Of a DNA stretch of 64,000 nt, positions 1-64,000 are shown one piece after another. The notes below the pieces were generated by a model. It saw nothing but the letters and a program-made list of their open reading frames with translations. It ran no database searches and had not been told where the DNA came from. The DNA comes from Chitinophagaceae bacterium. Its GTDB lineage: Bacteria; Bacteroidota; Bacteroidia; Chitinophagales; Chitinophagaceae. Numbering within the stretch: position 1 is the first letter of the stretch; every line of letters begins with the position of its first letter. Both the position numbers and the translations under genes were made by a program. The stretch covers positions 1 through 64,000 of the forward strand of contig JAQBNK010000152.1 in the NCBI GenBank assembly GCA_028288595.1. The letters run 5' to 3'.

Positions 1-1941
1 CGATACTTTAGGGAAAACAACATTTACAAGAAGTTCTGCAAATTGTCTCGACTGGTCATAAGTATATTTTGCTCCCAAAGGGATGTAGATATGCAAGCCC
101 CTCGACCCGGAAGTTTTGCAATAAGACGGCACTTTAATTTCATCCAGCAGGTCTTTAACAGCATTGGCGGTTTCAATCACTTTTTTAAAATCTATATTAT
201 TCGGATCAAGGTCTATCACACACCAGTCAGGATTTTCCGCATGTTCTATCCGGCTGTGCCAGGGATTTAATTCTATACAACCGAGATTAACAATATACAT
301 GAGGCTGGCCTCATCAGTACAGACAAAAAAATCTTTGGTTTGCCCGTCAGATTCACTCGTATAAGGATGCGTCGTGATCCATTCCGGAACTTTTCCTTTT
401 ACGTTTTTCTGAAAAAAATTTTCACCATTAATTCCATCCGGGTGGCGATTCAGAGACTGCGGCCTGTTCTTCATATAGGGAAGAATATAAGGCATCATAT
501 CGTTGTAATAATTCAGTACATCTCTTTTGGTAAGTTTTAGATCGGGCCAGAATATTTTATCAAGATTGGTGAATTTGATAGGATGAGATTTGATTGAAAT
601 GGTCTCTTCTTTCTTCCCTGGTTCAAACATCGATCCTTTGATTCGCCTACCTTTTTTTATAGTTGATTTTTTTTCTTTCTGAATTTTTACTTTTGAATTC
701 ATCTTTATACTCAACCAGTCATCGTTCTTTTTACCCGGCGTATAAATTGAATTCTTTTCTCTTGCGATAATGGCATGAAGACCTTTCTTTAATGCCACTT
801 CATAAAAAGCAATTCCATTCTGTTCAATATGATCCACATATTTTATAACATCGCTTGCAGTCAATATTTCTTCAAGTAAACTTTTTCTTACCGTTAAACT
901 CAGACCCATTAAATCCTTTCCATCGAGCCATAGAATATCGAATACAAAAAATACAGATTGATTTTTTGGATCGCCTGCTGATACCGGTAACCCTTCTTCG
1001 TTCAAACAAACAATCGCACCATCAAGAATACATTTATGATTGATATCTTTTAAGCTTTCCGTTATTGCTGAAAACTGTTTCGTAACCGGTTTTGCTCCTG
1101 ACTTCAATTGTACTTTGTCATGGTTGATAAAAGCCATTACTCTTTCGCCTTCAGACAGCCAGTCGATCTCAAAAAACCAATCGTCACCATCAAATATTTC
1201 TTTCGATTCTTTAACCTGCATTGGCTTTATTGCAGAAGGAAAAGCTGTTTTTGGTGCAGCGTTTAATATCTCATTCAACTCTTCACTTTCCTCCTGACCG
1301 GTCTCTTCATCTTTATCTTTTAACTTTCCCGAACTATCCTTGTTACTGATCCATTTTTTATTGGATGTCGATTTTACCTGTTCTAAAGTTTTGCCCGACT
1401 GAACCGATTTGTCTTTTTTGGTAATATCTGTTTCGCCTGCATAATCATCATTCAGTTTCATCAGCAGCCAGGAGTTATCACCTCTTTGTGATGCACGCAC
1501 CAAAGCAAATTCTCCTTTCAGCTTCTTGCCATGCATTTTTATTTTCAGTGTTCCTTTATGTAACTGTGACAATAAGCTTTTTTCGATCTCTTTTAGTGAG
1601 CCGCTTATTTTTTCCGCCGGTTCGTACCAGCCTTCATCCCAAACGATTACGGTACCTGCGCCATAATTTCCTTTCGGAATAATTCCCTCGAAATTTTTAT
1701 AATCATAAGGATGATCCTCTACCATCATGGCCAGGCGTTTTACAGACGGATCCATCGAAGGGCCTTTTGGAACGGCCCAGCTTTTCAGCACGCCTTCCAT
1801 TTCGAGCCGGAAATCATAATGAAGATGAGAAGCTGCGTGTTTCTGAATTACGAAGGTTAACTTTTTTGCAGCAGGCTTGCCTCCTGTTGGCTCAGGCGTT
1901 TCGTTGAACTTTCTTTTTTCCCGGTATTTGGCGAGGCTCAT
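1..1941 (-). CDS. ligD: LigD-type DNA repair protein with degenerate ligase domain (partial)
   Basis: The first 647 residues are visible; the C-terminus lies beyond base 1. Three domains follow in order. The N-terminal 3'-phosphoesterase (about residues 28-150) keeps its catalytic set, His35, His41, Asp43, Arg45, His77 and Tyr81, which matches the Pseudomonas LigD set at a constant offset of 7. The middle ATP-dependent ligase-like domain (about 240-420) is recognisable by FDILWLDG and WLSIK but lacks the catalytic lysine (FEIDW where FEIKWDG is usual, Asp260), the motif III Glu (DGAIV, Ala309) and the EG.VAK motif (GLHAIIAR, His389/Arg394). The C-terminal primase/polymerase domain (about 430 onward) keeps IDLDP and TSGSRGLHIY. 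LigD works with Ku in non-homologous end joining; no ku gene is in the window. ATG at 1941 is the first in-frame start; an upstream ATG is out of frame and stops over it. Confidence 0.9.
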   Translation of the reverse strand, partial: MSLAKYREKRKFNETPEPTGGKPAAKKLTFVIQKHAASHLHYDFRLEMEGVLKSWAVPKGPSMDPSVKRLAMMVEDHPYDYKNFEGIIPKGNYGAGTVIVWDEGWYEPAEKISGSLKEIEKSLLSQLHKGTLKIKMHGKKLKGEFALVRASQRGDNSWLLMKLNDDYAGETDITKKDKSVQSGKTLEQVKSTSNKKWISNKDSSGKLKDKDEETGQEESEELNEILNAAPKTAFPSAIKPMQVKESKEIFDGDDWFFEIDWLSEGERVMAFINHDKVQLKSGAKPVTKQFSAITESLKDINHKCILDGAIVCLNEEGLPVSAGDPKNQSVFFVFDILWLDGKDLMGLSLTVRKSLLEEILTASDVIKYVDHIEQNGIAFYEVALKKGLHAIIAREKNSIYTPGKKNDDWLSIKMNSKVKIQKEKKSTIKKGRRIKGSMFEPGKKEETISIKSHPIKFTNLDKIFWPDLKLTKRDVLNYYNDMMPYILPYMKNRPQSLNRHPDGINGENFFQKNVKGKVPEWITTHPYTSESDGQTKDFFVCTDEASLMYIVNLGCIELNPWHSRIEHAENPDWCVIDLDPNNIDFKKVIETANAVKDLLDEIKVPSYCKTSGSRGLHIYIPLGAKYTYDQSRQFAELLVNVVFPKVS

Positions 1942-1946
1942 GAAAG

Positions 1947-1994
1947 TACCAGATGAAAAATCATGCCGTTTATCAGTGATTTTTTGGTATCTGG
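1947..1994 (-). other. imperfect hairpin in the ligD leader
   Basis: CCAGAT and a run of A's ending in ATCA are mirrored by TGATTTTTT and ATCTGG, giving an imperfect stem that ends about 6 nt before the ligD start codon on the reverse strand. It could lie in the 5' leader and affect translation; this is inference only. Confidence 0.3.
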
Positions 1995-2080
1995 ATTCAA
2001 TTTTTTTGTAATTGGCCTCTGAATTTCAGTTGTTGGCACGAAGACGAAATTTTTCTCACCCTGCTCTAAGCGAAGATTAT

Positions 2081-2584
2081 TTAGTCGGCACTAAAACGAA
2101 GGCCACTATCCTTTCCATTATCAACAGTGATTAAAATTCCATTAGTAGATTCTATATAAGAAACTTTACAGTGTTGTATTTGATTCCAGTTATAAGTATT
2201 AATACCATGTCCAGGATAACCAAAGGACATAGTTGTAGATATCTCGCCTAAGTCTTCATTTAAACGCTTGAAAAAAAGAGTCGAACTATTTGGAATCAGA
2301 ATTATAGAAGATATCTTATTGGCACTATCAATATTAAAAAAAAGTGCCTTAATGTTTTTTTCTTTTAAAATGGCTGTATCGGTAAATGTATACTCGATTT
2401 TAAAAATAAAAAGCAACTCTGAATCAGCCAGAATACTTCTATCGGTAATATTATATTTTTTTGATAAGGTGTTAATCTGTTGTCCAATTTGCAGAGGTAT
2501 GAAAGATGGGCACGTTTTTGATTGTGCCTGTACTTTCATATTGAACAATATAAATGTGCTAATTAAATAAAAAAGTTGTTTCAC
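2081..2584 (-). CDS. hypothetical secreted protein
   Basis: This 167-residue protein starts with a cleavable signal peptide (Lys, hydrophobic stretch, then VQAQ at about residue 20), so it is exported to the periplasm or surface. The rest is a mixed alpha/beta sequence with no motif I recognise, and no membrane helix after the signal. It lies between ligD and an MFS gene on the same strand but with clear gaps, so an operon is not evident. It is longer and has a better N-terminus than the overlapping opposite-strand frame, which is why I call this strand. Function unknown. Confidence 0.65.
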   Translation of the reverse strand: MKQLFYLISTFILFNMKVQAQSKTCPSFIPLQIGQQINTLSKKYNITDRSILADSELLFIFKIEYTFTDTAILKEKNIKALFFNIDSANKISSIILIPNSSTLFFKRLNEDLGEISTTMSFGYPGHGINTYNWNQIQHCKVSYIESTNGILITVDNGKDSGLRFSAD

Positions 2585-2641
2585 TAAAAAAGGTTTCTGA
2601 AAAAAATATATAAAATAATGGCATCATTTACTTTGTCGCGG

Positions 2642-2676
2642 ATCTGAAATCTGAAAACCGAAATCCGAAAACTAAA
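2642..2676. repeat. heptamer word array A (5 units)
   Basis: Five consecutive 7-nt units fit the pattern AWCYRAA, starting with two identical ATCTGAA copies. The last unit covers the stop codon of the MFS gene (2672-2674). It is one of nine short arrays with period 7 or 8 in this window. Confidence 0.75.
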
Positions 2677-3901
2677 CCCCCACCGCTTCCTTCTCCGCTT
2701 TCAATGCCGAATAAGCAATCAATGCACTTACCAGCATAAAAACAGCACCGGCAAAAAATGGTGCGCCCGGAAAATGAACCAGTGCATTCTTCCTTGTAAA
2801 AAAAGAAAAAAGATAAGTCATCATTAGAGGACCAACGATGGACGTTGCGCTCATTAAACTTGTTAACGCTCCCTGCAGTTCGCCCTGCTCATTTGGCGGA
2901 ACATGAACCGAGATCACGCTTTGTAATGCCGGCCCGGCAATTCCGCCAAAACAATATGGAATTAAGAAAACAAACATCATCCAGGTTTGGGAAGCAAAAG
3001 CAAAAAGAATCAATCCCAAAGCATATAAACCAAGACCGTAATAAATACTTTTTTCATTCCCGAGTTTGGGGTTAATAAAACGTATCAACCCGCCCTGGAC
3101 AATTGCCACTAATAATCCTACTGCTCCTAGTGAGAGCCCGATCATAGATTCACTCCAGTTGAATTTTGCAATGTTGATATATGTCCAGGTACTTTGCACT
3201 GCATGTGCAGCTATATAAACGAAAAGAAGTGAAATAATCAACCCGCTGATAGCAGGATATTTTTTCAGTTGTATTAATGAACCCAATGGATTCGCTCTTT
3301 TCAATTCAAACTTTCTTCTATGCTCTTTTGATAATGATTCAGGTAAAACAAAATATCCGTACAACCAGTTCAGCAATGTTAATCCTGCAGCGAAAAGAAA
3401 AGGAATTCTTGCGCCGAACTGTCCTAATAATCCGCCGATCATCGGCCCAATAATAAATCCAAGTCCGAACGCCGCTCCTATCAATCCAAAATTTTTCGTC
3501 CTGTTTTCATTCGTGCTGATGTCTGCTATGTATGCACTAGCTGTAGTAAAGCTGGCGCCTGTAATACCTGCAACAATGCGGCCCACAAACAGCCACCCGA
3601 TCGTAGGTGCAAATGAGAGGAATAAATAATCAATCCCAAAACCAAAAAGTGAAAATAGCAACACCGGTCGGCGGCCATACTGGTCACTGAGATTACCGAG
3701 CACCGGCGCAAAAACGAATTGCATGATGGCATAAGCAAAAGTGAGCCACCCACCATATTCAGAAACGGCGCTTATATCCTTATGGGTAAGGCCCATGATC
3801 AGCTTTGGGAACACCGGAATAATAATTCCCCAGCCGATCACGTCTATCAATAAAGTGATGAAAATGAAGCTCATCGCAGCTTTCCTGTGTACCCTCGCCA
3901 T
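2672..3901 (-). CDS. MFS transporter, TetA/DHA1-like drug:H+ antiporter
   Basis: A polytopic inner-membrane protein of 409 residues with about twelve hydrophobic segments. The loop after helix 2 holds the MFS signature [14 protein letters not shown], and the helix 5 region has the [16 protein letters not shown] motif typical of DHA1 antiporters; overall it resembles the TetA/TCR group, including tetracycline efflux proteins. Substrate cannot be read from sequence, and most chromosomal Bacteroidota members are uncharacterised. An ATG nine codons upstream (3928) is possible, but a near-consensus -7 box (CATCTTTG, reverse strand 3933-3926) would start transcription near 3921, so I prefer ATG 3901. 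No resistance regulator is adjacent. Confidence 0.85.
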
Positions 3902-4017
3902 AAAAGGATTGTTGGTTGATGAGCGCAAAGATGACGATTCTAAATAAAAAATAATTAGGCGTTTATTAACACGGCAATAATTTTGAGCAGGTTAATTTCG
4001 CCACTCAACTCTCATCC

Positions 4018-4455
4018 ATGAAAAAACTCCTCTTCATTACAACCTTTCTTTTTGTAATTGCAGTTGTCAATGCGCAAACACCAAGATTAAAAAAAGCACA
4101 GTCCATCGCCAGGAATGAGCACAAATTAGTGCTGCTGAATTTTTCAGGATCTGACTGGTGCCAGCCCTGCATGAGATTAGAACAAAATGTTTTTTCAAAT
4201 AAAAGGTTCCAGGACTTCGCTAATCAAAACCTGGTAATGGTGCATGTAGATTTTCCAAGAAGGAAAGCACTTCCACAGGATGTTGCTGTGGAAAACGAAC
4301 AGCTTGCAGGCAGGTATAACACAGCGGGTTATTTACCCACTACTGTTTTAATGACCAGCGATGGCAGAATATTAAAAGAGTGGAGTGGTTTTGCAGGAGA
4401 AACCGCAAATGATTTTATCTCCGCAATAAAAAGATATTCGGGCCAGGATAATTAA
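4018..4455 (+). CDS. secreted thioredoxin-like protein
   Basis: This 145-residue protein has a signal peptide ending in VNAQ (residue about 20) and a thioredoxin fold with the redox motif WCQPC preceded by GSD, followed by the cis-proline loop YLPTTVL. It should act on disulfides in the periplasm; the GSDWC.PC form belongs to the Thioredoxin_7 / DsbD-C-terminal-like group common in Bacteroidota. No partner oxidoreductase is adjacent. TANNTTTG-like boxes occur at 3978-3985 (TAATTTTG) and 3993-4000 (TAATTTCG). Its stop codon overlaps the convergent amidase-like gene by 4 nt. Confidence 0.88.
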   Translation: MKKLLFITTFLFVIAVVNAQTPRLKKAQSIARNEHKLVLLNFSGSDWCQPCMRLEQNVFSNKRFQDFANQNLVMVHVDFPRRKALPQDVAVENEQLAGRYNTAGYLPTTVLMTSDGRILKEWSGFAGETANDFISAIKRYSGQDN

Positions 4456-5189
4456 TTCCTGGTTCTTTTGTTTTCGAGCCAATCAGCCAATGCTTGTTTA
4501 ATTGCGCCGCCAACTTTTTTCTGGTTCGAAGGGTTCAATAAAAAATCTCTGCTCGCAGCATTATCACCTACTTCCAGTAACACCCGGTAAGGTGCCGTGT
4601 TTATATTTTCATCCAAACTATAAAAGCTGAGTTTACCGGTTGTTTTACACCGGTAATCGTTACGGCCGGTTGTGCTGTCTAATAATACTCCCCTGTTTTC
4701 TAAATCTGTAGCAGAACAAACTGCTTTTAATAAAGTCGCCGCGAGTTCGCGGTTAGCTGATTCAAACTGGTCGCCGTAATGAATATATCCCCAGATGGCA
4801 TGTCGCTTTGTTCCTCCGTTACTATGCACCGCAATAAAAACTTCAGGGTGATGTTTATTCGCATCCTGTAATTCATAAGCATAACCCGAAATCTTTCCAT
4901 CAATAATTGCTGATGTGTGTTCGATAACGGTGTTGCTTCCAACATTTGGATGATGGACATTTTCATTGCCCAAACTCCAAACTTTATATTCTTTCATTTT
5001 AGGGTTTGTTTCCATAGCGGCTTCAACTATAGCATTAGAAACTGCGGCCTCACTAAAATCTTTTCCGGTATCTGTTTGATGGGATGGCTGCCAGGCAATA
5101 AAGGTGTTCGTCCTGTTCAGCTTAGTTGTGTTACAAGACTGGTTAAGAAAGAAAGTAAAAACAAGTATTAATACGGTTGTCTTTTTCAT
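4452..5189 (-). CDS. N-acetylmuramoyl-L-alanine amidase-like lipoprotein
   Basis: A 245-residue lipoprotein (lipobox-like LNQSC near residue 19). It resembles zinc-dependent Amidase_3 cell-wall amidases: an early His in AWQPSHQTDTG, an IEHTSAI segment, the conserved IAVHSNGG (second zinc His), and a late Glu in LLEVGDNAASRD, the usual site of the catalytic Glu. The first motif is diverged from the standard DPGHGG, so activity on peptidoglycan is likely but not certain. It probably sits on the periplasmic face of a membrane. It converges on the thioredoxin-like gene. Confidence 0.75.
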   Translation of the reverse strand: MKKTTVLILVFTFFLNQSCNTTKLNRTNTFIAWQPSHQTDTGKDFSEAAVSNAIVEAAMETNPKMKEYKVWSLGNENVHHPNVGSNTVIEHTSAIIDGKISGYAYELQDANKHHPEVFIAVHSNGGTKRHAIWGYIHYGDQFESANRELAATLLKAVCSATDLENRGVLLDSTTGRNDYRCKTTGKLSFYSLDENINTAPYRVLLEVGDNAASRDFLLNPSNQKKVGGAIKQALADWLENKRTRN

Positions 5190-5236
5190 CTTGGGCTTTA
5201 ATAGTAAGTTTACTGAAGCAATATTAATATTGTATC

Positions 5237-6187
5237 ATGGAAAATATAAAAATATCGACTGCGCAGTTTGAAAATAAAAGCGGTGATAAAAACTATAATC
5301 TTTCTGTAATTGAAAGCTTAAGTGAGAAAGCAGCAGCTGAGGGATCGAAAGCTATCGCATTTCATGAATGTTCTGTTACAGGTTACACTTTCGCAAGACA
5401 CCTTAGCAAAGAAGAAATGCTTGACCTTGCCGAATTTATTCCTGATGGTCCAAGCATTAAAAGATTAACACAGATCGCGGCTAAACACGATATCACTGTG
5501 CTTGCAGGGTTATTTGAAAAAGACAAAGACGATAAATTATACAAAGCTTATGTGTGCGTTGATAAAAACGGCCTGGTTGCTAAATTTCGTAAGCTGCATC
5601 CTTTTATCAATCCATATTTAACTCCTGGAGATCAATATTGCGTTTTTGATTTATTTGGATGGAAATGCGGGATATTAATTTGTTACGATAACAACATTAT
5701 TGAAAATGTAAGAGCAACAAATTTGCTTGGGGCTGATATTATTTTCATGCCGCATGTAACTATGTGTACTCCTTCTACCCGCCCCGGTGCAGGCTTTATA
5801 GATGCGAAACTCTGGGAGAACAGGGAGAATGATCCTACTTCTTTAAGAATAGAATTTGATGGAATGAAGGGCCGCGACTGGCTCATCAAATGGTTGCCGG
5901 CTAGAGCCTATGATAATGCCGTCTATGTTGTTTTCTCAAATCCCATTGGGATGGATGATGACCAGTTGAAAAATGGTTGCTCTATGATCATCGATCCGTT
6001 TGGTGATATTATCGCCGAATGCAGGAAGCTTGATAATGATTTTGTAACAGCCACTTTCACTGCAGATAAACTTATCAATGCCGGTGGTTATCGTTATAAA
6101 AAAGCAAGGAGGCCAGATCTTTACAGGGATATAATTGGTCAGCCGCATGTACCTGAACAGAAAGTGATCTGGCTGGAGGAAGAATAA
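5237..6187 (+). CDS. nitrilase-superfamily carbon-nitrogen hydrolase
   Basis: At 316 residues it is a full-length cytosolic carbon-nitrogen hydrolase. The catalytic triad is visible: Glu in FHECSVTGY (about residue 44), Lys in FRKLHPF (about 120) and Cys in ILICYDNN (about 155). The family hydrolyses nitriles, amides or carbamoyl groups; the MPHVTMCTPSTRP segment after the Cys suggests an amidase of the aliphatic or N-carbamoyl type, but the substrate is not determinable. It stands alone, divergent from the amidase-like gene, and its stop codon is the first base group of a heptamer array. Confidence 0.88.
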   Translation: MENIKISTAQFENKSGDKNYNLSVIESLSEKAAAEGSKAIAFHECSVTGYTFARHLSKEEMLDLAEFIPDGPSIKRLTQIAAKHDITVLAGLFEKDKDDKLYKAYVCVDKNGLVAKFRKLHPFINPYLTPGDQYCVFDLFGWKCGILICYDNNIIENVRATNLLGADIIFMPHVTMCTPSTRPGAGFIDAKLWENRENDPTSLRIEFDGMKGRDWLIKWLPARAYDNAVYVVFSNPIGMDDDQLKNGCSMIIDPFGDIIAECRKLDNDFVTATFTADKLINAGGYRYKKARRPDLYRDIIGQPHVPEQKVIWLEEE

Positions 6188-6234
6188 TGTTGAATGTTAA
6201 ATGATGAATGTTGAATCAATTAATAATTAATAAT
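6186..6234. repeat. heptamer word array B (7 units) joining two stop codons
   Basis: Seven contiguous 7-nt units: four AATGWTR units, one AATCAAT, then two TAATAAT. The array begins inside the nitrilase stop codon (6185-6187) and ends inside the convergent Sel1 gene, whose last codons and stop it supplies. Confidence 0.75.
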
Positions 6235-7426
6235 TATTGCGTATTCCCTTCAGTTTCGCCTTTGCCTCCACATCGCCCCAGTCAGCAGCGAGCTGGTATA
6301 ATTTTATGGCTTCATCCATATTTTTTTCAGTGCCATATCCATTTTCATACATCGAGGCAAGGCCCCGCATGGATTCGGTATCATTAAATGTAGATGCGAT
6401 GTGTTTTTGAAACCATGTAATCGCTTTTTTGTACCATTCATTTGCCAGGAGAGGGTCTTTTTGTACGTGGCCCAGGTAATACATCCCAAAACCGTTATCA
6501 TTATTTGCTGCACTCTTATACCAAACCGTCGCCACACTAATATCTGCCGGAACACCTTTACCCAACTCATACATACGACCTATATGCTGCATACCAGGCG
6601 ATTTACTTTTCATGAAATACTTTGTGGCTTCAGCGTAATCCTGCGTCAGACCACCTCTGCCAGACTCATAGAATAAACCAATAGAATAATTTGGACCGCC
6701 TTCATTTTCCGGACTCTTTTCCAGCGCCTTCCTGTACCATTTTAGCGCTTCTGCATCGTTTTGTTCAACACCTCTTCCAAACTCATACATTCTCCCGAGA
6801 TTAAACATAGCAGATGGCAAACCTGCATCAGCCGCTTTTTGAAACAGCCGCACAGCAAGTGCATAATCTTTTTTAACCCATCTTCCGATACTGTATTTAA
6901 AACCAAGATTATTCATGGCCATAACATTGCCAGCTTCAACGGCTTTAGTATACCATTTTAAAGCAAGTACAGAATCTTTCGTTACATCCTTTCCATTATC
7001 ATATAAATATCCAAGTTCATAAAGAGCATTCGAATAATTTTTTTCTGCGGACCGTTGAATAAGTTGTAAACCGGCAGAACTATCTCTTGTAACGTTGGTT
7101 CCATGCAAATACATAACGCCAAGTTTAAACATCGCAGCAGGATGCCCGGTACCGGAGGCTTTTTTTAACCAGTTAAATGATTCTGTCGAATCTTTGTCGA
7201 AGCCTTCCCCTTTGCGGTTCATTTCAGAGAGCATGTACATTGCATTCCCATCTCCTGCATCAGCTTCTTTTCTGAAAATATTGATCGCCGACTTAAAATC
7301 TTTGCGTACATAAAAAGAATACCCTTCGGTAAAACGAGTCGATTGTGCAGTAACCATCTCCAGCATGAATAAGGAAAGCAGCAGGAAAAGGAAGTATAAA
7401 TATTTTTTTTTGATTGATTGCAACAT
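6227..7426 (-). CDS. secreted Sel1/TPR-like repeat protein
   Basis: This 399-residue protein has a signal peptide (MVTAQ at about residue 28) followed by about nine Sel1-like repeats, seen as recurring A..LG.MY..G.GV..D...A..WY.KA units from about residue 50 to the end. Sel1 repeats form alpha-solenoids that mediate protein-protein contact. The kinase at 9122-10933 carries related repeats, so a signalling link is conceivable but unproven. The last residues, RNNY, are encoded by the heptamer array shared with the convergent gene. Confidence 0.88.
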   Translation of the reverse strand: MLQSIKKKYLYFLFLLLSLFMLEMVTAQSTRFTEGYSFYVRKDFKSAINIFRKEADAGDGNAMYMLSEMNRKGEGFDKDSTESFNWLKKASGTGHPAAMFKLGVMYLHGTNVTRDSSAGLQLIQRSAEKNYSNALYELGYLYDNGKDVTKDSVLALKWYTKAVEAGNVMAMNNLGFKYSIGRWVKKDYALAVRLFQKAADAGLPSAMFNLGRMYEFGRGVEQNDAEALKWYRKALEKSPENEGGPNYSIGLFYESGRGGLTQDYAEATKYFMKSKSPGMQHIGRMYELGKGVPADISVATVWYKSAANNDNGFGMYYLGHVQKDPLLANEWYKKAITWFQKHIASTFNDTESMRGLASMYENGYGTEKNMDEAIKLYQLAADWGDVEAKAKLKGIRNNY

Positions 7427-7466
7427 TAGTAATGAAAATTAGGATGATCATTAAAACTCTTCCTGT

Positions 7467-8912
7467 TTACCTGTTAAATACAAATGTTGAAATGGAATGA
7501 GGCTGGCTTATTGTCTCGGCAGCCTTCCCATCCATCCATAAAAAATATTTGATCTCTTTGTCAGTTTGGTTCATGACCACCGTGGCAATCTTTCCGTCTT
7601 TATTTAAAAACGCGGTTGACAATAACGGGCTTCTGCTGGATGCAGTCGCGATACGTTTTGCACCCGGCCGAATAAATTTTGAAAACTGCCCGATATAATA
7701 ATAGGCGTTCGTATAAATAAGCTCGCCGGTTTTAGTGTTTGAATGAATGGGTGCAAAACAAAAATTCTGTACATGGTTAGGTCCACCGGTTTCATCAAGT
7801 AAAACATTCCAGTCTGTCCAGCCCACTGCGCCGCTGTTAAAATCATTGATCATAGAACGGCCGTAACGTTCGCCCAATTTCCAGTCGTTGATGGTATTCA
7901 TGCTAAATGGTCCATTGCATCCCTCGGTAAACAATAAATTTTTCGATGGAAAAGCTTCTGAAACTCTTTTTACATTTTCAAATACCTGGTCTCCGCCGCT
8001 CCAGTCCTCGTACCAATGAAAGCCAGTACCCCATGCATATTTTGCCGCTTCAGGATCGCCGAGAATTGTGCTCACCTGCTGGTAGATAAGGTCGCGGTTA
8101 TGATCCCATACAATGATCTTTTTATCACCTAATCCCTGGTTCTTTAATGTAGGTCCAAGATTATTCTTCAGGAAGTCACGCTGTTCTTCAGCAGTAAAAA
8201 CGCAGGACTCCCATTTTTGTGTTGCCATGGGTTCGTTCTGAATAGTTAGCCCCCATACCGGGATACCTTCTTTCTGATAGGCCCTGATAAATTTTACATA
8301 GTAATTCGCCCAGCTCTGGTAATATTCTTTTTTCAGTTTACCACCATGCAGCATTTCATTATTGGTTTTCATCCATCCCGGAGGGCTCCACGGACTTACG
8401 AATAATACGAGTTTATTTCCTGTAGCGGCAATCGCCTGCTGTATAAAAGGAATACGGTATTTTTTATCATGGCCGATATTAAATGTTTTCAAAGCAACAT
8501 CGCCATCCTGCACATAGGTATAGCTATCACTTGAAAAATCACAACTATGAATATTAGTTCTTGCAAGGTTGTATCCTATACCGGAAACCGGGTTATAATA
8601 GGCCTGCAAAAATTCCTGTTGTTTATTTCGAGGAAGTTTCGCAAATGTTTCTGCGGAAGCATCAGTTAGAGCTCCGCCAATTCCAATAAAATTTTGAAAA
8701 CTTCTTTTAGGGTCTACGAATACACACACCTGGGTTTCCTGGGGCTGACCCATCTGCTTAAAATCCAGTATTGCCGTTTTCGTTAACCTGTAGGCTGTGT
8801 TTTGAGCGGTTGTGTAAACGGTGATGCTGCTAGCTGAAATTTGTGCATCCAGTTTCAGAATAAAGATCAACTGGAAAATAACAATTAGAAATTTAGACAT
8901 ATTATTTTTCAT
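7467..8912 (-). CDS. GH30-family glycoside hydrolase (glucosylceramidase-like)
   Basis: A 481-residue secreted enzyme with a signal peptide ending near LDAQ. It has the GH30 signatures in order: GIGGALTDASAETF, SPWSPPGWMKTN, acid/base Glu in TIQNEPMATQKWE and nucleophile Glu in LLFTEGCNG, then a short C-terminal beta-sandwich. GH30 retaining enzymes act on beta-glucosylceramide, beta-1,6-glucans or related glycans; the exact substrate cannot be read here. No SusC/SusD pair or other glycosidase is next to it, so it is not in an evident polysaccharide utilisation locus. Confidence 0.92.
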   Translation of the reverse strand: MKNNMSKFLIVIFQLIFILKLDAQISASSITVYTTAQNTAYRLTKTAILDFKQMGQPQETQVCVFVDPKRSFQNFIGIGGALTDASAETFAKLPRNKQQEFLQAYYNPVSGIGYNLARTNIHSCDFSSDSYTYVQDGDVALKTFNIGHDKKYRIPFIQQAIAATGNKLVLFVSPWSPPGWMKTNNEMLHGGKLKKEYYQSWANYYVKFIRAYQKEGIPVWGLTIQNEPMATQKWESCVFTAEEQRDFLKNNLGPTLKNQGLGDKKIIVWDHNRDLIYQQVSTILGDPEAAKYAWGTGFHWYEDWSGGDQVFENVKRVSEAFPSKNLLFTEGCNGPFSMNTINDWKLGERYGRSMINDFNSGAVGWTDWNVLLDETGGPNHVQNFCFAPIHSNTKTGELIYTNAYYYIGQFSKFIRPGAKRIATASSRSPLLSTAFLNKDGKIATVVMNQTDKEIKYFLWMDGKAAETISQPHSISTFVFNR

Positions 8913-9121
8913 AAAATTCGTGTTATAAGAGATAATAGAAGATAAATATAAGAATGGATCAATAAATGACCCTAGTAAACAATATATAAAAACTTGTTCA
9001 TTATCAACTCATTCCGATAAGGTGGCTTATAATTTGCTAAACTTACGCAAGCTACTGTGGCTTCGTTTTATAAAAACATCTCGTAACACAGTATGCTTTC
9101 TTATAGCGGCTTTATTGAAAA

Positions 9122-10933
9122 ATGGCTAAATTATTCACGATAGCAGAGGGACTGGAGAATTTGGGTGCGCTGAAAACCGGCGGGCAGGGCTCTGTGTACA
9201 AGGCGAGGCGTATCGGCCCCATGATCACCGCCGTTAAATTGATACCCACACCGATTTTTAGTGAAAATCCTGATGATAAACATTTTCGTGCTTTTCAAAA
9301 TGAAGTAAACAAGTTAAAGCAGGTTAATAAAGAACCCAATCCCTATGTTGTAAAAATTATCAGTTCAGGAATTACAGATACCGGTGCATTGCCTTTTATT
9401 GAAATGGAATACATAGAAGGCCCCGACCTGGAAGATCTTTTAAAGCCGCCGTACGATCCTGTTTTTACAATCAAAGAAGCCGTAAAAGTTGCTGAACAAT
9501 TATCCCATGCGCTTGCGCATTGTCATCGTGTAGATGTAAAACATGGCGACATTAAAACAAATAATATTCGTTTTAATACCCGTACCGGCAATTATATACT
9601 CCTTGATTTTGGAATGGCTATGTTGTCTGAAGAACAGCGCCGCACCAGTTTGCGCAATGCGGGAGCCATAGAGTTTATGGCGCCCGAACAAAATGAAGGG
9701 CAACTTCTGTTTCAAAGTGATATATACAGTTTTGGTATTGTAATGTTTGAAATACTAGCCGGTATTGTTCCTTTTCTTTTAAGAGATCACAGCGAGAGAG
9801 CAAGAAATGCGGTGATGCTCGCCCATTTGGAAGAAAGCCCGCCAGATATTATTTCGTTAAGAGAAAAAGCATTGCCTGCATCATGGGGCGCTGATAAGAA
9901 ACAAGCTGAAATGCAGTTACCATGGTGGCTCATCAATCTTGTTTATACCTGCCTGCAGAAAGACCCGGTAAACCGTTTTAAAGATGGCATTGCACTTCAT
10001 CAGTATGTTACTTCTAATATTTTACTCGCCACAGGCGAAATGGAGAAGCTGCTAAAAAGAAGAGAATTATTACTGCAGGAAAAAGAAAAGTTGCAAAAAG
10101 AATTGCATATAAAACCTGTGAAAGAAAACCAGGCACACGGAATAAAGCATACCAAAACAAGAAAAAGATCTTTTATAAAATATATTTATTTATTAGCGAT
10201 AATAATTGCAGCAGGAATAATTTCCTGGATATTATTCAACCAGGGTAAAAATGACGGAACAAAAAATATTGGTGAGTATAAAGTATTTGCTGCAAGAGCT
10301 TTCTTTTATGAAGACGCAGACACAGCAAAAAAGGAATCGCAATATTTAATTCCCTCAACCGATACCATCATTGCCACTGACGAGAAAGATGGATTTGTTT
10401 ATACGCATATAAAACACGGCGATGATGATAAATTAAAGGGATGGCTAAAAAAAGCCGACCTTATTACTTTGGCTGACTGGAAAAATAAACCAGCAAGAAG
10501 ATTCAGGTTAACAGACGCAGACATAAAAATGGAACTGCAGGATGCCTACACCCTTTTGAAACAGAATCAAACTGGTGGCGCTGTTTATATTTACCAGTAT
10601 CTCGCTACTAAAGAAGTTCCTGAGGCCATGTATTACTATGGAAACCTTGGGCTTCAAAAAAAATATGCAGGTGCTGATTGCAGTAAATCTCTTGACCTGT
10701 TGATGAAAGCGAAGGCCGGGGATTATGCGCCGGCCAAGACCACGCTCGGCTTCCTTTATATTTTCGCAGACAATAAAGAAATCTTGCGTATGAATAACTA
10801 TACTAATTGTTCATTCGAGAGAAATGTTTTTAAAGGAGTGAAATTATTGAGAGAAGCAGCAGATGAGGATCCGATAGCAAAAAAATTAGTGGAGCAATTA
10901 CAATTAAATAACATCACTGATGAAAACAAGTAA
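9122..10933 (+). CDS. transmembrane Ser/Thr protein kinase with SH3-like and Sel1-like C-terminus
   Basis: A 603-residue protein. A Hanks-type kinase domain (about 10-300) has the glycine loop GGQGSVY, Lys in AVKL, catalytic loop HGDIKTNN, LLDFGMA and MAPEQ. The usual HRD arginine is Gly, so it is a non-RD kinase, less likely to depend on activation-loop phosphorylation. A basic segment leads to one membrane helix (about 353-373), then a beta-rich SH3-like domain (about 385-455, GWLKKADLI) and helical Sel1/TPR-like repeats outside the cytoplasm. The layout suits a sensor kinase reading envelope signals. Its end overlaps the following lipoprotein gene by 14 nt, so the two are co-transcribed. 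Confidence 0.9.
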   Translation: MAKLFTIAEGLENLGALKTGGQGSVYKARRIGPMITAVKLIPTPIFSENPDDKHFRAFQNEVNKLKQVNKEPNPYVVKIISSGITDTGALPFIEMEYIEGPDLEDLLKPPYDPVFTIKEAVKVAEQLSHALAHCHRVDVKHGDIKTNNIRFNTRTGNYILLDFGMAMLSEEQRRTSLRNAGAIEFMAPEQNEGQLLFQSDIYSFGIVMFEILAGIVPFLLRDHSERARNAVMLAHLEESPPDIISLREKALPASWGADKKQAEMQLPWWLINLVYTCLQKDPVNRFKDGIALHQYVTSNILLATGEMEKLLKRRELLLQEKEKLQKELHIKPVKENQAHGIKHTKTRKRSFIKYIYLLAIIIAAGIISWILFNQGKNDGTKNIGEYKVFAARAFFYEDADTAKKESQYLIPSTDTIIATDEKDGFVYTHIKHGDDDKLKGWLKKADLITLADWKNKPARRFRLTDADIKMELQDAYTLLKQNQTGGAVYIYQYLATKEVPEAMYYYGNLGLQKKYAGADCSKSLDLLMKAKAGDYAPAKTTLGFLYIFADNKEILRMNNYTNCSFERNVFKGVKLLREAADEDPIAKKLVEQLQLNNITDENK

Positions 10934-11396
10934 GACTATACGGCTTATTTCTATTGCAGTGGTAATAGCGATCACATTTCATTTCCAAAGCTGTACCGGC
11001 GGAAATAATGCGCAGGGTTCTAAATTTTATTATTACCCTAAAAGCAATATTTATTATGATGTTGATAATAAACATTACCTGGCATTTAATGACAGCAGTA
11101 ATAGCTGGCAAAGTTTGGATACACTAACCAGACAACAACTTGTTTCTTTAGGAAAAAGAATATTAATCAATCATCCTGCAGACCCTGTATATAAAAACAA
11201 TGATAATGACAGGATGATATACAGTGTCGCACTATATGTTCCCCCTGCGGTTATACATGAAAAATTTATTGAAGACTCGCTTAACAGTATTCCAAAGCCT
11301 ATATATATACCCGGTGAATTTGATACAGAAAACCCAAATGGACAACCCAAAAAGAAAGGCTTCTTAAAAAAGTTGTTTGAAAATATTTTCCATTAA
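10920..11396 (+). CDS. hypothetical lipoprotein co-transcribed with the kinase
   Basis: A 158-residue protein with a lipoprotein signal (FHFQSC, Cys at about residue 25). The mature part is Tyr- and Asn-rich at first (YYYPKSNIYYD), then has a LTRQQL.SLGKRILI segment, and ends in a basic tail, KKKGFLKKLFENIF. No known domain is recognised. The start lies inside the kinase gene (14-nt overlap), implying translational coupling. It is a candidate partner of the kinase extracytoplasmic domain. Confidence 0.75.
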   Translation: MKTSKTIRLISIAVVIAITFHFQSCTGGNNAQGSKFYYYPKSNIYYDVDNKHYLAFNDSSNSWQSLDTLTRQQLVSLGKRILINHPADPVYKNNDNDRMIYSVALYVPPAVIHEKFIEDSLNSIPKPIYIPGEFDTENPNGQPKKKGFLKKLFENIFH

Positions 11397-11412
11397 AGGG
11401 CGCCAATAACAC

Positions 11413-11468
11413 AGGCACTAAGTTTCACAAAAATCTTTGTGTTTCTTAGTGCCTTAGCGTCTTTGTAG
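11413..11468. repeat. octamer word array C with hairpin, between convergent genes
   Basis: AGGCACTAAG (11413-11422) and CACAAA (11426-11431) are mirrored by TTTGTG (11436-11441) and CTTAGTGCCT (11445-11454): a 10+6 bp stem split by a 3-nt mismatch, with loop AATC. From 11445 three 8-nt units follow (CTTAGTGC, CTTAGCGT, CTTTGTAG). It could end transcripts from both sides. The same word occurs at 44170-44238. Confidence 0.7.
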
Positions 11469-11476
11469 CAATACTC

Positions 11477-14095
11477 TTATTTCGTTACCAATTCTGCTGC
11501 CGTTTCATTTCTAAAAACCACCACTCCGTCAAATACGTCTACTACCACAGGATGCATTTTATCAATATCACCCCCCAGAATTTTTTTACTTAGGTGATTA
11601 ATGATCTCTTTCTGGATCAGCCGCTTTAATGGTCTCGCACCAAACTGGGGATCGTAACCATTTTCTGCGAGGTAATCCAGCAGGTAATCACTGAAGTTGA
11701 GAACAATTCCGCTTTGTGCCACCATATCTTTCAGGTGTTTCAACTGAATATTGATGATATTTTTTATCTCATTTTTCATGAGCGGCTGGAACATGATCAC
11801 TTCATCGATCCTGTTTAAAAATTCCGGCCTCATATTTTGTCTCAGGAGATTTAATACTTCCTCTTCTGTTTTTTCTACTACTTCTTCCCTGTTCTTTTCG
11901 TTCACATTTTCAAAAGCCTCCTGTATCACCGCACTTCCCATGTTGCTGGTCATGATGATAATAGTATTCTTAAAGTTTACTACACGACCCTTGTTATCAG
12001 TTAAACGTCCGTCATCCAAAACCTGCAACAATATATTGAACACATCAGGATGCGCTTTTTCAATTTCATCCAGCAATATTACACTGTAAGGTTTTCTTCT
12101 TACTGCTTCGGTTAATTGTCCACCTTCTTCATAACCTACATAACCGGGAGGCGCACCTACCAATCTTGAAACAGCATGTTTTTCCTGGTATTCACTCATG
12201 TCTATTCTTGTCATCATACTCTCATCATCAAACAAATATTCGGCAAGCGCTTTCGCCAGTTCTGTTTTACCTACGCCGGTTGTTCCTAAAAATATAAATG
12301 AACCTATTGGTTTCTTAGGATCGCTTAACCCGGCCCTGCTCCTACGGATGGCATCTGCAACAGCAGTAATTGCTTCCTGCTGCCCCACTACTCTCTGGTG
12401 CAGATGATTTTCTAAATGCAGCAGCTTTTCTTTTTCACTTTGCAACATACGGGTTACCGGAATACCAGTCGCCCTGGCTACATTTTCTGCAATATCATCT
12501 GCATCCACTTCCTCTTTTAATAAACGCTTTTCTGCAGACTGGTCTAACTGTACAGACAACTCATTTATGAGTTTTTCTTTTTCTTTTACTTTGCCGTAAC
12601 GGATCTCGGCCACCTTACCATAATCACCTTCACGCTCTGCTTTTTCTGCTTCCTGTCTCAATGTTTCAATATCTGTTTTAGCAGTTTGCACTTTGTCAAC
12701 CAGCTCTTTTTCCTGCTGCCATTTTGCTTTATAAGTATCACGTTCTACCATCATGTTGCTGATGGTCGTGTTCAGCTCTTTCAATTTGTCCTGGTCATCC
12801 TCTCTTTTGATCGCCTCCCTTTCTATTTCGAGTTGCCGGATGCGTCTTTCCAGTTCATCCAGTTCTTCGGGCATGGAATTCATTTCCAATCTTAGCTTAG
12901 CGGCACTTTCATCGATCAGGTCAATTGCCTTATCAGGAAGAAAACGATCGGTGATATAGCGGTTAGATAATTCAACTGCAGCAATGATCGCTTCGTCTTT
13001 AATTCTTACATGATGGTGCGCTTCGTAACGGTCTTTCAATCCGCGAAGAATAGAAATAGCGTCTTCTACATTTGGCTCATTTACCATTACTTTTTGAAAA
13101 CGACGCTCCAGCGCTTTATCTTTTTCAAAATATTTCTGATACTCATTTAATGTTGTTGCACCTATTGCTCTTAATTCTCCACGGGCCAGCGCCGGTTTTA
13201 AAATATTCGCGGCGTCCATCGCACCTTCGCCACCACCTGCTCCGACAAGCGTATGAATCTCATCAATGAAAAGGATGATCTCTCCATCACTTTTCGCCAC
13301 TTCATTTATCACCGCTTTTAATCGCTCTTCAAACTCTCCTTTATATTTTGCACCAGCAATCAGTTGTCCCAGGTCGAGGCCGAAAATGATCTTGCTTTTC
13401 AGATTTTCAGGCACATCACCATTTACAATACGCATTGCTAACCCTTCTGCTATCGCTGTTTTACCAACACCGGGTTCACCCACGAGTATGGGATTATTTT
13501 TAGAGCGCCGAGAAAGAATATGTAATGTTCTCCTGATCTCTTCATCCCGGCCGATCACAGGATCCAGCTTACCAGCACTGGCTAGTTCGTTCAGATTCCT
13601 GGCGTATTTCTGCAGCGCATGATATTGCTGCGATTGTGTTTGTGAGTTTACAGTTGATCCCTGTCTCAGATCGGTAATAGCAGCTACCAAACCCTTTTCT
13701 GTTGCGCCGGCATCCTTCAGCATTTTAGCGGCATCATCGCTGCCCTGTAAAATACCTAGTATTAAATGTTCAACACTTACAAATTCATCATTGAATTTCT
13801 TTAGTAACGCATTAGTTCGCAATAATGCACTGTTAAGATCACGGCTGATGGTTTGAGCAGGTTCACCACTTTGTATTTTTGGCAATTTAGTAATAGCATC
13901 TTCCAGTTTTGTTTCCACATAAGGAAGATTAACATTGTTCTTCTTCAATAAAAAATCCACAGGACTATCCTGGTCATCCAGCAATGCTTTTAAAACATGA
14001 ACAGTTTCAATAGCAGGATTACCGGCATTGAACGCCAATTGCTGGGCGGCCTGTATAATTTCCTGTGCCTTGATTGTATAGTTATTTAGATTCAT
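11477..14095 (-). CDS. clpB: ATP-dependent disaggregase ClpB
   Basis: At 872 residues it has full ClpB length and order: double Clp N-domain (1-145), first AAA+ module with Walker [11 protein letters not shown] and Walker [11 protein letters not shown], the long coiled-coil middle domain (about 400-530, rich in Glu, Lys and Arg), then the second AAA+ module with [10 protein letters not shown] and [10 protein letters not shown] and the ClpB D2-small domain. The middle domain separates ClpB from ClpA and ClpC. ClpB hexamers thread aggregated proteins together with DnaK after heat stress. It is monocistronic. Its upstream region holds the large heptamer hairpin D. Confidence 0.97.
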
Positions 14096-14118
14096 AGCGT
14101 TATTATTGTGTGTTTACG

Positions 14119-14208
14119 AGCTTTTAGTTCTTTGTAACGTGAATCGTCAATCGTGAAACGTGAATGAATTGACGATTCACGATCGACGATTCACGCTTAC
14201 TAAAAGCT
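14119..14208. repeat. heptamer word array D forming a long inverted repeat
   Basis: Four 7-nt units CGTNAAW (14138-14165) are followed by four mirrored units ATYNACG (14168-14195): 24 of 27 bases pair. An outer perfect 10-bp stem encloses it, AGCTTTTAGT (14119-14128) with ACTAAAAGCT (14199-14208). It lies between divergent clpB and a serine hydrolase, so it is promoter or leader DNA rather than a 3' end. Confidence 0.8.
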
Positions 14209-14252
14209 GGTAACAATCTCAAATAGCAATCCAAACCTTTAAATAAGCAATT

Positions 14253-15293
14253 ATGTCGTTTTTGAAGAAGCGCTTCTGCATGAAAGTCAGCCTGATAGCA
14301 GTTTTCATGCTATTATTTCAGGGATCTTATTCTCAAAATAATTTTGGTGAACTAGCCAGTTTTATTGATCAGCATAAGAAAGAACTTGGAAGTGATTTTA
14401 CCGTTCAGATCAATAAAGATGGTAAAACAATTTATAACCAGTCAACAGGTGATTTTAATGATAAAACAATTGCGCCGATTGCTTCCTGCAGTAAATGGCT
14501 GACTGCTGCACTTGTAATGACTTTTGTTGATGAAGGAAAAATCTCGCTTGATGATCCTGTAAGTAAATACCTGCCATTGCTTACATCTTATGGCAAAGGT
14601 TATATAACGATCAGGCACTGTTTAACGCACACTACCGGCATACAAACCGAAAATGGTTTAATGTCTCTATTACAAAGAGGAAAATATAAAACGCTGGAAG
14701 AAGAAGTTTTTTCTTTTGTTACTAAACGCGATATCCAGTTCAATGCTGGAACAACATTCTGGTACGGAGGGATAGGGCTAAACATAGCTGGCCGGGTATT
14801 GGAAGTGATCAGTAAAAAAACTTTCGAAAAATTGATGCAGGAAAGATTGCTGAGGCCGCTTGGCATGCGTAATACTACCTTTGGAAAAGAAGAGGGCCGT
14901 ACAGTTAACCCTTCCGGTGGCGCAATATCCACAGCAACAGATTACATGAAGTTTATGCAAATGCTGCTAGATAAAGGACTAGTAAACGGCAAACAAATTC
15001 TTTCAGGAAAATCTATTGCTGAAATGGAATCCGTGCAGGTTCCCATTGCTAAAATGAAATATGCACCGCCTACTGCCAGCGATTATGAATATGGACTTGG
15101 CTTATGGATACAGGAAAAAGACGCGAATGGAAATGTTACTGCAGTTTCCTGCCCCGGGTTGTTCGGAACATGGCCGTATATTGACAGAAGAAAAAATTAT
15201 GCAGCCATCTTCTTCGTAAAGAAAATATTGAATGAACAAAAGAAAGACGTTTATTTAGAGATGAAGCGGATCATTGACAGGGCGTTGTTATAG
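14253..15293 (+). CDS. serine hydrolase, class C beta-lactamase / PBP-like
   Basis: A 346-residue exported protein (signal peptide ending GSYSQ, about residue 27). It has the beta-lactamase/transpeptidase-like fold: nucleophile motif S-x-x-K in SCSKWLTAALV (about residues 79-82), a second-motif Tyr region in FWYGGIGLNIAG, and a late G-T-W near CPGLFGTWPYID in place of the K-T-G or H-x-G box. Such proteins are often esterases or D-amino-acid peptidases, not beta-lactamases. An alternative start MKVSL lies nine codons downstream and gives a more typical signal peptide. No regulator is linked. Confidence 0.85.
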   Translation: MSFLKKRFCMKVSLIAVFMLLFQGSYSQNNFGELASFIDQHKKELGSDFTVQINKDGKTIYNQSTGDFNDKTIAPIASCSKWLTAALVMTFVDEGKISLDDPVSKYLPLLTSYGKGYITIRHCLTHTTGIQTENGLMSLLQRGKYKTLEEEVFSFVTKRDIQFNAGTTFWYGGIGLNIAGRVLEVISKKTFEKLMQERLLRPLGMRNTTFGKEEGRTVNPSGGAISTATDYMKFMQMLLDKGLVNGKQILSGKSIAEMESVQVPIAKMKYAPPTASDYEYGLGLWIQEKDANGNVTAVSCPGLFGTWPYIDRRKNYAAIFFVKKILNEQKKDVYLEMKRIIDRALL

Positions 15294-15310
15294 AGGGGGT
15301 TTCGGAATTC

Positions 15311-15411
15311 AGTATTTAGTATTTAGTATTTAGTATTTAGTATTTAGTATTTAGTATTTAGTATTTAGTATTTAGTATTTAGTATTTAGTATTTAGTATT
15401 TAGTATTTAGT
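15311..15411. repeat. perfect heptamer tandem array E (14 copies)
   Basis: AGTATTT is repeated 14 times without error (15311-15408) plus a partial unit. The flanks GTTTCGGA and TCCGCTGAAAC are imperfect mirrors. It lies between two same-strand genes. The perfect copies imply recent expansion and probable copy-number variation between strains. The flank TTCGGAATTCAGTATTTAG matches the array at the window end in 17 of 19 bases. Confidence 0.95.
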
Positions 15412-15449
15412 CCGCTGAAACTTTTAAACTTTAAAATTTTCCCCCATCC

Positions 15450-15791
15450 ATGTACGAACATAAACGCCAGCCACTTGCACCAATGCCTGTATTTTACAGG
15501 AGGCTATTCAGGAATTTTTTCTTTGTATTTCTTTTCCTGCTGATCTGCTTAATAATTGGAATCGTTGGTTATCATTTTACAGCGGGTTCAAGCTGGCTCG
15601 ATTCATTGCACAATGCATCAATGATATTAAGTGGCATGGGGCCGGTAATAGAGATAAAAACCGATTCCGGTAAATGGTTTTCTTCTTTTTATGCGCTTTT
15701 TAGCGGCGTAGCTTTTATCACTAATATTGGTGTGCTGTTGGCTCCTGCTATTCACCGGTTTTTCCACCGGCTTCACCTGGAAGAGGAATAA
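15450..15791 (+). CDS. two-helix, potassium-channel-like membrane protein without a canonical filter
   Basis: A 113-residue protein with a hydrophobic helix at about 22-45, a re-entrant-like segment SWLDSLHNASMILSGMGP (about 52-70), and a second helix at about 77-100 followed by HRFFHRLHLEEE. The layout of helix, pore-helix-like loop and helix copies the pore of potassium channels, but the TVGYG filter is replaced by SGMGP. Function unknown; it may be a channel relative with changed selectivity or only a structural look-alike. The heptamer array separates it from the gene before, and queG follows after 49 nt. Confidence 0.75.
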   Translation: MYEHKRQPLAPMPVFYRRLFRNFFFVFLFLLICLIIGIVGYHFTAGSSWLDSLHNASMILSGMGPVIEIKTDSGKWFSSFYALFSGVAFITNIGVLLAPAIHRFFHRLHLEEE

Positions 15792-15840
15792 AAGTTAAAG
15801 TGATTAATATCCGCCACAAAATTGTGATTTTTGCACCTTA

Positions 15841-16767
15841 GTGAAAACAGATCAACACACTTTACTGGTAAAACAATTAGCCCGGCAACTGGGTTTTGAA
15901 TACTGCGGTATCGCAAGAGCCGAGCCTTTAAACGACGATGCCAGGCGGTTGGAAGCGTGGCTTTCTAAAGGTTACCATGGCAGTATGCAATACATGGAAA
16001 ATCATTTTGAGCTGCGAGTTGATCCTTCTAAACTCGTTCCCGGCGCAAAATCTGTAATCACACTGTTGAAAAATTATTATCCTGCTGAAGAGCAAAATAC
16101 AGCCGGCCCAAAAATCTCAAAGTATGCTTATGGAAAAGATTATCATGAAGTAATAAGAACGCAGTTAAAACAATTTTTACAATTATTAAGGGACGAGGTT
16201 GGTGAAATACAGGGACGTGGTTTTGTGGACTCTGCTCCTGTTCTTGAAAGATCATGGGCGCAAAAAAGTGGGTTGGGCTGGATAGGAAAAAATGGTAACC
16301 TGATCAATAAACAAAATGGCTCTTTCTTTTTTATCGCTACACTAATTACTGATCTAGAACTGAACTACGATGATCCGATAGCAAAAGATTATTGTGGCAG
16401 TTGCAGGAAATGTATTGATGCGTGTCCAACTAATGCGATTGAAGAATCTAAAGTCGTTAACGGCAGCAAGTGCATATCGTATTTTACAATTGAATTAAAA
16501 GAACTGTTGATTCCTGACGAGATGAAGGGCAAATTCAACAACTGGATGTTTGGTTGTGATATTTGCCAGGATGTTTGCCCCTGGAACAGTTTTAGTAAAC
16601 CACACAATGAAACTGCATTTACTCCACTAAATGAAGTGATGAATTTTTCTATAAAACAATGGGAAGAGCTAACTGAAGAATCATTCAGCCAGTTATTTAA
16701 AAGCTCCCCTTTGAAAAGATCAAAGCTGCAGGGTATAAAACGCAATCTTAAATTTATTGGCGGATAA
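15841..16767 (+). CDS. queG: epoxyqueuosine reductase QueG
   Basis: A 308-residue cytosolic enzyme that reduces epoxyqueuosine to queuosine in tRNA, using cobalamin and two [4Fe-4S] clusters. Two cluster motifs are visible, [12 protein letters not shown] (about residues 185-197) and [11 protein letters not shown] (about 239-249), and the N-terminal part has the QueG core ([12 protein letters not shown]). It is shorter than E. coli QueG because the C-terminal HEAT-like part is missing, which is common. GTG is the start. The convergent neighbour begins at the very next base. Confidence 0.95.
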
Positions 16768-17319
16768 TTATTTGCCGATCCTCACTCCTATTTTTACAGA
16801 GATCCTGTTAAATGTATAAGTATAAGAATGAGTGGATTTTAGACCGCTGCTATAGTTTGTTTCTTCAAAAGATGACATGTAAGTTTTCCTGCAATAACCA
16901 ATGCTGGTATATAAAGAAGCTTTATTTTTTTTCAAGAAAGTGTACCCTGTCCCCGCATCTGCATAATACCCGCTTGTATTAGAAGATGCTATCGACCAGG
17001 AATAAACAGGATCCTTATTCTTATCCGGAATATTAATACCACCATTTGCATAAATAAAAAGGTTGCTTTTCCTCCTGCTATGGAAATAAGTTTTTGTTTC
17101 AATAAATATGGGTGTGCTATGAGTATTGTAATTATCTCTGCCGGCGCCAATACCAACATCAAACTTTTTAGCAAATCCAATCCCTGTTGCCAGTTGAAGC
17201 TGCAAATTAATTGACTCGTTTGAAACGGAACCCATAGAAGGTGACACATATACTGCAATCTTTTTCTGAGCAAAAAGATTGTAGCCGATTAAACAGAAAA
17301 CCAATGTGAGTATTCTCAT
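16768..17319 (-). CDS. predicted outer-membrane beta-barrel protein
   Basis: A 183-residue protein with a signal peptide (NLFAQ, about residue 17) and alternating amphipathic strands ending in a barrel-like SVKIGVRIGK. The DAGTGYTFLKKNKASLYTSIGYCRK stretch (shown here in part: TGYTFLKKN) is typical of small OmpA- or porin-like barrels. It is the last gene of the sigma operon and touches the stop codon of the LVIVD gene at 17319. Its stop abuts convergent queG with no intergenic base. Confidence 0.7.
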   Translation of the reverse strand: MRILTLVFCLIGYNLFAQKKIAVYVSPSMGSVSNESINLQLQLATGIGFAKKFDVGIGAGRDNYNTHSTPIFIETKTYFHSRRKSNLFIYANGGINIPDKNKDPVYSWSIASSNTSGYYADAGTGYTFLKKNKASLYTSIGYCRKTYMSSFEETNYSSGLKSTHSYTYTFNRISVKIGVRIGK

Positions 17320-18563
17320 TATTGATTTATATTAATGTTACTCTTTATTGAAAATTGTCCGCGCTGGTAGTCTATAAAATATAGTCCATTTTTTGCCACG
17401 CATAAAGCCAGACCGTTCATGGCTATTACATCAAAAGCTTCTATGTTATCGAATTGTTTTAGTAAACCAAGATTACTGATGTTTGATGCATTATAAACTT
17501 TAAGACCAGCAGCGCCGTCGCAGACAAATAATAAATTTCCATCTTTTGAAAGTCCGTGCGGATTGGTTTGATTATAGGATTTCAATAAAACAGGTGACGC
17601 CAGGTTATGAATATCAAGTATATCAAGCGTATTAATTACACCATGGCAAGCTGTTCCTGACCGGAGAGTTATAAAAGCGTAATCATTATCCGCAATAATA
17701 GGATCGCATACCGTTGCATGATTAAATTTGCTTTCGAACGCTGGTGCATCAGGATTAGCCAAACTATAAATTGAAATACCAGCCTGTGCGCCGATAAATA
17801 GTTTTTTATTAAAAGGGAAGATCGTTTCCAGCTGGCCCGTACCATTATGCACAGTAAACTGCTGCGAATACGCAGGAGCGGCAGCATTGGCGACATTAAA
17901 TATTTTGATATGGTCATAACCGCTTATAGCATACATTCTATCATCCAGTAGTGCCATGCCGGCCATGGAGCCCCCCGTTCCATTTAAGCCGGATGGAGTT
18001 GCCTGCGACGAAACAGATGCCGCTGCAAACAGTAGCCCACCGCCGATAAATGATTTATCCTGTGGTTTGACACTGCTTCTGATAACCGTATCTTTTCTCA
18101 CCCATGATACCAGGAACTGACTGGCATTGCTTACCGTGTTCCAATTCATTTTTTCGGGGAAGACATCAGGAAGGATATTTATTTTTTTCACATTTACCGG
18201 GTCAGCTATATCCAGGATAACAAGCGAGGTATAACAATCAGCATATAAGTAATGATCCCTTACAGTAATTTCATTATTACCCGGAATATTGATAAAGGAA
18301 AGATTAACAGGCTGGGCCGGGTTGCTGAAATCAATTATATGAACTCCTTTGTCAGGCTCATTTAAAAAAACATAATGATCCTTAATAAATAATTTTCCGG
18401 TGCTGTTAATAGGTTGGGCTACGCCACTTTTTACCTGCGCAAGTACGTCGTCTTTCGATTTATAAACAGGTTTAAAAATTACATATTTCTCTGTAACTGT
18501 ATCTTTCATACATGCGCTTAAAAAACTACTGCATATAATAACCGCAAGAATTATTTTTTTCAT
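17319..18563 (-). CDS. LVIVD-repeat beta-propeller lipoprotein
   Basis: About 414 residues starting at MKKIILAV with a lipobox SACM (Cys at about residue 18). Repeated blades contain VIDF or LDI cores (VHIIDFSNPAQPV, LVILDIADPVNV, IKIFNVANAAAP, LDILDIHNLASP) characteristic of LVIVD repeats, thought to form a surface beta-propeller. The open frame extends 16 codons upstream, but the lipoprotein signal fixes the start at 18563. It lies third in the operon after an ECF sigma factor and an anti-sigma/barrel protein, so it is probably part of that regulon. Confidence 0.85.
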   Translation of the reverse strand: MKKIILAVIICSSFLSACMKDTVTEKYVIFKPVYKSKDDVLAQVKSGVAQPINSTGKLFIKDHYVFLNEPDKGVHIIDFSNPAQPVNLSFINIPGNNEITVRDHYLYADCYTSLVILDIADPVNVKKINILPDVFPEKMNWNTVSNASQFLVSWVRKDTVIRSSVKPQDKSFIGGGLLFAAASVSSQATPSGLNGTGGSMAGMALLDDRMYAISGYDHIKIFNVANAAAPAYSQQFTVHNGTGQLETIFPFNKKLFIGAQAGISIYSLANPDAPAFESKFNHATVCDPIIADNDYAFITLRSGTACHGVINTLDILDIHNLASPVLLKSYNQTNPHGLSKDGNLLFVCDGAAGLKVYNASNISNLGLLKQFDNIEAFDVIAMNGLALCVAKNGLYFIDYQRGQFSIKSNININQ

Positions 18564-18610
18564 GACACTTAAATTTGTTGATTGATTAATTCCGTGGCAG
18601 GAACGTTGCA

Positions 18611-19987
18611 TTATTTAAAAAAATATTGAAATCTTAATCCATAAAAATTTACAACATCAGTAAACTGGTTGTTGCTGAGATAACTTTTACCGGCCAGTTG
18701 CAGGTAAGGTTCAACCTTTATAAGTCCTTTATAGAAAGGAGTCGCTGCATTAACGGATACAAAAAAAGACGGAACATATTTTCTTAAAGATGCTGCAGCG
18801 TTACCAGAGTACTGACCTGTATTTGTTACAGTGGTCTTACCAAATTGAAAGACATTTTCCATACCTGCTGAAGCACCAAAACTGTATTTTCGCATGTTAA
18901 TATCCCAACCCGCAATTAAAGGCATCTGGATATTATAATTGTTGGTTGAGATTTGCTGTTGTCCTATACTTGACCTTGAAATGAAAGAAGAAAATGAAGA
19001 AGCAGAACTGGCACTATTAACAACAAAAGAATCTTTATACACATGGTTAGTGGTCTGCGTTTTAAAGAAATAAAATGCTACACCGCTAAGGATATAAAAA
19101 TGGTTACCAGGTTTGTACCGAACCATAACGCCAATTCCTGCCCGCAGACTATTTTTTTGAGATGATGTAGTCTGGGTTGTACTATATCCCGTATTAGTTT
19201 GAGGCGCAGCAAAATCTTTATTTGAACCGCCGTCAGGAAAAATGGATGGTTGAAATGATACGCCGCTTACATCAATCAAAAAACCAATACTGAACTTCTT
19301 TCTTTTATTTATTATAATGAGAGGTGAAACTACAATTGCCGAATCGGAAGTAACCTGTTCATTTATCTTACTGGTAGTATTATTTTCAATATTGTCAGAC
19401 GAGGTTTTATAACTACTGCCAGGATTTAATTTTTCTACGACGGTAACAGACGACCCCGGTGCGGTAAACCCCTGATAGGTTTTTGTTGTATCAATACCAG
19501 TAAAATTTTTATTTTTATTTACATCATTGCGGATCACAACATCCAAACTTTTATCTTTTCTATTTTTCTGCGCATTGATAAGTACAGGTTGATTATGATT
19601 TTCCCCCGTAATGACTTTACTTATAAACTTATCTGCATTATTTTTTATCTGAACTTCGTTATTTTTCCTGGTATTCGCTACTGAAACTGAAGTATCTTTT
19701 TGCGTTGATATCTCTGCCTGCTTTTGTTTAAATTTTCCAGGGACCTGAATTCCAGATGTAACTATCTTATCATTATTCTTCTCATTATTCTTGTCATTGA
19801 ACACTGAAAAATACAGGTATGAAAAAATACCCGCCCCGGCCAGAGGTAATAACCACCAAAATATTATTCGTCGCCGTTGTTTTTTTCTCAACAAGTCGTT
19901 TTCAATGTTTTGCCAAACAACGTCTTCGGGCTGAAGCCTTAGCTCCGCCATTTTTTGGTTCATTTTATTTTCAAAACTGTCAGGCAT
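18611..19987 (-). CDS. anti-sigma-like inner-membrane protein with outer-membrane-barrel-like C-terminus
   Basis: A 458-residue protein with no signal peptide. A cytosolic N-terminus (1-38) carries the PEDVVWQNIENDLL segment seen in many Bacteroidota anti-sigma-like proteins. One membrane helix follows (about 41-61), then a long polar linker rich in Lys, Asn, Ser and Thr (about 65-230) and a beta-strand-rich domain ending in GLRFQYFFK, like an outer-membrane barrel. If correct, one chain crosses both membranes. It overlaps the upstream sigma gene by 8 nt, which supports an anti-sigma role. No canonical zinc anti-sigma motif is present. Confidence 0.7.
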   Translation of the reverse strand: MPDSFENKMNQKMAELRLQPEDVVWQNIENDLLRKKQRRRIIFWWLLPLAGAGIFSYLYFSVFNDKNNEKNNDKIVTSGIQVPGKFKQKQAEISTQKDTSVSVANTRKNNEVQIKNNADKFISKVITGENHNQPVLINAQKNRKDKSLDVVIRNDVNKNKNFTGIDTTKTYQGFTAPGSSVTVVEKLNPGSSYKTSSDNIENNTTSKINEQVTSDSAIVVSPLIIINKRKKFSIGFLIDVSGVSFQPSIFPDGGSNKDFAAPQTNTGYSTTQTTSSQKNSLRAGIGVMVRYKPGNHFYILSGVAFYFFKTQTTNHVYKDSFVVNSASSASSFSSFISRSSIGQQQISTNNYNIQMPLIAGWDINMRKYSFGASAGMENVFQFGKTTVTNTGQYSGNAAASLRKYVPSFFVSVNAATPFYKGLIKVEPYLQLAGKSYLSNNQFTDVVNFYGLRFQYFFK

Positions 19988-20534
19988 AACTAATTTTTTT
20001 TTGATCGTCGTTATATTTATTGATCCATGTTATCAAAAGGTTCCTTGCGCGCATGTATTGCGAACGGGATGTACCCTCACTAATTCCGAGCATACCTGCT
20101 ATTTCCACATGAGAATATCCCTCTATTGCATGCAGATTAAAAATAGTCTGGTAGCCCGATGGCAACTGGCGGATAAGTTCAGTAAGTTGTTTTGTATCCA
20201 GCTTAACGGATGGATTTTCGTCGGAAACCTTATGCATTACTTCATCCTTCATTAACATGTCTGACTGGTATCGCTGGTTCTTTTTTAAATAAGCAAGAGC
20301 GGTATTAATCATGATCCGTCTTATCCATGCACCCAGGTCCCCTTCCTTGCGGTACTGGTGCAGGAACTGGAAAACTTTTATAAATCCTTCCTGCAGAATA
20401 TCCTGCGCATCGTGAAGTGACTTTGTATAGCGAAAACAAACACCCAGCATTACCGGTGCAAACGTATCGTATAACTGCTTTTGCGCAGTTATTTTCCCTT
20501 TCAGGCATTCTTTTATCAGTTCCGCTTCCTTCAT
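19980..20534 (-). CDS. ECF-type RNA polymerase sigma factor
   Basis: A 184-residue sigma-70 family protein with only regions 2 and 4. Region 2 is seen in CFRYTKSLHDAQDILQEGFIKVFQ and RKEGDLGAWIRRIMINTAL (parts: DAQDILQEGFIKVF); region 4 in LPSGYQTIFNLHAIEGYSH and EIAGMLGISEGTSRSQ, the DNA-reading helix. It heads a four-gene reverse-strand operon whose other products are envelope proteins, so it probably controls an envelope response. It is divergent from bioA. Confidence 0.92.
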   Translation of the reverse strand: MKEAELIKECLKGKITAQKQLYDTFAPVMLGVCFRYTKSLHDAQDILQEGFIKVFQFLHQYRKEGDLGAWIRRIMINTALAYLKKNQRYQSDMLMKDEVMHKVSDENPSVKLDTKQLTELIRQLPSGYQTIFNLHAIEGYSHVEIAGMLGISEGTSRSQYMRARNLLITWINKYNDDQKKISYA

Positions 20535-20623
20535 CCGGTTATGGGCTGATGCATAATTACATTAAACCGTTGCATTTGGAATTGAAAAAATTAGAAATTC
20601 CTCAAACGATATTACTTTGCCGC

Positions 20624-21898
20624 ATGAACCTGGCAGAAAAAGATAAAAAGTTTGTATGGCATCCTTTCACCCATCAAAAATCAATGGCTGATCCCATAGC
20701 TATCGTAAAAGGAAAAGGCAGCCTTTTGTTTGATGAAAAAGGAAATTCTTACATAGATGCGATCAGCAGCTGGTGGGTAAATATTCACGGGCATGCCCAT
20801 CCGTATATTGCCGAAAAGATTTACCAGCAGGCACTTACATTAGAGCAGGTAATTTTCGCTGGTTTCACACATGAACCAGCGGTTACACTTGCAGAAAAAT
20901 TAATTGAACATCTTGGTTCATCATTTCATAAAATATTTTATAGCGATAATGGTTCTACCTCAACGGAGGTCGCGATAAAAATGGCATTGCAATATTGGTG
21001 GAACCAGGGTTTTGCAAAGAAAAAAAGGATCATTGCATTTAAGAATAGTTATCATGGTGATACATTCGGAGCAATGAGCGTAAGTGATAGAAGTGTTTTT
21101 ACAATGGCATTTCATGAGTTACTGGTTGAAGTAATTTTTATCGATGCACCCACTTCAGCCAATATTTCAACAATATCTCAGATCATAGCAGAACATGCCG
21201 GCGAAACTGCGGCTATCATTTTTGAGCCGCTTGTACAAGGCGCTGGCGGTATGCTGATGCATGATGCCGAAGCGCTGAGCGAATTAATTCTGGTTTGTAA
21301 AAAAAATTCGGTCATTTGTATAGCAGATGAGGTAATGACAGGCTTTGGGCGAACAGGGACATTCTTTGCATTCCAACAATTAACAGAGCAACCAGATATT
21401 ATTTGCCTGAGTAAAGGTCTTACGGGCGGTACCATGGCACTTGGAGTGACGGCCTGTAATGAAAATATTTATGAAGCATTTGTGAGTGACGATAAATTGA
21501 AAACGTTTTTTCATGGCCATTCATTTACGGCCAATCCTTTGGCTTGTACTGCAGCAATAGCAAGTATGGAAATTTTTGAGAATGAAAATGTAATTGACAA
21601 AATTAAACAGATAGAGAACTGGAATAACCAGGTAATTGAAGAAATACAAAAACATCGGCTTGTAAAAAACCCCAGGATTTGCGGAACCATCCTCGCATTT
21701 GAAATTGATAAAGGGAAGAACGAATATTTAAATGATATCTCGACAGTCTTTACAACTATGGCGCTGGAGAGAGGCGTTTATTTAAGGCCACTTGGAAATA
21801 CTTTTTACTGGATGCCCCCTTATTGTATCAGCGAGGAAGAATTGGATCGAATAAAAAATGTAACAATCGAAATATTGAATAAAATAGCTACGGTGTAG
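20624..21898 (+). CDS. bioA: adenosylmethionine-8-amino-7-oxononanoate aminotransferase BioA
   Basis: A 424-residue PLP enzyme of biotin synthesis that converts KAPA to DAPA with S-adenosylmethionine as amino donor. Class III aminotransferase features: WHPFTHQ near the N-terminus, ISSWWVNIHGHAHP, SDNGSTSTEVA, the acidic DEVMTGFGRTG and the PLP lysine in LSKGLTGG; the WHPFT and SSWW motifs are typical of BioA. The open frame runs 69 codons further upstream but crosses the sigma gene; ATG 20624 fits the family length. A TTACTTTG -7-like box lies just before it (20612-20619). No other bio gene is in the window. Confidence 0.93.
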   Translation: MNLAEKDKKFVWHPFTHQKSMADPIAIVKGKGSLLFDEKGNSYIDAISSWWVNIHGHAHPYIAEKIYQQALTLEQVIFAGFTHEPAVTLAEKLIEHLGSSFHKIFYSDNGSTSTEVAIKMALQYWWNQGFAKKKRIIAFKNSYHGDTFGAMSVSDRSVFTMAFHELLVEVIFIDAPTSANISTISQIIAEHAGETAAIIFEPLVQGAGGMLMHDAEALSELILVCKKNSVICIADEVMTGFGRTGTFFAFQQLTEQPDIICLSKGLTGGTMALGVTACNENIYEAFVSDDKLKTFFHGHSFTANPLACTAAIASMEIFENENVIDKIKQIENWNNQVIEEIQKHRLVKNPRICGTILAFEIDKGKNEYLNDISTVFTTMALERGVYLRPLGNTFYWMPPYCISEEELDRIKNVTIEILNKIATV

Positions 21899-22379
21899 TT
21901 TCTGCTACCCGCTTTAAATTTTCAAGACTGCGCTTCATTGTCTCACCCATCATTTTATCATTAAAAATGGACGCGAATTTTTCCCAGGGATACCATTTTA
22001 CTTTTTGTTCAAACACCCATTCAACCATCGTATTGTTTTGACCGGGTTCTTTCAACAGGTAAAAAACAGCAACCTGGTTATTACCAGAAGCATTTATCCA
22101 GCTAGTGGTGAAGCTGGTGTCTGTTATGCCCACAAACTGGACGGTATTGTTACCAATTTCAACTTGTGTATCGTTCCCGGTAATAGCGACGCCAGTATCC
22201 GTAGCCAGCCATTGCGTCCATCCTGCAAAATTAAACACATATGGTTTGATAGTACCTGCAGGTTTGCTGATAGTTATGGTTCGGCTTACATAAACGCGTG
22301 AAGGAATTAATGAAGAGATAATTAGTAATATCCCTCCAAAAATAATAATACTGATAACGGCTAATTTTATTAAACGCAT
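21888..22379 (-). CDS. SRPBCC-family (polyketide cyclase-like) membrane-anchored protein
   Basis: About 163 residues from MRLIKLAV: one N-terminal membrane helix (5-27), then a START/SRPBCC-like domain with SRTITISKPAGTI at the start, a central FTTSWINASG, MVEWVFEQKV, and the closing helix MGETMKRSLENLK. Such domains form a hydrophobic ligand pocket; ligand unknown. The open frame extends seven codons upstream into the permease stop, but ATG 22379 sits 2 nt from that stop and looks like a coupled start. Its 3' end overlaps bioA by 11 nt. Confidence 0.8.
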   Translation of the reverse strand: MRLIKLAVISIIIFGGILLIISSLIPSRVYVSRTITISKPAGTIKPYVFNFAGWTQWLATDTGVAITGNDTQVEIGNNTVQFVGITDTSFTTSWINASGNNQVAVFYLLKEPGQNNTMVEWVFEQKVKWYPWEKFASIFNDKMMGETMKRSLENLKRVAETTP

Positions 22380-22380
22380 A

Positions 22381-23496
22381 CTATTCCCATTTAAAAACAC
22401 GGGTTGCTACTGCATAAACTGCAACTCCCCAGATTGCAAGAACTCCCAATTCTTTCCAGCAACTTGCGAGGCTTGCTCCTTCGAAGGCAATGTTTCGCAT
22501 TGCCGTATTAAAATGAGTTAATGGAAGTACCCTGCATAAGGGTTGCAGCCAGGATGGGAAAGCTTCAACAGGAAAAAATGTCCCCGATAAAAGAAATTGA
22601 GGCAAGGTTACGAGGTTGGCAAAAGGAGGAATAGTACTTTCATTTTTAGCAAGGCCGCTTACAATAAAACCAAAGCCCATAAATACAATCAGCGCCAGGA
22701 AACTAAGCGCCATAATATCGAGGAAAGTTCTCAGGCCGTGAACTAAAGTAAAATGAAAGGCAAGATTTCCGATACCAATAATGATGATGGCTGTAAGCAT
22801 TTGAAAAATTACACGGCTAATTGCTTCGCCTAACACAATATAAGAACGACGGATAGGTGTTGCGTAAAATCTTTTTAAAACGAGTTGCTGTCGTAAATTG
22901 AAAAATAAAAATGCAACCCCAAATACACCGGAACTTAATAATGAAAATCCTAATTGCCCGGGTAAAATAAAATCGATTGTACGGTAAGCTCTGCCGGGTA
23001 CTTTTTGAATATCAGGATTAATTGATGCAACCGTAGGCGCATCAGGATAAACGCTCTGATTTAGCTGACTGATAATACTCGTTAAAATATTATTCCTGAA
23101 AATTGAAAGGTTTTGCGGATTTACCGCTTCCGAACTTTTCAGATTTATGGTATATGCGGTTTTAGAATTGGTATTTTTTTGAATATTAAGAATCGCCAGT
23201 ATCCGTCCTCTTTCAAGATCTTTGTTTGTTTCTGGTATCGATTTATTTATGATTTTAATAGCAGGGATCTTTTTAATTACCTGGTACACCGGGTTTATTG
23301 TGTCAGAAGCCGGATCAAAAGCCACTTTAAAAGACAATCCACCTTCATTCCCGATAAAGCCAAATACCAAAATAAAGATCATTGGAAAAGCTATACCGAA
23401 TATAACAGCAGAAGGGCTGCGAAAAATAGCTTTAAGGCTGCCCTTCGAAATGGCGAGCATGGCCCTTAACTGGCTGTAATTTCTCATAATGCGCAA
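22381..23496 (-). CDS. ABC-2 type transporter permease
   Basis: A 371-residue inner-membrane protein with one N-terminal helix (about 28-48), a large periplasmic domain (about 50-190), and five C-terminal helices (about 195-370), the layout of ABC-2/YhfP or DrrB-like exporters. The segment LPGQLGFSLLSSGVFG and the loop FARYYATP-like KRFYATPIRRS are typical. No ATP-binding subunit gene lies next to it, so its ATPase must be encoded elsewhere. Substrate unknown. MRNYSQ three codons in (23487) is an alternative start. It is divergent from the Xre-RES pair. Confidence 0.85.
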   Translation of the reverse strand: MRIMRNYSQLRAMLAISKGSLKAIFRSPSAVIFGIAFPMIFILVFGFIGNEGGLSFKVAFDPASDTINPVYQVIKKIPAIKIINKSIPETNKDLERGRILAILNIQKNTNSKTAYTINLKSSEAVNPQNLSIFRNNILTSIISQLNQSVYPDAPTVASINPDIQKVPGRAYRTIDFILPGQLGFSLLSSGVFGVAFLFFNLRQQLVLKRFYATPIRRSYIVLGEAISRVIFQMLTAIIIIGIGNLAFHFTLVHGLRTFLDIMALSFLALIVFMGFGFIVSGLAKNESTIPPFANLVTLPQFLLSGTFFPVEAFPSWLQPLCRVLPLTHFNTAMRNIAFEGASLASCWKELGVLAIWGVAVYAVATRVFKWE

Positions 23497-23547
23497 AACT
23501 ATTGTTTAATATTTCAAAAAAAATAAGAAGAATTTTAATAAGTCAAA

Positions 23548-23578
23548 GACAAATGTCGTAAATTTGGAGACAAGTGTC
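23548..23578 (+). promoter_or_regulatory. Xre-RES promoter with twin palindromic operators
   Basis: A perfect -7 box TAAATTTG (23559-23566) sits between two 10-bp palindromes, GACAAATGTC (23548-23557) and GACAAGTGTC (23569-23578), whose centres are 21 bp (two helical turns) apart. Occupancy by the antitoxin would block RNA polymerase. Type II antitoxins commonly autoregulate this way; binding here is inferred. Confidence 0.75.
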
Positions 23579-23584
23579 TTTTCT

Positions 23585-24010
23585 ATGAAAAAGAAAGCTA
23601 AAGATCAAACCAGCAAGGTAGAAGAGCCAATGGCTGTTTACCGTACCGTAAAGAAAATACCATCGGTTGCAGATTTTAATTACAGGCAATTCGAAAAAAT
23701 CGCAGGTGTACTTCCGTTCTCTCAAAAAGAATGGGCCTATATGCTTCATCTCTCCGAAAGAACATTACAACGTTATGCAAAAGACAGTAAGCATTTTGAA
23801 GGTATTTATGTAGACCGCATCCTTCACATAAAAAAACTTATAGACATGGGTCTGTCGGTTTTTAAAACTCCCGAAGCGTTATATAACTGGCTGAAGCAGG
23901 ATAAAGTTGTATTGGGCCATCATTTAAATTTCGAGTCGCTCCAAACTACGCAGGGCATCCAGGATACCATAGACGAAATTGGCAGAATTCAACATGGTAT
24001 ATACATATGA
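23585..24010 (+). CDS. Xre/MbcA/ParS-type antitoxin
   Basis: A 141-residue antitoxin. The N-terminal half holds a helix-turn-helix-like region (PFSQKEWAYMLHLSERTLQRYAKD; key part LSERTLQRYAKD), the C-terminal half the DUF2384 toxin-binding domain (IKKLIDMGLSVFKTPEALYNWLK in outline). It neutralises the RES toxin and probably represses its own promoter. ATG 23585 is chosen over a TTG at 23564, which lies inside the promoter and second palindrome. The stop overlaps the toxin start by 4 nt (ATGA), giving coupled translation. Confidence 0.92.
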   Translation: MKKKAKDQTSKVEEPMAVYRTVKKIPSVADFNYRQFEKIAGVLPFSQKEWAYMLHLSERTLQRYAKDSKHFEGIYVDRILHIKKLIDMGLSVFKTPEALYNWLKQDKVVLGHHLNFESLQTTQGIQDTIDEIGRIQHGIYI

Positions 24011-24459
24011 TCTCTTTATTCCGGTTTTCGCCGGCAGCATTTAATGAAGATATCAGCGGAGACGGGGCCAGGAAATTTGGTGGACGATGGAACAGTAAAG
24101 GATATCCCGTTGTTTATACGAGCACCACTATATCTCTTGCATTAGTTGAACTATTAATTCATGCGATCTCAGCCGATCACATTAAATCCAATCATTTATT
24201 ACATATCCATCTTCCTGAAATTACTGCACAGGAAATAAAACTTTCATCACTAAAAAAAAATTGGGTTCAGGATTTTGAATACACTCAATTTATTGGAGAT
24301 GGTTTCCTGCGTGAAAAATCATCTCTCCTGCTTAAAATTCCTTCAGCAGTTATTCCTTCAGAAAATAACCTGCTCATCAATCCCTTGCATCCCGACTTTA
24401 AAAAGATCAAACAGGTATCCAGCGAAAGCTTTGTTTTTGACACAAGGTTATTCAAATAA
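24007..24459 (+). CDS. RES-domain toxin (NAD+-degrading)
   Basis: A 150-residue RES-family protein. Defining residues are present: an early Arg (SLFRFSP), GARKFGGRWNSKG, YTSTTISLALVELL (Ser and Glu of the RES set) and the late ENNLLINPLHPDF. RES toxins such as MbcT and those of Xre-RES systems break down NAD+ by hydrolysis or phosphorolysis. It follows its antitoxin with a 4-nt overlap; the order antitoxin first is normal for this type. It ends one base before convergent sppA. Confidence 0.93.
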   Translation: MISLFRFSPAAFNEDISGDGARKFGGRWNSKGYPVVYTSTTISLALVELLIHAISADHIKSNHLLHIHLPEITAQEIKLSSLKKNWVQDFEYTQFIGDGFLREKSSLLLKIPSAVIPSENNLLINPLHPDFKKIKQVSSESFVFDTRLFK

Positions 24460-26211
24460 TTACCTGAACTGTAAAGAGAATGGGAGTCTTGCCTGTGGAG
24501 TACCAAAGAGGGCCTGCACTTTTTTCATTTGCTGAAGTAGGTTATATGGTTGTTCACCAATTTCTTTTTTTATTTGGGCTGAAGCAACAGATTTATCAGA
24601 CGAAGTACCGAATACCTGGTCGAAGAGTCCGCGCTTTTCAGGATATTCTTTTAACTTATAAGTTTTCAACTTTGCCATTTTTGCAGCAGCATTAATGGCA
24701 TCATCCAGGTTTCCTGTTCTGTCTACCAATCCAAGTTGAACAGCCTGTGTGCCGGACCAAACCCTGCCCTGACCAATACTATCAACATAAGCTACTTGTT
24801 TTTTTCTGCCCTGTGCCACCCTGCTTTTGAAAGTATTATAAATAGAATCAATAGATGATTGAATGAATTGTTTTTCGACATCCGTCAGAGACCGGGTGAT
24901 GGTTCCCATATCAGCGTATGGATCAGTTTTAACTCCGTCTGCAGTAATTCCCAGTTTATTAGCAAAGAAAGAATGCATATCCGGAATTATTCCAAACACA
25001 CCAATAGAACCTGTTAGCGTGCCGGGATCGGCAAAGATCGAATCTGCTGCACACGAAATATAATACCCACCTGAAGCGGCATAATCACCCATACTTACAA
25101 TAAAAGGTTTTGCTTTCCTCGCCAGTACAACTTCTCTCCAGATATCATCACTTGCTATGGAACTTCCGCCGGGAGAATTCACCCGAAACACAATTGCCTT
25201 AACAGAATTATCGAGCCGTGCAGTACGAATCAGCTTAACAAATTGATCGCCGCCGATCTGCCCCTTCTCACCTTTACCGCCAACAATTTCACCTTCAGCA
25301 AAAATCAAAGCGATCCTGCCCTGCCCCGCCGGTTTAAAATCAGCGGACTTCGCGTATTTACTTAATGAAAGAAAATTGATCTTATTTAAAGAAGATTCTT
25401 TAACCCAGCGCTGAATTTCAGTTTTTACTTCATCATCATATTTCAATCCGTCTACCAGTCTGTTTGAAAGCGCATCACCAGCTGTTCTTACAGCACCTTT
25501 TTGGGCAAGCATGCTAAGTGTTGCAGTATCAATATGGCGTGAAGATGCTGTGTGAAGAAGTAGCTGTGTTCTCATATCAGCCAGCAATGCCGTCATTTGC
25601 TCACGGTTAGCGGCTGTCATCTGGGTTTCACGCAAAGGTTCTGTAGCGCTTTTAAATTTTCCTGCGTAAAATATTTGTGGTTTGATCTCGAGTTTATCAA
25701 GCAGATTTTTAAAGAATAACATATCAACTGCAAATCCCTGCCATTCTACTCCACCTTGCGGATGGCAGTAAACCTTATCCGCAATACTTGCAACATAGTA
25801 GGCAGACTGGCTCACCGTTTCACCATAGGCAACGATGAATTTACCGCTGTTTTTAAAGTCTTTTAATGCTTGCCGTATTTCTTCCGAAGCAGCAAAACCA
25901 TTCATATTTTCACTGGCACGGATATAAATACCTTTAACGTCTGCATTGGTTTTTGCGTGATTGATCATCCGAACCACCTCGTACAATCCTGGATTTTCTT
26001 CACGGCCTGAAAATGAACTTAAAGGATTTTCTTCTGCCTGTTCAGCATAATGGGTGGAAAGATCAACTACGATAACCGCGTTTTTACCAATAGAAGGTTT
26101 ATCTGGCTGAGCCGCCGCACCAATGATCCAGATAGTGATTATCACTCCTAAAAAACAAAAAACAAACAGCGCCAGGAAAGAGGCGAAAAATATTTTAAAA
26201 AAGCTTCTCAT
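24460..26211 (-). CDS. sppA: signal peptide peptidase SppA, long (67 kDa) form
   Basis: A 583-residue inner-membrane protease with one N-terminal helix (about 5-30). It has the tandem S49 domains of the long SppA: the first contributes the general-base Lys in YAGKFKSATEPL (about residue 190), the second the nucleophile Ser in DYAASGGYYIS (about residue 380). SppA forms a periplasmic tetramer that degrades cleaved signal peptides. A -7-like box TAATTTCG lies on the reverse strand at 26239-26232. It is monocistronic and convergent with the RES toxin gene without a spacer. Confidence 0.95.
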   Translation of the reverse strand: MRSFFKIFFASFLALFVFCFLGVIITIWIIGAAAQPDKPSIGKNAVIVVDLSTHYAEQAEENPLSSFSGREENPGLYEVVRMINHAKTNADVKGIYIRASENMNGFAASEEIRQALKDFKNSGKFIVAYGETVSQSAYYVASIADKVYCHPQGGVEWQGFAVDMLFFKNLLDKLEIKPQIFYAGKFKSATEPLRETQMTAANREQMTALLADMRTQLLLHTASSRHIDTATLSMLAQKGAVRTAGDALSNRLVDGLKYDDEVKTEIQRWVKESSLNKINFLSLSKYAKSADFKPAGQGRIALIFAEGEIVGGKGEKGQIGGDQFVKLIRTARLDNSVKAIVFRVNSPGGSSIASDDIWREVVLARKAKPFIVSMGDYAASGGYYISCAADSIFADPGTLTGSIGVFGIIPDMHSFFANKLGITADGVKTDPYADMGTITRSLTDVEKQFIQSSIDSIYNTFKSRVAQGRKKQVAYVDSIGQGRVWSGTQAVQLGLVDRTGNLDDAINAAAKMAKLKTYKLKEYPEKRGLFDQVFGTSSDKSVASAQIKKEIGEQPYNLLQQMKKVQALFGTPQARLPFSLQFR

Positions 26212-26272
26212 TGTGTTTTCAAACTAAAAGGACGAAATTAAAGATATTTACCAGCTAGTTATTTACCAATTT

Positions 26273-26764
26273 ATGAATAGTGCATACCTGCTGATAGGCG
26301 GCAATATAGGTAACCGTTTGGATAACCTCGTAAAAGCAGGTGATTTAATTGAAGCGGTTTGCGGTTCCATTCTTCAACAATCATCGGTTTATGAAACTGC
26401 GGCGTGGGGAAATACTAACCAGCCTTCTTTCTTCAACCAGGCATTGCATATTCATAGTTTTCATTCTCCCGAAGAGCTTATAGCCCGTACCTTGAATATT
26501 GAACTGGAAATGGGCAGGGAGAGAAATGAAATGATGGGCCCCCGCACAATAGATATAGATATTTTATTTTATAATCAAATCGTTCTCGAAACAAAACTAA
26601 TTACCATTCCTCATCCCAGGCTGCATTTAAGAAATTTTGTTTTGATCCCGTTGAATGAGATCGCCGCTGGATATGTTCACCCTGTTTTTAAGAAAACTAT
26701 TCAGGAATTGCTGAATGAATGTCCCGATCCACTTGATGTGCATAAAATATCATCCACTAACTAA
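26273..26764 (+). CDS. folK: HPPK, 6-hydroxymethyl-7,8-dihydropterin pyrophosphokinase
   Basis: A 163-residue folate-pathway enzyme transferring pyrophosphate from ATP to 6-hydroxymethyldihydropterin. Family motifs are clear: LLIGGNIGNRLDNL at the N-terminus, SSVYETAAWG, and the metal/ATP motif GPRTIDIDILFY followed by IPHPRLHLRNFVLIPL. Length is normal for HPPK. It is the first gene of a forward run with a deoxynucleoside kinase and an MFS protein, although the next gene has its own promoter-like box. Confidence 0.96.
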   Translation: MNSAYLLIGGNIGNRLDNLVKAGDLIEAVCGSILQQSSVYETAAWGNTNQPSFFNQALHIHSFHSPEELIARTLNIELEMGRERNEMMGPRTIDIDILFYNQIVLETKLITIPHPRLHLRNFVLIPLNEIAAGYVHPVFKKTIQELLNECPDPLDVHKISSTN

Positions 26765-26774
26765 TACGAGCTTT

Positions 26775-26782
26775 TAATTTTG
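26775..26782 (+). promoter_or_regulatory. -7 promoter box of the deoxynucleoside kinase gene
   Basis: TAATTTTG matches TANNTTTG exactly and lies 11 nt after folK and 10 nt before the kinase ATG, so the predicted leader is only about 6 nt. No good -33 TTG is seen at the right spacing. Confidence 0.5.
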
Positions 26783-26792
26783 GCCAGTTGAA

Positions 26793-27425
26793 ATGAAATA
26801 TCAATTTATCACCGTTGAAGGAAATATTGGCGCAGGGAAAACTACCTTATCTCATTTGCTTGCCGAAAAATTAAATGCCAGGCTCATTCTTGAACAATTT
26901 GCCGACAATCCGTTCCTTCCAAAATTTTACGAAAATCCACAGCAATATGCTTTCCCGCTAGAGCTTTTCTTTTTGGCGGAACGCTACAAACAATTGAAAG
27001 ATATGATCCATAAACAGGAACTGTTTCAATCGGTTACTGTATCCGATTATCTTTTTACAAAATGTCTTCTGTTTGCAAAAGTGAATTTACCACAGGAAGA
27101 ATTCAGGCTTTACCAAAAATTATTCGAGATCATTCACCAGCAACTTTTATTTCCGGATATCCTGATCTACCTGCATGCACCTGTATCGCGGCTGCAATCG
27201 AATATCCGCAAACGCCAGCGTGAGTATGAACAGAAAATACCCGATGATTATTTGTTCAGCATCCAGGAAACATACACCAGTTATATTAAAGAGCACAATA
27301 TAAAAACCTTGTTTATAGATGCCAGTAATGCAGACTTCATCAATGATCCGTCGCATGTTCAAATAATCATGGATGCATTGGAAAAAGATTATGGTGATGG
27401 GCAGCATTATATTACGCTTCCATAA
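26793..27425 (+). CDS. deoxynucleoside kinase
   Basis: A 210-residue P-loop kinase of the deoxyguanosine/deoxyadenosine kinase family (purine/pyrimidine salvage to dNMP). Visible motifs: Walker A EGNIGAGKTTLS at residues 7-18, the substrate-binding LILEQFADNPFL, SDYLFTKCL with the D-R/Y-S-like motif, and the LID arginines in SNIRKRQREYEQ. It lies between folK and an MFS gene; the folK-kinase pairing is frequent in Bacteroidota. Nucleoside preference cannot be decided from sequence alone. Confidence 0.92.
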   Translation: MKYQFITVEGNIGAGKTTLSHLLAEKLNARLILEQFADNPFLPKFYENPQQYAFPLELFFLAERYKQLKDMIHKQELFQSVTVSDYLFTKCLLFAKVNLPQEEFRLYQKLFEIIHQQLLFPDILIYLHAPVSRLQSNIRKRQREYEQKIPDDYLFSIQETYTSYIKEHNIKTLFIDASNADFINDPSHVQIIMDALEKDYGDGQHYITLP

Positions 27426-27434
27426 AATATTATC

Positions 27435-28682
27435 ATGACCGTGGATCTGCAAAAAAAAGATGCTTTCGCATCGGTGAGAATAAAAGAATTCAGACGGCTA
27501 TTATCGGGGCGCTTTTTGTTTATTATGGGTCTTCGTATGACCACTACAATCGTAGGCTGGTGGATCTACCAGTTAACAAATGATCCTTTTGCAATCGGCC
27601 TGATAGGTTTGAGCGAAGTAATCCCTGCAGTTTCACTAGCGTTATATGCCGGACATGTAATCGATATCAGTGAGAAGAGAAAACTTTTATTGAGGGGTGT
27701 TGTACTATATATCATCGTTGCCATTTGTCTTTTTAGCTTATCGACAAAATATACCAGCTCGCATTTTTCAAATCACGCTATCTCAATTTGTATCTATGCC
27801 GTTATTTTTTGTACGGGAATTATCAGGTCGTTCATAGGCCCTGTTTTTCACACCTTACTTGCATCGATAGTACCACGTAATATTTTAGCGAATGCAACCA
27901 CATGGAATCAGGGAACATGGTTAACTGCTTCTGTTTCGGGCCACGCTACTGCAGGATTATGTATTGGTTTTATTGGAATTTCCGGCGCCCTGGGTATCGT
28001 TGTTTCGCTCATGATCTTTTCATTTATTATCATGTTCGGATTAAATAAAAGGCCACCGCTTGCTTTTGCATCAAAAAAGAAAACATGGGAAAGTGTTAAA
28101 GAAGGAATTGCATTCGTTTTAAAAACCAAAGAAGTGTTAGGTGCATTAAGCCTCGATCTTTTTGCGGTTTTATTTGGCGGTGCAGTAGCAATGGTTCCTG
28201 TTTTTGCAAGGGATATTTTAAAGATCGGTCCGCAGGGCTTTGGATTTTTAAATGCTGCCTCTGATATCGGGTCTATCTGTATTGTTATATTGCTTACTAT
28301 ATTCCCGCTGATGAGAAACCAGGGTAAAAAACTCTTCTTTGCTATTTTTGGATTCGGGTCCTGCATCATCTTATTTGCTTTATCAAAATTGTTCTGGCTT
28401 TCTTTTAGCGCATTATTATTAGCGGGTATGCTCGATGGAATCAGCGTAGTTATACGCGGGACTATCCTTCAATTAAAAACACCTGATAATATGCGGGGAA
28501 GAGTGATGAGCGTTAACTCTATGTTCATCAATTCGAGTAATGAACTGGGACAATTTGAAAGCGGCGCGGCAGCAAAATTATTAGGCGTGGTTCCTTCTGT
28601 TGTGTTCGGTGGCTGTATGACAATAATGGTTGTTATCGTCACCTGGTTCAAAGCACCCTCTTTAAGAAAAATGGAATATTAA
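27435..28682 (+). CDS. MFS transporter, EntS-like (MFS_3)
   Basis: A 415-residue inner-membrane protein with about twelve helices. The N-terminal part LTNDPFAIGLIGLSEVIPA and AGHVIDISEKRKLLL (loop 2-3 motif in changed form) and late TPDNMRGRVMSVNSMF are signatures of the MFS_3 group that includes enterobactin exporter EntS. Substrate unknown. It follows the deoxynucleoside kinase by 9 nt and is likely co-transcribed with it. Confidence 0.88.
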   Translation: MTVDLQKKDAFASVRIKEFRRLLSGRFLFIMGLRMTTTIVGWWIYQLTNDPFAIGLIGLSEVIPAVSLALYAGHVIDISEKRKLLLRGVVLYIIVAICLFSLSTKYTSSHFSNHAISICIYAVIFCTGIIRSFIGPVFHTLLASIVPRNILANATTWNQGTWLTASVSGHATAGLCIGFIGISGALGIVVSLMIFSFIIMFGLNKRPPLAFASKKKTWESVKEGIAFVLKTKEVLGALSLDLFAVLFGGAVAMVPVFARDILKIGPQGFGFLNAASDIGSICIVILLTIFPLMRNQGKKLFFAIFGFGSCIILFALSKLFWLSFSALLLAGMLDGISVVIRGTILQLKTPDNMRGRVMSVNSMFINSSNELGQFESGAAAKLLGVVPSVVFGGCMTIMVVIVTWFKAPSLRKMEY

Positions 28683-28910
28683 ATAAAGCAGGCCACCAAC
28701 TATGATAAAGAATCTTTCACAATTCGTTCATTATAACAGACTTGACTTCACAAACCTTTCACTCGGGAATAAATTAAATTTACATAGAATCAAGTATCCA
28801 CACGCTGTGCAAAACACTATCGGGATATTAAGATTTAAAAAAATAAATTTGGAATAGAAGTTGAATTAAGGATACTACTAACCCTTTTTGATCACTAAAA
28901 AGAAAACGAA

Positions 28911-29900
28911 TTGACAGACACAATCATTAACCTAGAGACAGTAAATCCAATTGAATTTTTTGGAGCGAATAACAGAAAGCTGGACCTGCTTAAGAAAAAA
29001 TTTCCCTTGTTAAAAATCCTTTCCCGTGGAACCCAGATAAAACTTAGCGGAGCGCCTGACCAGATAGAGTCCGCTAAAGAAAAAATAGAACTTATCATTC
29101 AATATATGGAGAGGAACGGAGACCTCAGTTCAAATTATTTCGAACAAATTCTCGGTGGCGATGACGCCGAGACGATCGATAATTTTGTTGAACGAAACCC
29201 GAATGATATTCTTGTTTTTGGTCCTAACGGTAAAACGGTAAGAGCCAGAACCGCTAACCAGAAAAAAATGGTTCAGGCAGCAGATAAAAACGACATCGTT
29301 TTTGCAACAGGACCTGCAGGTACCGGTAAAACTTATACAGCCGTTGCAATGGCGGTAAGAGCTTTAAAAAATAAACTGGTAAAAAAGATCATACTAACCC
29401 GCCCTGCAGTAGAAGCAGGCGAGAGTCTTGGTTTTCTTCCCGGTGACCTGAAAGAAAAGATCGATCCATACCTGCGTCCTTTATATGATGCGCTTGATGA
29501 TATGATCCCCGCCGATAAGCTGGGTTATTACATGAGCACACGCACAATTGAGATCGCTCCCCTGGCGTATATGCGTGGACGTACACTGGACAATGCATTT
29601 ATTATTTTGGATGAGGCGCAGAATGCCAATGACCTGCAGCTTAAAATGTTTTTGACCCGTATTGGTTCTAACGCAAAAGCAATTATTACCGGTGATCCTA
29701 CGCAGATCGACCTTCCAAAGAACCAGCGTAGTGGTTTAGATAAGGCCAGTCGCATTTTACAACATGTTGATGGCATCGGCCATGTGCAACTGGATGAAGA
29801 GGACGTAGTAAGGCACCGTCTTGTGAAAGCCATCATAAGAGCTTACGAAAAGGAAAAAGAAAAAGAAGACATTAATGGTCATGATAATTATCGCAGGTAA
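28911..29900 (+). CDS. phoH: PhoH-family ATPase
   Basis: A 329-residue cytosolic P-loop protein. An N-terminal KH-like segment (about 1-100; IKLSGAPDQIESAKEKI) precedes the PhoH core with Walker A ATGPAGTGKTYTA (about 128-140), TRPAVEAGESLGFLPGD, and Walker B AFIILDEAQN. PhoH proteins are RNA-associated NTPases, often beside YbeY; no ybeY is here. The start is TTG at 28911; no ATG fits the conserved N-terminus. The 228-nt upstream gap shows no other gene. A rho-independent terminator follows. Confidence 0.93.
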   Translation: MTDTIINLETVNPIEFFGANNRKLDLLKKKFPLLKILSRGTQIKLSGAPDQIESAKEKIELIIQYMERNGDLSSNYFEQILGGDDAETIDNFVERNPNDILVFGPNGKTVRARTANQKKMVQAADKNDIVFATGPAGTGKTYTAVAMAVRALKNKLVKKIILTRPAVEAGESLGFLPGDLKEKIDPYLRPLYDALDDMIPADKLGYYMSTRTIEIAPLAYMRGRTLDNAFIILDEAQNANDLQLKMFLTRIGSNAKAIITGDPTQIDLPKNQRSGLDKASRILQHVDGIGHVQLDEEDVVRHRLVKAIIRAYEKEKEKEDINGHDNYRR

Positions 29901-29922
29901 CATTACCCTGTAATATTCAGAG

Positions 29923-29949
29923 AAGGTGGTCAATGACCACCTTTTTTAT
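29923..29949 (+). terminator. rho-independent terminator after phoH
   Basis: AAGGTGGTC (29923-29931), loop AAT, GACCACCTT (29935-29943): a perfect 9-bp stem followed by a T-rich tract. It separates phoH from the next operon. Confidence 0.9.
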
Positions 29950-29952
29950 TGC

Positions 29953-29960
29953 TATTTTCG
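29953..29960 (+). promoter_or_regulatory. -7-like box before the lipoprotein-fluC-ppa run
   Basis: TATTTTCG differs from TANNTTTG at one base and lies 17 nt before ATG 29978, directly after the phoH terminator, where a new promoter is expected. Confidence 0.45.
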
Positions 29961-29977
29961 TTTTTTAATTAAGTACG

Positions 29978-30382
29978 ATGAAGTATCGCTGGTTATACAT
30001 TCTTCTGCCATTTGTTTTATCCTGTAATACCGGGGAACCTTCCTTTCCTAAAGCAGAAAATGCATTAGATGCAGGAAGAGAATTTATAGATGCCTGCCTG
30101 AAAGGTGATTTTAATAAAGCCGGGCACTATATGATTGATGATAGTGAGAATAAAGGATTACTGAAACGGATCGGTAATGATTATCAAAAAAAAAGCAGTC
30201 GTGAAAAAAAAGAATTTAATGATGCTTCTATAAATATTAATGATGTCCAGGAAATTAATGATTCCACCAGCATCATCAGTTATAAAAATTCTTATGATAA
30301 TATAGCCAGGAAGTTGAAAGTTATAAAAAGGAAAGAGGACTGGCTTGTTGATTTTAAATATACTTTCAGCGGAAACTTATAA
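29978..30382 (+). CDS. small lipoprotein, NTF2/DUF4878-like
   Basis: A 134-residue lipoprotein (lipobox VLSC, Cys at about residue 16). The mature part begins with a helix (ALDAGREFIDACLKGDFNKA) and ends with beta-strands (TSIISYKNSY..IARKLKVIKRKEDWLVDFKY, i.e. KLKVIKRKEDWLVDFKY), the pattern of NTF2-like lumazine/DUF4878 lipoproteins. Molecular role unknown. It sits one base before the fluoride channel gene, so the two share a transcript. Confidence 0.78.
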   Translation: MKYRWLYILLPFVLSCNTGEPSFPKAENALDAGREFIDACLKGDFNKAGHYMIDDSENKGLLKRIGNDYQKKSSREKKEFNDASININDVQEINDSTSIISYKNSYDNIARKLKVIKRKEDWLVDFKYTFSGNL

Positions 30383-30383
30383 C

Positions 30384-30743
30384 ATGATAAAAAACCTGGT
30401 TATAGTTGGTGCAGGTGGAATGCTGGGATCGGTCTTAAGATACATCTGCAGTTTTATTATAAAGTCAGATTCCTATCCCTGGGCGACACTTGCAATTAAT
30501 ATTACAGGCAGTTTTTTTATCGGTTTGATTCTTGGATCAACATTAAAAATGGAAAATGGAAATATGTGGCGCTTGTTTCTAGCGACAGGAATTTGCGGCG
30601 GCTTCACAACGTTTTCTGCTTTTTCTGCTGAATGTATTTTATTGATTCAGCAAAACAGGTGGGCAGCAGCTTTATCGTATATTATTATCAGTGTTATGGC
30701 CGGTTTAGCAGCAGCTTTTGCGGGCCTTTGGATAACTAAATAA
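30384..30743 (+). CDS. fluC: fluoride channel FluC (CrcB)
   Basis: A 119-residue protein with four membrane helices that forms dual-topology dimers exporting fluoride. Signatures: [10 protein letters not shown] in helix 1, [14 protein letters not shown] in helix 2 (channel Asn), and [15 protein letters not shown] in helix 3 with the phenylalanine box and the sodium-site Gly-Thr. The open frame extends 13 codons upstream, but ATG 30384 gives the family N-terminus. I saw no fluoride riboswitch before the gene or before the operon. Confidence 0.93.
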
Positions 30744-30748
30744 ACTTT

Positions 30749-31294
30749 ATGCAAACAGTATTACACCCCTGGCACGGCGTACATTATGGAGAGCAGGCAC
30801 CACGAGTGGTAAATGCAATCATTGAAATTCCGCAGGGGTCGAGAGCGAAGTACGAGATCGATAAACCCAGCGGTTTATTAAAGCTTGACAGGGTGATTTA
30901 CTCTTCGTTCTACTATCCTATTAATTATGGGTTCATCCCGCAAACATATGGGGGTGATAAAGATCCTTTGGATATTTTGGTTATCACTTCCCTGTCCATT
31001 CAACCCTTAACGCTTGTAGAAGCAACAGTGATCGGTGTGATGCAGATGATCGATAACGGCGATTCTGATGATAAGATCATCGCCGTTGCAGCGAATGATC
31101 CGGGCGTGAATCATTATACCAATATTGAACAATTGCCACGTCACTTCTTTGAAGAGCTAAGGCATTTTTTTGAAGAATATAAAAAACTCGAAAATAAAAC
31201 TGTTGTTGTGGAGGAATTCGGCGACAAGGCCCAGGCATTACACATAATTGAAGATGCTATAAAATTTTATAAAGATACCTTTGGAAAGGAATAA
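30749..31294 (+). CDS. ppa: inorganic pyrophosphatase, family I
   Basis: A 181-residue cytosolic enzyme hydrolysing pyrophosphate to two phosphates. Conserved residues: [14 protein letters not shown] (Glu/Lys), [28 protein letters not shown], holding the D-x-D-P-x-D metal motif (DKDPLD), and a C-terminal [16 protein letters not shown]. Length is normal for soluble bacterial PPase. It lies in the run fluC-ppa-tauE with 5-nt and 3-nt gaps, so it is likely operonic. Confidence 0.96.
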
Positions 31295-31318
31295 CGATTG
31301 GTTCAGTTCTCACTGCTT

Positions 31319-32161
31319 ATGACTATCCTTTATTTAACGCTTATCATTTTCGCAGGCTCACTCCTTGCGGGTTTGCTTGGATCACTTACCGGCCTGGGAG
31401 GAGGTGTTGTCATCATCCCCATGCTAACTCTTTTATTTGGTATCGATCTCAGGTATGCAATAGGCTGTTCTATTGTTGCTGTAATAGCCACATCATCGGG
31501 ATCCGCAGCCGCTTATGTTAAAGAGGGTATCACTAACATTCGCCTGGGTATGTTCCTTGAAATTGCCACAACTACTGGCGCAGTAGCAGGCGCATTTATC
31601 GCAGCTTATACTCAGCCAAATATTATTGCAGTTATTTTCGGATGTATACTGATCGTGTCTGCATTCTTATCCTTAAAGAAAAAAACATTTCATTTTGAAG
31701 GACAATCAAAAAGTCGCCTTGCGGCTTTTTTTAAATTGAATAGTCAATACCCGGAAAAAGATGGAAAAACCATCGTCTATAATGTAAGACATGTAAGCGG
31801 CGGTTTTTTTATGATGCTGGGAGCAGGAATTTTATCAGGATTGCTTGGGATCGGATCCGGCGCTTTAAAAGTTCTTGCAATGGATAATATTATGAGGATT
31901 CCTTTTAAAGTTTCAACCACAACAAGCAATTTTATGATCGGCGTTACCGCAGCTGCAAGCGCTGTGGTTTATTTTCATCGTGGCTATATAGATGCAGGTC
32001 TTTGTATGCCGGTAACTGCTGGCGTATTATTGGGTGCAACTATCGGATCGAGAATTCTTACAAAAGCAGATACCAAATGGTTAAGAATAGTTTTTGCTGT
32101 TGTTATTACTTTTTTAGCGTTTCAAATGATCTATTACGGAATGAATAAAAAGTTACAATGA
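31319..32161 (+). CDS. TauE/SafE-family anion permease
   Basis: A 280-residue membrane protein with about eight helices. Repeated motifs GSLTGLGGGVVIIPMLTL in the first half and GLLGIGSGALKVLAMD in the second are the two TauE/SafE signature loops. The family is linked to sulfite, sulfoacetate or sulfonate export; the substrate here is not proven. ATG 31319 starts directly at the first helix; a TTG at 31298 is the alternative. It overlaps the next gene by 4 nt (ATGA). Confidence 0.9.
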   Translation: MTILYLTLIIFAGSLLAGLLGSLTGLGGGVVIIPMLTLLFGIDLRYAIGCSIVAVIATSSGSAAAYVKEGITNIRLGMFLEIATTTGAVAGAFIAAYTQPNIIAVIFGCILIVSAFLSLKKKTFHFEGQSKSRLAAFFKLNSQYPEKDGKTIVYNVRHVSGGFFMMLGAGILSGLLGIGSGALKVLAMDNIMRIPFKVSTTTSNFMIGVTAAASAVVYFHRGYIDAGLCMPVTAGVLLGATIGSRILTKADTKWLRIVFAVVITFLAFQMIYYGMNKKLQ

Positions 32162-32550
32162 GAATACATAACCCAGGGCTAAAAGACCGCAGCCTGCAAA
32201 ACGTGATTGGGAACTTATTACGATGGGGAGTGATCGTGTCATTACTTGTCGTATTGATCAGCGGGTTTATTTATCTCCTTCAATCCGGGAGCCAAACTCC
32301 TTCTTATCATTTATTTGAAGAAGGGGGCAATCCTTATACGTCTCTTACAGATGTTGTAAGGGGACTCAGTGGTAGCCAGACGCTGGCCTTTATTCAGCTG
32401 GGCGTACTCATCCTGATAGCTACTCCCATAGCCAGGATATTTTTTGCGCTGATCGGTTTTATGAAAGAAAAAGACTACCTGTATGTTATCATCAGCCTGG
32501 TTGTGCTGGGTATCATTGCCGCCAGTATGCTAAGCGGCGTAAAAGGATAA
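32158..32550 (+). CDS. DUF1634 membrane protein
   Basis: A 130-residue protein with three membrane helices (about 20-40, 72-92, 104-124). The arrangement and the LQNVIGNLLRWGVIVS and ATPIARIFFALIGFMKEKD segments match DUF1634, which is repeatedly encoded right after TauE/SafE permeases. The 4-nt overlap with the permease gene supports a shared complex. Its molecular function is unknown. Confidence 0.88.
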   Translation: MRIHNPGLKDRSLQNVIGNLLRWGVIVSLLVVLISGFIYLLQSGSQTPSYHLFEEGGNPYTSLTDVVRGLSGSQTLAFIQLGVLILIATPIARIFFALIGFMKEKDYLYVIISLVVLGIIAASMLSGVKG

Positions 32551-32556
32551 ACAGTT

Positions 32557-32587
32557 TTTGTACAATCTTTCCTTCCCCTTATTTTTG
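32557..32587 (+). promoter_or_regulatory. complete Bacteroidota promoter for the 50-residue membrane protein
   Basis: TTTG (32557-32560), a 19-nt spacer, then TATTTTTG (32580-32587) match the -33/-7 consensus exactly. The predicted start of transcription is about 12 nt before ATG 32604. Confidence 0.75.
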
Positions 32588-32603
32588 CGCAAATTCTACG
32601 GAA

Positions 32604-32756
32604 ATGGAAGCTAGAAAATCAACTGCAAAATACTGGTTACTTTTCTTTGTATGGCTGGTTGCACTGATCGTTTTATTGATTTTCTGGCGCCAGTTCTTTT
32701 GGCTGGCACTCCCGGGTGTATGTTTATATTTTGCTTTGGCAATGGATATAATGTAA
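32604..32756 (+). CDS. 50-residue small membrane protein
   Basis: ATG at 32604 opens a 50-codon frame ending TAA 32754-32756. It has a short basic N-terminus (MEARKSTAKYW) and two closely spaced hydrophobic segments, about 12-26 and 31-48, with a W-R-Q-F-F-W turn between them. A full promoter sits just upstream, which separates it from the DUF1634 operon and argues that it is real. Function unknown; similar tiny two-helix proteins are usually unannotated. Confidence 0.72.
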   Translation: MEARKSTAKYWLLFFVWLVALIVLLIFWRQFFWLALPGVCLYFALAMDIM

Positions 32757-32780
32757 TTATTTATTTAGAAGGTGACTCTT

Positions 32781-33131
32781 CTATTGGAAATCTCTTATTA
32801 TATGCATGATATAAATAAACTTACCATCAGTTGCAAATCCTTCATAAATCGCAATATCACCATTAACCATTTTTAATACGCCGTATCTTCTGTTTCTCAG
32901 ATTAGCTATTATTGCTTTATTATTACGTATTCCCTTAAAAAGTTTGTTGTATTTAGGATTTGAAAGAAAGTCAACAATATGTATTTGCGATAGACTACCA
33001 GGCAGAACTGGGTAATCCTCTGCTGATACATCATCGATTATAACCTTAAGGTATTTTTCAGAATTGTTACTTGAAACAGGCTTCAAGTATTTTTTTTGTT
33101 GGTTATAACTACATGAATAAAAAAATAACAA
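32781..33131 (-). CDS. hypothetical lipoprotein-like protein with damaged or minimal N-terminus
   Basis: A 116-residue frame opening with TTG and a very short hydrophobic stretch ending in FFYSC, like the end of a lipoprotein signal without its basic start. In-frame TAA of the NlpC/P60 gene lies only three codons upstream. An ATG at 33135 is in another frame, and removing one T from the run of seven T's would join it to this frame (MLVIFYSC). So either a TTG start, a frameshift, or decay. The mature part (DYPVLPGSLSQIHIVDFLS.., KMVNGDIAIYEGFATDGK) has no recognised domain. Confidence 0.55.
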   Translation of the reverse strand: MLFFYSCSYNQQKKYLKPVSSNNSEKYLKVIIDDVSAEDYPVLPGSLSQIHIVDFLSNPKYNKLFKGIRNNKAIIANLRNRRYGVLKMVNGDIAIYEGFATDGKFIYIMHIIRDFQ

Positions 33132-33140
33132 GCATTTAAG

Positions 33141-33908
33141 TTATACCGTCTTATAGCGTTTAATCAATCTCAACTTATGCGTCCGCTGTCCTGAATCTCC
33201 GTTAATAATTCCCTGGTGATCGATCGCATCAATTCTTACTCTGCCGGATGAATGAATAATTTCATGATCATTCAGCATTATTCCAACGTGTGTAATTCTC
33301 CCTTCTTCATTGTCAAAAAAAGCGAGGTCGCCACTTTTTGCTTCAGCTAAGAATCCAACCAGTTCTCCTTTCTCAGCTTGCTGGTAAGCATCTCTCGGCA
33401 GCCTGATATCAAATAATTTAAAAACCTGCTGTGCGAAACCACTGCAATCAACTCCATATACACTCCTGCCGCCCCATAAATACCCCGTATTTAAAAATGT
33501 ATGGGCAAGCCCTGAAATATTTTCTCTAGTAAATGAAGGCGGGTTCTTAAAATAAGGGGCTTCGCTGTAGTCAACATCATATTTACCAAACTGCACCTTT
33601 TCTTTTTCAGCCCAAACAGGAGTTGAGAAGGGCACATGAATGATCTGGTCATTGATTTTTATTTCTGAGCTCCATGCAGAAATATAAAAAGGTTTTCTTT
33701 CTAAGAATTCCTCATCGGTTTCAGCGAGTTGATTGGTTTGAATCCAGCCTTCATAATCATCATAGATGCAACGAACACGGGTAAAATCTTTGATAGTCTC
33801 AAGTATTTCGGCCAGCTCACCAAAAATGAGCTGACTGATCATTTCGCTTCTGTGACTGGCTTCTTTGCGCACGGGAGAAACCGATACAATGCATACAGCA
33901 ATATTCAT
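33141..33908 (-). CDS. NlpC/P60 (C40) peptidase with SH3-like N-terminus
   Basis: A 255-residue peptidoglycan endopeptidase-like protein. N-terminal SH3-like region (about 1-75; TRVRCIYDDYEGWIQT), a second SH3-like part, then the NlpC/P60 core: catalytic Cys in VYGVDCSGFAQQVF (about residue 150), His in GRITHVGIML (about 206) and a third polar residue in HEIIHSSG. It cleaves gamma-D-Glu to diamino-acid bonds in the family. It lacks a clear signal peptide and may be cytosolic, acting in recycling like YkfC. It is separate from the sigma pair that starts 85 nt away. Confidence 0.9.
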   Translation of the reverse strand: MNIAVCIVSVSPVRKEASHRSEMISQLIFGELAEILETIKDFTRVRCIYDDYEGWIQTNQLAETDEEFLERKPFYISAWSSEIKINDQIIHVPFSTPVWAEKEKVQFGKYDVDYSEAPYFKNPPSFTRENISGLAHTFLNTGYLWGGRSVYGVDCSGFAQQVFKLFDIRLPRDAYQQAEKGELVGFLAEAKSGDLAFFDNEEGRITHVGIMLNDHEIIHSSGRVRIDAIDHQGIINGDSGQRTHKLRLIKRYKTV

Positions 33909-33992
33909 CCTGAAAATTTTTAGTAAGTTATGGATTTGTTGAATTTCATCATCTTATATTGTACACAAGACAGTTGAGCTAACGATAATATT

Positions 33993-34565
33993 TTGGAAAA
34001 AAATCAGCCGGAACATATTACAGACCAGCAATTGCTTGAGAAATATTATCAGTCACATGATACTAACCTGCTGGGCATATTGTTGCAACGGTATACTATG
34101 TTATTGCTCGGCGTAAGCATGAAATACCTGAAAAACGAGGAGGAAGCAAAAGATAGTGTCCAGCAAATATTTCTGAAGGTTATTAATGAATTACCAAAAG
34201 TAAAAGTGACCTTCTTTAAGAGCTGGCTTTATATGGTAGCAAAAAATCACTGCCTCATGAAACTGAGAGAAAGGCATATTCATGTGTCAGGTGAGGTTAC
34301 TGATAATCTTCGCATTGCAGAAGACGATGTTAATTCGCAGGAGAAACAGGAGGAAGAAAAACTATTATCGCTTGTAACTGAAAGTTTACCGGAATTAAAA
34401 ACAGAACAGGAATCTTGTGTACGTTTGTTCTACCTCGAAAAAAAAAGCTACCAGGAGATCACTAAGATCACGGGGTATAGTGTATTGCAGGTAAAAAGTC
34501 ATATTCAAAACGGAAAAAGAAACCTGCGTATGATCATCGAAAAAAAGTTGAAGAATAATGGCTGA
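33993..34565 (+). CDS. ECF-type RNA polymerase sigma factor
   Basis: A 190-residue sigma factor with region 2 (LKNEEEAKDSVQQIFLKV) and region 4 (YLEKKSYQEITKITGYSV followed by VKSHIQNGKRNLR). TTG 33993 is the start; the next ATG would cut region 2. The following gene overlaps by 8 nt and encodes a probable membrane anti-sigma protein. Target promoters are unknown. Confidence 0.9.
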   Translation: MEKNQPEHITDQQLLEKYYQSHDTNLLGILLQRYTMLLLGVSMKYLKNEEEAKDSVQQIFLKVINELPKVKVTFFKSWLYMVAKNHCLMKLRERHIHVSGEVTDNLRIAEDDVNSQEKQEEEKLLSLVTESLPELKTEQESCVRLFYLEKKSYQEITKITGYSVLQVKSHIQNGKRNLRMIIEKKLKNNG

Positions 34566-34941
34566 TATAAAAGACATATTACGTGATGATCTGCAGGATG
34601 ATGATAATCTTCCTGATAACATTCATCCTGCCGATGAACGATCAGCTAATAAACAGGTGGAGGCGTTTGAAAAAGATGCAGAAGACGGCTTGCAATCATT
34701 CAGTAATAAAAAAGATATTGGTATACTTGTTCACGAGTTAAATAAAAACCTGGCGAAACAAATTCAATCGAAAAAAGGAAGAAGAGAAAAGCATAAAATT
34801 GAAAATCAAAACCTGGTAGTGCTTGCCACCGTTATCATTTTACTGATCTGTATCCTCTTTTATATCGTGATAAAAATTCAGCAAAAAAAAGAATTACCAA
34901 AAACACAAAACAGGACAGCGCTTATAAAAGCGTCACTTTAG
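34558..34941 (+). CDS. probable anti-sigma-type single-span membrane protein
   Basis: A 127-residue protein. The N-terminal 75 residues are acidic and cytosolic (ILRDDLQDDDNLPDNIHP), a basic stretch SKKGRREKHKIENQ precedes one helix (about 83-105), and the tail is short and polar. The 8-nt overlap with the sigma gene and the topology suggest an anti-sigma factor, but no zinc motif or known domain is present. An alternative is a small membrane partner without sigma binding. Confidence 0.65.
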   Translation: MADIKDILRDDLQDDDNLPDNIHPADERSANKQVEAFEKDAEDGLQSFSNKKDIGILVHELNKNLAKQIQSKKGRREKHKIENQNLVVLATVIILLICILFYIVIKIQQKKELPKTQNRTALIKASL

Positions 34942-34955
34942 AATAATAATAAAAG

Positions 34956-35978
34956 TTATTGGTATTGAATATAAATTGGCCTGGGCTTTAATGCCAGCAC
35001 ATCCTGCGGTTGCATTTCTAATTTTGCCCCGCTTTTCTCGGTGTCGTTATGATAGAATATTTTGAAGCCGGTGAATTGTACCGGTTCTCTTGCAACCCAG
35101 CTTTTATACGTATCTATTTTTTTAGCTTTCGGGCCCCATCCATCCATATCCATCACAAACTGAACTTCAGGGCGGGTAAGAATACTTTTATAATCCTTCA
35201 CCATGTTTCTCACAAAACGATGCACAACGAGGATCTTGGGTGTTAAATGATTTTTACGAACGATGTCTGCAAGCAACCCGCTTGCATAATTAATATCTGC
35301 TGCATCGAAAGTGCCAATACGTTTTCCCGGAGTTGATCCCTCCTTCATAGAAAATTCAGGATCGATCCCTAAATGAACATTGGGCATGCTTAAATACTTT
35401 TCCAGAAGTGGCAGTTCATCTTTAAGATTGCTTAATCCTACCTGTACATCAAGGAAAACAATGGCGTTTATTTTCTTTGCAATAGCGAGCACCATATCGA
35501 TCTGCTTACCTGGCATTCTCATCCTGTATTTACCGTCTTTCCCTTCAGCGCCCTGTGCAGTAACCGCGATATAATGCAGCGCAGGCATCACAGGAATTGT
35601 AGTATCAGCTTTTGCCCATTTTTTTAACTCGCCCTGCAATTTTGCAAGCATTTGGTCCTCGGGATATTCGCCCAATACACCCATTTTTTTTGAGTACAGG
35701 TTTCCATAGTAAGAAACTACCCTGTGAAAAGGAAGAATAGCGCCAGCCTGGGGATAAGCTGCTTTCGCGGGCCAGCGGCCGCTGGTATCACCGTTGGCAT
35801 TTTCTTTTAAAAGTCTATTATACTTCGCCGTATCTATAACAGCAGGAGCGGAATTTTTACCCGCTTTCGCAGAATCAATTTGAACTTCTGCTTTAGCATC
35901 AGTATTAGACCCGCATCCAAAACCTGTTAACGCAAAAATTACGAAAGCGGGAAGACTGTGTTTAAGCATTAGCAACAT
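34956..35978 (-). CDS. hypothetical lipoprotein with TIM-barrel-like sequence
   Basis: A 340-residue lipoprotein (lipobox GFGC, Cys at about residue 22), then a low-complexity linker and a globular part with alternating strands and helices: MPALHYIAVTA, IVFLDVQVGLSN, VHLGIDPEFSMK, KILVVHRFVRNMV, FVMDMDGWG. This alternation, with acidic residues at strand ends, resembles a TIM barrel such as a glycosidase or phosphodiesterase, but I do not recognise the family. MLKHS three codons downstream is an equally good start. It stands alone. Confidence 0.7.
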   Translation of the reverse strand: MLLMLKHSLPAFVIFALTGFGCGSNTDAKAEVQIDSAKAGKNSAPAVIDTAKYNRLLKENANGDTSGRWPAKAAYPQAGAILPFHRVVSYYGNLYSKKMGVLGEYPEDQMLAKLQGELKKWAKADTTIPVMPALHYIAVTAQGAEGKDGKYRMRMPGKQIDMVLAIAKKINAIVFLDVQVGLSNLKDELPLLEKYLSMPNVHLGIDPEFSMKEGSTPGKRIGTFDAADINYASGLLADIVRKNHLTPKILVVHRFVRNMVKDYKSILTRPEVQFVMDMDGWGPKAKKIDTYKSWVAREPVQFTGFKIFYHNDTEKSGAKLEMQPQDVLALKPRPIYIQYQ

Positions 35979-36103
35979 ATATATGAATTAAGCCGCAAAT
36001 TAACGGGACTCTTAAACAATAGCGAAATCTTTTACCCAAATCCTTCTTAAACCTTTACACTTGCGAAAAGATTTTTACTTTCATTTAATCGCATCAATTT
36101 TTT

Positions 36104-37909
36104 ATGAAAAGAAATATCATTCTGTTTATCCCCTGCTTATTCATTCTCGCTCAGCTCCAGGCGCAGCATATTAATTATAATTTTTCCGCGCCTAATGCAG
36201 CTCACCATGAAGCCACTATAACTCTGCTCGCGGAAAATATTGGTACCGCTCCTGCTGTTTTTAGAATGAGCCGCTCCTCTCCCGGCCGGTATGCTACGCA
36301 CGAATTTGGTAAAAACGTGTATGATGTAAAAGCTTATGACGGAAAAGGGAATATGCTAAAGGTTCAAAAAACTGACGCAGAAATTTATACTGTGGCTGCT
36401 CACCAGGGAACGGTTCGTATTAGTTATACGATCTATGGCAATTATGCTGATGGCACCTATATGAATATCGACCCGGCCAGTTACCATCTCAATATGCCTG
36501 CAACCTTTATGTGGGTGAAAGGATTTGATAAAGCACCCATTACTATTCATTTTGACATACCTGCGAATTTCAAAATTGCAACACAACTAAAGCCAACCAG
36601 TGATCCTAATACCTTTACCGCCCCGGGATTACAACTTTTTATGGATTCACCAACTAAGATTGGCAACCTGTTTTTTTCAGACTGGACAGAATCGAACCCG
36701 GGCAAAGCTTTTAAATTCAGGCTGGCACTGGAAGCGAATACCACACAAGCCGGTGCAGATAGTTTTGCTGTAAAACTGAAAAAAATAGTAGAAACGGAAA
36801 GAGATGTTTTTGGTGAATTCCCTGATTATGATTTCGGCATGTATACCTTCATCGCCAGCATTAATCCATATGTGCGTGGAGATGGAATGGAACACAGGAA
36901 CTCAACCATGATCACCAGCGGAAATAACTTCACAGGCAGAAATAACCAGCTCGGCGTTTTTGCCCATGAGTTTTTTCATAACTGGAACGTTGAAAGAATA
37001 AGACCCAAATCGATCGAGCCTTTCAACTTCGAAAAAAGTAATATGAGTGAAGGACTTTGGCTGGCTGAAGGATTCACCCAATATTATGGCGAAATGATTT
37101 TGGTAAGAGCAGGCTTCACTCCTGTTGAAAACTATTTAAATACGATCTCGGGCCTTATCAACACAAAAGAAAATACACCCGGAGCAAAATATTATTCACC
37201 GATTGAAAACAGTCAGCGGGCCGTGTTTGTTGATGCAGGAGTATCGATTGATAAAACGAATTACCCCAACATGTTTTCGTCTTATTATACTTACGGCGGT
37301 GCCACTGCACTGGCTTTAGATCTTGATCTGCGAAGCCGCTTCAATAAAACACTGGATGATTTTATGAAGGTGTTATGGAAGCGTTTCGGCAAAACAGAAA
37401 TTCCTTATACCATTCCGGGATTGCAGGATGCACTGGCTAGTATTACCAATGCATCTTATGCCAGCGATTTTTTTAGTAAATATATTTACGGACATACATC
37501 TTTCGATTATGCAGCCGTATTACAAAAAGCTGGCTTTGCACTCACGAGGTTAGTTGCGGGGAAAGCCTGGCTTGGATCTGTGAACTGGACTCCAAGAAAT
37601 AATGAAATAGTCATTGGAAGTAATACGATTCGCGACACACCATTGTATGCTGCAGGACTAGATATTGATGATGTGTTGCTGGAGCTCGATGGCCAGTCGA
37701 TTAAACAGGCCTCAACCATTAGCGATATTCTTGCTGCACATAAACCAGGAGACATTTTACTAGTTAGTTACCGGCACAGGGAAGAAACAAAATCAACTAC
37801 TGTGAACCTGGGAGAAAATCCTGCTTATACCATAGTAGCAATTGAAAAACAGGGAAGCAGTTTAACCAATGAACAACAGGCTTTCAGAAAAAACTGGTTA
37901 CATCAATAA
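36104..37909 (+). CDS. M61-family metallopeptidase (glycyl aminopeptidase-like) with PDZ
   Basis: A 601-residue secreted peptidase: signal peptide ending LQAQ (about residue 21), N-terminal beta domain, zinc motif HEFFHNWNVERI (about 285) with the downstream Glu in EGLWLAEGFTQYY, and a C-terminal PDZ domain (about 480-575; GLDIDDVLLELDGQSI). M61 enzymes cleave N-terminal Gly or Ala residues. Length and order match the family. A strong hairpin terminator follows directly. Confidence 0.94.
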   Translation: MKRNIILFIPCLFILAQLQAQHINYNFSAPNAAHHEATITLLAENIGTAPAVFRMSRSSPGRYATHEFGKNVYDVKAYDGKGNMLKVQKTDAEIYTVAAHQGTVRISYTIYGNYADGTYMNIDPASYHLNMPATFMWVKGFDKAPITIHFDIPANFKIATQLKPTSDPNTFTAPGLQLFMDSPTKIGNLFFSDWTESNPGKAFKFRLALEANTTQAGADSFAVKLKKIVETERDVFGEFPDYDFGMYTFIASINPYVRGDGMEHRNSTMITSGNNFTGRNNQLGVFAHEFFHNWNVERIRPKSIEPFNFEKSNMSEGLWLAEGFTQYYGEMILVRAGFTPVENYLNTISGLINTKENTPGAKYYSPIENSQRAVFVDAGVSIDKTNYPNMFSSYYTYGGATALALDLDLRSRFNKTLDDFMKVLWKRFGKTEIPYTIPGLQDALASITNASYASDFFSKYIYGHTSFDYAAVLQKAGFALTRLVAGKAWLGSVNWTPRNNEIVIGSNTIRDTPLYAAGLDIDDVLLELDGQSIKQASTISDILAAHKPGDILLVSYRHREETKSTTVNLGENPAYTIVAIEKQGSSLTNEQQAFRKNWLHQ

Positions 37910-37911
37910 AA

Positions 37912-37936
37912 AACAGGTCCCGGTGGGACCTGTTTT
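37912..37936 (+). terminator. terminator after the M61 peptidase gene
   Basis: AACAGGTCCC (37912-37921), loop GGT, GGGACCTGTT (37925-37934): perfect 10-bp stem, with T's after and A's before it, so it may also work in the reverse direction. Confidence 0.88.
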
Positions 37937-37964
37937 ATCAATCTTATTTCTCAACCGAGACGAA

Positions 37965-38177
37965 CTAAAATAATTGAAGGTTAAACACAGAAATATATCT
38001 CCTTTCCTGGAGATAATGTTCAATAATGTTAACCCTGTTACTGTGCGTGTTATCAACAGCTTCCTTTAACTGACCCGGGGTGATATTAAAGTGCTTGGCC
38101 CAAAATGAGACCTGTTCCGGCTCCGTCAGATTTACTGTTGCTCTGTACAACGGATGGGTAAAATTCAAACTTCTCAT
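37965..38177 (-). CDS. small DUF3606-like protein
   Basis: About 70 residues from MRSLNFTHP. The core NLTEPEQVSFWAKHFNITPG, QLKEAVDNTHSN and EHYLQERR resembles DUF3606: a short strand, a Trp-containing helix and an LKEAV helix. These small proteins are widespread and uncharacterised. Two further ATGs (38204 and near) are possible starts. It shares a reverse orientation with the tRNA-Leu upstream but lies beyond that tRNA's terminator. Confidence 0.6.
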   Translation of the reverse strand: MRSLNFTHPLYRATVNLTEPEQVSFWAKHFNITPGQLKEAVDNTHSNRVNIIEHYLQERRYISVFNLQLF

Positions 38178-38301
38178 GAGGTGGCATTTTCTATATAGCA
38201 TCAATTTTTATACCATATGCCGGAAATAACTTCCTGAAAAACAATTTGAAATATTGCCGCCTGAATGAAGGATAAAAATGAATTATATGTAGTCTTTTGC
38301 T

Positions 38302-38335
38302 TTTAAAAGAAAAACCGCTCCAAACGATGAAGCGG
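38302..38335 (-). terminator. terminator of the tRNA-Leu transcript
   Basis: On the reverse strand CCGCTTC (38335-38329), loop ATCGTTT, GGAGCGG (38321-38315) form a 7-bp stem with one G-U pair, followed by TTTTTCTTTT. It lies about 10 nt after the tRNA. Confidence 0.85.
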
Positions 38336-38345
38336 CTATAAGAAG

Positions 38346-38429
38346 TGCCCAGGAATGGATTCGAACCATCACACCCGTGAAGGCGCTGCGACCTGAACAC
38401 AGTGCGTCTACCAATTTCGCCACCTGGGC
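38346..38429 (-). tRNA. tRNA-Leu (anticodon CAG)
   Basis: The reverse strand folds as a class II tRNA: acceptor GCCCAGG with CCTGGGC, D-arm GGCGAAATTGGTAGAC, anticodon stem CTGTG/CGCAG around loop TTCAGGT (anticodon CAG), a long variable arm, and T-loop GGTTCGAATCC. Discriminator is A at 38346; CCA is not encoded. Confidence 0.97.
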
Positions 38430-38484
38430 AAAGTGTTCAACAGGGGTGCAAATATATTGGGTAGAAAATTACAGGCAAAATCTT

Positions 38485-39456
38485 TTAAAAGTGCAATAAA
38501 CTGCACCCTCTCAGGTCTGAATTATCCATTCTTCCCATCACTTCAAAGCTCCCGTTCTTATCCAGTTTGCCGATATCTTCCAGGGCTAAAAAAGCGCAGC
38601 TATGGATATTAGCAAGGTCAATTACGTTAATTAAACCCTGTCCTTCATCATTTACTAACATAGGATCTTCATCATCCCTAATCATAATTTTCATCCATGG
38701 CGGGCAACGAAAGATTCCATCACTTTTTGAATATGCCTGGCTCAGCAGTTCAGTCATACCATATTCTGAATGAATTTCATTTAAATCAAATGCAGACTTT
38801 AATAATGAATGCACTTCCTGTCTTGTAATTTCTTTTTTCCGCCCTTTCATACCGCCTGTTTCCATAACAATTGTGTTTCGCAGGGATAAGGGGAATTGCT
38901 CTGCAAAGTCAAGCAGTGCGTAGGTAACACCAATTAGCAGCACCTGCTTTTCATTAGCATCGAGTTGAAGAAGATTTGAATGAAGTTGTTCGAAATCATT
39001 CAGATAAAATCCGCTTGCAGGATCATTTGATAACCTGATCATTTCATCAACCATCATTACTAAAGACGAACCGCTCCTTTCGAGGTAAGAAGGAAGTAAT
39101 CCTAAAACACAAAAGTTTGTAAGAGGTCCATAAAACCTTTCGAAGCAGGTTATAAAGCTTTTCCTGTATATATCAGGGTCCGGTACAAAATGACTACTGG
39201 TAGCAGCGCCTGTTGTGCCACTACTGCTAAATACTAATCCCCGCTCATCTTTTGAACTGAGTATTTTTTTTGATTTAAAGAACGAAACCGGTAAAAAGGG
39301 TATCTGTTCAATGGTTGCCGGATTAGTTTCATTTACCAGTTCGCACCATTCCCTGTAAACCGGGTTATTGGTGAATTGATGATGAAAAAGAGCTATTGCA
39401 GCCACTTCATCAAACTTTTCAAGCTGAAAAATATTGTCAACAAACGATTTATCCAC
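38485..39456 (-). CDS. LuxE-like acyl-protein synthetase / acyl-activating enzyme
   Basis: A 323-residue cytosolic protein of the LuxE group. The AMP-binding motif SSSGTTGAATS (about residues 77-87) is clear, followed by LGLLPSYLERSGSSLV, GVTYALLDFAE and the ETGGMKGRKKE and EYGMTELLSQAY motifs typical of LuxE and related acyl-AMP ligases. LuxE activates fatty acids for luciferase aldehyde; without luxC, luxD or luxAB here, it more likely loads an acyl group for another pathway. GTG is the start. It is divergent from the next lipoprotein gene. Confidence 0.88.
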   Translation of the reverse strand: MDKSFVDNIFQLEKFDEVAAIALFHHQFTNNPVYREWCELVNETNPATIEQIPFLPVSFFKSKKILSSKDERGLVFSSSGTTGAATSSHFVPDPDIYRKSFITCFERFYGPLTNFCVLGLLPSYLERSGSSLVMMVDEMIRLSNDPASGFYLNDFEQLHSNLLQLDANEKQVLLIGVTYALLDFAEQFPLSLRNTIVMETGGMKGRKKEITRQEVHSLLKSAFDLNEIHSEYGMTELLSQAYSKSDGIFRCPPWMKIMIRDDEDPMLVNDEGQGLINVIDLANIHSCAFLALEDIGKLDKNGSFEVMGRMDNSDLRGCSLLHF

Positions 39457-39480
39457 GATTCAGCGTTAATATGTTTTAAG

Positions 39481-39488
39481 TAAATTTG
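39481..39488 (+). promoter_or_regulatory. -7 promoter box of the DUF-less lipoprotein gene
   Basis: TAAATTTG fits TANNTTTG exactly. Transcription would start near 39493, inside the first possible ATG codon (39491), so the ATG at 39506 is the better start. Confidence 0.6.
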
Positions 39489-39505
39489 ACATGAAAGCAA
39501 AAACA

Positions 39506-39961
39506 ATGAACGTAAAAGTATTATTCCTAACCCTTTGTTTAATCACATTGGCAGCTTGCAAAAAAGACAAATATGAAACTAAGCCGCAATTAACGTTTAA
39601 AAAAGTGGAGACTCCGGTTCTTAGCAGCAATGACCAAATATTAAAATTCTTTTTAAATGTAACTGATAAGGAGGGAGATATACAAGATACCTTATGGGTT
39701 CAAAAAATTACGCTGAATTGTGCATCAGGAAGTTTTGTTTCAAAATATAAGGTTCCAAATTTTACTCCCATTGCAAATGTGAACGCTGAACTTTCTGTGT
39801 CCTTTCAAAAAGGAAATAATTATGATCCTAATTATGTGAGGCTGTTAACCCTCTCGCAATGCAATAAAAATGATACCTGTATTTTTAAATTCTGGATACA
39901 GGATAATGCCAAGAATAAAAGCGATACGGTTACTTCTCCTACTATTGTAATTACTAAATGA
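39506..39961 (+). CDS. hypothetical lipoprotein
   Basis: About 151 residues from MNVKVLF, with lipobox LAAC (Cys at about residue 18). The mature part looks like a beta-sandwich: KFFLNVTDKEGDIQDTLWV, then DTCIFKFWIQDNAKNKSDTV, which resembles an Ig- or cadherin-like fold with the DKEGDIQDT segment typical of Bacteroidota surface lipoproteins. Function unknown. An ATG five codons upstream is discounted because of the promoter box. Confidence 0.72.
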   Translation: MNVKVLFLTLCLITLAACKKDKYETKPQLTFKKVETPVLSSNDQILKFFLNVTDKEGDIQDTLWVQKITLNCASGSFVSKYKVPNFTPIANVNAELSVSFQKGNNYDPNYVRLLTLSQCNKNDTCIFKFWIQDNAKNKSDTVTSPTIVITK

Positions 39962-39970
39962 TAAACAGCT

Positions 39971-40897
39971 TTGTTTAAGCGGCTGATACCTCACATTTTT
40001 TATGGGAACGTATTTTATGCGCTTTGTACAGTAGCACTTTGCATCGAGACTAATTTACTGGCTGGGTTACCGGAAAATGACTGGTTGTTTTACCTGATTA
40101 TTGGTACAGCAACCATTGTTTTTTATACGCTTGTTTATTACATCGCAAGCCGGTTCATTAATCCCGAAATGGTAGCGTTCGACAGGAAGAACAGGAATGT
40201 ATGGTACGGTCATCACCGCCCGCTGGTAAGATTTGTACTGATAGCGGCAATCGCCATTTTGCTAATATGTGAAGGTTTATATTTTTTTCGTTACCTGGAC
40301 AGGATCAGCCGCCTAACATTTACCGACTACTTCCTTCTTGCAATTTTCCCCCTTGTATCCATTGCTTATTCATTCGAAATACCCTTATTAAAACATTTCA
40401 GGCCACTACGCGAAGCAGGCATTTTAAAACCCTTTGTTCTTGGTTTTGCCTGGGCAGGATTTGTTACGGTATACCCGGTGCTTGGTTTAAAATGGGAAGG
40501 GATTGCCATTACATCAGCGGATGGAATTCCTGTTCAGTGGCTCTTTATTCAAAACTTTCTTTTTATTTCTCTTTTATGCATCCTGTTTGATATAAAAGAT
40601 ATGCAATACGACCGGCGCAAACAATTGAATACAATTCCCGTACGGCTGGGCGCAACAAAAACCATCTTTTATGTGGTGATACCCCTCATCATTTTGAACA
40701 TGGTCATAAAGAGTGTATACTTTTTTCATACATCGCAATTCTTCACCGCGCTTTTTATCCGTGGCATACCTTATGTAATTCTGCTGCTGGTTAGTTTTGA
40801 AGTAAGGAAGGAAAAATCCACATTGTATTATCTTGCAGTGATCGATGGAATGATGCTACTAAAAGCATTAACAGGGATCATCAGCACTTACCTGTAA
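39971..40897 (+). CDS. UbiA-like prenyltransferase homologue lacking the first Asp motif
   Basis: A 308-residue protein with about eight to nine membrane helices. The second Asp-rich motif of UbiA enzymes is intact (FDIKDMQYDRRKQLNTIPV, about 217-235). At the place of the first motif (NDxxD), only a loop with FINPEMVAFDRKNRNVW is present, so metal-pyrophosphate binding may be impaired. TTG is the start. It follows the lipoprotein gene by 9 nt. It may be a diverged enzyme or a non-catalytic relative. Confidence 0.72.
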   Translation: MFKRLIPHIFYGNVFYALCTVALCIETNLLAGLPENDWLFYLIIGTATIVFYTLVYYIASRFINPEMVAFDRKNRNVWYGHHRPLVRFVLIAAIAILLICEGLYFFRYLDRISRLTFTDYFLLAIFPLVSIAYSFEIPLLKHFRPLREAGILKPFVLGFAWAGFVTVYPVLGLKWEGIAITSADGIPVQWLFIQNFLFISLLCILFDIKDMQYDRRKQLNTIPVRLGATKTIFYVVIPLIILNMVIKSVYFFHTSQFFTALFIRGIPYVILLLVSFEVRKEKSTLYYLAVIDGMMLLKALTGIISTYL

Positions 40898-40906
40898 AAA
40901 AAATAT

Positions 40907-42022
40907 ATGGCCAAAGCAAATAAAATCGTTTCAAAAAACAATAAGCAGCTCAGCAATGAATCTTTTGAATTTTTAAAAAATTATATCAATACAGCATCTC
41001 CTGTTGGCTTTGAAGCCAGCGGGCAAAAGCTGTGGCTTCAATACATCACTCGTTTTGTTGATACAACAATGGTTGATCCTTATGGAACTGCTGTAGGAAT
41101 TATCAATCCCGATGCTCCTTTTAAAGTTGTTATTGAAGCGCATGCAGATGAGATCAGCTGGTTCGTTAATCATATTACCGACCAGGGACTAATTTATGTA
41201 AAACGAAACGGTGGAGTAGATGCATTGATCGCACCAAGTCTGCGTGTAATCATTCATGGAAAAAAAGGACCCGTGAAAGCAGTGTTCGGATGGCCCGCTA
41301 TTCACACCAGGGTATCTAATGCAGACAAGGACCCCGCTCCAAAACCTGAGAATTTATTTTTGGACTGCGGCGCGAGAAATAAAAAAGAAGTTGAACAACT
41401 CGGGATTCACATCGGTTCTGTTATTACTTATGCCGATGGCTTCGATGAACTCGCTTATGATTATTATGTAGGACGTGCCTTTGATAACCGCATAGGAGGT
41501 TTTATGATCGCCGAAGTTGCCAGGAGATTAAGTGAGAATAAAAAGACATTACCATTTGGTTTATATATTGTGAATGCGGTGCAGGAAGAAGTAGGATTAC
41601 GCGGAGCTGAAATGATAGCCCGACGCATAAAGCCCAACATCGCTATCATCACAGATGTTACGCACGATACCACTACGCCAATGATCAATAAACTGATTGA
41701 AGGAGAAGTGAATTGTGGTAAGGGACCAGTTGTTGTTTACGGGCCTGCAGTTCATAACAAGCTATTGACAGTGGTGCAGGCTGTGGCTGAAAAAAAACAA
41801 ATTCCTTTGCAGTTGCGGGTTGTGAGCCGCAGCACGGGAACAGATACAGATAGTTTTGCTTATGCAAATGATGGCTGCCCTTCTGTATTGATCTCTATCC
41901 CTTTACGATATATGCATACTACGGTTGAAGTATTACATAAATCTGATATAGAGAACACGATCAGGCTCATGTACGAAACGCTTTTAACGCTCACGCCAAA
42001 AACAAATCTGAGCTATTTCTAA
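40907..42022 (+). CDS. M42-family metallopeptidase
   Basis: A 371-residue cytosolic aminopeptidase. Zinc-binding pattern: EAHADEISWFV (His, Asp), AFDNRIGG (bridging Asp), QEEVGLRGA (catalytic and metal Glu), DVTHDTTTP (metal Asp) and the late MHTTVEVLH (His). M42 enzymes form large dodecamers that degrade peptides; some were annotated as endoglucanases by mistake. It follows the UbiA-like gene by 9 nt. Confidence 0.93.
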   Translation: MAKANKIVSKNNKQLSNESFEFLKNYINTASPVGFEASGQKLWLQYITRFVDTTMVDPYGTAVGIINPDAPFKVVIEAHADEISWFVNHITDQGLIYVKRNGGVDALIAPSLRVIIHGKKGPVKAVFGWPAIHTRVSNADKDPAPKPENLFLDCGARNKKEVEQLGIHIGSVITYADGFDELAYDYYVGRAFDNRIGGFMIAEVARRLSENKKTLPFGLYIVNAVQEEVGLRGAEMIARRIKPNIAIITDVTHDTTTPMINKLIEGEVNCGKGPVVVYGPAVHNKLLTVVQAVAEKKQIPLQLRVVSRSTGTDTDSFAYANDGCPSVLISIPLRYMHTTVEVLHKSDIENTIRLMYETLLTLTPKTNLSYF

Positions 42023-42078
42023 AATAATCTTTCACATCCTGTTAATAATTGAAGGTCTTCCAAACAATTGTTAGCACG

Positions 42079-42086
42079 TAATTTTG
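42079..42086 (+). promoter_or_regulatory. -7 box abutting the amidotransferase start codon
   Basis: TAATTTTG matches TANNTTTG exactly and ends 4 nt before ATG 42091, predicting a leaderless or nearly leaderless mRNA. No -33 TTG is found at 19-21 nt spacing. Confidence 0.55.
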
Positions 42087-42090
42087 CCCA

Positions 42091-42918
42091 ATGGAATTGA
42101 ACATAGCAATATTGGATCTGTATGATGGTGAAGCGAACGAGGGTATGCGATGCATCCGCCAGATCATTAGCGAATGGGGAAAGGAAAACGATCTTAACCT
42201 TTCAGTGAAAGAATTTGATGTAAGAAAAAAATTGCAGGTTCCTGATACTTCTTTTGATATCTATATTTCCAGTGGCGGCCCTGGTTCTCCGTTAGAAAGT
42301 GAAGGTTCTGAATGGGAAGAAAAATATTTTGCATGGGTTCACAACATTGAGGAATGGAATAATAATGTTTTGAAGTATCCCAAAAAACAAGTCTTCTTTA
42401 TTTGTCATAGTTACCAGCTCATCACCCGCTATTACGAGGTGGCGAATGTTTGTAAACGAAACAGCACTGCATTCGGGGTTTTTCCTGTTCACATGCTGGA
42501 AGATGGCCCGGCAGAAAAAACATTCGAAGGATTAACCGATCCTTTTTATGCGGTTGACAGCCGCGAATACCAGGTGATAGAACCTGATTATGATAAGATA
42601 CATGAAATGGGTGGCCGTGTTTTAGCCATAGAAAAAGAACGGCCGCATGTTCCATTTGAAAGAGCGATCATGGCAATCCGTTTCAATGAATATTTTATCG
42701 GTACGCAATTTCACCCGGAAGCAGACGGCGAGGGAATGAGCATGTACCTGCAGCGGGAGGACAAAAAGAAAACGGTGATCGATAATCATGGAGAAGAAAA
42801 ATGGAAAAGCATGATCGAACAGTTAAATGATCCGGACAAGATCAGGCTTACTTACCAGCATGTATTACCTAATTTTTTAAGGCTCGCATCCGGGCAGCTA
42901 AAAACAACACATTATTAA
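42091..42918 (+). CDS. class I glutamine amidotransferase, GMP-synthase-like
   Basis: A 275-residue class I glutamine amidotransferase. Oxyanion strand ISSGGPGSPLES, nucleophile Cys in FICHSYQLI (about residue 110; the usual GxCxGxQ is changed), and the His-Glu pair in GTQFHPEADGEG complete the triad. These domains release ammonia from glutamine for a partner synthetase. The next gene encodes an ATP-grasp protein, a plausible partner. A terminator separates the two genes. Confidence 0.85.
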   Translation: MELNIAILDLYDGEANEGMRCIRQIISEWGKENDLNLSVKEFDVRKKLQVPDTSFDIYISSGGPGSPLESEGSEWEEKYFAWVHNIEEWNNNVLKYPKKQVFFICHSYQLITRYYEVANVCKRNSTAFGVFPVHMLEDGPAEKTFEGLTDPFYAVDSREYQVIEPDYDKIHEMGGRVLAIEKERPHVPFERAIMAIRFNEYFIGTQFHPEADGEGMSMYLQREDKKKTVIDNHGEEKWKSMIEQLNDPDKIRLTYQHVLPNFLRLASGQLKTTHY

Positions 42919-42922
42919 TTCA

Positions 42923-42950
42923 AATCCCTGCATATCGCAGGGATTTTTTA
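42923..42950 (+). terminator. terminator between amidotransferase and ATP-grasp genes
   Basis: AATCCCTGC (42923-42931), loop ATATC, GCAGGGATT (42937-42945): perfect 9-bp stem then TTTTT. It would end or attenuate transcription between the two genes. Confidence 0.88.
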
Positions 42951-42973
42951 TTTTCAGCAGTAAATCTATCCGC

Positions 42974-44170
42974 ATGGTTACTGAAGCAAGAGAACAATTC
43001 AATAAAGAATTCACCGAAAATAAATATGAACAATACCTTGCTGATCTCGACAGTAAACATCCGGGTGCCATTGATTTCCGCCTTGCTGAAACACCCGTTT
43101 TTGTCGATCGTTCATTCAAAGAGAAAATGATTGCCGCCTGTGAATCGATTGTTGATGTGATTACCGAGTCCGATTTTAAAGAAAGAACTGCGAATGCAAT
43201 TCCCGAACATCTAAAAGTGCTGAATGAAAATGATCATTCACATTTTATCGCATTTGACTTTGGTATTTGTCAAAATTTCGCCGGAGAATTAGAGCCGCAG
43301 TTAATAGAAATGCAGGGCTTTCCCACCCTTTTTGGTTACCAGGTTTTACAGGCTGAAATGATGAGAAAGAATTTTTCCATTCCCGGTAACTTCAATAATT
43401 ACCTGAATGGTTTTTCAAAAGACAGTTATACCAAATTACTGCGAGAGATTATTGTTGCCGATTGTGATCCGGAAAATGTTATTCTCCTGGAACTCTTTCC
43501 TCACCAGCAAAAAACACGGATCGATTTTTATTGCACACAGGATTATACCGGCGTGCAACCGGTTTGTTTAACTGAATTAATTAAAGAAGGAAAAAAGTTA
43601 TTCTATCAAAAAGATGAAAAAAAGATTCTGATCAAAAGAATTTATAACCGGTTGATCTTTGACGAACTGGAGCAGCAATCAAAAGAAGTACAGGACAAAG
43701 GAAAGATTTTGTTTGAAGAATTAGATGTTGAATGGGTACCACATCCGAACTGGTTTTACAGGATCAGTAAATACACCTTACCGCTCATTAAACACCAATA
43801 CATTCCTGAAACGACTTACCTCAGTGACCTGGCTGCAATTCCAAATGATTTAGAAAAATATGTTTTGAAACCTTTATTCTCTTTTGCAGGTCAGGGTGTG
43901 GTCATAGATGTTACAAAAAATGATATTCAAAAAATTACCGATCCACATAACTGGATACTGCAAAGAAAAGTTCAATATGCTGATGTGATCCCTACTCCTG
44001 ATGGGCCGGCAAAAGCAGAGATACGTATTTTTTATTTTTGGAAAGATGGTGAGGCCAGGCCCGTTGCTACTCATAATCTCGCACGGCTTAGCAAGGGCAA
44101 AATGATCGGGGTACGATATAATAAAGATAAAACCTGGGTGGGCGGAACGATTGCTTTTTTCGAAGATTAG
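42974..44170 (+). CDS. ATP-grasp-like protein (glutathionylspermidine-synthase-like)
   Basis: A 398-residue cytosolic protein. The N-terminal part contains LEPQLIEMQGFPTLFGYQ (about 110-130), similar to the acceptor region of circularly permuted ATP-grasp enzymes; the C-terminal half has the ATP-grasp set YVLKPLFSFAGQGV (ATP Lys), NWILQRKV, AEIRIFYFW (metal Glu/Arg) and THNLARLSKGKMIG (Asn, Arg). The family forms amide or peptide bonds by acyl phosphates. Product unknown; the preceding amidotransferase suggests an amidation. The stop codon is the first base of repeat H. Confidence 0.78.
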   Translation: MVTEAREQFNKEFTENKYEQYLADLDSKHPGAIDFRLAETPVFVDRSFKEKMIAACESIVDVITESDFKERTANAIPEHLKVLNENDHSHFIAFDFGICQNFAGELEPQLIEMQGFPTLFGYQVLQAEMMRKNFSIPGNFNNYLNGFSKDSYTKLLREIIVADCDPENVILLELFPHQQKTRIDFYCTQDYTGVQPVCLTELIKEGKKLFYQKDEKKILIKRIYNRLIFDELEQQSKEVQDKGKILFEELDVEWVPHPNWFYRISKYTLPLIKHQYIPETTYLSDLAAIPNDLEKYVLKPLFSFAGQGVVIDVTKNDIQKITDPHNWILQRKVQYADVIPTPDGPAKAEIRIFYFWKDGEARPVATHNLARLSKGKMIGVRYNKDKTWVGGTIAFFED

Positions 44171-44238
44171 CCACAAAGACGCAAAGACTCAAAGAAGACA
44201 AAGGCAACACAGCCCTTAAAACTTGGCGTCTTAGTGGC
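44170..44238. repeat. octamer word array H with inverted repeat, between convergent genes
   Basis: GCCACAAAGACGCAAAG (44170-44186) is mirrored by CTTGGCGTCTTAGTGGC (44222-44238), 15 of 17 paired. Within it four 8-nt units run 44172-44203 (CACAAAGA type). The array begins at the last base of one stop codon and ends 3 nt before the other. It shares its word with the array at 11413-11468. Confidence 0.78.
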
Positions 44239-44241
44239 AAC

Positions 44242-46260
44242 CTAATTCACAAAACTCCACCACACTCCTAACCTCACCCACATCGACTGTTGCGGGAAAT
44301 GGGGAGCTGCATAATTATAATGTTTAAAACCCCCGTTCTTAAAATCAAACGTGTTAAGGTTCTCCACTCTTACAAAAGCTTTAAAACTTTTTATTCTGAA
44401 GTTCAGGTAGGCATTAATGTCAGGGCGATTAGATAACGTAGTTGAATTCTGTAAATAGAATTGATTGGTTAGTGCAGCATATCCATTGGCTTTATAAGGA
44501 GTAAAGTACCTTATCTCTAACCCTGTAGAAAGAAATAAATTCTGGAAAAAATTACCTTCAAAAGCAATACGGTTTCGTGTTAAAATAAAAGGAACATGTA
44601 CAGGCGGATTACCGGTAGTTTGCTGCACATGAACTTCTGTATACCAGTTTAAATGTTTTGTTAACCGAAACTTTTTCTCAAGAGATAAATGGAGCAGGTT
44701 AAATAAAGATGATTGCTGGTTTACCTTATAAAAACTATCCATGTAAGTATAGTTTTTTAAAACATAATATTCTGCTGAAAGTGTAAGGTTCTGTTCAGGA
44801 TTATCCAATGATCCAAAAACTCTCGTTATGTTTTCTTTCTTTAACCCCGTAACAGCGTGTATAGGAAAAGAAGTATACTCTTTATAATTATAAGACGGCG
44901 ACCTGTTAATATTTTGAAAGCCGGCTTCAAGGTAACCGAGCTTTTTACTTAACAATCTTTTTAAACTGATTAAAGAAGAATAATCACCTGCAAGCGGTCC
45001 GGCAGAAAAAAACTTCCCCGCAGCATCCAGGTCCCATAGTTGGTTACGGGTGCGGTTCCTGTATTCGGCGCTCAGGTAAACATCATTCAGGTTCACGCTC
45101 AAAGTATCCTTATACTGTCCCTTTAAAATTTCAAGTCCTATACCCAGCTTTAAGAATTGGTTCAGGTTATTCTTCACAGGAAAACTCACAACATTAAATT
45201 CATTGCTGTACCGGTGCCAGGTATCTTTAAAAATGATAGTATCACCCGGATTAATGCGATAATTAAAATATTGACTGTATAAAGAGCTATCCGTTCCCCG
45301 GTCATTAAACGAATAAAGATTAGTTGAATAAATAAATGTATGCTGCAATCTTATTCTTGGATAAAACAAACGATAAGTAACGGTATCAACAACAAGTGAA
45401 TCTTTCTGACCAATATCATATTGCTGGCGCAGAAGAAAAATATTTTCTTTATACAAGTCGCCTGTTATAATATCCGGGTTAAAAAAATTCCTGCTGGTAG
45501 ACGCATTGGTTCCCAGTCTTGTAGTTACCTCGAAAGGATCATTCAGCGCAAGACTGTCTAAATCCTTTTCATTTCTCAGTCCGCCATTTTCATTTACACG
45601 AACCTTGTTATTCAGAAAAATAAAATAAGCAGCATATCTTTTATTCGAGCTTTGATAACCGACATTCAGCCTGATGTTATTGATATTAGTTCCCTGGTTT
45701 CTAAAAGCGCCCGGCGAATTAATGAGCCTGTATTCAAATCCAAGATTAGTATTCTTCCCCCTGTTTTGTGTATGCACCACATCGATCATTTGTTCGCCAC
45801 GGCTACCAATTAAGTATCCCAGTTCGGTATACGGTCTCGTAGTTTGATAAAACTTAGTTCCTTCAATCGTAAAATTATAAACATCATATGCATGAAAGCC
45901 AGCATCAAATCCGGGCTTCAATCCAGGGCGGAAAATAAGCGATGTTGCAGGTTGCCCCAGGTTTCCTAAAGTGTTATAATAATAAGGCACCGGGTACCGT
46001 AAATAAAAATCATTGATGGAAGAATCCAACAGTCTTATTCTTGTAGAATCAAAATAGCGATAATAAATAGTGATGGAATCTTCCAGTGCGTCCCTATGCT
46101 TTAAAGAATCATTTCCCGACGATTTTTTTACCGGTCTTCCCTGGCCAGTCTGTATCACTTCTCCTCCGGTCGGCAATTTCAATCCAGGTCTTTGCGCATG
46201 CACCTGTATGATCCCAACCAGCAGTAACATCAGCAATAAGATTTTCCGGAAAATATTCAT
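44242..46260 (-). CDS. Bacteroidota 'putative porin' outer-membrane protein
   Basis: A 672-residue protein: signal peptide ending VHAQ (about residue 22), a short Lys-rich region, then an extended beta-strand-rich chain with many alternating aromatic strands (YYRYFDSTRIRLLD, YEL-like TELGYLIGSRGE, FRLTKHLNWYTEVHV) ending RLGVWWSFVN, as in the putative porin family of Bacteroidota. It should form a large barrel in the outer membrane; substrate unknown. MLGMN upstream (46269) is an alternative start. It is followed closely by the PNP gene upstream on the same strand. Confidence 0.85.
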   Translation of the reverse strand: MNIFRKILLLMLLLVGIIQVHAQRPGLKLPTGGEVIQTGQGRPVKKSSGNDSLKHRDALEDSITIYYRYFDSTRIRLLDSSINDFYLRYPVPYYYNTLGNLGQPATSLIFRPGLKPGFDAGFHAYDVYNFTIEGTKFYQTTRPYTELGYLIGSRGEQMIDVVHTQNRGKNTNLGFEYRLINSPGAFRNQGTNINNIRLNVGYQSSNKRYAAYFIFLNNKVRVNENGGLRNEKDLDSLALNDPFEVTTRLGTNASTSRNFFNPDIITGDLYKENIFLLRQQYDIGQKDSLVVDTVTYRLFYPRIRLQHTFIYSTNLYSFNDRGTDSSLYSQYFNYRINPGDTIIFKDTWHRYSNEFNVVSFPVKNNLNQFLKLGIGLEILKGQYKDTLSVNLNDVYLSAEYRNRTRNQLWDLDAAGKFFSAGPLAGDYSSLISLKRLLSKKLGYLEAGFQNINRSPSYNYKEYTSFPIHAVTGLKKENITRVFGSLDNPEQNLTLSAEYYVLKNYTYMDSFYKVNQQSSLFNLLHLSLEKKFRLTKHLNWYTEVHVQQTTGNPPVHVPFILTRNRIAFEGNFFQNLFLSTGLEIRYFTPYKANGYAALTNQFYLQNSTTLSNRPDINAYLNFRIKSFKAFVRVENLNTFDFKNGGFKHYNYAAPHFPQQSMWVRLGVWWSFVN

Positions 46261-46281
46261 GCCCAACAATACGGTAATTGC

Positions 46282-47103
46282 TTAAATAACTGCTACCATT
46301 TCAGTAAACAGTTTTGTTAATTTAGGTTCAGCGTCTTTAGCAGCGGCCAGCACTTCTTCATGTGTAATAATATTATCCTCTGCACGAATGCCGATATCGG
46401 TTATTACACTCATCGCAAAAACTTTCATTCCTGCATGAACGGCTGCGATCGTTTCCTGCACCGTGCTCATACCCACCGCGTCGCCCCCTACTGCTTTAAT
46501 CAGTTTATATTCCGCACGGGTTTCAAAAGTGGGACCTGTTACGCCGGTATAAACACCTTCCTTTAATTCATACCCTAATTTTTTCCCGATAGCTTTTGCT
46601 TTCTCAATTAATTCTTTACTGTAAGGTTCGCTCATATCAGGAAAACGCGGACCCAGCTCTTCTTCATTTTTCCCCAGCAAAGGGTTTATCGCAAACATGC
46701 TGATATGATCAGTGATCAGCATCAGGTCGCCTACTTTAAAAGAAGGGTTCACGCCGCCAGCCGCATTTGATAATAAAACAGTCTCAACACCCAGTTGTTT
46801 CATTACACGGATGGGATATGCCACCTGCGCCGGATGATAACCTTCATAAAAATGAAACCTGCCTGCCATCACCACCACTTCTTTGCCGCTGATCTTTCCT
46901 ATGATCAGTTTTCCGCTATGACCATCCACCGTACTTACCGGAAAATGTGGAATATCAGCATAAGAGATTTCTTTAGAAACTTCTATATCGGCTGTTAAAT
47001 TTCCCAGTCCGCTGCCTAGTACGATACCAATTTTCGCCGTTACTTTTTGCTGTTTATTAATAAAATCAGCCGTTTCTCCCAGTTGCTCCAATATTGTTGA
47101 CAT
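46282..47103 (-). CDS. purine-nucleoside phosphorylase
   Basis: A 273-residue trimeric-type enzyme splitting purine nucleosides with phosphate. Motifs: GIVLGSGLGNLT (phosphate loop), MAGRFHFYEGY (His), NAAGGVNPSF, the purine site in VTGPTFETRAEYK and GMSTVQETIAA, and ITDIGIRAEDN. Length fits class I PNP. A perfect -7 box TATCTTTG lies on the reverse strand at 47130-47123, giving a leader of about 15 nt. The porin gene follows in the same direction after 21 nt and may be co-transcribed. Confidence 0.95.
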   Translation of the reverse strand: MSTILEQLGETADFINKQQKVTAKIGIVLGSGLGNLTADIEVSKEISYADIPHFPVSTVDGHSGKLIIGKISGKEVVVMAGRFHFYEGYHPAQVAYPIRVMKQLGVETVLLSNAAGGVNPSFKVGDLMLITDHISMFAINPLLGKNEEELGPRFPDMSEPYSKELIEKAKAIGKKLGYELKEGVYTGVTGPTFETRAEYKLIKAVGGDAVGMSTVQETIAAVHAGMKVFAMSVITDIGIRAEDNIITHEEVLAAAKDAEPKLTKLFTEMVAVI

Positions 47104-47122
47104 ATGTTTATTTGAAAGGCGA

Positions 47123-47130
47123 CAAAGATA
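47123..47130 (-). promoter_or_regulatory. -7 promoter box of the purine-nucleoside phosphorylase gene
   Basis: TATCTTTG on the reverse strand fits TANNTTTG exactly, about 20 nt before ATG 47103. Confidence 0.6.
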
Positions 47131-47139
47131 AGATTGAGG

Positions 47140-47325
47140 CGGCAGATTCGGGGGCCGGGTTTTTTACCGTGTCAGTCACACAGAAATGCAAAAAAATATT
47201 TGGGGACGGGCTGCATAACATTGTCACCACCTGTTGTGCCACTCACTTGTACTTTCTGTTCTTTGAACAACTCGTTGCCCGCACCAATTGTGCCCGCCGG
47301 GTAAATAACCAAATAAAAATGATTT
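47140..47325. other. GC-rich intergenic block of unknown nature
   Basis: This block between divergent genes is clearly richer in G and C than its flanks (runs such as GGCGGCAGATTCGGGGGCC and CCCGCCGGG). It contains GCAC/GTGC-type stems and short open frames on both strands, none with a convincing start or family. It may be a decayed gene, an imported fragment or a structured RNA. Confidence 0.35.
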
Positions 47326-47351
47326 ATATTTATAGCCGACTAAGCATTCAT

Positions 47352-47597
47352 ATGAAAACACTGTCCTATCATTTTATCATATTTGCTCCTTTAGTAATCC
47401 TATACTTTCTTATCCGTGAGCATCAAATAGCTCCTTCATGGTTTGTATTTGCCATATTTTTCTATACGATCATTTACCGGCCTGTTACAGATTACTATCG
47501 CCTCTTAAGTAAAGGTGTTATTAAACGAAGCGATTTCTGGAAATGCTTTATTCCATTTTTACAACAGCGATATTTTAAGGAATTATATTTTCCATAA
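47352..47597 (+). CDS. small membrane protein, hypothetical
   Basis: An 81-residue protein from MKTLSYHF with hydrophobic helices at about 5-22 and 30-50, a Tyr/Arg-rich loop (FYTIIYRPVTDYYRLL) and a basic C-terminus. The open frame extends 86 codons upstream through the GC-rich block, but that part is Cys-rich and unlike the remainder, so the ATG at 47352 is preferred. No domain is recognised. Confidence 0.62.
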   Translation: MKTLSYHFIIFAPLVILYFLIREHQIAPSWFVFAIFFYTIIYRPVTDYYRLLSKGVIKRSDFWKCFIPFLQQRYFKELYFP

Positions 47598-47627
47598 ACT
47601 GGTTTTTCAATTCCTCTGCACCTGATT

Positions 47628-48923
47628 TTATTTCCAATTTTCGATTTCAGTCTTATAAACTTTCCCATCCTTCATTACAAAACTCACTCTGCCCATTGCA
47701 TTAATATCAGTTAAAGGATCTCCGTCAACCGCGATAATATCTGCAAATTTTCCTTTATCGATCGAACCCATTTTATCAGAAGTGCCTAAAAGATCTGCGG
47801 CATTTACGGTCGCAGACCTTATCGCTTCCATTGCAGGCATACCCGCTTCTGTCATGTAAACAAATTCCATCCAGTTCTTTCCATGTGCGTATACCCCGGC
47901 ATCTGTACCAAATGCGATCTTTACTCCCGCTTTATATGCTCTTGCAAAAGTGTTCTGTATTTGTGGACCGATCGCCAATGCTTTCGGTGTTACCAGCTCA
48001 GGATAATACCCAGGTTTTTTTGCTGAATCAGCAACTGATTTTCCGGCGGTAATAGTAGGCACATAATAAGTACCGTGTTGTTTCATCAGTGTCATCGTTT
48101 CTTCATCCATCAATGTACCATGCTCTATAGAATTCACACCGGCACGAACCGCTCTTTTCATGGCCTCAGCACCATGACAATGCGCAGCTACTTTAAATCC
48201 ATAATCCTTTGCCGTTTCTACAATTACCCTCATTTCTTCTTCTGTAAACTGTGGGTTCTCGCCGCTCTTTGCATTACTTAAAACGCCGCCGGATGCAGTA
48301 ATTTTAATTACATCAGCCCCTTCCTTATAACGCTGGCGAACTGCTTTGCGGCAATCATCAACTCCATTTACAACACCTTCTGCAGGTCCCGGATCGCCCA
48401 TCAGATCTTTGCGATAACCATTTGTAGGATCTGCATGACCGCCCGTAGTTGCAATGGCTTTGCCTGCTGTAAAAACTCTCGGGCCGGGCACGACGCCTTT
48501 GTTAATGGCATTTCGTAAAGAAATATTTACACCGGTACCTCCCAGGTCTCTCACTGTTGTAAAGCCGGCCATTAAAGTGCGCTGTGCAAATACAACCGAC
48601 TTAAATGCAATATCCGAAGGGTTTAATGTAAACTCATCCATATAAGCGGTTGGACTCGTTTCGTGTTCAAGATGAACGTGCATGTCGATCAAACCGGGCA
48701 TTACCGTTTTATTTTTCAGATCGATCACATTGTCTCCCTGGGCAGGATTGGCAAAGCCCTTCACGATATCAGTGATAATATTCTTGTCAACGATAATGGA
48801 ATAATTAGCGAGTACATTTTTGCTCGTGACGTCTATTAATTTACCGCAGTGGATAATTGTTCTTTGAGCAAAAGAAAGGTTGACTAAAATGCTTAATGAA
48901 ATAAAGAGTAAAAACTTTCTCAT
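47628..48923 (-). CDS. exported metal-dependent amidohydrolase
   Basis: A 431-residue enzyme with a signal peptide (LSFAQ, about residue 20) and an amidohydrolase TIM barrel: metal motif [12 protein letters not shown] (about 75-86), [14 protein letters not shown] with the Lys-like region before it, [21 protein letters not shown] and [11 protein letters not shown] with the last Asp, ending [14 protein letters not shown]. Closest to the imidazolonepropionase-like / prolidase-like group that works in the periplasm. Substrate unknown. It stands with a lipoprotein gene upstream in the same direction. Confidence 0.9.
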
Positions 48924-48975
48924 ATAGGTTTGGTTGAAAAGAAAAAAGGCGACCCTCTTCTTTTATTTTTGAATT

Positions 48976-49812
48976 TTACTTTTGAATTAATGGTGCATAG
49001 TTCTCGTTATACCTGTACACATCACAATCCGCCTCATCACACAATAATAAATGATAAACAGGGTGTTTTAATACATCAATATAATCCATCTCCTTTCCGT
49101 TCACCCAAACTTCCCGGTAGATCAAACGAACACCATGGCTATAGTCTGCATACCAGTTTACATGCCCGGTATACAAAGGCTGAATAGCTTTTCCATCAAG
49201 TTTGTGCCACCCATAGATCGCCACCCGGTAAGGTTTGGTATCTCTTGTAATTTTACCCGAGATCACTATGTCTTTTTTAATTCCTGCAATTAATCCTTCC
49301 CGCCCTTTGCGCTGGCCCTCTATTATTAAATGATGCTGCCACATGGTAACCGTACTATCCCTGAACGCATACATAGGAACGGGCTCTAATTTTACTTTTG
49401 CCTGCTTATAAATATCATCCACCATTTTCCTGGTTGGAAGAAAACAATTAAATGAATCAGCGATTGCCTGTGCCGCAACAGGCGTTAATGGTATCCTGGC
49501 CCAGTCGTCATCAGAGCCAATGCTCCAGTAATCAGGAGACACATAATAAACCACAGTAATTAAATGACCACTGCTGTCGCGTACTGAAGAAGTAACCGGA
49601 ACAAATTTTTTCATGAATGAAGGAAAGTTGCCATTAAAACTTTCTCTCATCGCAAAAGAATCACGGCGTTTCCAGTCGAACGCGGCAGCTATATGATAAA
49701 AATCAGTTCCGGTTATAACATGTTCATTGTTTGCAGTTCGCAAAACCTGCATAGAATGGTGGGATGCACATGCAGGTAAAAAAATGAAAAGCAGGTAGAA
49801 AAGTTTTCGCAT
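48976..49812 (-). CDS. hypothetical lipoprotein
   Basis: A 278-residue lipoprotein from MRKLFYLLF with lipobox PAC (Cys at about residue 15). The mature chain has DSSGHLITVVYYVSPDYW, SDDDWARIPLTPVAAQAIA and GWHKLDGKAIQPLYTGH, with many conserved-looking Trp, Tyr and His but no family known to me. The frame stays open 111 codons upstream, yet that stretch has no signal and overlaps divergent sucC; the lipoprotein start is clear. It may be surface-exposed. Confidence 0.72.
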   Translation of the reverse strand: MRKLFYLLFIFLPACASHHSMQVLRTANNEHVITGTDFYHIAAAFDWKRRDSFAMRESFNGNFPSFMKKFVPVTSSVRDSSGHLITVVYYVSPDYWSIGSDDDWARIPLTPVAAQAIADSFNCFLPTRKMVDDIYKQAKVKLEPVPMYAFRDSTVTMWQHHLIIEGQRKGREGLIAGIKKDIVISGKITRDTKPYRVAIYGWHKLDGKAIQPLYTGHVNWYADYSHGVRLIYREVWVNGKEMDYIDVLKHPVYHLLLCDEADCDVYRYNENYAPLIQK

Positions 49813-49916
49813 ATAGCGGCTGTTACACACTTCAAGATATATAAAAGCATTTAATGCCGCACAAACTGCCGGGTGGACTGATTTGAAAAATCCCAAAACC
49901 GAAAATGATGTTTTCC

Positions 49917-49924
49917 TATCTTCG
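49917..49924 (+). promoter_or_regulatory. -7-like box before sucC
   Basis: TATCTTCG differs from TANNTTTG at one base, 17 nt before ATG 49942. Confidence 0.4.
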
Positions 49925-49941
49925 CCGCTCAAATACTTAAG

Positions 49942-51153
49942 ATGAATCTCCACGAATACCAGGCAAAAGAGCTTTTGAAAAAATATAATGTGCCCGTGCA
50001 GGAAGGCATTGCGGTCGACAATGTAATGGCAGCTGAAGAAGCCTACAGGCAGATCAAGAATGAAACGAATAACAGTTTCGCCGTAATTAAAGCACAGATC
50101 CATGCGGGTGGCCGTGGAAAAGGAAAAATACAGGGTACAGAACAAAGAGGCGTTGCCGTTGCAAAAAAATTGGAAGACGTTACCGCTATTGCTAAGAATC
50201 TTTTGGGTGGAACACTGGTTACCATCCAGACAGGTGAAGCAGGAAAAAAAGTGAGCAAGATATTAGTAGCGCAGGATGTATATTATCCCGGACCAAATGA
50301 TGTAAAAGAATTTTACCTGTCTATTTTGCTCGACCGTGCAAAAGGCCAGAATGTAATAATGTATTCCACTGAAGGCGGAATGGATATTGAAGAAGTAGCG
50401 CATAATACACCAGATAAAATATATAAAGAGTGGGTGCATCCTTCCGGCGGATTGCAGGGCTTCCAGGCAAGAAAAATTGCTTTTAACCTGGGTTTAAGCG
50501 GCGATGCTTTTAAAAGCTGTGTAAAGTTTGTAACGAATTTATACAATGCCTATGTTGGTCTTGATTGCAGCATGCTGGAAATTAATCCGCTGTTTAAAAC
50601 CAGCGATGAAAAGATAATAGCTGTCGATTGCAAAATGAATGTTGACGATAATGCTTTGATGCGCCATGGTGATCTTGCTAATCTTCGTGATGTGAGTGAA
50701 GAAGACCCGACAGAAGTTGAAGCTGGCCAGTACAATCTCAACTTTGTAAAACTGGATGGCAATGTGGGCTGCATGGTAAACGGCGCTGGTTTAGCAATGG
50801 CTACCATGGATATGATCAAATTAAGCGGTGGCGAACCCGCAAACTTCCTTGATGTAGGTGGCACTGCCAATGCACAAACAGTGGAAGCCGGTTTCAGGAT
50901 CATCATGAAAGACCCGAATGTAAAAGCGATACTCATCAATATTTTCGGCGGTATTGTTCGCTGCGATCGTGTGGCTGCCGGTGTAATAGAAGCCTTCAAT
51001 AAACTTGGAAATATTACTATACCCATCATTGTTCGTTTGCAGGGAACAAACGCGGTAGAAGCAAAAAAACTAATTGATGAAAGCGGGTTGAAAGTTCAGT
51101 CTGCTATTTTATTAAGCGAAGCCGCAGCTTTGGTTAAGAAGGCGGTAGCGTAG
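49942..51153 (+). CDS. sucC: succinyl-CoA synthetase beta subunit (ADP-forming)
   Basis: A 403-residue TCA-cycle enzyme that, with SucD, makes succinate and ATP from succinyl-CoA. Features: MNLHEYQAKELLKKYNVPV, the ATP-grasp fold with GGRGKGKIQ, LEINPLFKT, AVDCKMNVDDNA and the CoA-ligase part VGGTANAQTVEAGF, NIFGGIVRCD and VRLQGTNA. Length fits ADP-forming SucC. sucD is not in the window, so the subunits are encoded apart, as in many Bacteroidota. Heptamer array F begins 3 nt after the stop. Confidence 0.97.
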   Translation: MNLHEYQAKELLKKYNVPVQEGIAVDNVMAAEEAYRQIKNETNNSFAVIKAQIHAGGRGKGKIQGTEQRGVAVAKKLEDVTAIAKNLLGGTLVTIQTGEAGKKVSKILVAQDVYYPGPNDVKEFYLSILLDRAKGQNVIMYSTEGGMDIEEVAHNTPDKIYKEWVHPSGGLQGFQARKIAFNLGLSGDAFKSCVKFVTNLYNAYVGLDCSMLEINPLFKTSDEKIIAVDCKMNVDDNALMRHGDLANLRDVSEEDPTEVEAGQYNLNFVKLDGNVGCMVNGAGLAMATMDMIKLSGGEPANFLDVGGTANAQTVEAGFRIIMKDPNVKAILINIFGGIVRCDRVAAGVIEAFNKLGNITIPIIVRLQGTNAVEAKKLIDESGLKVQSAILLSEAAALVKKAVA

Positions 51154-51154
51154 A

Positions 51155-51248
51155 TGGCAGTTGATAGTTGGCGGTTGGCAAGGAAAATACAATTGTACTT
51201 TGCCAACCACCAACTGCCAACTATCCAACCGCCAACTATCAACTGCCA
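51155..51248. repeat. heptamer word array F with 24-bp perfect inverted repeat
   Basis: Left side: 7-nt units of type GRYRGTT (51156-51176) then GGCAAGG. Right side: six units AACYRYC (51205-51247) with one extra base at 51226. The 24-bp arms 51155-51178 and 51225-51248 pair perfectly. A shorter inner stem, GGTTGGCAA (51173-51181) with TTGCCAACC (51200-51208), competes with it. The right arm covers the end of the SprT-like gene. Confidence 0.9.
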
Positions 51249-51865
51249 ACCACTCTCACCTCATACACGGGGCTGAATAAATAAATCAGCCCCGTTTTTA
51301 TTTCTATACACCTGAAGCGTTTTCTCAACTGCTCTCCTTTTCTGAAAGTTCTCCCATCGTGTGTTTGAAAGATGGAACCCCCAGGCAATTCCTGTATCAT
51401 ATGCATTCCGGGCTTTTTATGCCGGTCATATTGACGGAGTATGAGCAATAATTCTGTTTCTCCGTTGGCCGTGGCTGAAGGATTCCTGATTGATTTTTTT
51501 AGCGCCTTTTCAATATCGCCGGGGAAGATTTTCAACTCTACAAAATCAGTCAGCAACTGGCTGTAAGTCTTCTTCCATTCCGGCCCGTGAACTTCAGCTT
51601 TATTTCCAAATTGCTCGAATGTAAGCAGGTGAGCCAGTTCGTGCAGGAGTGTAATGATGAATTCATATTGATTAAGATTGCCGTTAACGGTAATACGGTG
51701 TGCTTTCCCCCGAAAAGGATGGCGGTAATCTCCCAGTACGGATCTGCGGGCTTTTGTTACGGTAAGATGTACTTTATAAAAATTGAGGTAGTGTACAACC
51801 TGCTCAAAACTTCCCTCCGGTACAAACTCTTCCAGGGCCTTCATTGGGTGTTCAACAGAACTCAT
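51239..51865 (-). CDS. SprT-like zinc metallopeptidase-domain protein
   Basis: A 208-residue protein with the zinc motif HELAHLLTFEQFG (about residue 77) and KTYSQLL in the SprT-like arrangement, preceded by HPFRGKAHRITVNGNLN. The SprT/Spartan family cuts DNA-linked proteins in eukaryotes; bacterial roles are poorly known. No zinc-ribbon is obvious at the C-terminus. The final codons (VVGS, stop) are supplied by the heptamer array. It overlaps the upstream AtpI-like gene by 4 nt. Confidence 0.82.
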   Translation of the reverse strand: MSSVEHPMKALEEFVPEGSFEQVVHYLNFYKVHLTVTKARRSVLGDYRHPFRGKAHRITVNGNLNQYEFIITLLHELAHLLTFEQFGNKAEVHGPEWKKTYSQLLTDFVELKIFPGDIEKALKKSIRNPSATANGETELLLILRQYDRHKKPGMHMIQELPGGSIFQTHDGRTFRKGEQLRKRFRCIEIKTGLIYLFSPVYEVRVVGS

Positions 51866-52257
51866 TCTTTTTTCTTATTCAGTTCTAACGCAATTTTTAC
51901 TTCAAGGATGGTATAAAAAACATACAGCACCATAGCAAAAAAAATAGCATTCACATTTCTGCCCGGCCTTGCAGCAACAAACCAGACAAGTGCCGTGATA
52001 GCGATTATGAATAACTTGATCATCGTAGCTCCCATAATACTCCTGGCAAATACATTTGGATTAGGATTATGAATGGTTCGTTTATGCATCATCACTGCTA
52101 TAGAGGCTAAAGCAAACATCAGCGCATTAGCTGCCATTACTACTACCGGATCTATATGGTGGTCCCTCTGCCAGTTCCTGAATACATAAAATAAAAGACT
52201 GAGCAGCAAAAACATAATTAACAGCGGCAACGCTACAAGCCTCTTCTTTTTAATCAT
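51862..52257 (-). CDS. AtpI-like membrane protein
   Basis: A 131-residue protein with four hydrophobic helices (about 9-27, 37-57, 72-92, 100-120), a basic N-terminus and a basic end. Topology and place next to AtpZ resemble the small Atp-operon membrane proteins of Bacteroidota, but ATP-synthase genes are not next to it. It shares coupled starts with both neighbours (4-nt overlap with sprT-like; 1-base overlap with AtpZ-like). Function uncertain. Confidence 0.65.
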   Translation of the reverse strand: MIKKKRLVALPLLIMFLLLSLLFYVFRNWQRDHHIDPVVVMAANALMFALASIAVMMHKRTIHNPNPNVFARSIMGATMIKLFIIAITALVWFVAARPGRNVNAIFFAMVLYVFYTILEVKIALELNKKKE

Positions 52258-52478
52258 TATTTATTTTTTGATGAAGTATCCTTTATCACTCTAACGATCA
52301 TGGTGATAATTACGATCAAAGGTAAAATCCAAACAAATAATGGATAAGCAAATTTCAAAAAGCGGTCAGCGTAGTAGCCTGCAAACACAGCCAGTCCCAA
52401 TCCCACAAGGATTTGCATAGTGAGGCCGGCATATCTTAACAGGAGATGCCGGTTAGAATTAGTCTTTTGATACTTCAT
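52257..52478 (-). CDS. AtpZ/AtpI-family protein
   Basis: A 73-residue protein with two membrane helices. LLRYAGLTMQILVGLGLAVF followed by GYYADRFLKFAYPLFVWILP has the AtpZ/AtpI pattern (short helix, G-Y-D-like turn, second helix, basic tail). AtpZ and AtpI help assemble the ATP-synthase rotor or form a Mg channel complex. The start lies inside the preceding gene (20-nt overlap). Confidence 0.82.
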   Translation of the reverse strand: MKYQKTNSNRHLLLRYAGLTMQILVGLGLAVFAGYYADRFLKFAYPLFVWILPLIVIITMIVRVIKDTSSKNK

Positions 52479-52854
52479 GTTCAGGAACCTTAAACACAGC
52501 AGTGTCTTTAATTACAGGGTTTTCGCCATTCAGGATCTTACGGATATTATCGAGGTACCGGTCTTTATATTGTATGGATTGTTCAAGCGAATCGGTTCGC
52601 ATTTTCAACATTTGTAACTGCACCTGGCTCTGCCTGGTACCATAACCGGGAATATAATATCGTAGAGGAGTAAGGACGAGCAATGCGACGGTTAATCCAA
52701 CCAGCAAAACAAATATCATACTTAAGCTGATATATACACTGGTGCGGGTGAGCCGGAAAGTGACCACTTCCTCATATGTATCATCATTCATTACCACCAG
52801 GCGATAACGATTACGCAGGCGCTTTAATGTACTTGACGGATCTAGTTTTGCCAT
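52459..52854 (-). CDS. membrane-anchored stub resembling an M23-peptidase N-terminus
   Basis: A 131-residue protein. LKRLRNRYRLVVMNDDTYEE, then FRLTRTSVYISLSMIFVLLVG, one helix (about 38-62), LRYYIPGYGTR and a coiled-coil segment. This is the typical N-terminus of Bacteroidota M23 (LytM) peptidases, but the peptidase domain is missing and the protein ends after a short acidic tail. It may be a truncated relative or a stand-alone coiled-coil anchor of the cell-envelope machinery. It is the first gene of the sprT/AtpI/AtpZ operon. Confidence 0.7.
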   Translation of the reverse strand: MAKLDPSSTLKRLRNRYRLVVMNDDTYEEVVTFRLTRTSVYISLSMIFVLLVGLTVALLVLTPLRYYIPGYGTRQSQVQLQMLKMRTDSLEQSIQYKDRYLDNIRKILNGENPVIKDTAVFKVPEHEVSKD

Positions 52855-52962
52855 TATTTTAATAAGAAATAAAGGTAATAATCAAACAACCAGTTTAACA
52901 ATCCAATGAGAAATAAACGGTAATTTTAAAATATTTTTGAAGATATACGTTTATATAGAGGA

Positions 52963-53045
52963 TTAAGGTTTAAAGAGTAAGGTATAAGGGCTTTTTTCTA
53001 AGCAACTTCCCCTTGCAGCTTCAGCCTAAAAACCTAAACCTTAAG
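52963..53045. repeat. heptamer word array G in a divergent promoter region
   Basis: Four units of type NTAARGN (52963-52990) face three mirrored units CCTWAAN (53025-53045). TTAAGGTTTA (52963-52972) and TAAACCTTAA (53035-53044) pair perfectly. It lies between divergent operons, directly before the PorW/SprE gene. AAAGAGTAAGGT also occurs at the window end. Confidence 0.7.
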
Positions 53046-53050
53046 GTTAT

Positions 53051-55930
53051 ATGCAATTTACCCGTTGTTTATTTGTATTCTGCTTTTTGATTTTCAACCT
53101 GGCATTGTATGCCCAGTCAAACTCCACGCTTGAACTTTCCAATAAACCCAAAGCCTATGAAAACCGGCAATTGAGGGCAGAAAAAACAGGTCAGAAAAAG
53201 TTAACAGCCCCGGGCAGGTTCTTCCAGAATACTTTCACCCGCTACAATTATTATTTCAACGCCAATAACAAACTCGCTCTGATAATCGACCAGGCTCAAA
53301 CAGCTTTCAGAGAGGATTACAGTACACTGCTGCCCTTTTATAATTATACGCTTGATGCTACGGCTGCTAACCAGAACGAACTCGACTCAGTGATCTATAA
53401 ATCTGTATCCGGAATTTTATTACATGATCTGAGGAGTGACTGGACAGATGATATGTATCTTCTGTTGGGTAAAGCTTATTTTTTACGGAAGGATTTTGAT
53501 TCGGCAAACGCAGTTTTCCAATTCATTAATTATGCCTTTGCTCCAAAAGAAGAAGGTGGTTATGATATTCCCCTTGGAAGTAATCTCTCGAATACCAATG
53601 GTATTTTTAGTGTCTCGACTGAAGAGAAAAAAAACTGGTTCAAAAAATCGCCAGTCAGAAATGAAGCGCTGCTATGGCTTACCCGCAGTTATATCGAAAG
53701 CGGCCAGAATGGAATTGCAAACGGGATCCTGCAAATACTAAAACATGATCCTGCTTTTCCGGAAAGATTATATCCGCAGTTAAATGAAATGCTTGCATAT
53801 CATTATTATACCCAAAAGATTTATGATACGGCAGCGGCTTATTTATCGCATTCGCTGAATGCCACTGATAACAAACAGGAAAAAGCAAGAAGAGAATTTT
53901 TAATAGCCCAGCTATATGAATTGTCAGGTAATAATAAACTCGCAGTTCAATGGTACAGTAATGCAGCTAACCATGCCACTGACCCGGTATTAGAAGTTTT
54001 TGCCAACCTGCATACGACTGTTGCTGCTAAAGATTCCGCAGGACTGGGTTACAAACAAAAACTGGATCATTTGCTCCAGATGGCCAAAAGAGAAAAATAT
54101 GCAGAATACCGCGATATCATTTATTATGCAGCGGCACAAATGGCCATGAATGCAAATGATAAAAATCTTACCCGGCAGTTACTGATTAAAAGTACGGCCA
54201 ACTCCTCTGCGACTTCATCACAAAAAGCTTTATCTTTTTTTACTTTAGGTGATATCGATTTTTCTGATCATCATTATGATTTGGCATCTGCAGATTATGA
54301 CAGCATACAACTCGGTTACCTTACAGAAGCACAAAAATTAATTGTTTCAAAAAGAAAACCTGTACTTCAACTTCTCATCACCAACCTAACTAATATTAAA
54401 GTGCAGGATAGCATTCAATATCTCTCATCTCTACCAGAGACAGAAAGAAATGCACTACTGAGAAAAAAGAACCGGCAGGGGAAAATGGCTGATCAGTTAA
54501 TCGGTGGTTCTTTCGTTCCGGGAAATAATTCCTCTGCTGATCTTTTTAATACTTCATCCTCCAGCGAATGGTATTTTAATAACAATGTGATGAAGAATAA
54601 TGGTTTTAAAGCGTTCAGGGCTCAGTGGGGTAATCGGCCGAACGTAGATAACTGGAGAAGACAGTCTTTTGTTGATATGACCGCCAGTGGGGGAAATATA
54701 GCTAACAACCCTCCTGCTTCGCCGGATGCAATCAACAAAATAGCAGCAGACAGTATAGCCAAAAATTTATCATACCCTTTAACAGAAGAACAATTAACCA
54801 GTTCAAATAAAATCATTGAAGAATCACTTTTGTCAAATGCAAAAATTTTCCAGGATGATCTGATGGATTATTCATCATCGGCTGAAGTTTATAAGGAATT
54901 AGGAAGACGCTTTCCGGAAAAATTGAATGAGCAAGGATTATTTGCGCTTTATAATAACCTTTCAAAATCGGGTAATTATGTTGTGGCTGATTCTGTAAAA
55001 TCAGTTTTATTAAGCCGTTTCCCTAATAGTATATGGTCTGAATACTTAAGGACAGGAAGATCTCCTGCAGATAAAAATCAAGCCATAACCCGCCAGTACG
55101 AAAAGATATACGATCTTTTTATTGAAGGAAATTTTTTGGCCGCCCAAAAACAAAAAGCAAGTGCTGATAGTTTATATGGTAATAACTACTGGACGCCGCA
55201 AATGCTTTTTATAGAAGCGATTTATTATGTAAAACTACAGCAGGACAGCGCTGCGATCAATAAACTTAGCTCCCTTGTTCAATTACATCCTTCTTCTCCT
55301 TTAGCGGAAAGAGCAAGAACGATGATCGATGTATTAAACCGCCGCTCACAAATTGAAAGTTATTTAACAAGTCTTAATGTAAACCGGAAGGAAGACGAAG
55401 TGGTTAAAGCCGTTGATCTCAGCACGCCGGAATCACTTCAGAAACCAAAAACAGATCTGTCTGTTGTTATTCAGCCAGATAAAAAAGTGATAGAGAAAAA
55501 AGATTCTATCGTACACATTACCCAACCGGCAGCGGTAACTACTAAACAATTTACGTTTAACCCGGATGGCAGTCATTTTGTAATTGTACTGCTGGATAAA
55601 GTGGACCCCGTATTTACTAATGAAGTTCGAAATGCGTTTAACCGATTCAACCAGGAAAAATATTATAGTCAGCCCCTCACTATTACCAATACCCGGTTAA
55701 ATGATCAGTACCTGCTTGTACAAATTGGTGGGTTCAAAGATGCAGGAGCCGCGATGGAATATGTTGATAAAAACGCTCCTCTTGCAAGTACACGCATCAT
55801 TCCATGGCTAAAAAAAGACAAGTACAGGTTTTTGATTATCAGTAATAATAACCTGGCGCTGCTAAAAGAAAACGGAGACCTGGACGGTTATATCAATATG
55901 CTGCAGAAAGCATTGCCTGGTAAATTTTAG
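53051..55930 (+). CDS. T9SS-linked PorW/SprE-type TPR protein
   Basis: A 959-residue protein with a signal peptide (ALYAQ, about residue 22). FTRYNYYFNANNKL and LPFYNYTLDATAANQNELDS are hallmark segments of SprE/PorW, followed by many TPR-like helical pairs (about 130-780) and a C-terminal domain (about 840-955; FVIVLLDKVDPVFTNEV). PorW/SprE is needed for type IX secretion and gliding in Bacteroidota, where it links trans-envelope parts. Unlike many family members no lipobox is obvious. The PBP1A gene follows 64 nt later in the same direction. Confidence 0.87.
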   Translation: MQFTRCLFVFCFLIFNLALYAQSNSTLELSNKPKAYENRQLRAEKTGQKKLTAPGRFFQNTFTRYNYYFNANNKLALIIDQAQTAFREDYSTLLPFYNYTLDATAANQNELDSVIYKSVSGILLHDLRSDWTDDMYLLLGKAYFLRKDFDSANAVFQFINYAFAPKEEGGYDIPLGSNLSNTNGIFSVSTEEKKNWFKKSPVRNEALLWLTRSYIESGQNGIANGILQILKHDPAFPERLYPQLNEMLAYHYYTQKIYDTAAAYLSHSLNATDNKQEKARREFLIAQLYELSGNNKLAVQWYSNAANHATDPVLEVFANLHTTVAAKDSAGLGYKQKLDHLLQMAKREKYAEYRDIIYYAAAQMAMNANDKNLTRQLLIKSTANSSATSSQKALSFFTLGDIDFSDHHYDLASADYDSIQLGYLTEAQKLIVSKRKPVLQLLITNLTNIKVQDSIQYLSSLPETERNALLRKKNRQGKMADQLIGGSFVPGNNSSADLFNTSSSSEWYFNNNVMKNNGFKAFRAQWGNRPNVDNWRRQSFVDMTASGGNIANNPPASPDAINKIAADSIAKNLSYPLTEEQLTSSNKIIEESLLSNAKIFQDDLMDYSSSAEVYKELGRRFPEKLNEQGLFALYNNLSKSGNYVVADSVKSVLLSRFPNSIWSEYLRTGRSPADKNQAITRQYEKIYDLFIEGNFLAAQKQKASADSLYGNNYWTPQMLFIEAIYYVKLQQDSAAINKLSSLVQLHPSSPLAERARTMIDVLNRRSQIESYLTSLNVNRKEDEVVKAVDLSTPESLQKPKTDLSVVIQPDKKVIEKKDSIVHITQPAAVTTKQFTFNPDGSHFVIVLLDKVDPVFTNEVRNAFNRFNQEKYYSQPLTITNTRLNDQYLLVQIGGFKDAGAAMEYVDKNAPLASTRIIPWLKKDKYRFLIISNNNLALLKENGDLDGYINMLQKALPGKF

Positions 55931-55994
55931 AGATTGAAAATCGTGGATCAAAACTTGTTAGTTTTACAAAAAATCTGAAGCTAATCTTCTCATT

Positions 55995-58454
55995 ATGAGT
56001 AAATCCATTAAAATCCTTTGGCGAAGTTTTTTTATCGGTGTGGGCTTTGTTATCCTGCTGATCCTCCTTGCCAGTTGGGGTGTTTTCGGAAAAATGCCTT
56101 CAATAGATGAATTGCAAAATCCAACTGCGTCATTAGCCAGTGAAGTATATGCGGAAGACGGCACCACTATGGGCAAATACTATTTGCAAGACAGGGTGAA
56201 TGTAGAATTCAAAGACATCAGCAAACATGTTATCAATGCGCTGGTAGCAACAGAAGATGAGCGCTTTTACGATCATAACGGTATTGATCCGCGTTCTCTT
56301 GCCCGTGCATTTTTTAGTTTTGGCGGCCAGGGCGGTGCAAGTACATTAACGATGCAGACAGCAAAGAATTTATTCACTGAAAACTGGAGCACCAGTAATT
56401 TTTTAATGCGCAGCCTTCAGAAAATTAAAGAATGTATCATCGCTGTAAAACTGGAAAGGAACTTTACAAAAGATGAGATCATCACCTTATATCTCAATAC
56501 AGTTGCTTTTGGTGATAATGTATATGGAATTAAAAACGCTTCGAAAACTTTTTTTAAGAAAGACCCCGATCGTTTAAATGTAGACGAAGCTGCAGTGCTG
56601 GTAGGTATGTTAAAGGCTGCTACACTGTATAATCCAAGACGTAATCCTTACAATGCTTTAAAAAGAAGAAACACGGTTATTAACCAGATGGTGCGAAATA
56701 ATTATTTGTCTGAAGGAGAAGCCGCAGTTATTAAGACGAAACCAATTGTTTTGAATTACCAGAAGATGGATGAAAATAATGGCCTTGCGCCCTATTTAAG
56801 AATGGTGATGGGTGAAGAAATGAAAAGATGGTGCAAGTCGCATAACAAACCCAATGGAGATGCATATGACCTCTACCGCGACGGGTTAAAAATATATACT
56901 ACCATCAATCCAAGAATGCAGATATATGCGGAAGAAGCAGTTGGTAAGCAGATGAGTGCTATGCAAAAAGAATTAAACTATCAGTCAAACATAAAAACAG
57001 GTTCTGTCTGGAAGAACTATGAAAGTGTTTTGCAGGCTGCGATGAAAAATAGCGACCGCTGGAGGAATATGAAGAAAGAAGGTGTTGATGAGGATGATAT
57101 TAAAAAATCTTTCTATCAAAAAACACCAATGAAAGTTTTTGCCTGGAATAATAACAGGGGAAAAGATACAGTGATGACTCCTTATGATTCTATCAGGTAT
57201 CACAGGCAAATGCTGCAGGCAGGCTTTATGGCGATGGATCCTCAAAATGGTGAAATAAAAGCCTGGGTGGGCGGAATAGATTTCAAAACCTATAAATACG
57301 ATCACGTAAATGTTGGAACAAGAAGGCAGGTAGGCTCTACTATCAAACCATTATTATACAGCATGGCCATTGAAGACGGCGGTTTTACTCCCAGTACGCC
57401 GGTAGAAGATGTACAGCAAAGTTTTGGTCAATACGGAACTGTTCCTGCTACGGGTGCAACATGTACAGGCAGAACGATGTCGATGGCAGAAGCACTTGCA
57501 TGGTCACGTAACTGCGCTACTGCATACATTATGAAACAGGTTGGCGGAGCAGGAGCCGATGGAGCAAAACGTTTTATTGAATTCCTTCGTAACTGCAGTG
57601 TACAATCCCAGGATCTTCAGCCTTATCCTTCTATAGCGATTGGTAGCGGTGAAATATCACTATATGAAATGATGCAGGCTTATAGCATGTTCCCCGGAAG
57701 AGGCTTTAATGTAAAACCATTTTTTATTACAAGGATCGAAGACAGGAATGGTAACGTGCTGCAAACAAATATGCCTCAGCGTAAAGAAGTGATCAGTGAG
57801 AATACGGCCTATTCCGTTATTTCAATGATGCAGGGTGTTGTACAACATGGTACCGGCCGCAGAATGTGGAGCTACGGTGTTTCAGGTGATATAGCAGGTA
57901 AAACAGGAACCACGAACGATAACAGTGATGCATGGTTTATGGGTTATACTCCGCAATTACTGGCTGGTGTGTGGACGGGTTGCGATGACCGGTTCATCCG
58001 GCTGAATTCAAAAGCTGGTGAAGGTGCATCGATGGCGCTTCCTGTATGGGCCTATTTCTACCAGAAATGTTTGGCGGATCCGAATTTAAATATTGATAAA
58101 AATGCACACTTCATTAAGCCTGAATCGATGAACAATGAGGTGATATATGACTGGAACAGTTCTACTACGCTTGACCTCGGTGCACAAGGCGAAAATATGG
58201 GTAACGGCACGGCTGAAAATTATAGTGATGTGCCTCCGGAAGGAAAGCCTGAAGATATCGGCGCAGAAAGTGATACGCTGCTTAACAAACCTAACCGGAG
58301 AGATAATAACGTTTCCCCTTCAGGAAATGGAACACGCCCTATTAATCAGCCCATCAGAAAAAGGGACAACAACAGGGATTCAACACTGCCGGGGCAAAAG
58401 CCAAAAGCAACAATGCCAAAGAAAGAAGAGGTAAAGCCTCCGCCTTTCAAATAA
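55995..58454 (+). CDS. bifunctional penicillin-binding protein 1A
   Basis: An 819-residue class A PBP with one N-terminal helix (about 10-30), a GT51 glycosyltransferase domain (ATEDERFYDHNGID, GGASTLTMQTAKNLF, KLERNFTKDEIITLYLN) and a transpeptidase domain with S-T-I-K (GSTIKPLLY, about 450), S-R-N (SRNCATA) and K-T-G (GKTGTTND). The last 80 residues form a basic Asn/Pro/Lys-rich tail. It polymerises and cross-links peptidoglycan. It probably shares a transcript with porW/sprE upstream. A likely terminator follows. Confidence 0.95.
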   Translation: MSKSIKILWRSFFIGVGFVILLILLASWGVFGKMPSIDELQNPTASLASEVYAEDGTTMGKYYLQDRVNVEFKDISKHVINALVATEDERFYDHNGIDPRSLARAFFSFGGQGGASTLTMQTAKNLFTENWSTSNFLMRSLQKIKECIIAVKLERNFTKDEIITLYLNTVAFGDNVYGIKNASKTFFKKDPDRLNVDEAAVLVGMLKAATLYNPRRNPYNALKRRNTVINQMVRNNYLSEGEAAVIKTKPIVLNYQKMDENNGLAPYLRMVMGEEMKRWCKSHNKPNGDAYDLYRDGLKIYTTINPRMQIYAEEAVGKQMSAMQKELNYQSNIKTGSVWKNYESVLQAAMKNSDRWRNMKKEGVDEDDIKKSFYQKTPMKVFAWNNNRGKDTVMTPYDSIRYHRQMLQAGFMAMDPQNGEIKAWVGGIDFKTYKYDHVNVGTRRQVGSTIKPLLYSMAIEDGGFTPSTPVEDVQQSFGQYGTVPATGATCTGRTMSMAEALAWSRNCATAYIMKQVGGAGADGAKRFIEFLRNCSVQSQDLQPYPSIAIGSGEISLYEMMQAYSMFPGRGFNVKPFFITRIEDRNGNVLQTNMPQRKEVISENTAYSVISMMQGVVQHGTGRRMWSYGVSGDIAGKTGTTNDNSDAWFMGYTPQLLAGVWTGCDDRFIRLNSKAGEGASMALPVWAYFYQKCLADPNLNIDKNAHFIKPESMNNEVIYDWNSSTTLDLGAQGENMGNGTAENYSDVPPEGKPEDIGAESDTLLNKPNRRDNNVSPSGNGTRPINQPIRKRDNNRDSTLPGQKPKATMPKKEEVKPPPFK

Positions 58455-58472
58455 TAAATCATTAAAGTTTGT

Positions 58473-58498
58473 ACCGGACCTTTGCGTCCCGTTTTTTT
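58473..58498 (+). terminator. terminator after the PBP1A gene
   Basis: ACCGGAC (58473-58479), loop CTTTGC, GTCCCGT (58486-58492): 6 of 7 pairs, then a run of seven T's. Confidence 0.65.
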
Positions 58499-58518
58499 CC
58501 AAAAAAACTAGTTAACCA

Positions 58519-59583
58519 TTAAAACTCGATTGCAGCTGCTACCGGGTGAGAGGATCTAAATTTTAAACCAAGCAGTTGTGCTATAGTAGCTGCAATCTGT
58601 TGCTGGTATAATTGACCCCGGCCTTGCATTTCACCCGCAGGTATTATTCCCGGCCCCATCATTGCTATCCATGTTTCACCAGATTCTTCAATACCTTTCT
58701 CATGATGCCGCCAGTTCTCTTTGATCTTATCACCACGCCCATGATCGCATGTAATGATCAGGGTTGTCTTGTCTTTATATTGAGGAATTGATTGAATGGT
58801 CCTCCACAGGTCTGCAAGCATAGCATCACTTGCATTCGCACTTTCCAGGTAATGATCATATTCTCCGCGATGGGCGTAATCATCAGTTTCATCAAGCCCG
58901 ATATATAATACCCTCGGTTTATACGTTTTCATATATTCTCTTGCAGCCATGTATGTGAGCACATCAGTTCTTACACCAATAGGTTTCGTACTCAAAAATT
59001 GTATATCATTCAGCAAGGAAAATTGAGGCGTAGAAAATTTAAGTGTATCAATATCTGCATTTACATATACACCGCTTTGCGCTGAATTAAAAATATAGGG
59101 GAACACATCCCATGAAGTAAATGCGGCGACTTTACCCTCGTACCCTTTTTGTCTATTGATAAACTGAAGCACGGTTTCATTTGGGTTAGGGATCTTTTTA
59201 TTTGATGAGATTGCAGTATCGGGATAACCACTGAAAATTTCATTATACCCGGGATAAGATATGTGATAGCGGTTAGCAACATTTACATAGTTGCCTGCAT
59301 TTCTGTTGCCATATATTCTTCCATTTTGTTTTACGGTACTCCATAAAAAAGGGAAAAGTTTTGCTCTTCTTATTTCATTTGTTTCTGCCCAGAACTTTGA
59401 TGAAAGTTCTTTTATATCCGGGGTAAACTTATTATTGTTCAATAAAGTAGGATCAGCTCCGTTAAAAACTTCCTGCCAGCGCATACCATCTAAAGTAACA
59501 ATCACAATATTTTTGATTGGGTTTTGAGCCATTAACTGCGAACAAAAAGTTAAGGCTAGCACCACCTTCATTATTATTTTCAT
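58519..59583 (-). CDS. exported alkaline-phosphatase-superfamily phosphodiesterase
   Basis: A 354-residue protein with a signal peptide (LMAQ, about residue 19) and the nucleotide pyrophosphatase / phosphodiesterase fold: metal and nucleophile region VTLDGMRWQEVFNG (Asp, nearby Asn/Thr), IGLDETDDYAHRGEYD (metal Asp, His), ITCDHGRGD (Asp, His) and a late HEKGIEESGETW. It hydrolyses phosphoesters or sulfates; exact substrate unknown. The canonical Thr/Ser nucleophile is not evident in the first motif, where GADPTLL follows. It is divergent from the next gene. Confidence 0.85.
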   Translation of the reverse strand: MKIIMKVVLALTFCSQLMAQNPIKNIVIVTLDGMRWQEVFNGADPTLLNNNKFTPDIKELSSKFWAETNEIRRAKLFPFLWSTVKQNGRIYGNRNAGNYVNVANRYHISYPGYNEIFSGYPDTAISSNKKIPNPNETVLQFINRQKGYEGKVAAFTSWDVFPYIFNSAQSGVYVNADIDTLKFSTPQFSLLNDIQFLSTKPIGVRTDVLTYMAAREYMKTYKPRVLYIGLDETDDYAHRGEYDHYLESANASDAMLADLWRTIQSIPQYKDKTTLIITCDHGRGDKIKENWRHHEKGIEESGETWIAMMGPGIIPAGEMQGRGQLYQQQIAATIAQLLGLKFRSSHPVAAAIEF

Positions 59584-59629
59584 AAGTTCAAAGTAATTAA
59601 ATTAATTTTTCGAAATCAATTCATCCCTG

Positions 59630-62056
59630 ATGCCCTTTCAAAAAATGGTTTTCGCCCGCCAGTATTTCCGGGTATTTCTGTCTTTTCTGGTGACTGTCTT
59701 TCTTACCAGGATATATGAATACTTTTTTGTCGCCTCCAAATTATTTATAGACCAGGCTTATCGTTTTGAAGCATATGGTTTATTGTACGATGCATGGATG
59801 GTCTTTATATATGGTTTCATCATTTTCTTTCCTTTTCTTCTCTTATATTTTTTGAACAAAAGGATTGCTTTCGTTTTCTTTCATTTAATAAACCTTGTAG
59901 TACTGATCTGCTATATTGGTTTGATCCTTACTTTTTCTGAAAGGAATACTCCGTTCGATCACGAATTTTTTACAAGAAAAACGGCTGAGTCACTTACCAC
60001 CGTAAAACAAATGATGTCGGGAAGTTTGAAGGTCTTTGTTCCATTTGTATTATATATAGGATTGTACTTTTTGTTATATTATAAAGCTTTTAAAAATCTC
60101 GCGGTAAATACCAAAATAATATTTGTTTCGGCATTCCTGTTTCTTGCTGCAGTTTTGTTTGCAGGATATTCAAATCCTTCTCCCGGCAATTTTCAAAAAA
60201 TAGGCGGCTATTATTTAACCAGCAACAAGCTAACCTACTGGATACAGGACAGCTATCATTACCTTACTTCAAAAGCTAAGAATCACCCGCTGAACAATAA
60301 AGAGCTGGAAAAACAAATTTCATTCTATCAGCAAAATCAGCCGTTTCAATTCACGAATAAAGAATATCCTTTATTACACAAGAACGATAATAAAGATGTG
60401 CTCGGATCTTTTTTTAATTTGAAGACTACCCCGCCTAACATTGTGATACTGGTCGTAGAAGGGTTATCCAGGGATTTTAGCGGAGATCGTGCATACGCAG
60501 GAAGCTTCACCCCTTTCTTAGATTCATTATCTCTTCACAGCCTTGTGTGGGATAACTTTTTGAGTACTGCTCCCGGCACATTCGCCGCACATCCCGCTAT
60601 TTCGGGCTCGTTACCTTATGGAAAACGCGGCTTTTCTATAATGAATGTAATGCCTGAACATTTATCATTAATTAAGATTTTAAAAGCGAATGGTTATTAT
60701 ACCAGCTTTATGATTGGTTTCAATCCTGATTTTGATAATATGGGAGGGTATATAAGATTGCAGGGAACAGACTTCATTCTTTCTCAATATCCTTCAAAAT
60801 ATAAAGAAATGGGTGTGGGTGAAGAAGGCTGGTCCATGGGTTATCCTGATGACGCACTTTTCAGCAGAAGTTTTGAAGTAATGGATTCCGTTAAGAAAAT
60901 GCCTTATTTAAATATTTATCATACCGCTACTTCTCACATGCCTTATTTATTCCAGCAAAAGCCATCGTATGAAAAGCTTTTCGACCAAAAGCTGAAGACA
61001 ATGAGTGTGGCAAAGGATATTAAAAGAACACTAAGAGAAACGAAAGGCGTTCTTGTAACATTCATGTTTGCTGATGATTGTATAAATAAATTTTTTTCTG
61101 ATTATGCAAAGCGGCCTGAATACGGCAACACGATCTTCTTTATAACAGGCGATCATCATATCGGATCCTTCCCTTCTACCGGCGAGATCGATGATTATCA
61201 CGTCCCGTTTATTGTTTATTCGCCCATGCTGAAAAAATCACAAAAATTCTATTCTGTTAATTCGCACAACAACATTGCACCCACTATCACCAACTTTGTA
61301 TTGCATAATTTTAATCTTCCTTACAAACCGGCTGAGGTTCATTGGCTGGGCGATGTAATAGATACGGCAACAGCATTCAGAAATATTCATTCCATGGCAT
61401 TTATGTCGTGGAGCAGGGAAATAAATGATTATATCTGGAAAAATTATTTTATTTCTGATGATCAGCTATACAAGTTAACGCCAGATCTTCTGCAGGTTCC
61501 CTATAAAAATGATTCAATAAAAAACATCATAACAGCACTGCGGGAAAACTTTAAGATCATCAATAATTATGTCTGCGACAGCAATAAAGTCTTCCCCGCA
61601 GAACAACCCATATTGCCAGACCATAAAGAATTGATTTTTTCTTATAATGATCCCGGCGCTAAACTCATTTTTGCCAAACTGCCCGACACCAGCCTAATGC
61701 CTGATTTTAAAGTGCCTCACAACTTTAAATATTTGTATGTAGAAGCGTCTGCCAAAGTAAATATGCCGGGACAATACATTGACAATCATCCTACGCTTCG
61801 CTTTGCACTGATTGATACAAAAAATAATAACCGCCATTATTTATACTATTCCAAACGGGATATTGTTACGCTAAGCAAAACTGATTTTATTCCCCGCCAA
61901 TGGAACAGTATTTCTGTGAATGACCTTTTTACATTGGATGATTACCGCAATATCACCGATCTCAAATTTGAAGCTGCTATTTATACAGATTCGATCCCTA
62001 TTAATTTAAAACTGCAGGACTTTAAAGTAAGGGTATATGGAATAAAAAAACGGTAA
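59630..62056 (+). CDS. LTA-synthase-like sulfatase-family membrane protein
   Basis: An 808-residue protein with about five N-terminal helices (about 10-205) followed by an extracytoplasmic sulfatase-like domain: NIVILVVEGLSRDF, then the nucleophile region LSTAPGTFAAHPAISGS, TATSHMPYLF, and metal site ITGDHHIGSF. A C-terminal beta-rich extension (about 650-808) is extra. Lipoteichoic-acid synthases occur in Gram-positives, but relatives in Gram-negatives transfer phosphoglycerol or phosphoethanolamine to glycans or lipids. The product here is unknown. MVFARQ five codons in is another possible start. Confidence 0.85.
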   Translation: MPFQKMVFARQYFRVFLSFLVTVFLTRIYEYFFVASKLFIDQAYRFEAYGLLYDAWMVFIYGFIIFFPFLLLYFLNKRIAFVFFHLINLVVLICYIGLILTFSERNTPFDHEFFTRKTAESLTTVKQMMSGSLKVFVPFVLYIGLYFLLYYKAFKNLAVNTKIIFVSAFLFLAAVLFAGYSNPSPGNFQKIGGYYLTSNKLTYWIQDSYHYLTSKAKNHPLNNKELEKQISFYQQNQPFQFTNKEYPLLHKNDNKDVLGSFFNLKTTPPNIVILVVEGLSRDFSGDRAYAGSFTPFLDSLSLHSLVWDNFLSTAPGTFAAHPAISGSLPYGKRGFSIMNVMPEHLSLIKILKANGYYTSFMIGFNPDFDNMGGYIRLQGTDFILSQYPSKYKEMGVGEEGWSMGYPDDALFSRSFEVMDSVKKMPYLNIYHTATSHMPYLFQQKPSYEKLFDQKLKTMSVAKDIKRTLRETKGVLVTFMFADDCINKFFSDYAKRPEYGNTIFFITGDHHIGSFPSTGEIDDYHVPFIVYSPMLKKSQKFYSVNSHNNIAPTITNFVLHNFNLPYKPAEVHWLGDVIDTATAFRNIHSMAFMSWSREINDYIWKNYFISDDQLYKLTPDLLQVPYKNDSIKNIITALRENFKIINNYVCDSNKVFPAEQPILPDHKELIFSYNDPGAKLIFAKLPDTSLMPDFKVPHNFKYLYVEASAKVNMPGQYIDNHPTLRFALIDTKNNNRHYLYYSKRDIVTLSKTDFIPRQWNSISVNDLFTLDDYRNITDLKFEAAIYTDSIPINLKLQDFKVRVYGIKKR

Positions 62057-62121
62057 GTTTCCACGTGATGATAAATGCCTATTTTACAGCATATGCTATC
62101 AAAAAAAATTAAACCGCATTC

Positions 62122-62550
62122 ATGAAAAACTTAGTGTTCAGTCTTTGTATTGCCTTTCTGTGGACAACAAATAGTTTTGCTCAGCAAACGATAAACTGGA
62201 CTCCCCAACAACTGATGGAACCCGGTCAGCTTTCAAAAGTATTAGAAAATTCAACGGCTCCCGTTATTATAAGCGTTGGCCCCGGTGCAGTGATCCCGCA
62301 TTCTGTTAATATAGGTTCCGTAAGAGAAGAAGCCGGAATTCAAAAGCTCAGAAAGGAATTAAAAAACATACCAAGAGAAACTGCTATAGTTATTTATTGC
62401 GGCTGCTGCCCCTTTGAACATTGCCCTAATGTGCGCCCCGCGATTGAAGTTTTAAAAGCAATGAACTTTACTAATTATAAACTCTTGAACCTCCCGCATA
62501 ATATTAAAACAGACTGGATTGATAAAGAGTATCCCGTAACATCGCAATAA
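62122..62550 (+). CDS. secreted rhodanese-like protein
   Basis: A 142-residue protein with a signal peptide (SFAQ, about residue 21). Rhodanese-like fold: PVIISVGPGAVIPHSVNIG, then the active-site loop IVIYCGCCPFEHCPNVRPA with four cysteines, the first in the catalytic position after the strand. Exported rhodaneses may handle sulfane sulfur or arsenate, but function is unproven. The extra cysteines may bind metal. It abuts the convergent oxidoreductase gene. Confidence 0.82.
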   Translation: MKNLVFSLCIAFLWTTNSFAQQTINWTPQQLMEPGQLSKVLENSTAPVIISVGPGAVIPHSVNIGSVREEAGIQKLRKELKNIPRETAIVIYCGCCPFEHCPNVRPAIEVLKAMNFTNYKLLNLPHNIKTDWIDKEYPVTSQ

Positions 62551-63225
62551 CTACTTCTCAAAGATCAGGTACTCTGCTTTCACCCCCATTTCTGCAAGTA
62601 ACGAAGTGATTTCATTCACCATTTTTTCGGGCCCGCATACATAAAACGGCTTACTAAAATCTTTTACCTCCTGCTTAAGAAAAAACTCATTCACATGGCC
62701 AATCCTTCCATCAGAAGGTGAGGAACCTCCTTCACGGGTAAACATAAAATGCACATTTTCCCCCAGCATCCAGGTAAGCTCATCTTTTAAAATAATATCA
62801 CGCAATGTCTTATTGAAGAAGAAGAGCTTGTTTTGCCTGGCCTTCTTTTCGTGATGCAATTGTCTTAGAATAGCTATAAACGGAGTTATCCCGGCACCAC
62901 CTGCTATAAAATAGCCGTCCCCATTAAATGCAATCGCTCCCCATGCATCCCGGATAATTAATTCATCTCCTTGTTGCAGCCTTGCCATCTCCTGTGTTAC
63001 ACCCTGATGATCAGTATAAATTTTGATTGTCAGTTCCAGCCATGGCCATTCGTTTAAACCGGTAAAAGTAAAAGGGCGCTTTTCATCTTTCCACTCCGGG
63101 TCATTGATTGAAATTTCAGTCGCCTGGCCCGGCAGGAATTCATAACCAGCGGGTTTACTTAAACGGAAAGAGAGTACATCATGTGTTACTTCCGTAACTG
63201 ATAATAGTTTTACTATATGTTCCAT
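62551..63225 (-). CDS. FAD/NAD(P)-binding flavodoxin-reductase-type protein
   Basis: A 224-residue cytosolic oxidoreductase with a FAD-binding FR-type barrel (EKRPFTFTG in place of RxYS) and a NAD(P)-binding domain with GGAGITPFIAIL and FYVCGPEKMVNEI. No iron-sulfur domain is fused, so it probably works with a separate electron carrier. Electron partner unknown. It is monocistronic and convergent with the rhodanese gene. Confidence 0.9.
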   Translation of the reverse strand: MEHIVKLLSVTEVTHDVLSFRLSKPAGYEFLPGQATEISINDPEWKDEKRPFTFTGLNEWPWLELTIKIYTDHQGVTQEMARLQQGDELIIRDAWGAIAFNGDGYFIAGGAGITPFIAILRQLHHEKKARQNKLFFFNKTLRDIILKDELTWMLGENVHFMFTREGGSSPSDGRIGHVNEFFLKQEVKDFSKPFYVCGPEKMVNEITSLLAEMGVKAEYLIFEK

Positions 63226-63535
63226 TGGACGGAATTAAACTTTAATCTTTGCGAGGCTCTTAATATAAACGTCTTAAAACGGCAAAAGTAAATGCAAAAT
63301 AATTTCTTTATTTTTTTATCACAGCCACCATCTAATCTGCTAAATATAATAATAAAAAAAGCCACCCTTGAAAGGGCAGCTAGTGGTCAAAACTTAAACC
63401 ATAATTGCTGTGAGAAAATTGCTTAAAAACAAAATACAATTCTCTTTTATTAAATTATATAGCAGCGACTGAATAGGGTGCTCTATTGTCTTACTGTAAA
63501 AATATTAGATATAAACACGCTGGATATCAATCCCA
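63226..63535. other. 310-nt gene-free region
   Basis: AT-rich spacer between two reverse-strand genes. A 44-codon forward frame at 63292 has no support. The only clear structure is the hairpin at 63360-63382. A small reverse-strand RNA between 63535 and 63385 is possible, but I found no matching promoter. Confidence 0.5.
63353..63382 (-). terminator. reverse-strand terminator-like hairpin
   Basis: On the reverse strand AGCTGCCCT, loop TTCA or similar, AGGGTGGCT make a 9-bp stem with two G-U pairs, followed by seven T's. It could end the EVE-gene transcript or an unannotated small RNA. Confidence 0.7.
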
Positions 63536-63949
63536 TTAAATTTCAGTCCCGGCGAGCTTCAGGATAATATTAAATTCTTCATCCGTTACGGGCTGAACGG
63601 ATAAGCGTGATAATTTTATCAGCGCCATATTCTGCAGGCGTTTATCAGTTTTGATCTGTGCCAGTGATACCGGCTTTTTTAATTTTTTTACTGGTTTAAC
63701 ATCTACCGCCAGCCAGTTGGTATCCTCTGTCGTTGGATCCTGGTAAGCTTCTTTTGCTACTTTGGCAATGCCTACGATTTCCATCCCTTCATTGCTATGA
63801 TAAAAGAATAACAGGTCGCCTTTTTTCATCGACCTCAAATTATTCCTGGCGGCATAATTTCGCACGCCATCCCAGGTAGTTTGCTTGTCAGCAACAAACT
63901 GATCCCAGCTATATTTTATTGGTTCGGATTTGATTAGCCAGAAAGACAT
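63536..63949 (-). CDS. EVE-domain protein
   Basis: A 137-residue protein that is one EVE domain from end to end: MSFWLIKSEPIKYSWDQF, WDGVRNYAARNNLRSMKKGD, LFFYHSN..IVGIAKV and the closing LSVQPVTDEEFNIILKLAG. EVE folds are PUA/YTH-like and bind modified bases; in bacteria they occur in restriction or RNA-linked contexts, and also as housekeeping proteins like this one. Ligand unknown. A heptamer array begins 4 nt upstream of its start codon. Confidence 0.93.
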   Translation of the reverse strand: MSFWLIKSEPIKYSWDQFVADKQTTWDGVRNYAARNNLRSMKKGDLLFFYHSNEGMEIVGIAKVAKEAYQDPTTEDTNWLAVDVKPVKKLKKPVSLAQIKTDKRLQNMALIKLSRLSVQPVTDEEFNIILKLAGTEI

Positions 63950-63952
63950 AAA

Positions 63953-64000
63953 GAGTAAGGTTTATGGATTAGTGTTTAGAATTCGGAATTAAGTATTCAG
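63953..64000. repeat. heptamer word array I, running off the window
   Basis: Seven consecutive 7-nt units of type RWKTARG/RTTNRGW fill 63953-64000. The first part shares AAAGAGTAAGG with array G; the last part, TTCGGAATTAAGTATTCAG, matches the flank of array E in 17 of 19 bases. It lies just upstream of the EVE gene. Confidence 0.7.

Follow-up and report, generated by a model that had tools for sequence, protein, structure and literature searches.

Cyanobacterial STRR sequences are heptamers, some of which form hairpins and some of which lie in RNase P RNA, while in REP/RAYT elements a cognate RAYT accompanies a short palindrome that is constant and has been copied throughout the genome. Closer counterparts of the repeats described here come from other studies. 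In the sections drawn on here, Rehm et al. (2015, PMC4692102) described GGGAATC and GGGGA(C/T)T heptamers in Xanthomonas and Nostoc as degenerate, dispersed and found largely in intergenic sequence, with positions that overlap a stop codon or follow it closely and with few copies between divergent genes. In two Xanthomonas genomes, repeat pairs in opposite orientation stood close together in 70 and 75 cases. According to the parts of MacGregor (2015, PMC4679880) used here, TAACTGA direct repeats occur in Beggiatoaceae, Cyanobacteria and five Bacteroidetes. In the main genome of that study they lie mostly just upstream of start codons, with one inverted set against 169 direct ones, and in some Bacteroidetes other heptamer arrays occur alongside, with close relatives lacking them. 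As cited in these two papers, Mrazek et al. (2007) found heptanucleotides to be the commonest long prokaryotic simple sequence repeats and proposed polymerase slippage. Our literature search on heptameric repeats in Bacteroidota gave nothing on the subject among the matches listed.

Here we analyzed a palindromic heptad array, Array F, in a 64,000-nucleotide stretch of Chitinophagaceae bacterium (GCA_028288595.1), hereafter the window. Array F is probably a heptameric intergenic repeat with a partial inverted copy, grown between two convergent stop codons. Rather than a lone curious hairpin, it is a member of a genome-wide repeat class.

Results

Array F is a degenerate heptad repeat between two convergent genes

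The features of the locus are as follows.

49942..51153, plus strand: sucC-like gene, with a single base between its stop codon and the outer left arm
51155..51178, plus strand: outer left arm of the 24-bp inverted repeat, with heptads GTTGATA and GTTGGCG inside
51173..51181, plus strand: left arm of the inner hairpin, 9 bp, with 51173-51178 common to the outer arm
51200..51208, plus strand: right arm of the inner hairpin, 9 bp
51201..51250, plus strand: right-hand heptad array, seven CAAC cores
51225..51248, plus strand: outer right arm, NNNCAAC heptads, overlapping the end of the SprT-like gene (minus strand)
51239..51865, minus strand: SprT-like gene, convergent with the sucC-like gene, with a HELAH motif in its translation
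51267..51300, plus strand: intrinsic-terminator-like hairpin and T-tract in the sucC sense, inside SprT-like codons of the other strand

We take the product of 49942..51153 to be sucC-like, a name carried over from the preliminary description; tblastn matched this gene at 80-89% identity in 5 of 29 other loci. The name SprT-like is likewise assumed from that description. An Rfam search of the window at the gathering threshold returned one tRNA only, and the nearest records bearing names were Chitinophagaceae and other Bacteroidota MAGs.

The 85-nt gap between the two stop codons consists mostly of degenerate heptads, with a short AT-rich spacer. Heptads take the form GTTGNNN on the left, with GTTG cores at 51160, 51167 and 51174, and NNNCAAC on the right, with CAAC cores starting at 51204, 51211, 51218, 51226, 51233, 51240 and 51247. 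The right-hand spacing of 7, 7, 8, 7, 7 and 7 nt confirms the 7-nt phase with one inserted base that had been reported for these units. The outer arms are perfectly complementary over 24 bp around a 46-nt spacer, and coordinates and complementarity also bear out the 9-bp inner repeat reported with them. The longest perfect inverted repeat in the window was 24 bp; across 30 Markov-3 simulated versions of these 64 kb it was 11-14 bp. Both hairpins had been said to use the same left-arm bases; the overlap exists, but it is limited to six bases (51173-51178) and does not extend to the whole arm. An exact second copy of a 19-nt core of Array F was found at 2630-2648 of contig C28, just past another GTTGGCA array.

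Both stems are present in one predicted fold

RNA fold prediction gave a minimum-energy structure of -72.7 kcal/mol over 171 nt on the sucC (plus) strand (z -9.3) and of -88.3 kcal/mol on the SprT (minus) strand (z -10.0), in agreement with the hairpins previously proposed. The further proposal that these hairpins are competing alternatives was not supported. The plus-strand minimum-energy fold contained 21 outer and 8 inner pairs at once, so that the predicted structures were not mutually exclusive. As bare helices, the 24-bp outer stem (-43.8 kcal/mol) and the combination of 18 outer and 9 inner pairs (-43.1 kcal/mol) were nearly equal, whereas the inner stem by itself gave -13.1 kcal/mol. 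Since the inner and outer stems overlap by 6 nt and coexist in the predicted fold, their relation would amount to branch migration over 6 bp. A register-shifted pairing in Array F reached -25.0 kcal/mol as a bare helix; such pairings follow from tandem repetition itself.

Array F encodes the last two residues of the SprT-like protein

The SprT-like frame terminates in ...VVGS*. The 24-bp right arm spans the stop, the Gly and Ser codons and a single base of the preceding Val codon, and the heptad array, which runs to 51250, takes in the whole of that Val codon. The statement that the right arm supplies the protein's end therefore holds for Gly-Ser and the stop. It does not hold for the residues before them, as EVRVV, with 0 to 6 residues after it, occurs at the same site in seven of 64 SprT loci (L056, L057, L066, L067, L070, L072 and L073), all array-less by a cut-off that also misses Array F. 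With EVRVV present in orthologues that lack a detected array, what sets the window's protein apart is the final Gly-Ser. In the comparison of C-termini with and without the array that the preliminary description had called for, the exact VVGS end was found in none of these array-less loci. The protein end varies widely across the 64 listed loci. In another genome, represented by L018 and L081, which are identical in sequence, a heptad array on TTAATGG writes the last codons, LVGNG*.

A heptad array lay between -25 and +225 of the SprT stop at 5 of 63 loci, from four distinct genomes, and inside the gene at 0 of 63; in the locus sets of 63 or 64, one genome (L018, L081) or more is counted twice. 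Niabella pedocola (L082) is a cultured relative in which an array follows SprT. Each of the four genomes with an array behind the SprT-like gene uses its own words, other than those of Array F. At L006, the convergent sucC/SprT junction is 8 nt wide and has no array detected. We infer that the arrays arose independently in different lineages.

The hairpin at 51267-51300 is the likelier sucC terminator, separate from Array F. It has a 9-nt loop and came from our own scan, the terminator tool covering loops of 3-8 nt. The outer hairpin of Array F has no T-tract directly after it on either strand and so does not resemble an intrinsic terminator. Among 21 close convergent sucC/SprT junctions, a terminator-like hairpin was found in the gap at 15, inside SprT codons at 2 and not at all at 4. 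The two cases inside SprT codons are the window and L006.

Period-7 arrays are abundant in the genome and cluster behind stop codons

In a 681-kb sample of the same genome, we counted 51 period-7 arrays; the eight other periods compared, from 5 to 13, yielded 0-8 each. With a looser cut-off, the first 390 kb contained 39 period-7 clusters, compared with one in a Markov-3 control. Degenerate words and the one inserted base put Array F below the cut-off behind the count of 51, and it was caught by a longer scan; as the cut-offs used for the own genome, the relatives and the SprT loci all miss it, these counts are lower bounds. Extrapolated to 4.14 Mb, 51 arrays per 681 kb suggest that the genome may hold about 300.

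By a simple home-made gene caller applied without annotation, 46 of the 51 arrays lay between called genes, 4 within called genes and 1 at an edge. Of the 37 arrays next to a gene's 3' end, 21 overlapped a stop codon or came within 15 nt of one, compared with 12.2 ± 2.2 expected from random placement of arrays in the same gaps. By the same measure, start codons showed no excess (9 of 35 arrays close, 8.8 expected). In tandem gaps, the upstream stop was the nearer end for 19 of 26 arrays. Convergent gaps held 11 arrays in 12.7 kb, tandem gaps 26 in 45.1 kb and divergent gaps 9 in 24.7 kb, an apparent tilt towards convergent gaps.

Within the window itself, other period-7 arrays lie near 2642, 6186, 14138/14168, 15307 and 63942. 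The array at 15307-15411 comprises fifteen near-perfect ATTTAGT copies and begins close to a called gene end. At 14138-14195, in a gap between divergent genes, four CGTGAAT-type heptads face four ATTCACG-type heptads with 2 nt between them.

Several words recur at unrelated loci of the genome, namely CGTGAAT/CGTCAAT, AATGAGT, TTTTGAC, TTTTCGA, ATTTAGA and GTTGGCA. An exact word was shared by 263 of 1514 same-genome array pairs (mean 92.8, maximum 125 in 100 column-permuted shuffles) and by 281 of 3818 different-genome pairs (mean 183.1, maximum 229 after column permutation).

Related genomes carry arrays patchily and share words

Twenty relatives, sampled at 40 kb each, yielded 53 period-7 clusters compared with 0-15 for other periods. 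Five genomes (G003, G009, G018, G020 and G026) held 49 of the 53, and eleven of the 20 held none. We then searched 156 family genomes for three-copy runs of individual word families. CGTSARN x3 was present in 45 genomes and 34 of 92 genera, TTGAAAR x3 in 10 genomes, and GTTGGMR x3, representing the Array F word family, in 12 genomes from 11 genera; the reversed-pattern controls matched 16, 6 and 6 genomes, respectively, as counted by eye. The reversed CGTSARN control is not neutral, because read backwards the pattern gives a word family that includes Array F words. In a phylum sample, CGTSARN x3 occurred in 15 of 198 genomes, below its reversed control at 28 (by eye). Slippage that starts at random seeds would not by itself put identical words into different genera; to account for the sharing, one has to assume in addition either copying from locus to locus or genome to genome, or some preference for certain sequences.

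In genome G174, contigs C1, C3 and C7 start in or near pure GTTGGCA arrays, which suggests that long heptad arrays break assemblies.

A subset of arrays carries inverted arms

Inverted arms scoring at least 16 were found at 12 of 51 arrays of the own genome and at 4 of 269 gaps without an array. The median inverted-repeat score was 9 for arrays and 8 for controls, so most arrays of this genome are not strongly palindromic. Among relatives, arms of this score were found at 12 of 14 arrays in G009, 11 of 15 in G020, 2 of 8 in G003, 0 of 9 in G018 and 0 of 3 in G026, with arms in G009 and G020 reaching up to 34 perfect bp.

Mirrored word order stood out in two long pairs, for which at most 2% of unit-order shuffles were as good. 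For Array F, 34% of shuffles were as good, and 21 of 23 pairs were singly not significant. The pairs in the mirroring and register tests had been chosen for pairing, and the register test is therefore biased. The mirroring test is the fairer of the two, though weak for pairs taken one at a time.

At L095 in G009, for instance at 12130-12335, perfect inverted arms of same-word heptads flank unrelated spacers, and one arm-flanked spacer contains a strong terminator-like hairpin. Arms around unrelated spacers in G009, where some spacers contain what by eye is a terminator-like hairpin, are not predicted by a purely neutral view.

Word families and the hairpin nuclease SbcCD

SbcCD is a nuclease that cuts DNA hairpins. 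Its subunit SbcD (TIGR00619 over the cut-off) was detected in 22 of the 156 family genomes, with scores of at least 166 bits throughout, while the best match elsewhere reached 32 bits; it was not found in most sampled family genomes (134 of 156). CGTSARN x3 was present in 0 of 22 SbcD-positive and 45 of 134 SbcD-negative genomes (Fisher p 5e-4, uncorrected for kinship and G+C) and missing from the other 89 SbcD-negative ones. By genus, the counts were 0 of 18 SbcD-positive and 32 of 74 others (p 2e-4, by eye and likewise uncorrected for kinship and G+C). GTTGGMR x3 showed no significant difference (0 of 22 vs. 12 of 134, p 0.22), and TTGAAAR x3 leaned in the opposite direction (3 of 22 vs. 7 of 134, p 0.15); the three SbcD-positive genomes concerned had few matches, in one orientation.

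Counted independently of words and leaving out runs of N (two genomes), arrays numbered 10 in 814 kb of the 22 SbcD-positive genomes and 53 in 720 kb of 18 SbcD-negative ones, from samples not perfectly matched, since the SbcD-positive stretches were partly short contigs and one genome gave less than 10 kb. Any array at all was found in 6 of 22 SbcD-positive and 9 of 18 SbcD-negative genomes (Mann-Whitney p 0.09). One SbcD-positive genome, G143, contributed 5 of the 10 arrays, and the SbcD-negative arrays came mostly from few genomes. We regard the association of SbcD with arrays as a lead, not a result. A 7-base vocabulary common to genomes of this family might, as a tentative idea, spread among loci and genera as palindromic arrays that persist mainly where SbcCD has been lost. 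If loss of SbcCD does let palindromes accumulate, a repair nuclease would be tied to the intergenic architecture of the genome.

Discussion

Array F looks like gap-growing repeat DNA, not a gene switch. Arrays of this kind may lengthen when replication slips by 7 nt at a time, and fold-back (template-switch) copying of the first arm could have produced the second, in which case the hairpins would be a by-product. The fold-back step is put forward as a proposal, since mirroring reached significance in two of the 23 pairs when each was tested alone, and Array F was not one of them. Tolerance of the arrays would follow from two properties: gaps just behind stop codons hold little information, and, 7 not being a multiple of 3, words containing TGA, TAG or TAA would close every frame within 21 nt. 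Once transcribed, Array F would fold into a stable hairpin within the 3' UTR, upstream of the terminator of sucC, and any effect on mRNA stability would be secondary.

Two other readings give the hairpin a function in RNA. It could be a selected bidirectional 3'-end element that protects or terminates both convergent mRNAs, as its very stable predicted fold on both strands, its seat between two convergent stop codons and the more-than-random proximity of arrays to stop codons might suggest. Yet the outer hairpin lacks a following T-tract in either direction, a separate terminator-like hairpin with a T-tract stands at 51267-51300, 15 of 21 close convergent junctions have such a hairpin in the gap, and an array was absent at 58 of 63 SprT loci by the test that also misses Array F. 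Position and predicted stability are what speak for a 3'-end role, which we consider doubtful. A riboswitch-like pair of competing hairpins controlling sucC or sprT is most improbable. Two overlapping stems are indeed present, but the joint predicted fold contains both, the inner stem alone is about 30 kcal/mol less favourable, tandem repeats produce the shifted pairing as a side effect, and no conserved equivalent turned up at the sucC/SprT junctions of the orthologous loci examined. On the helix energies and the joint fold, we rejected a competing-hairpin switch.

The remaining readings concern how the DNA itself moves or varies. Arrays that are dispersed, palindromic and intergenic recall mobile elements of the REP/MITE type, mobilized by a RAYT (Y1 transposase) or similar enzyme, and Y1_Tnp matches were found once in the own genome and four times each in the array-rich G020 and G026. 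Y1_Tnp turned up, however, in 17 of the 21 genomes searched, without relation to array density, including the array-less samples G027, G028 and G033, while the array-rich G003 and G018 gave only weak matches. With many words, unrelated spacers and no fixed sequence, the class also lacks the constancy of REP elements, and we judged a RAYT/REP origin unlikely. A phase-variable contingency locus, in which changes in unit number shift the SprT C-terminus or expression, would fit tandem units overlapping the SprT-like stop codon. It is very unlikely nonetheless: stop codons within the words would close the frames and leave few terminal residues to change, the flanking genes appear housekeeping-like, and slippage should be poor in degenerate units.

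A heptameric repeat with a partial inverted copy thus remains our preferred reading of Array F, and known systems offer several points of comparison. The cyanobacterial STRR heptamers have the same unit length but belong to another phylum and use other words. TAACTGA repeats, in the parts of the account used here, are likewise heptameric, intergenic and patchy between lineages; they use one word, whereas the words of Array F differ and sit between two stop codons. The repeats of Mrazek et al. share the 7-nt period, and the passages citing them do not mention a palindromic arrangement. The Xanthomonas and Nostoc heptamers, in the sections drawn on, resemble the present class in their genome-wide 7-nt excess (here 51 arrays at period 7 and 0-8 at each other period), in their intergenic and stop-adjacent placement (here 46 of 51, and 21 of 37 against 12.2) and in their opposite-orientation pairs, seen here in Array F and 12 of 51 own-genome arrays, with none in G018 and G026. 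They differ in having one G-rich, quadruplex-forming word where there are many words here, and arms here can be perfect inverted copies; by eye, none of the words GTTGGCA, GTTGGCG and GTTGATA in Array F contains GGG. Heptamer repeats of Xanthomonas, Nostoc, Beggiatoaceae and some Bacteroidetes are thus already known, and what is new in the class of Array F, in our judgement, is its many-worded, G-poor, palindromic form. On the precedents of Rehm et al. (2015) and MacGregor (2015), as far as the sections used here extend, we judge Array F to be a variant of this known kind of heptamer repeat.
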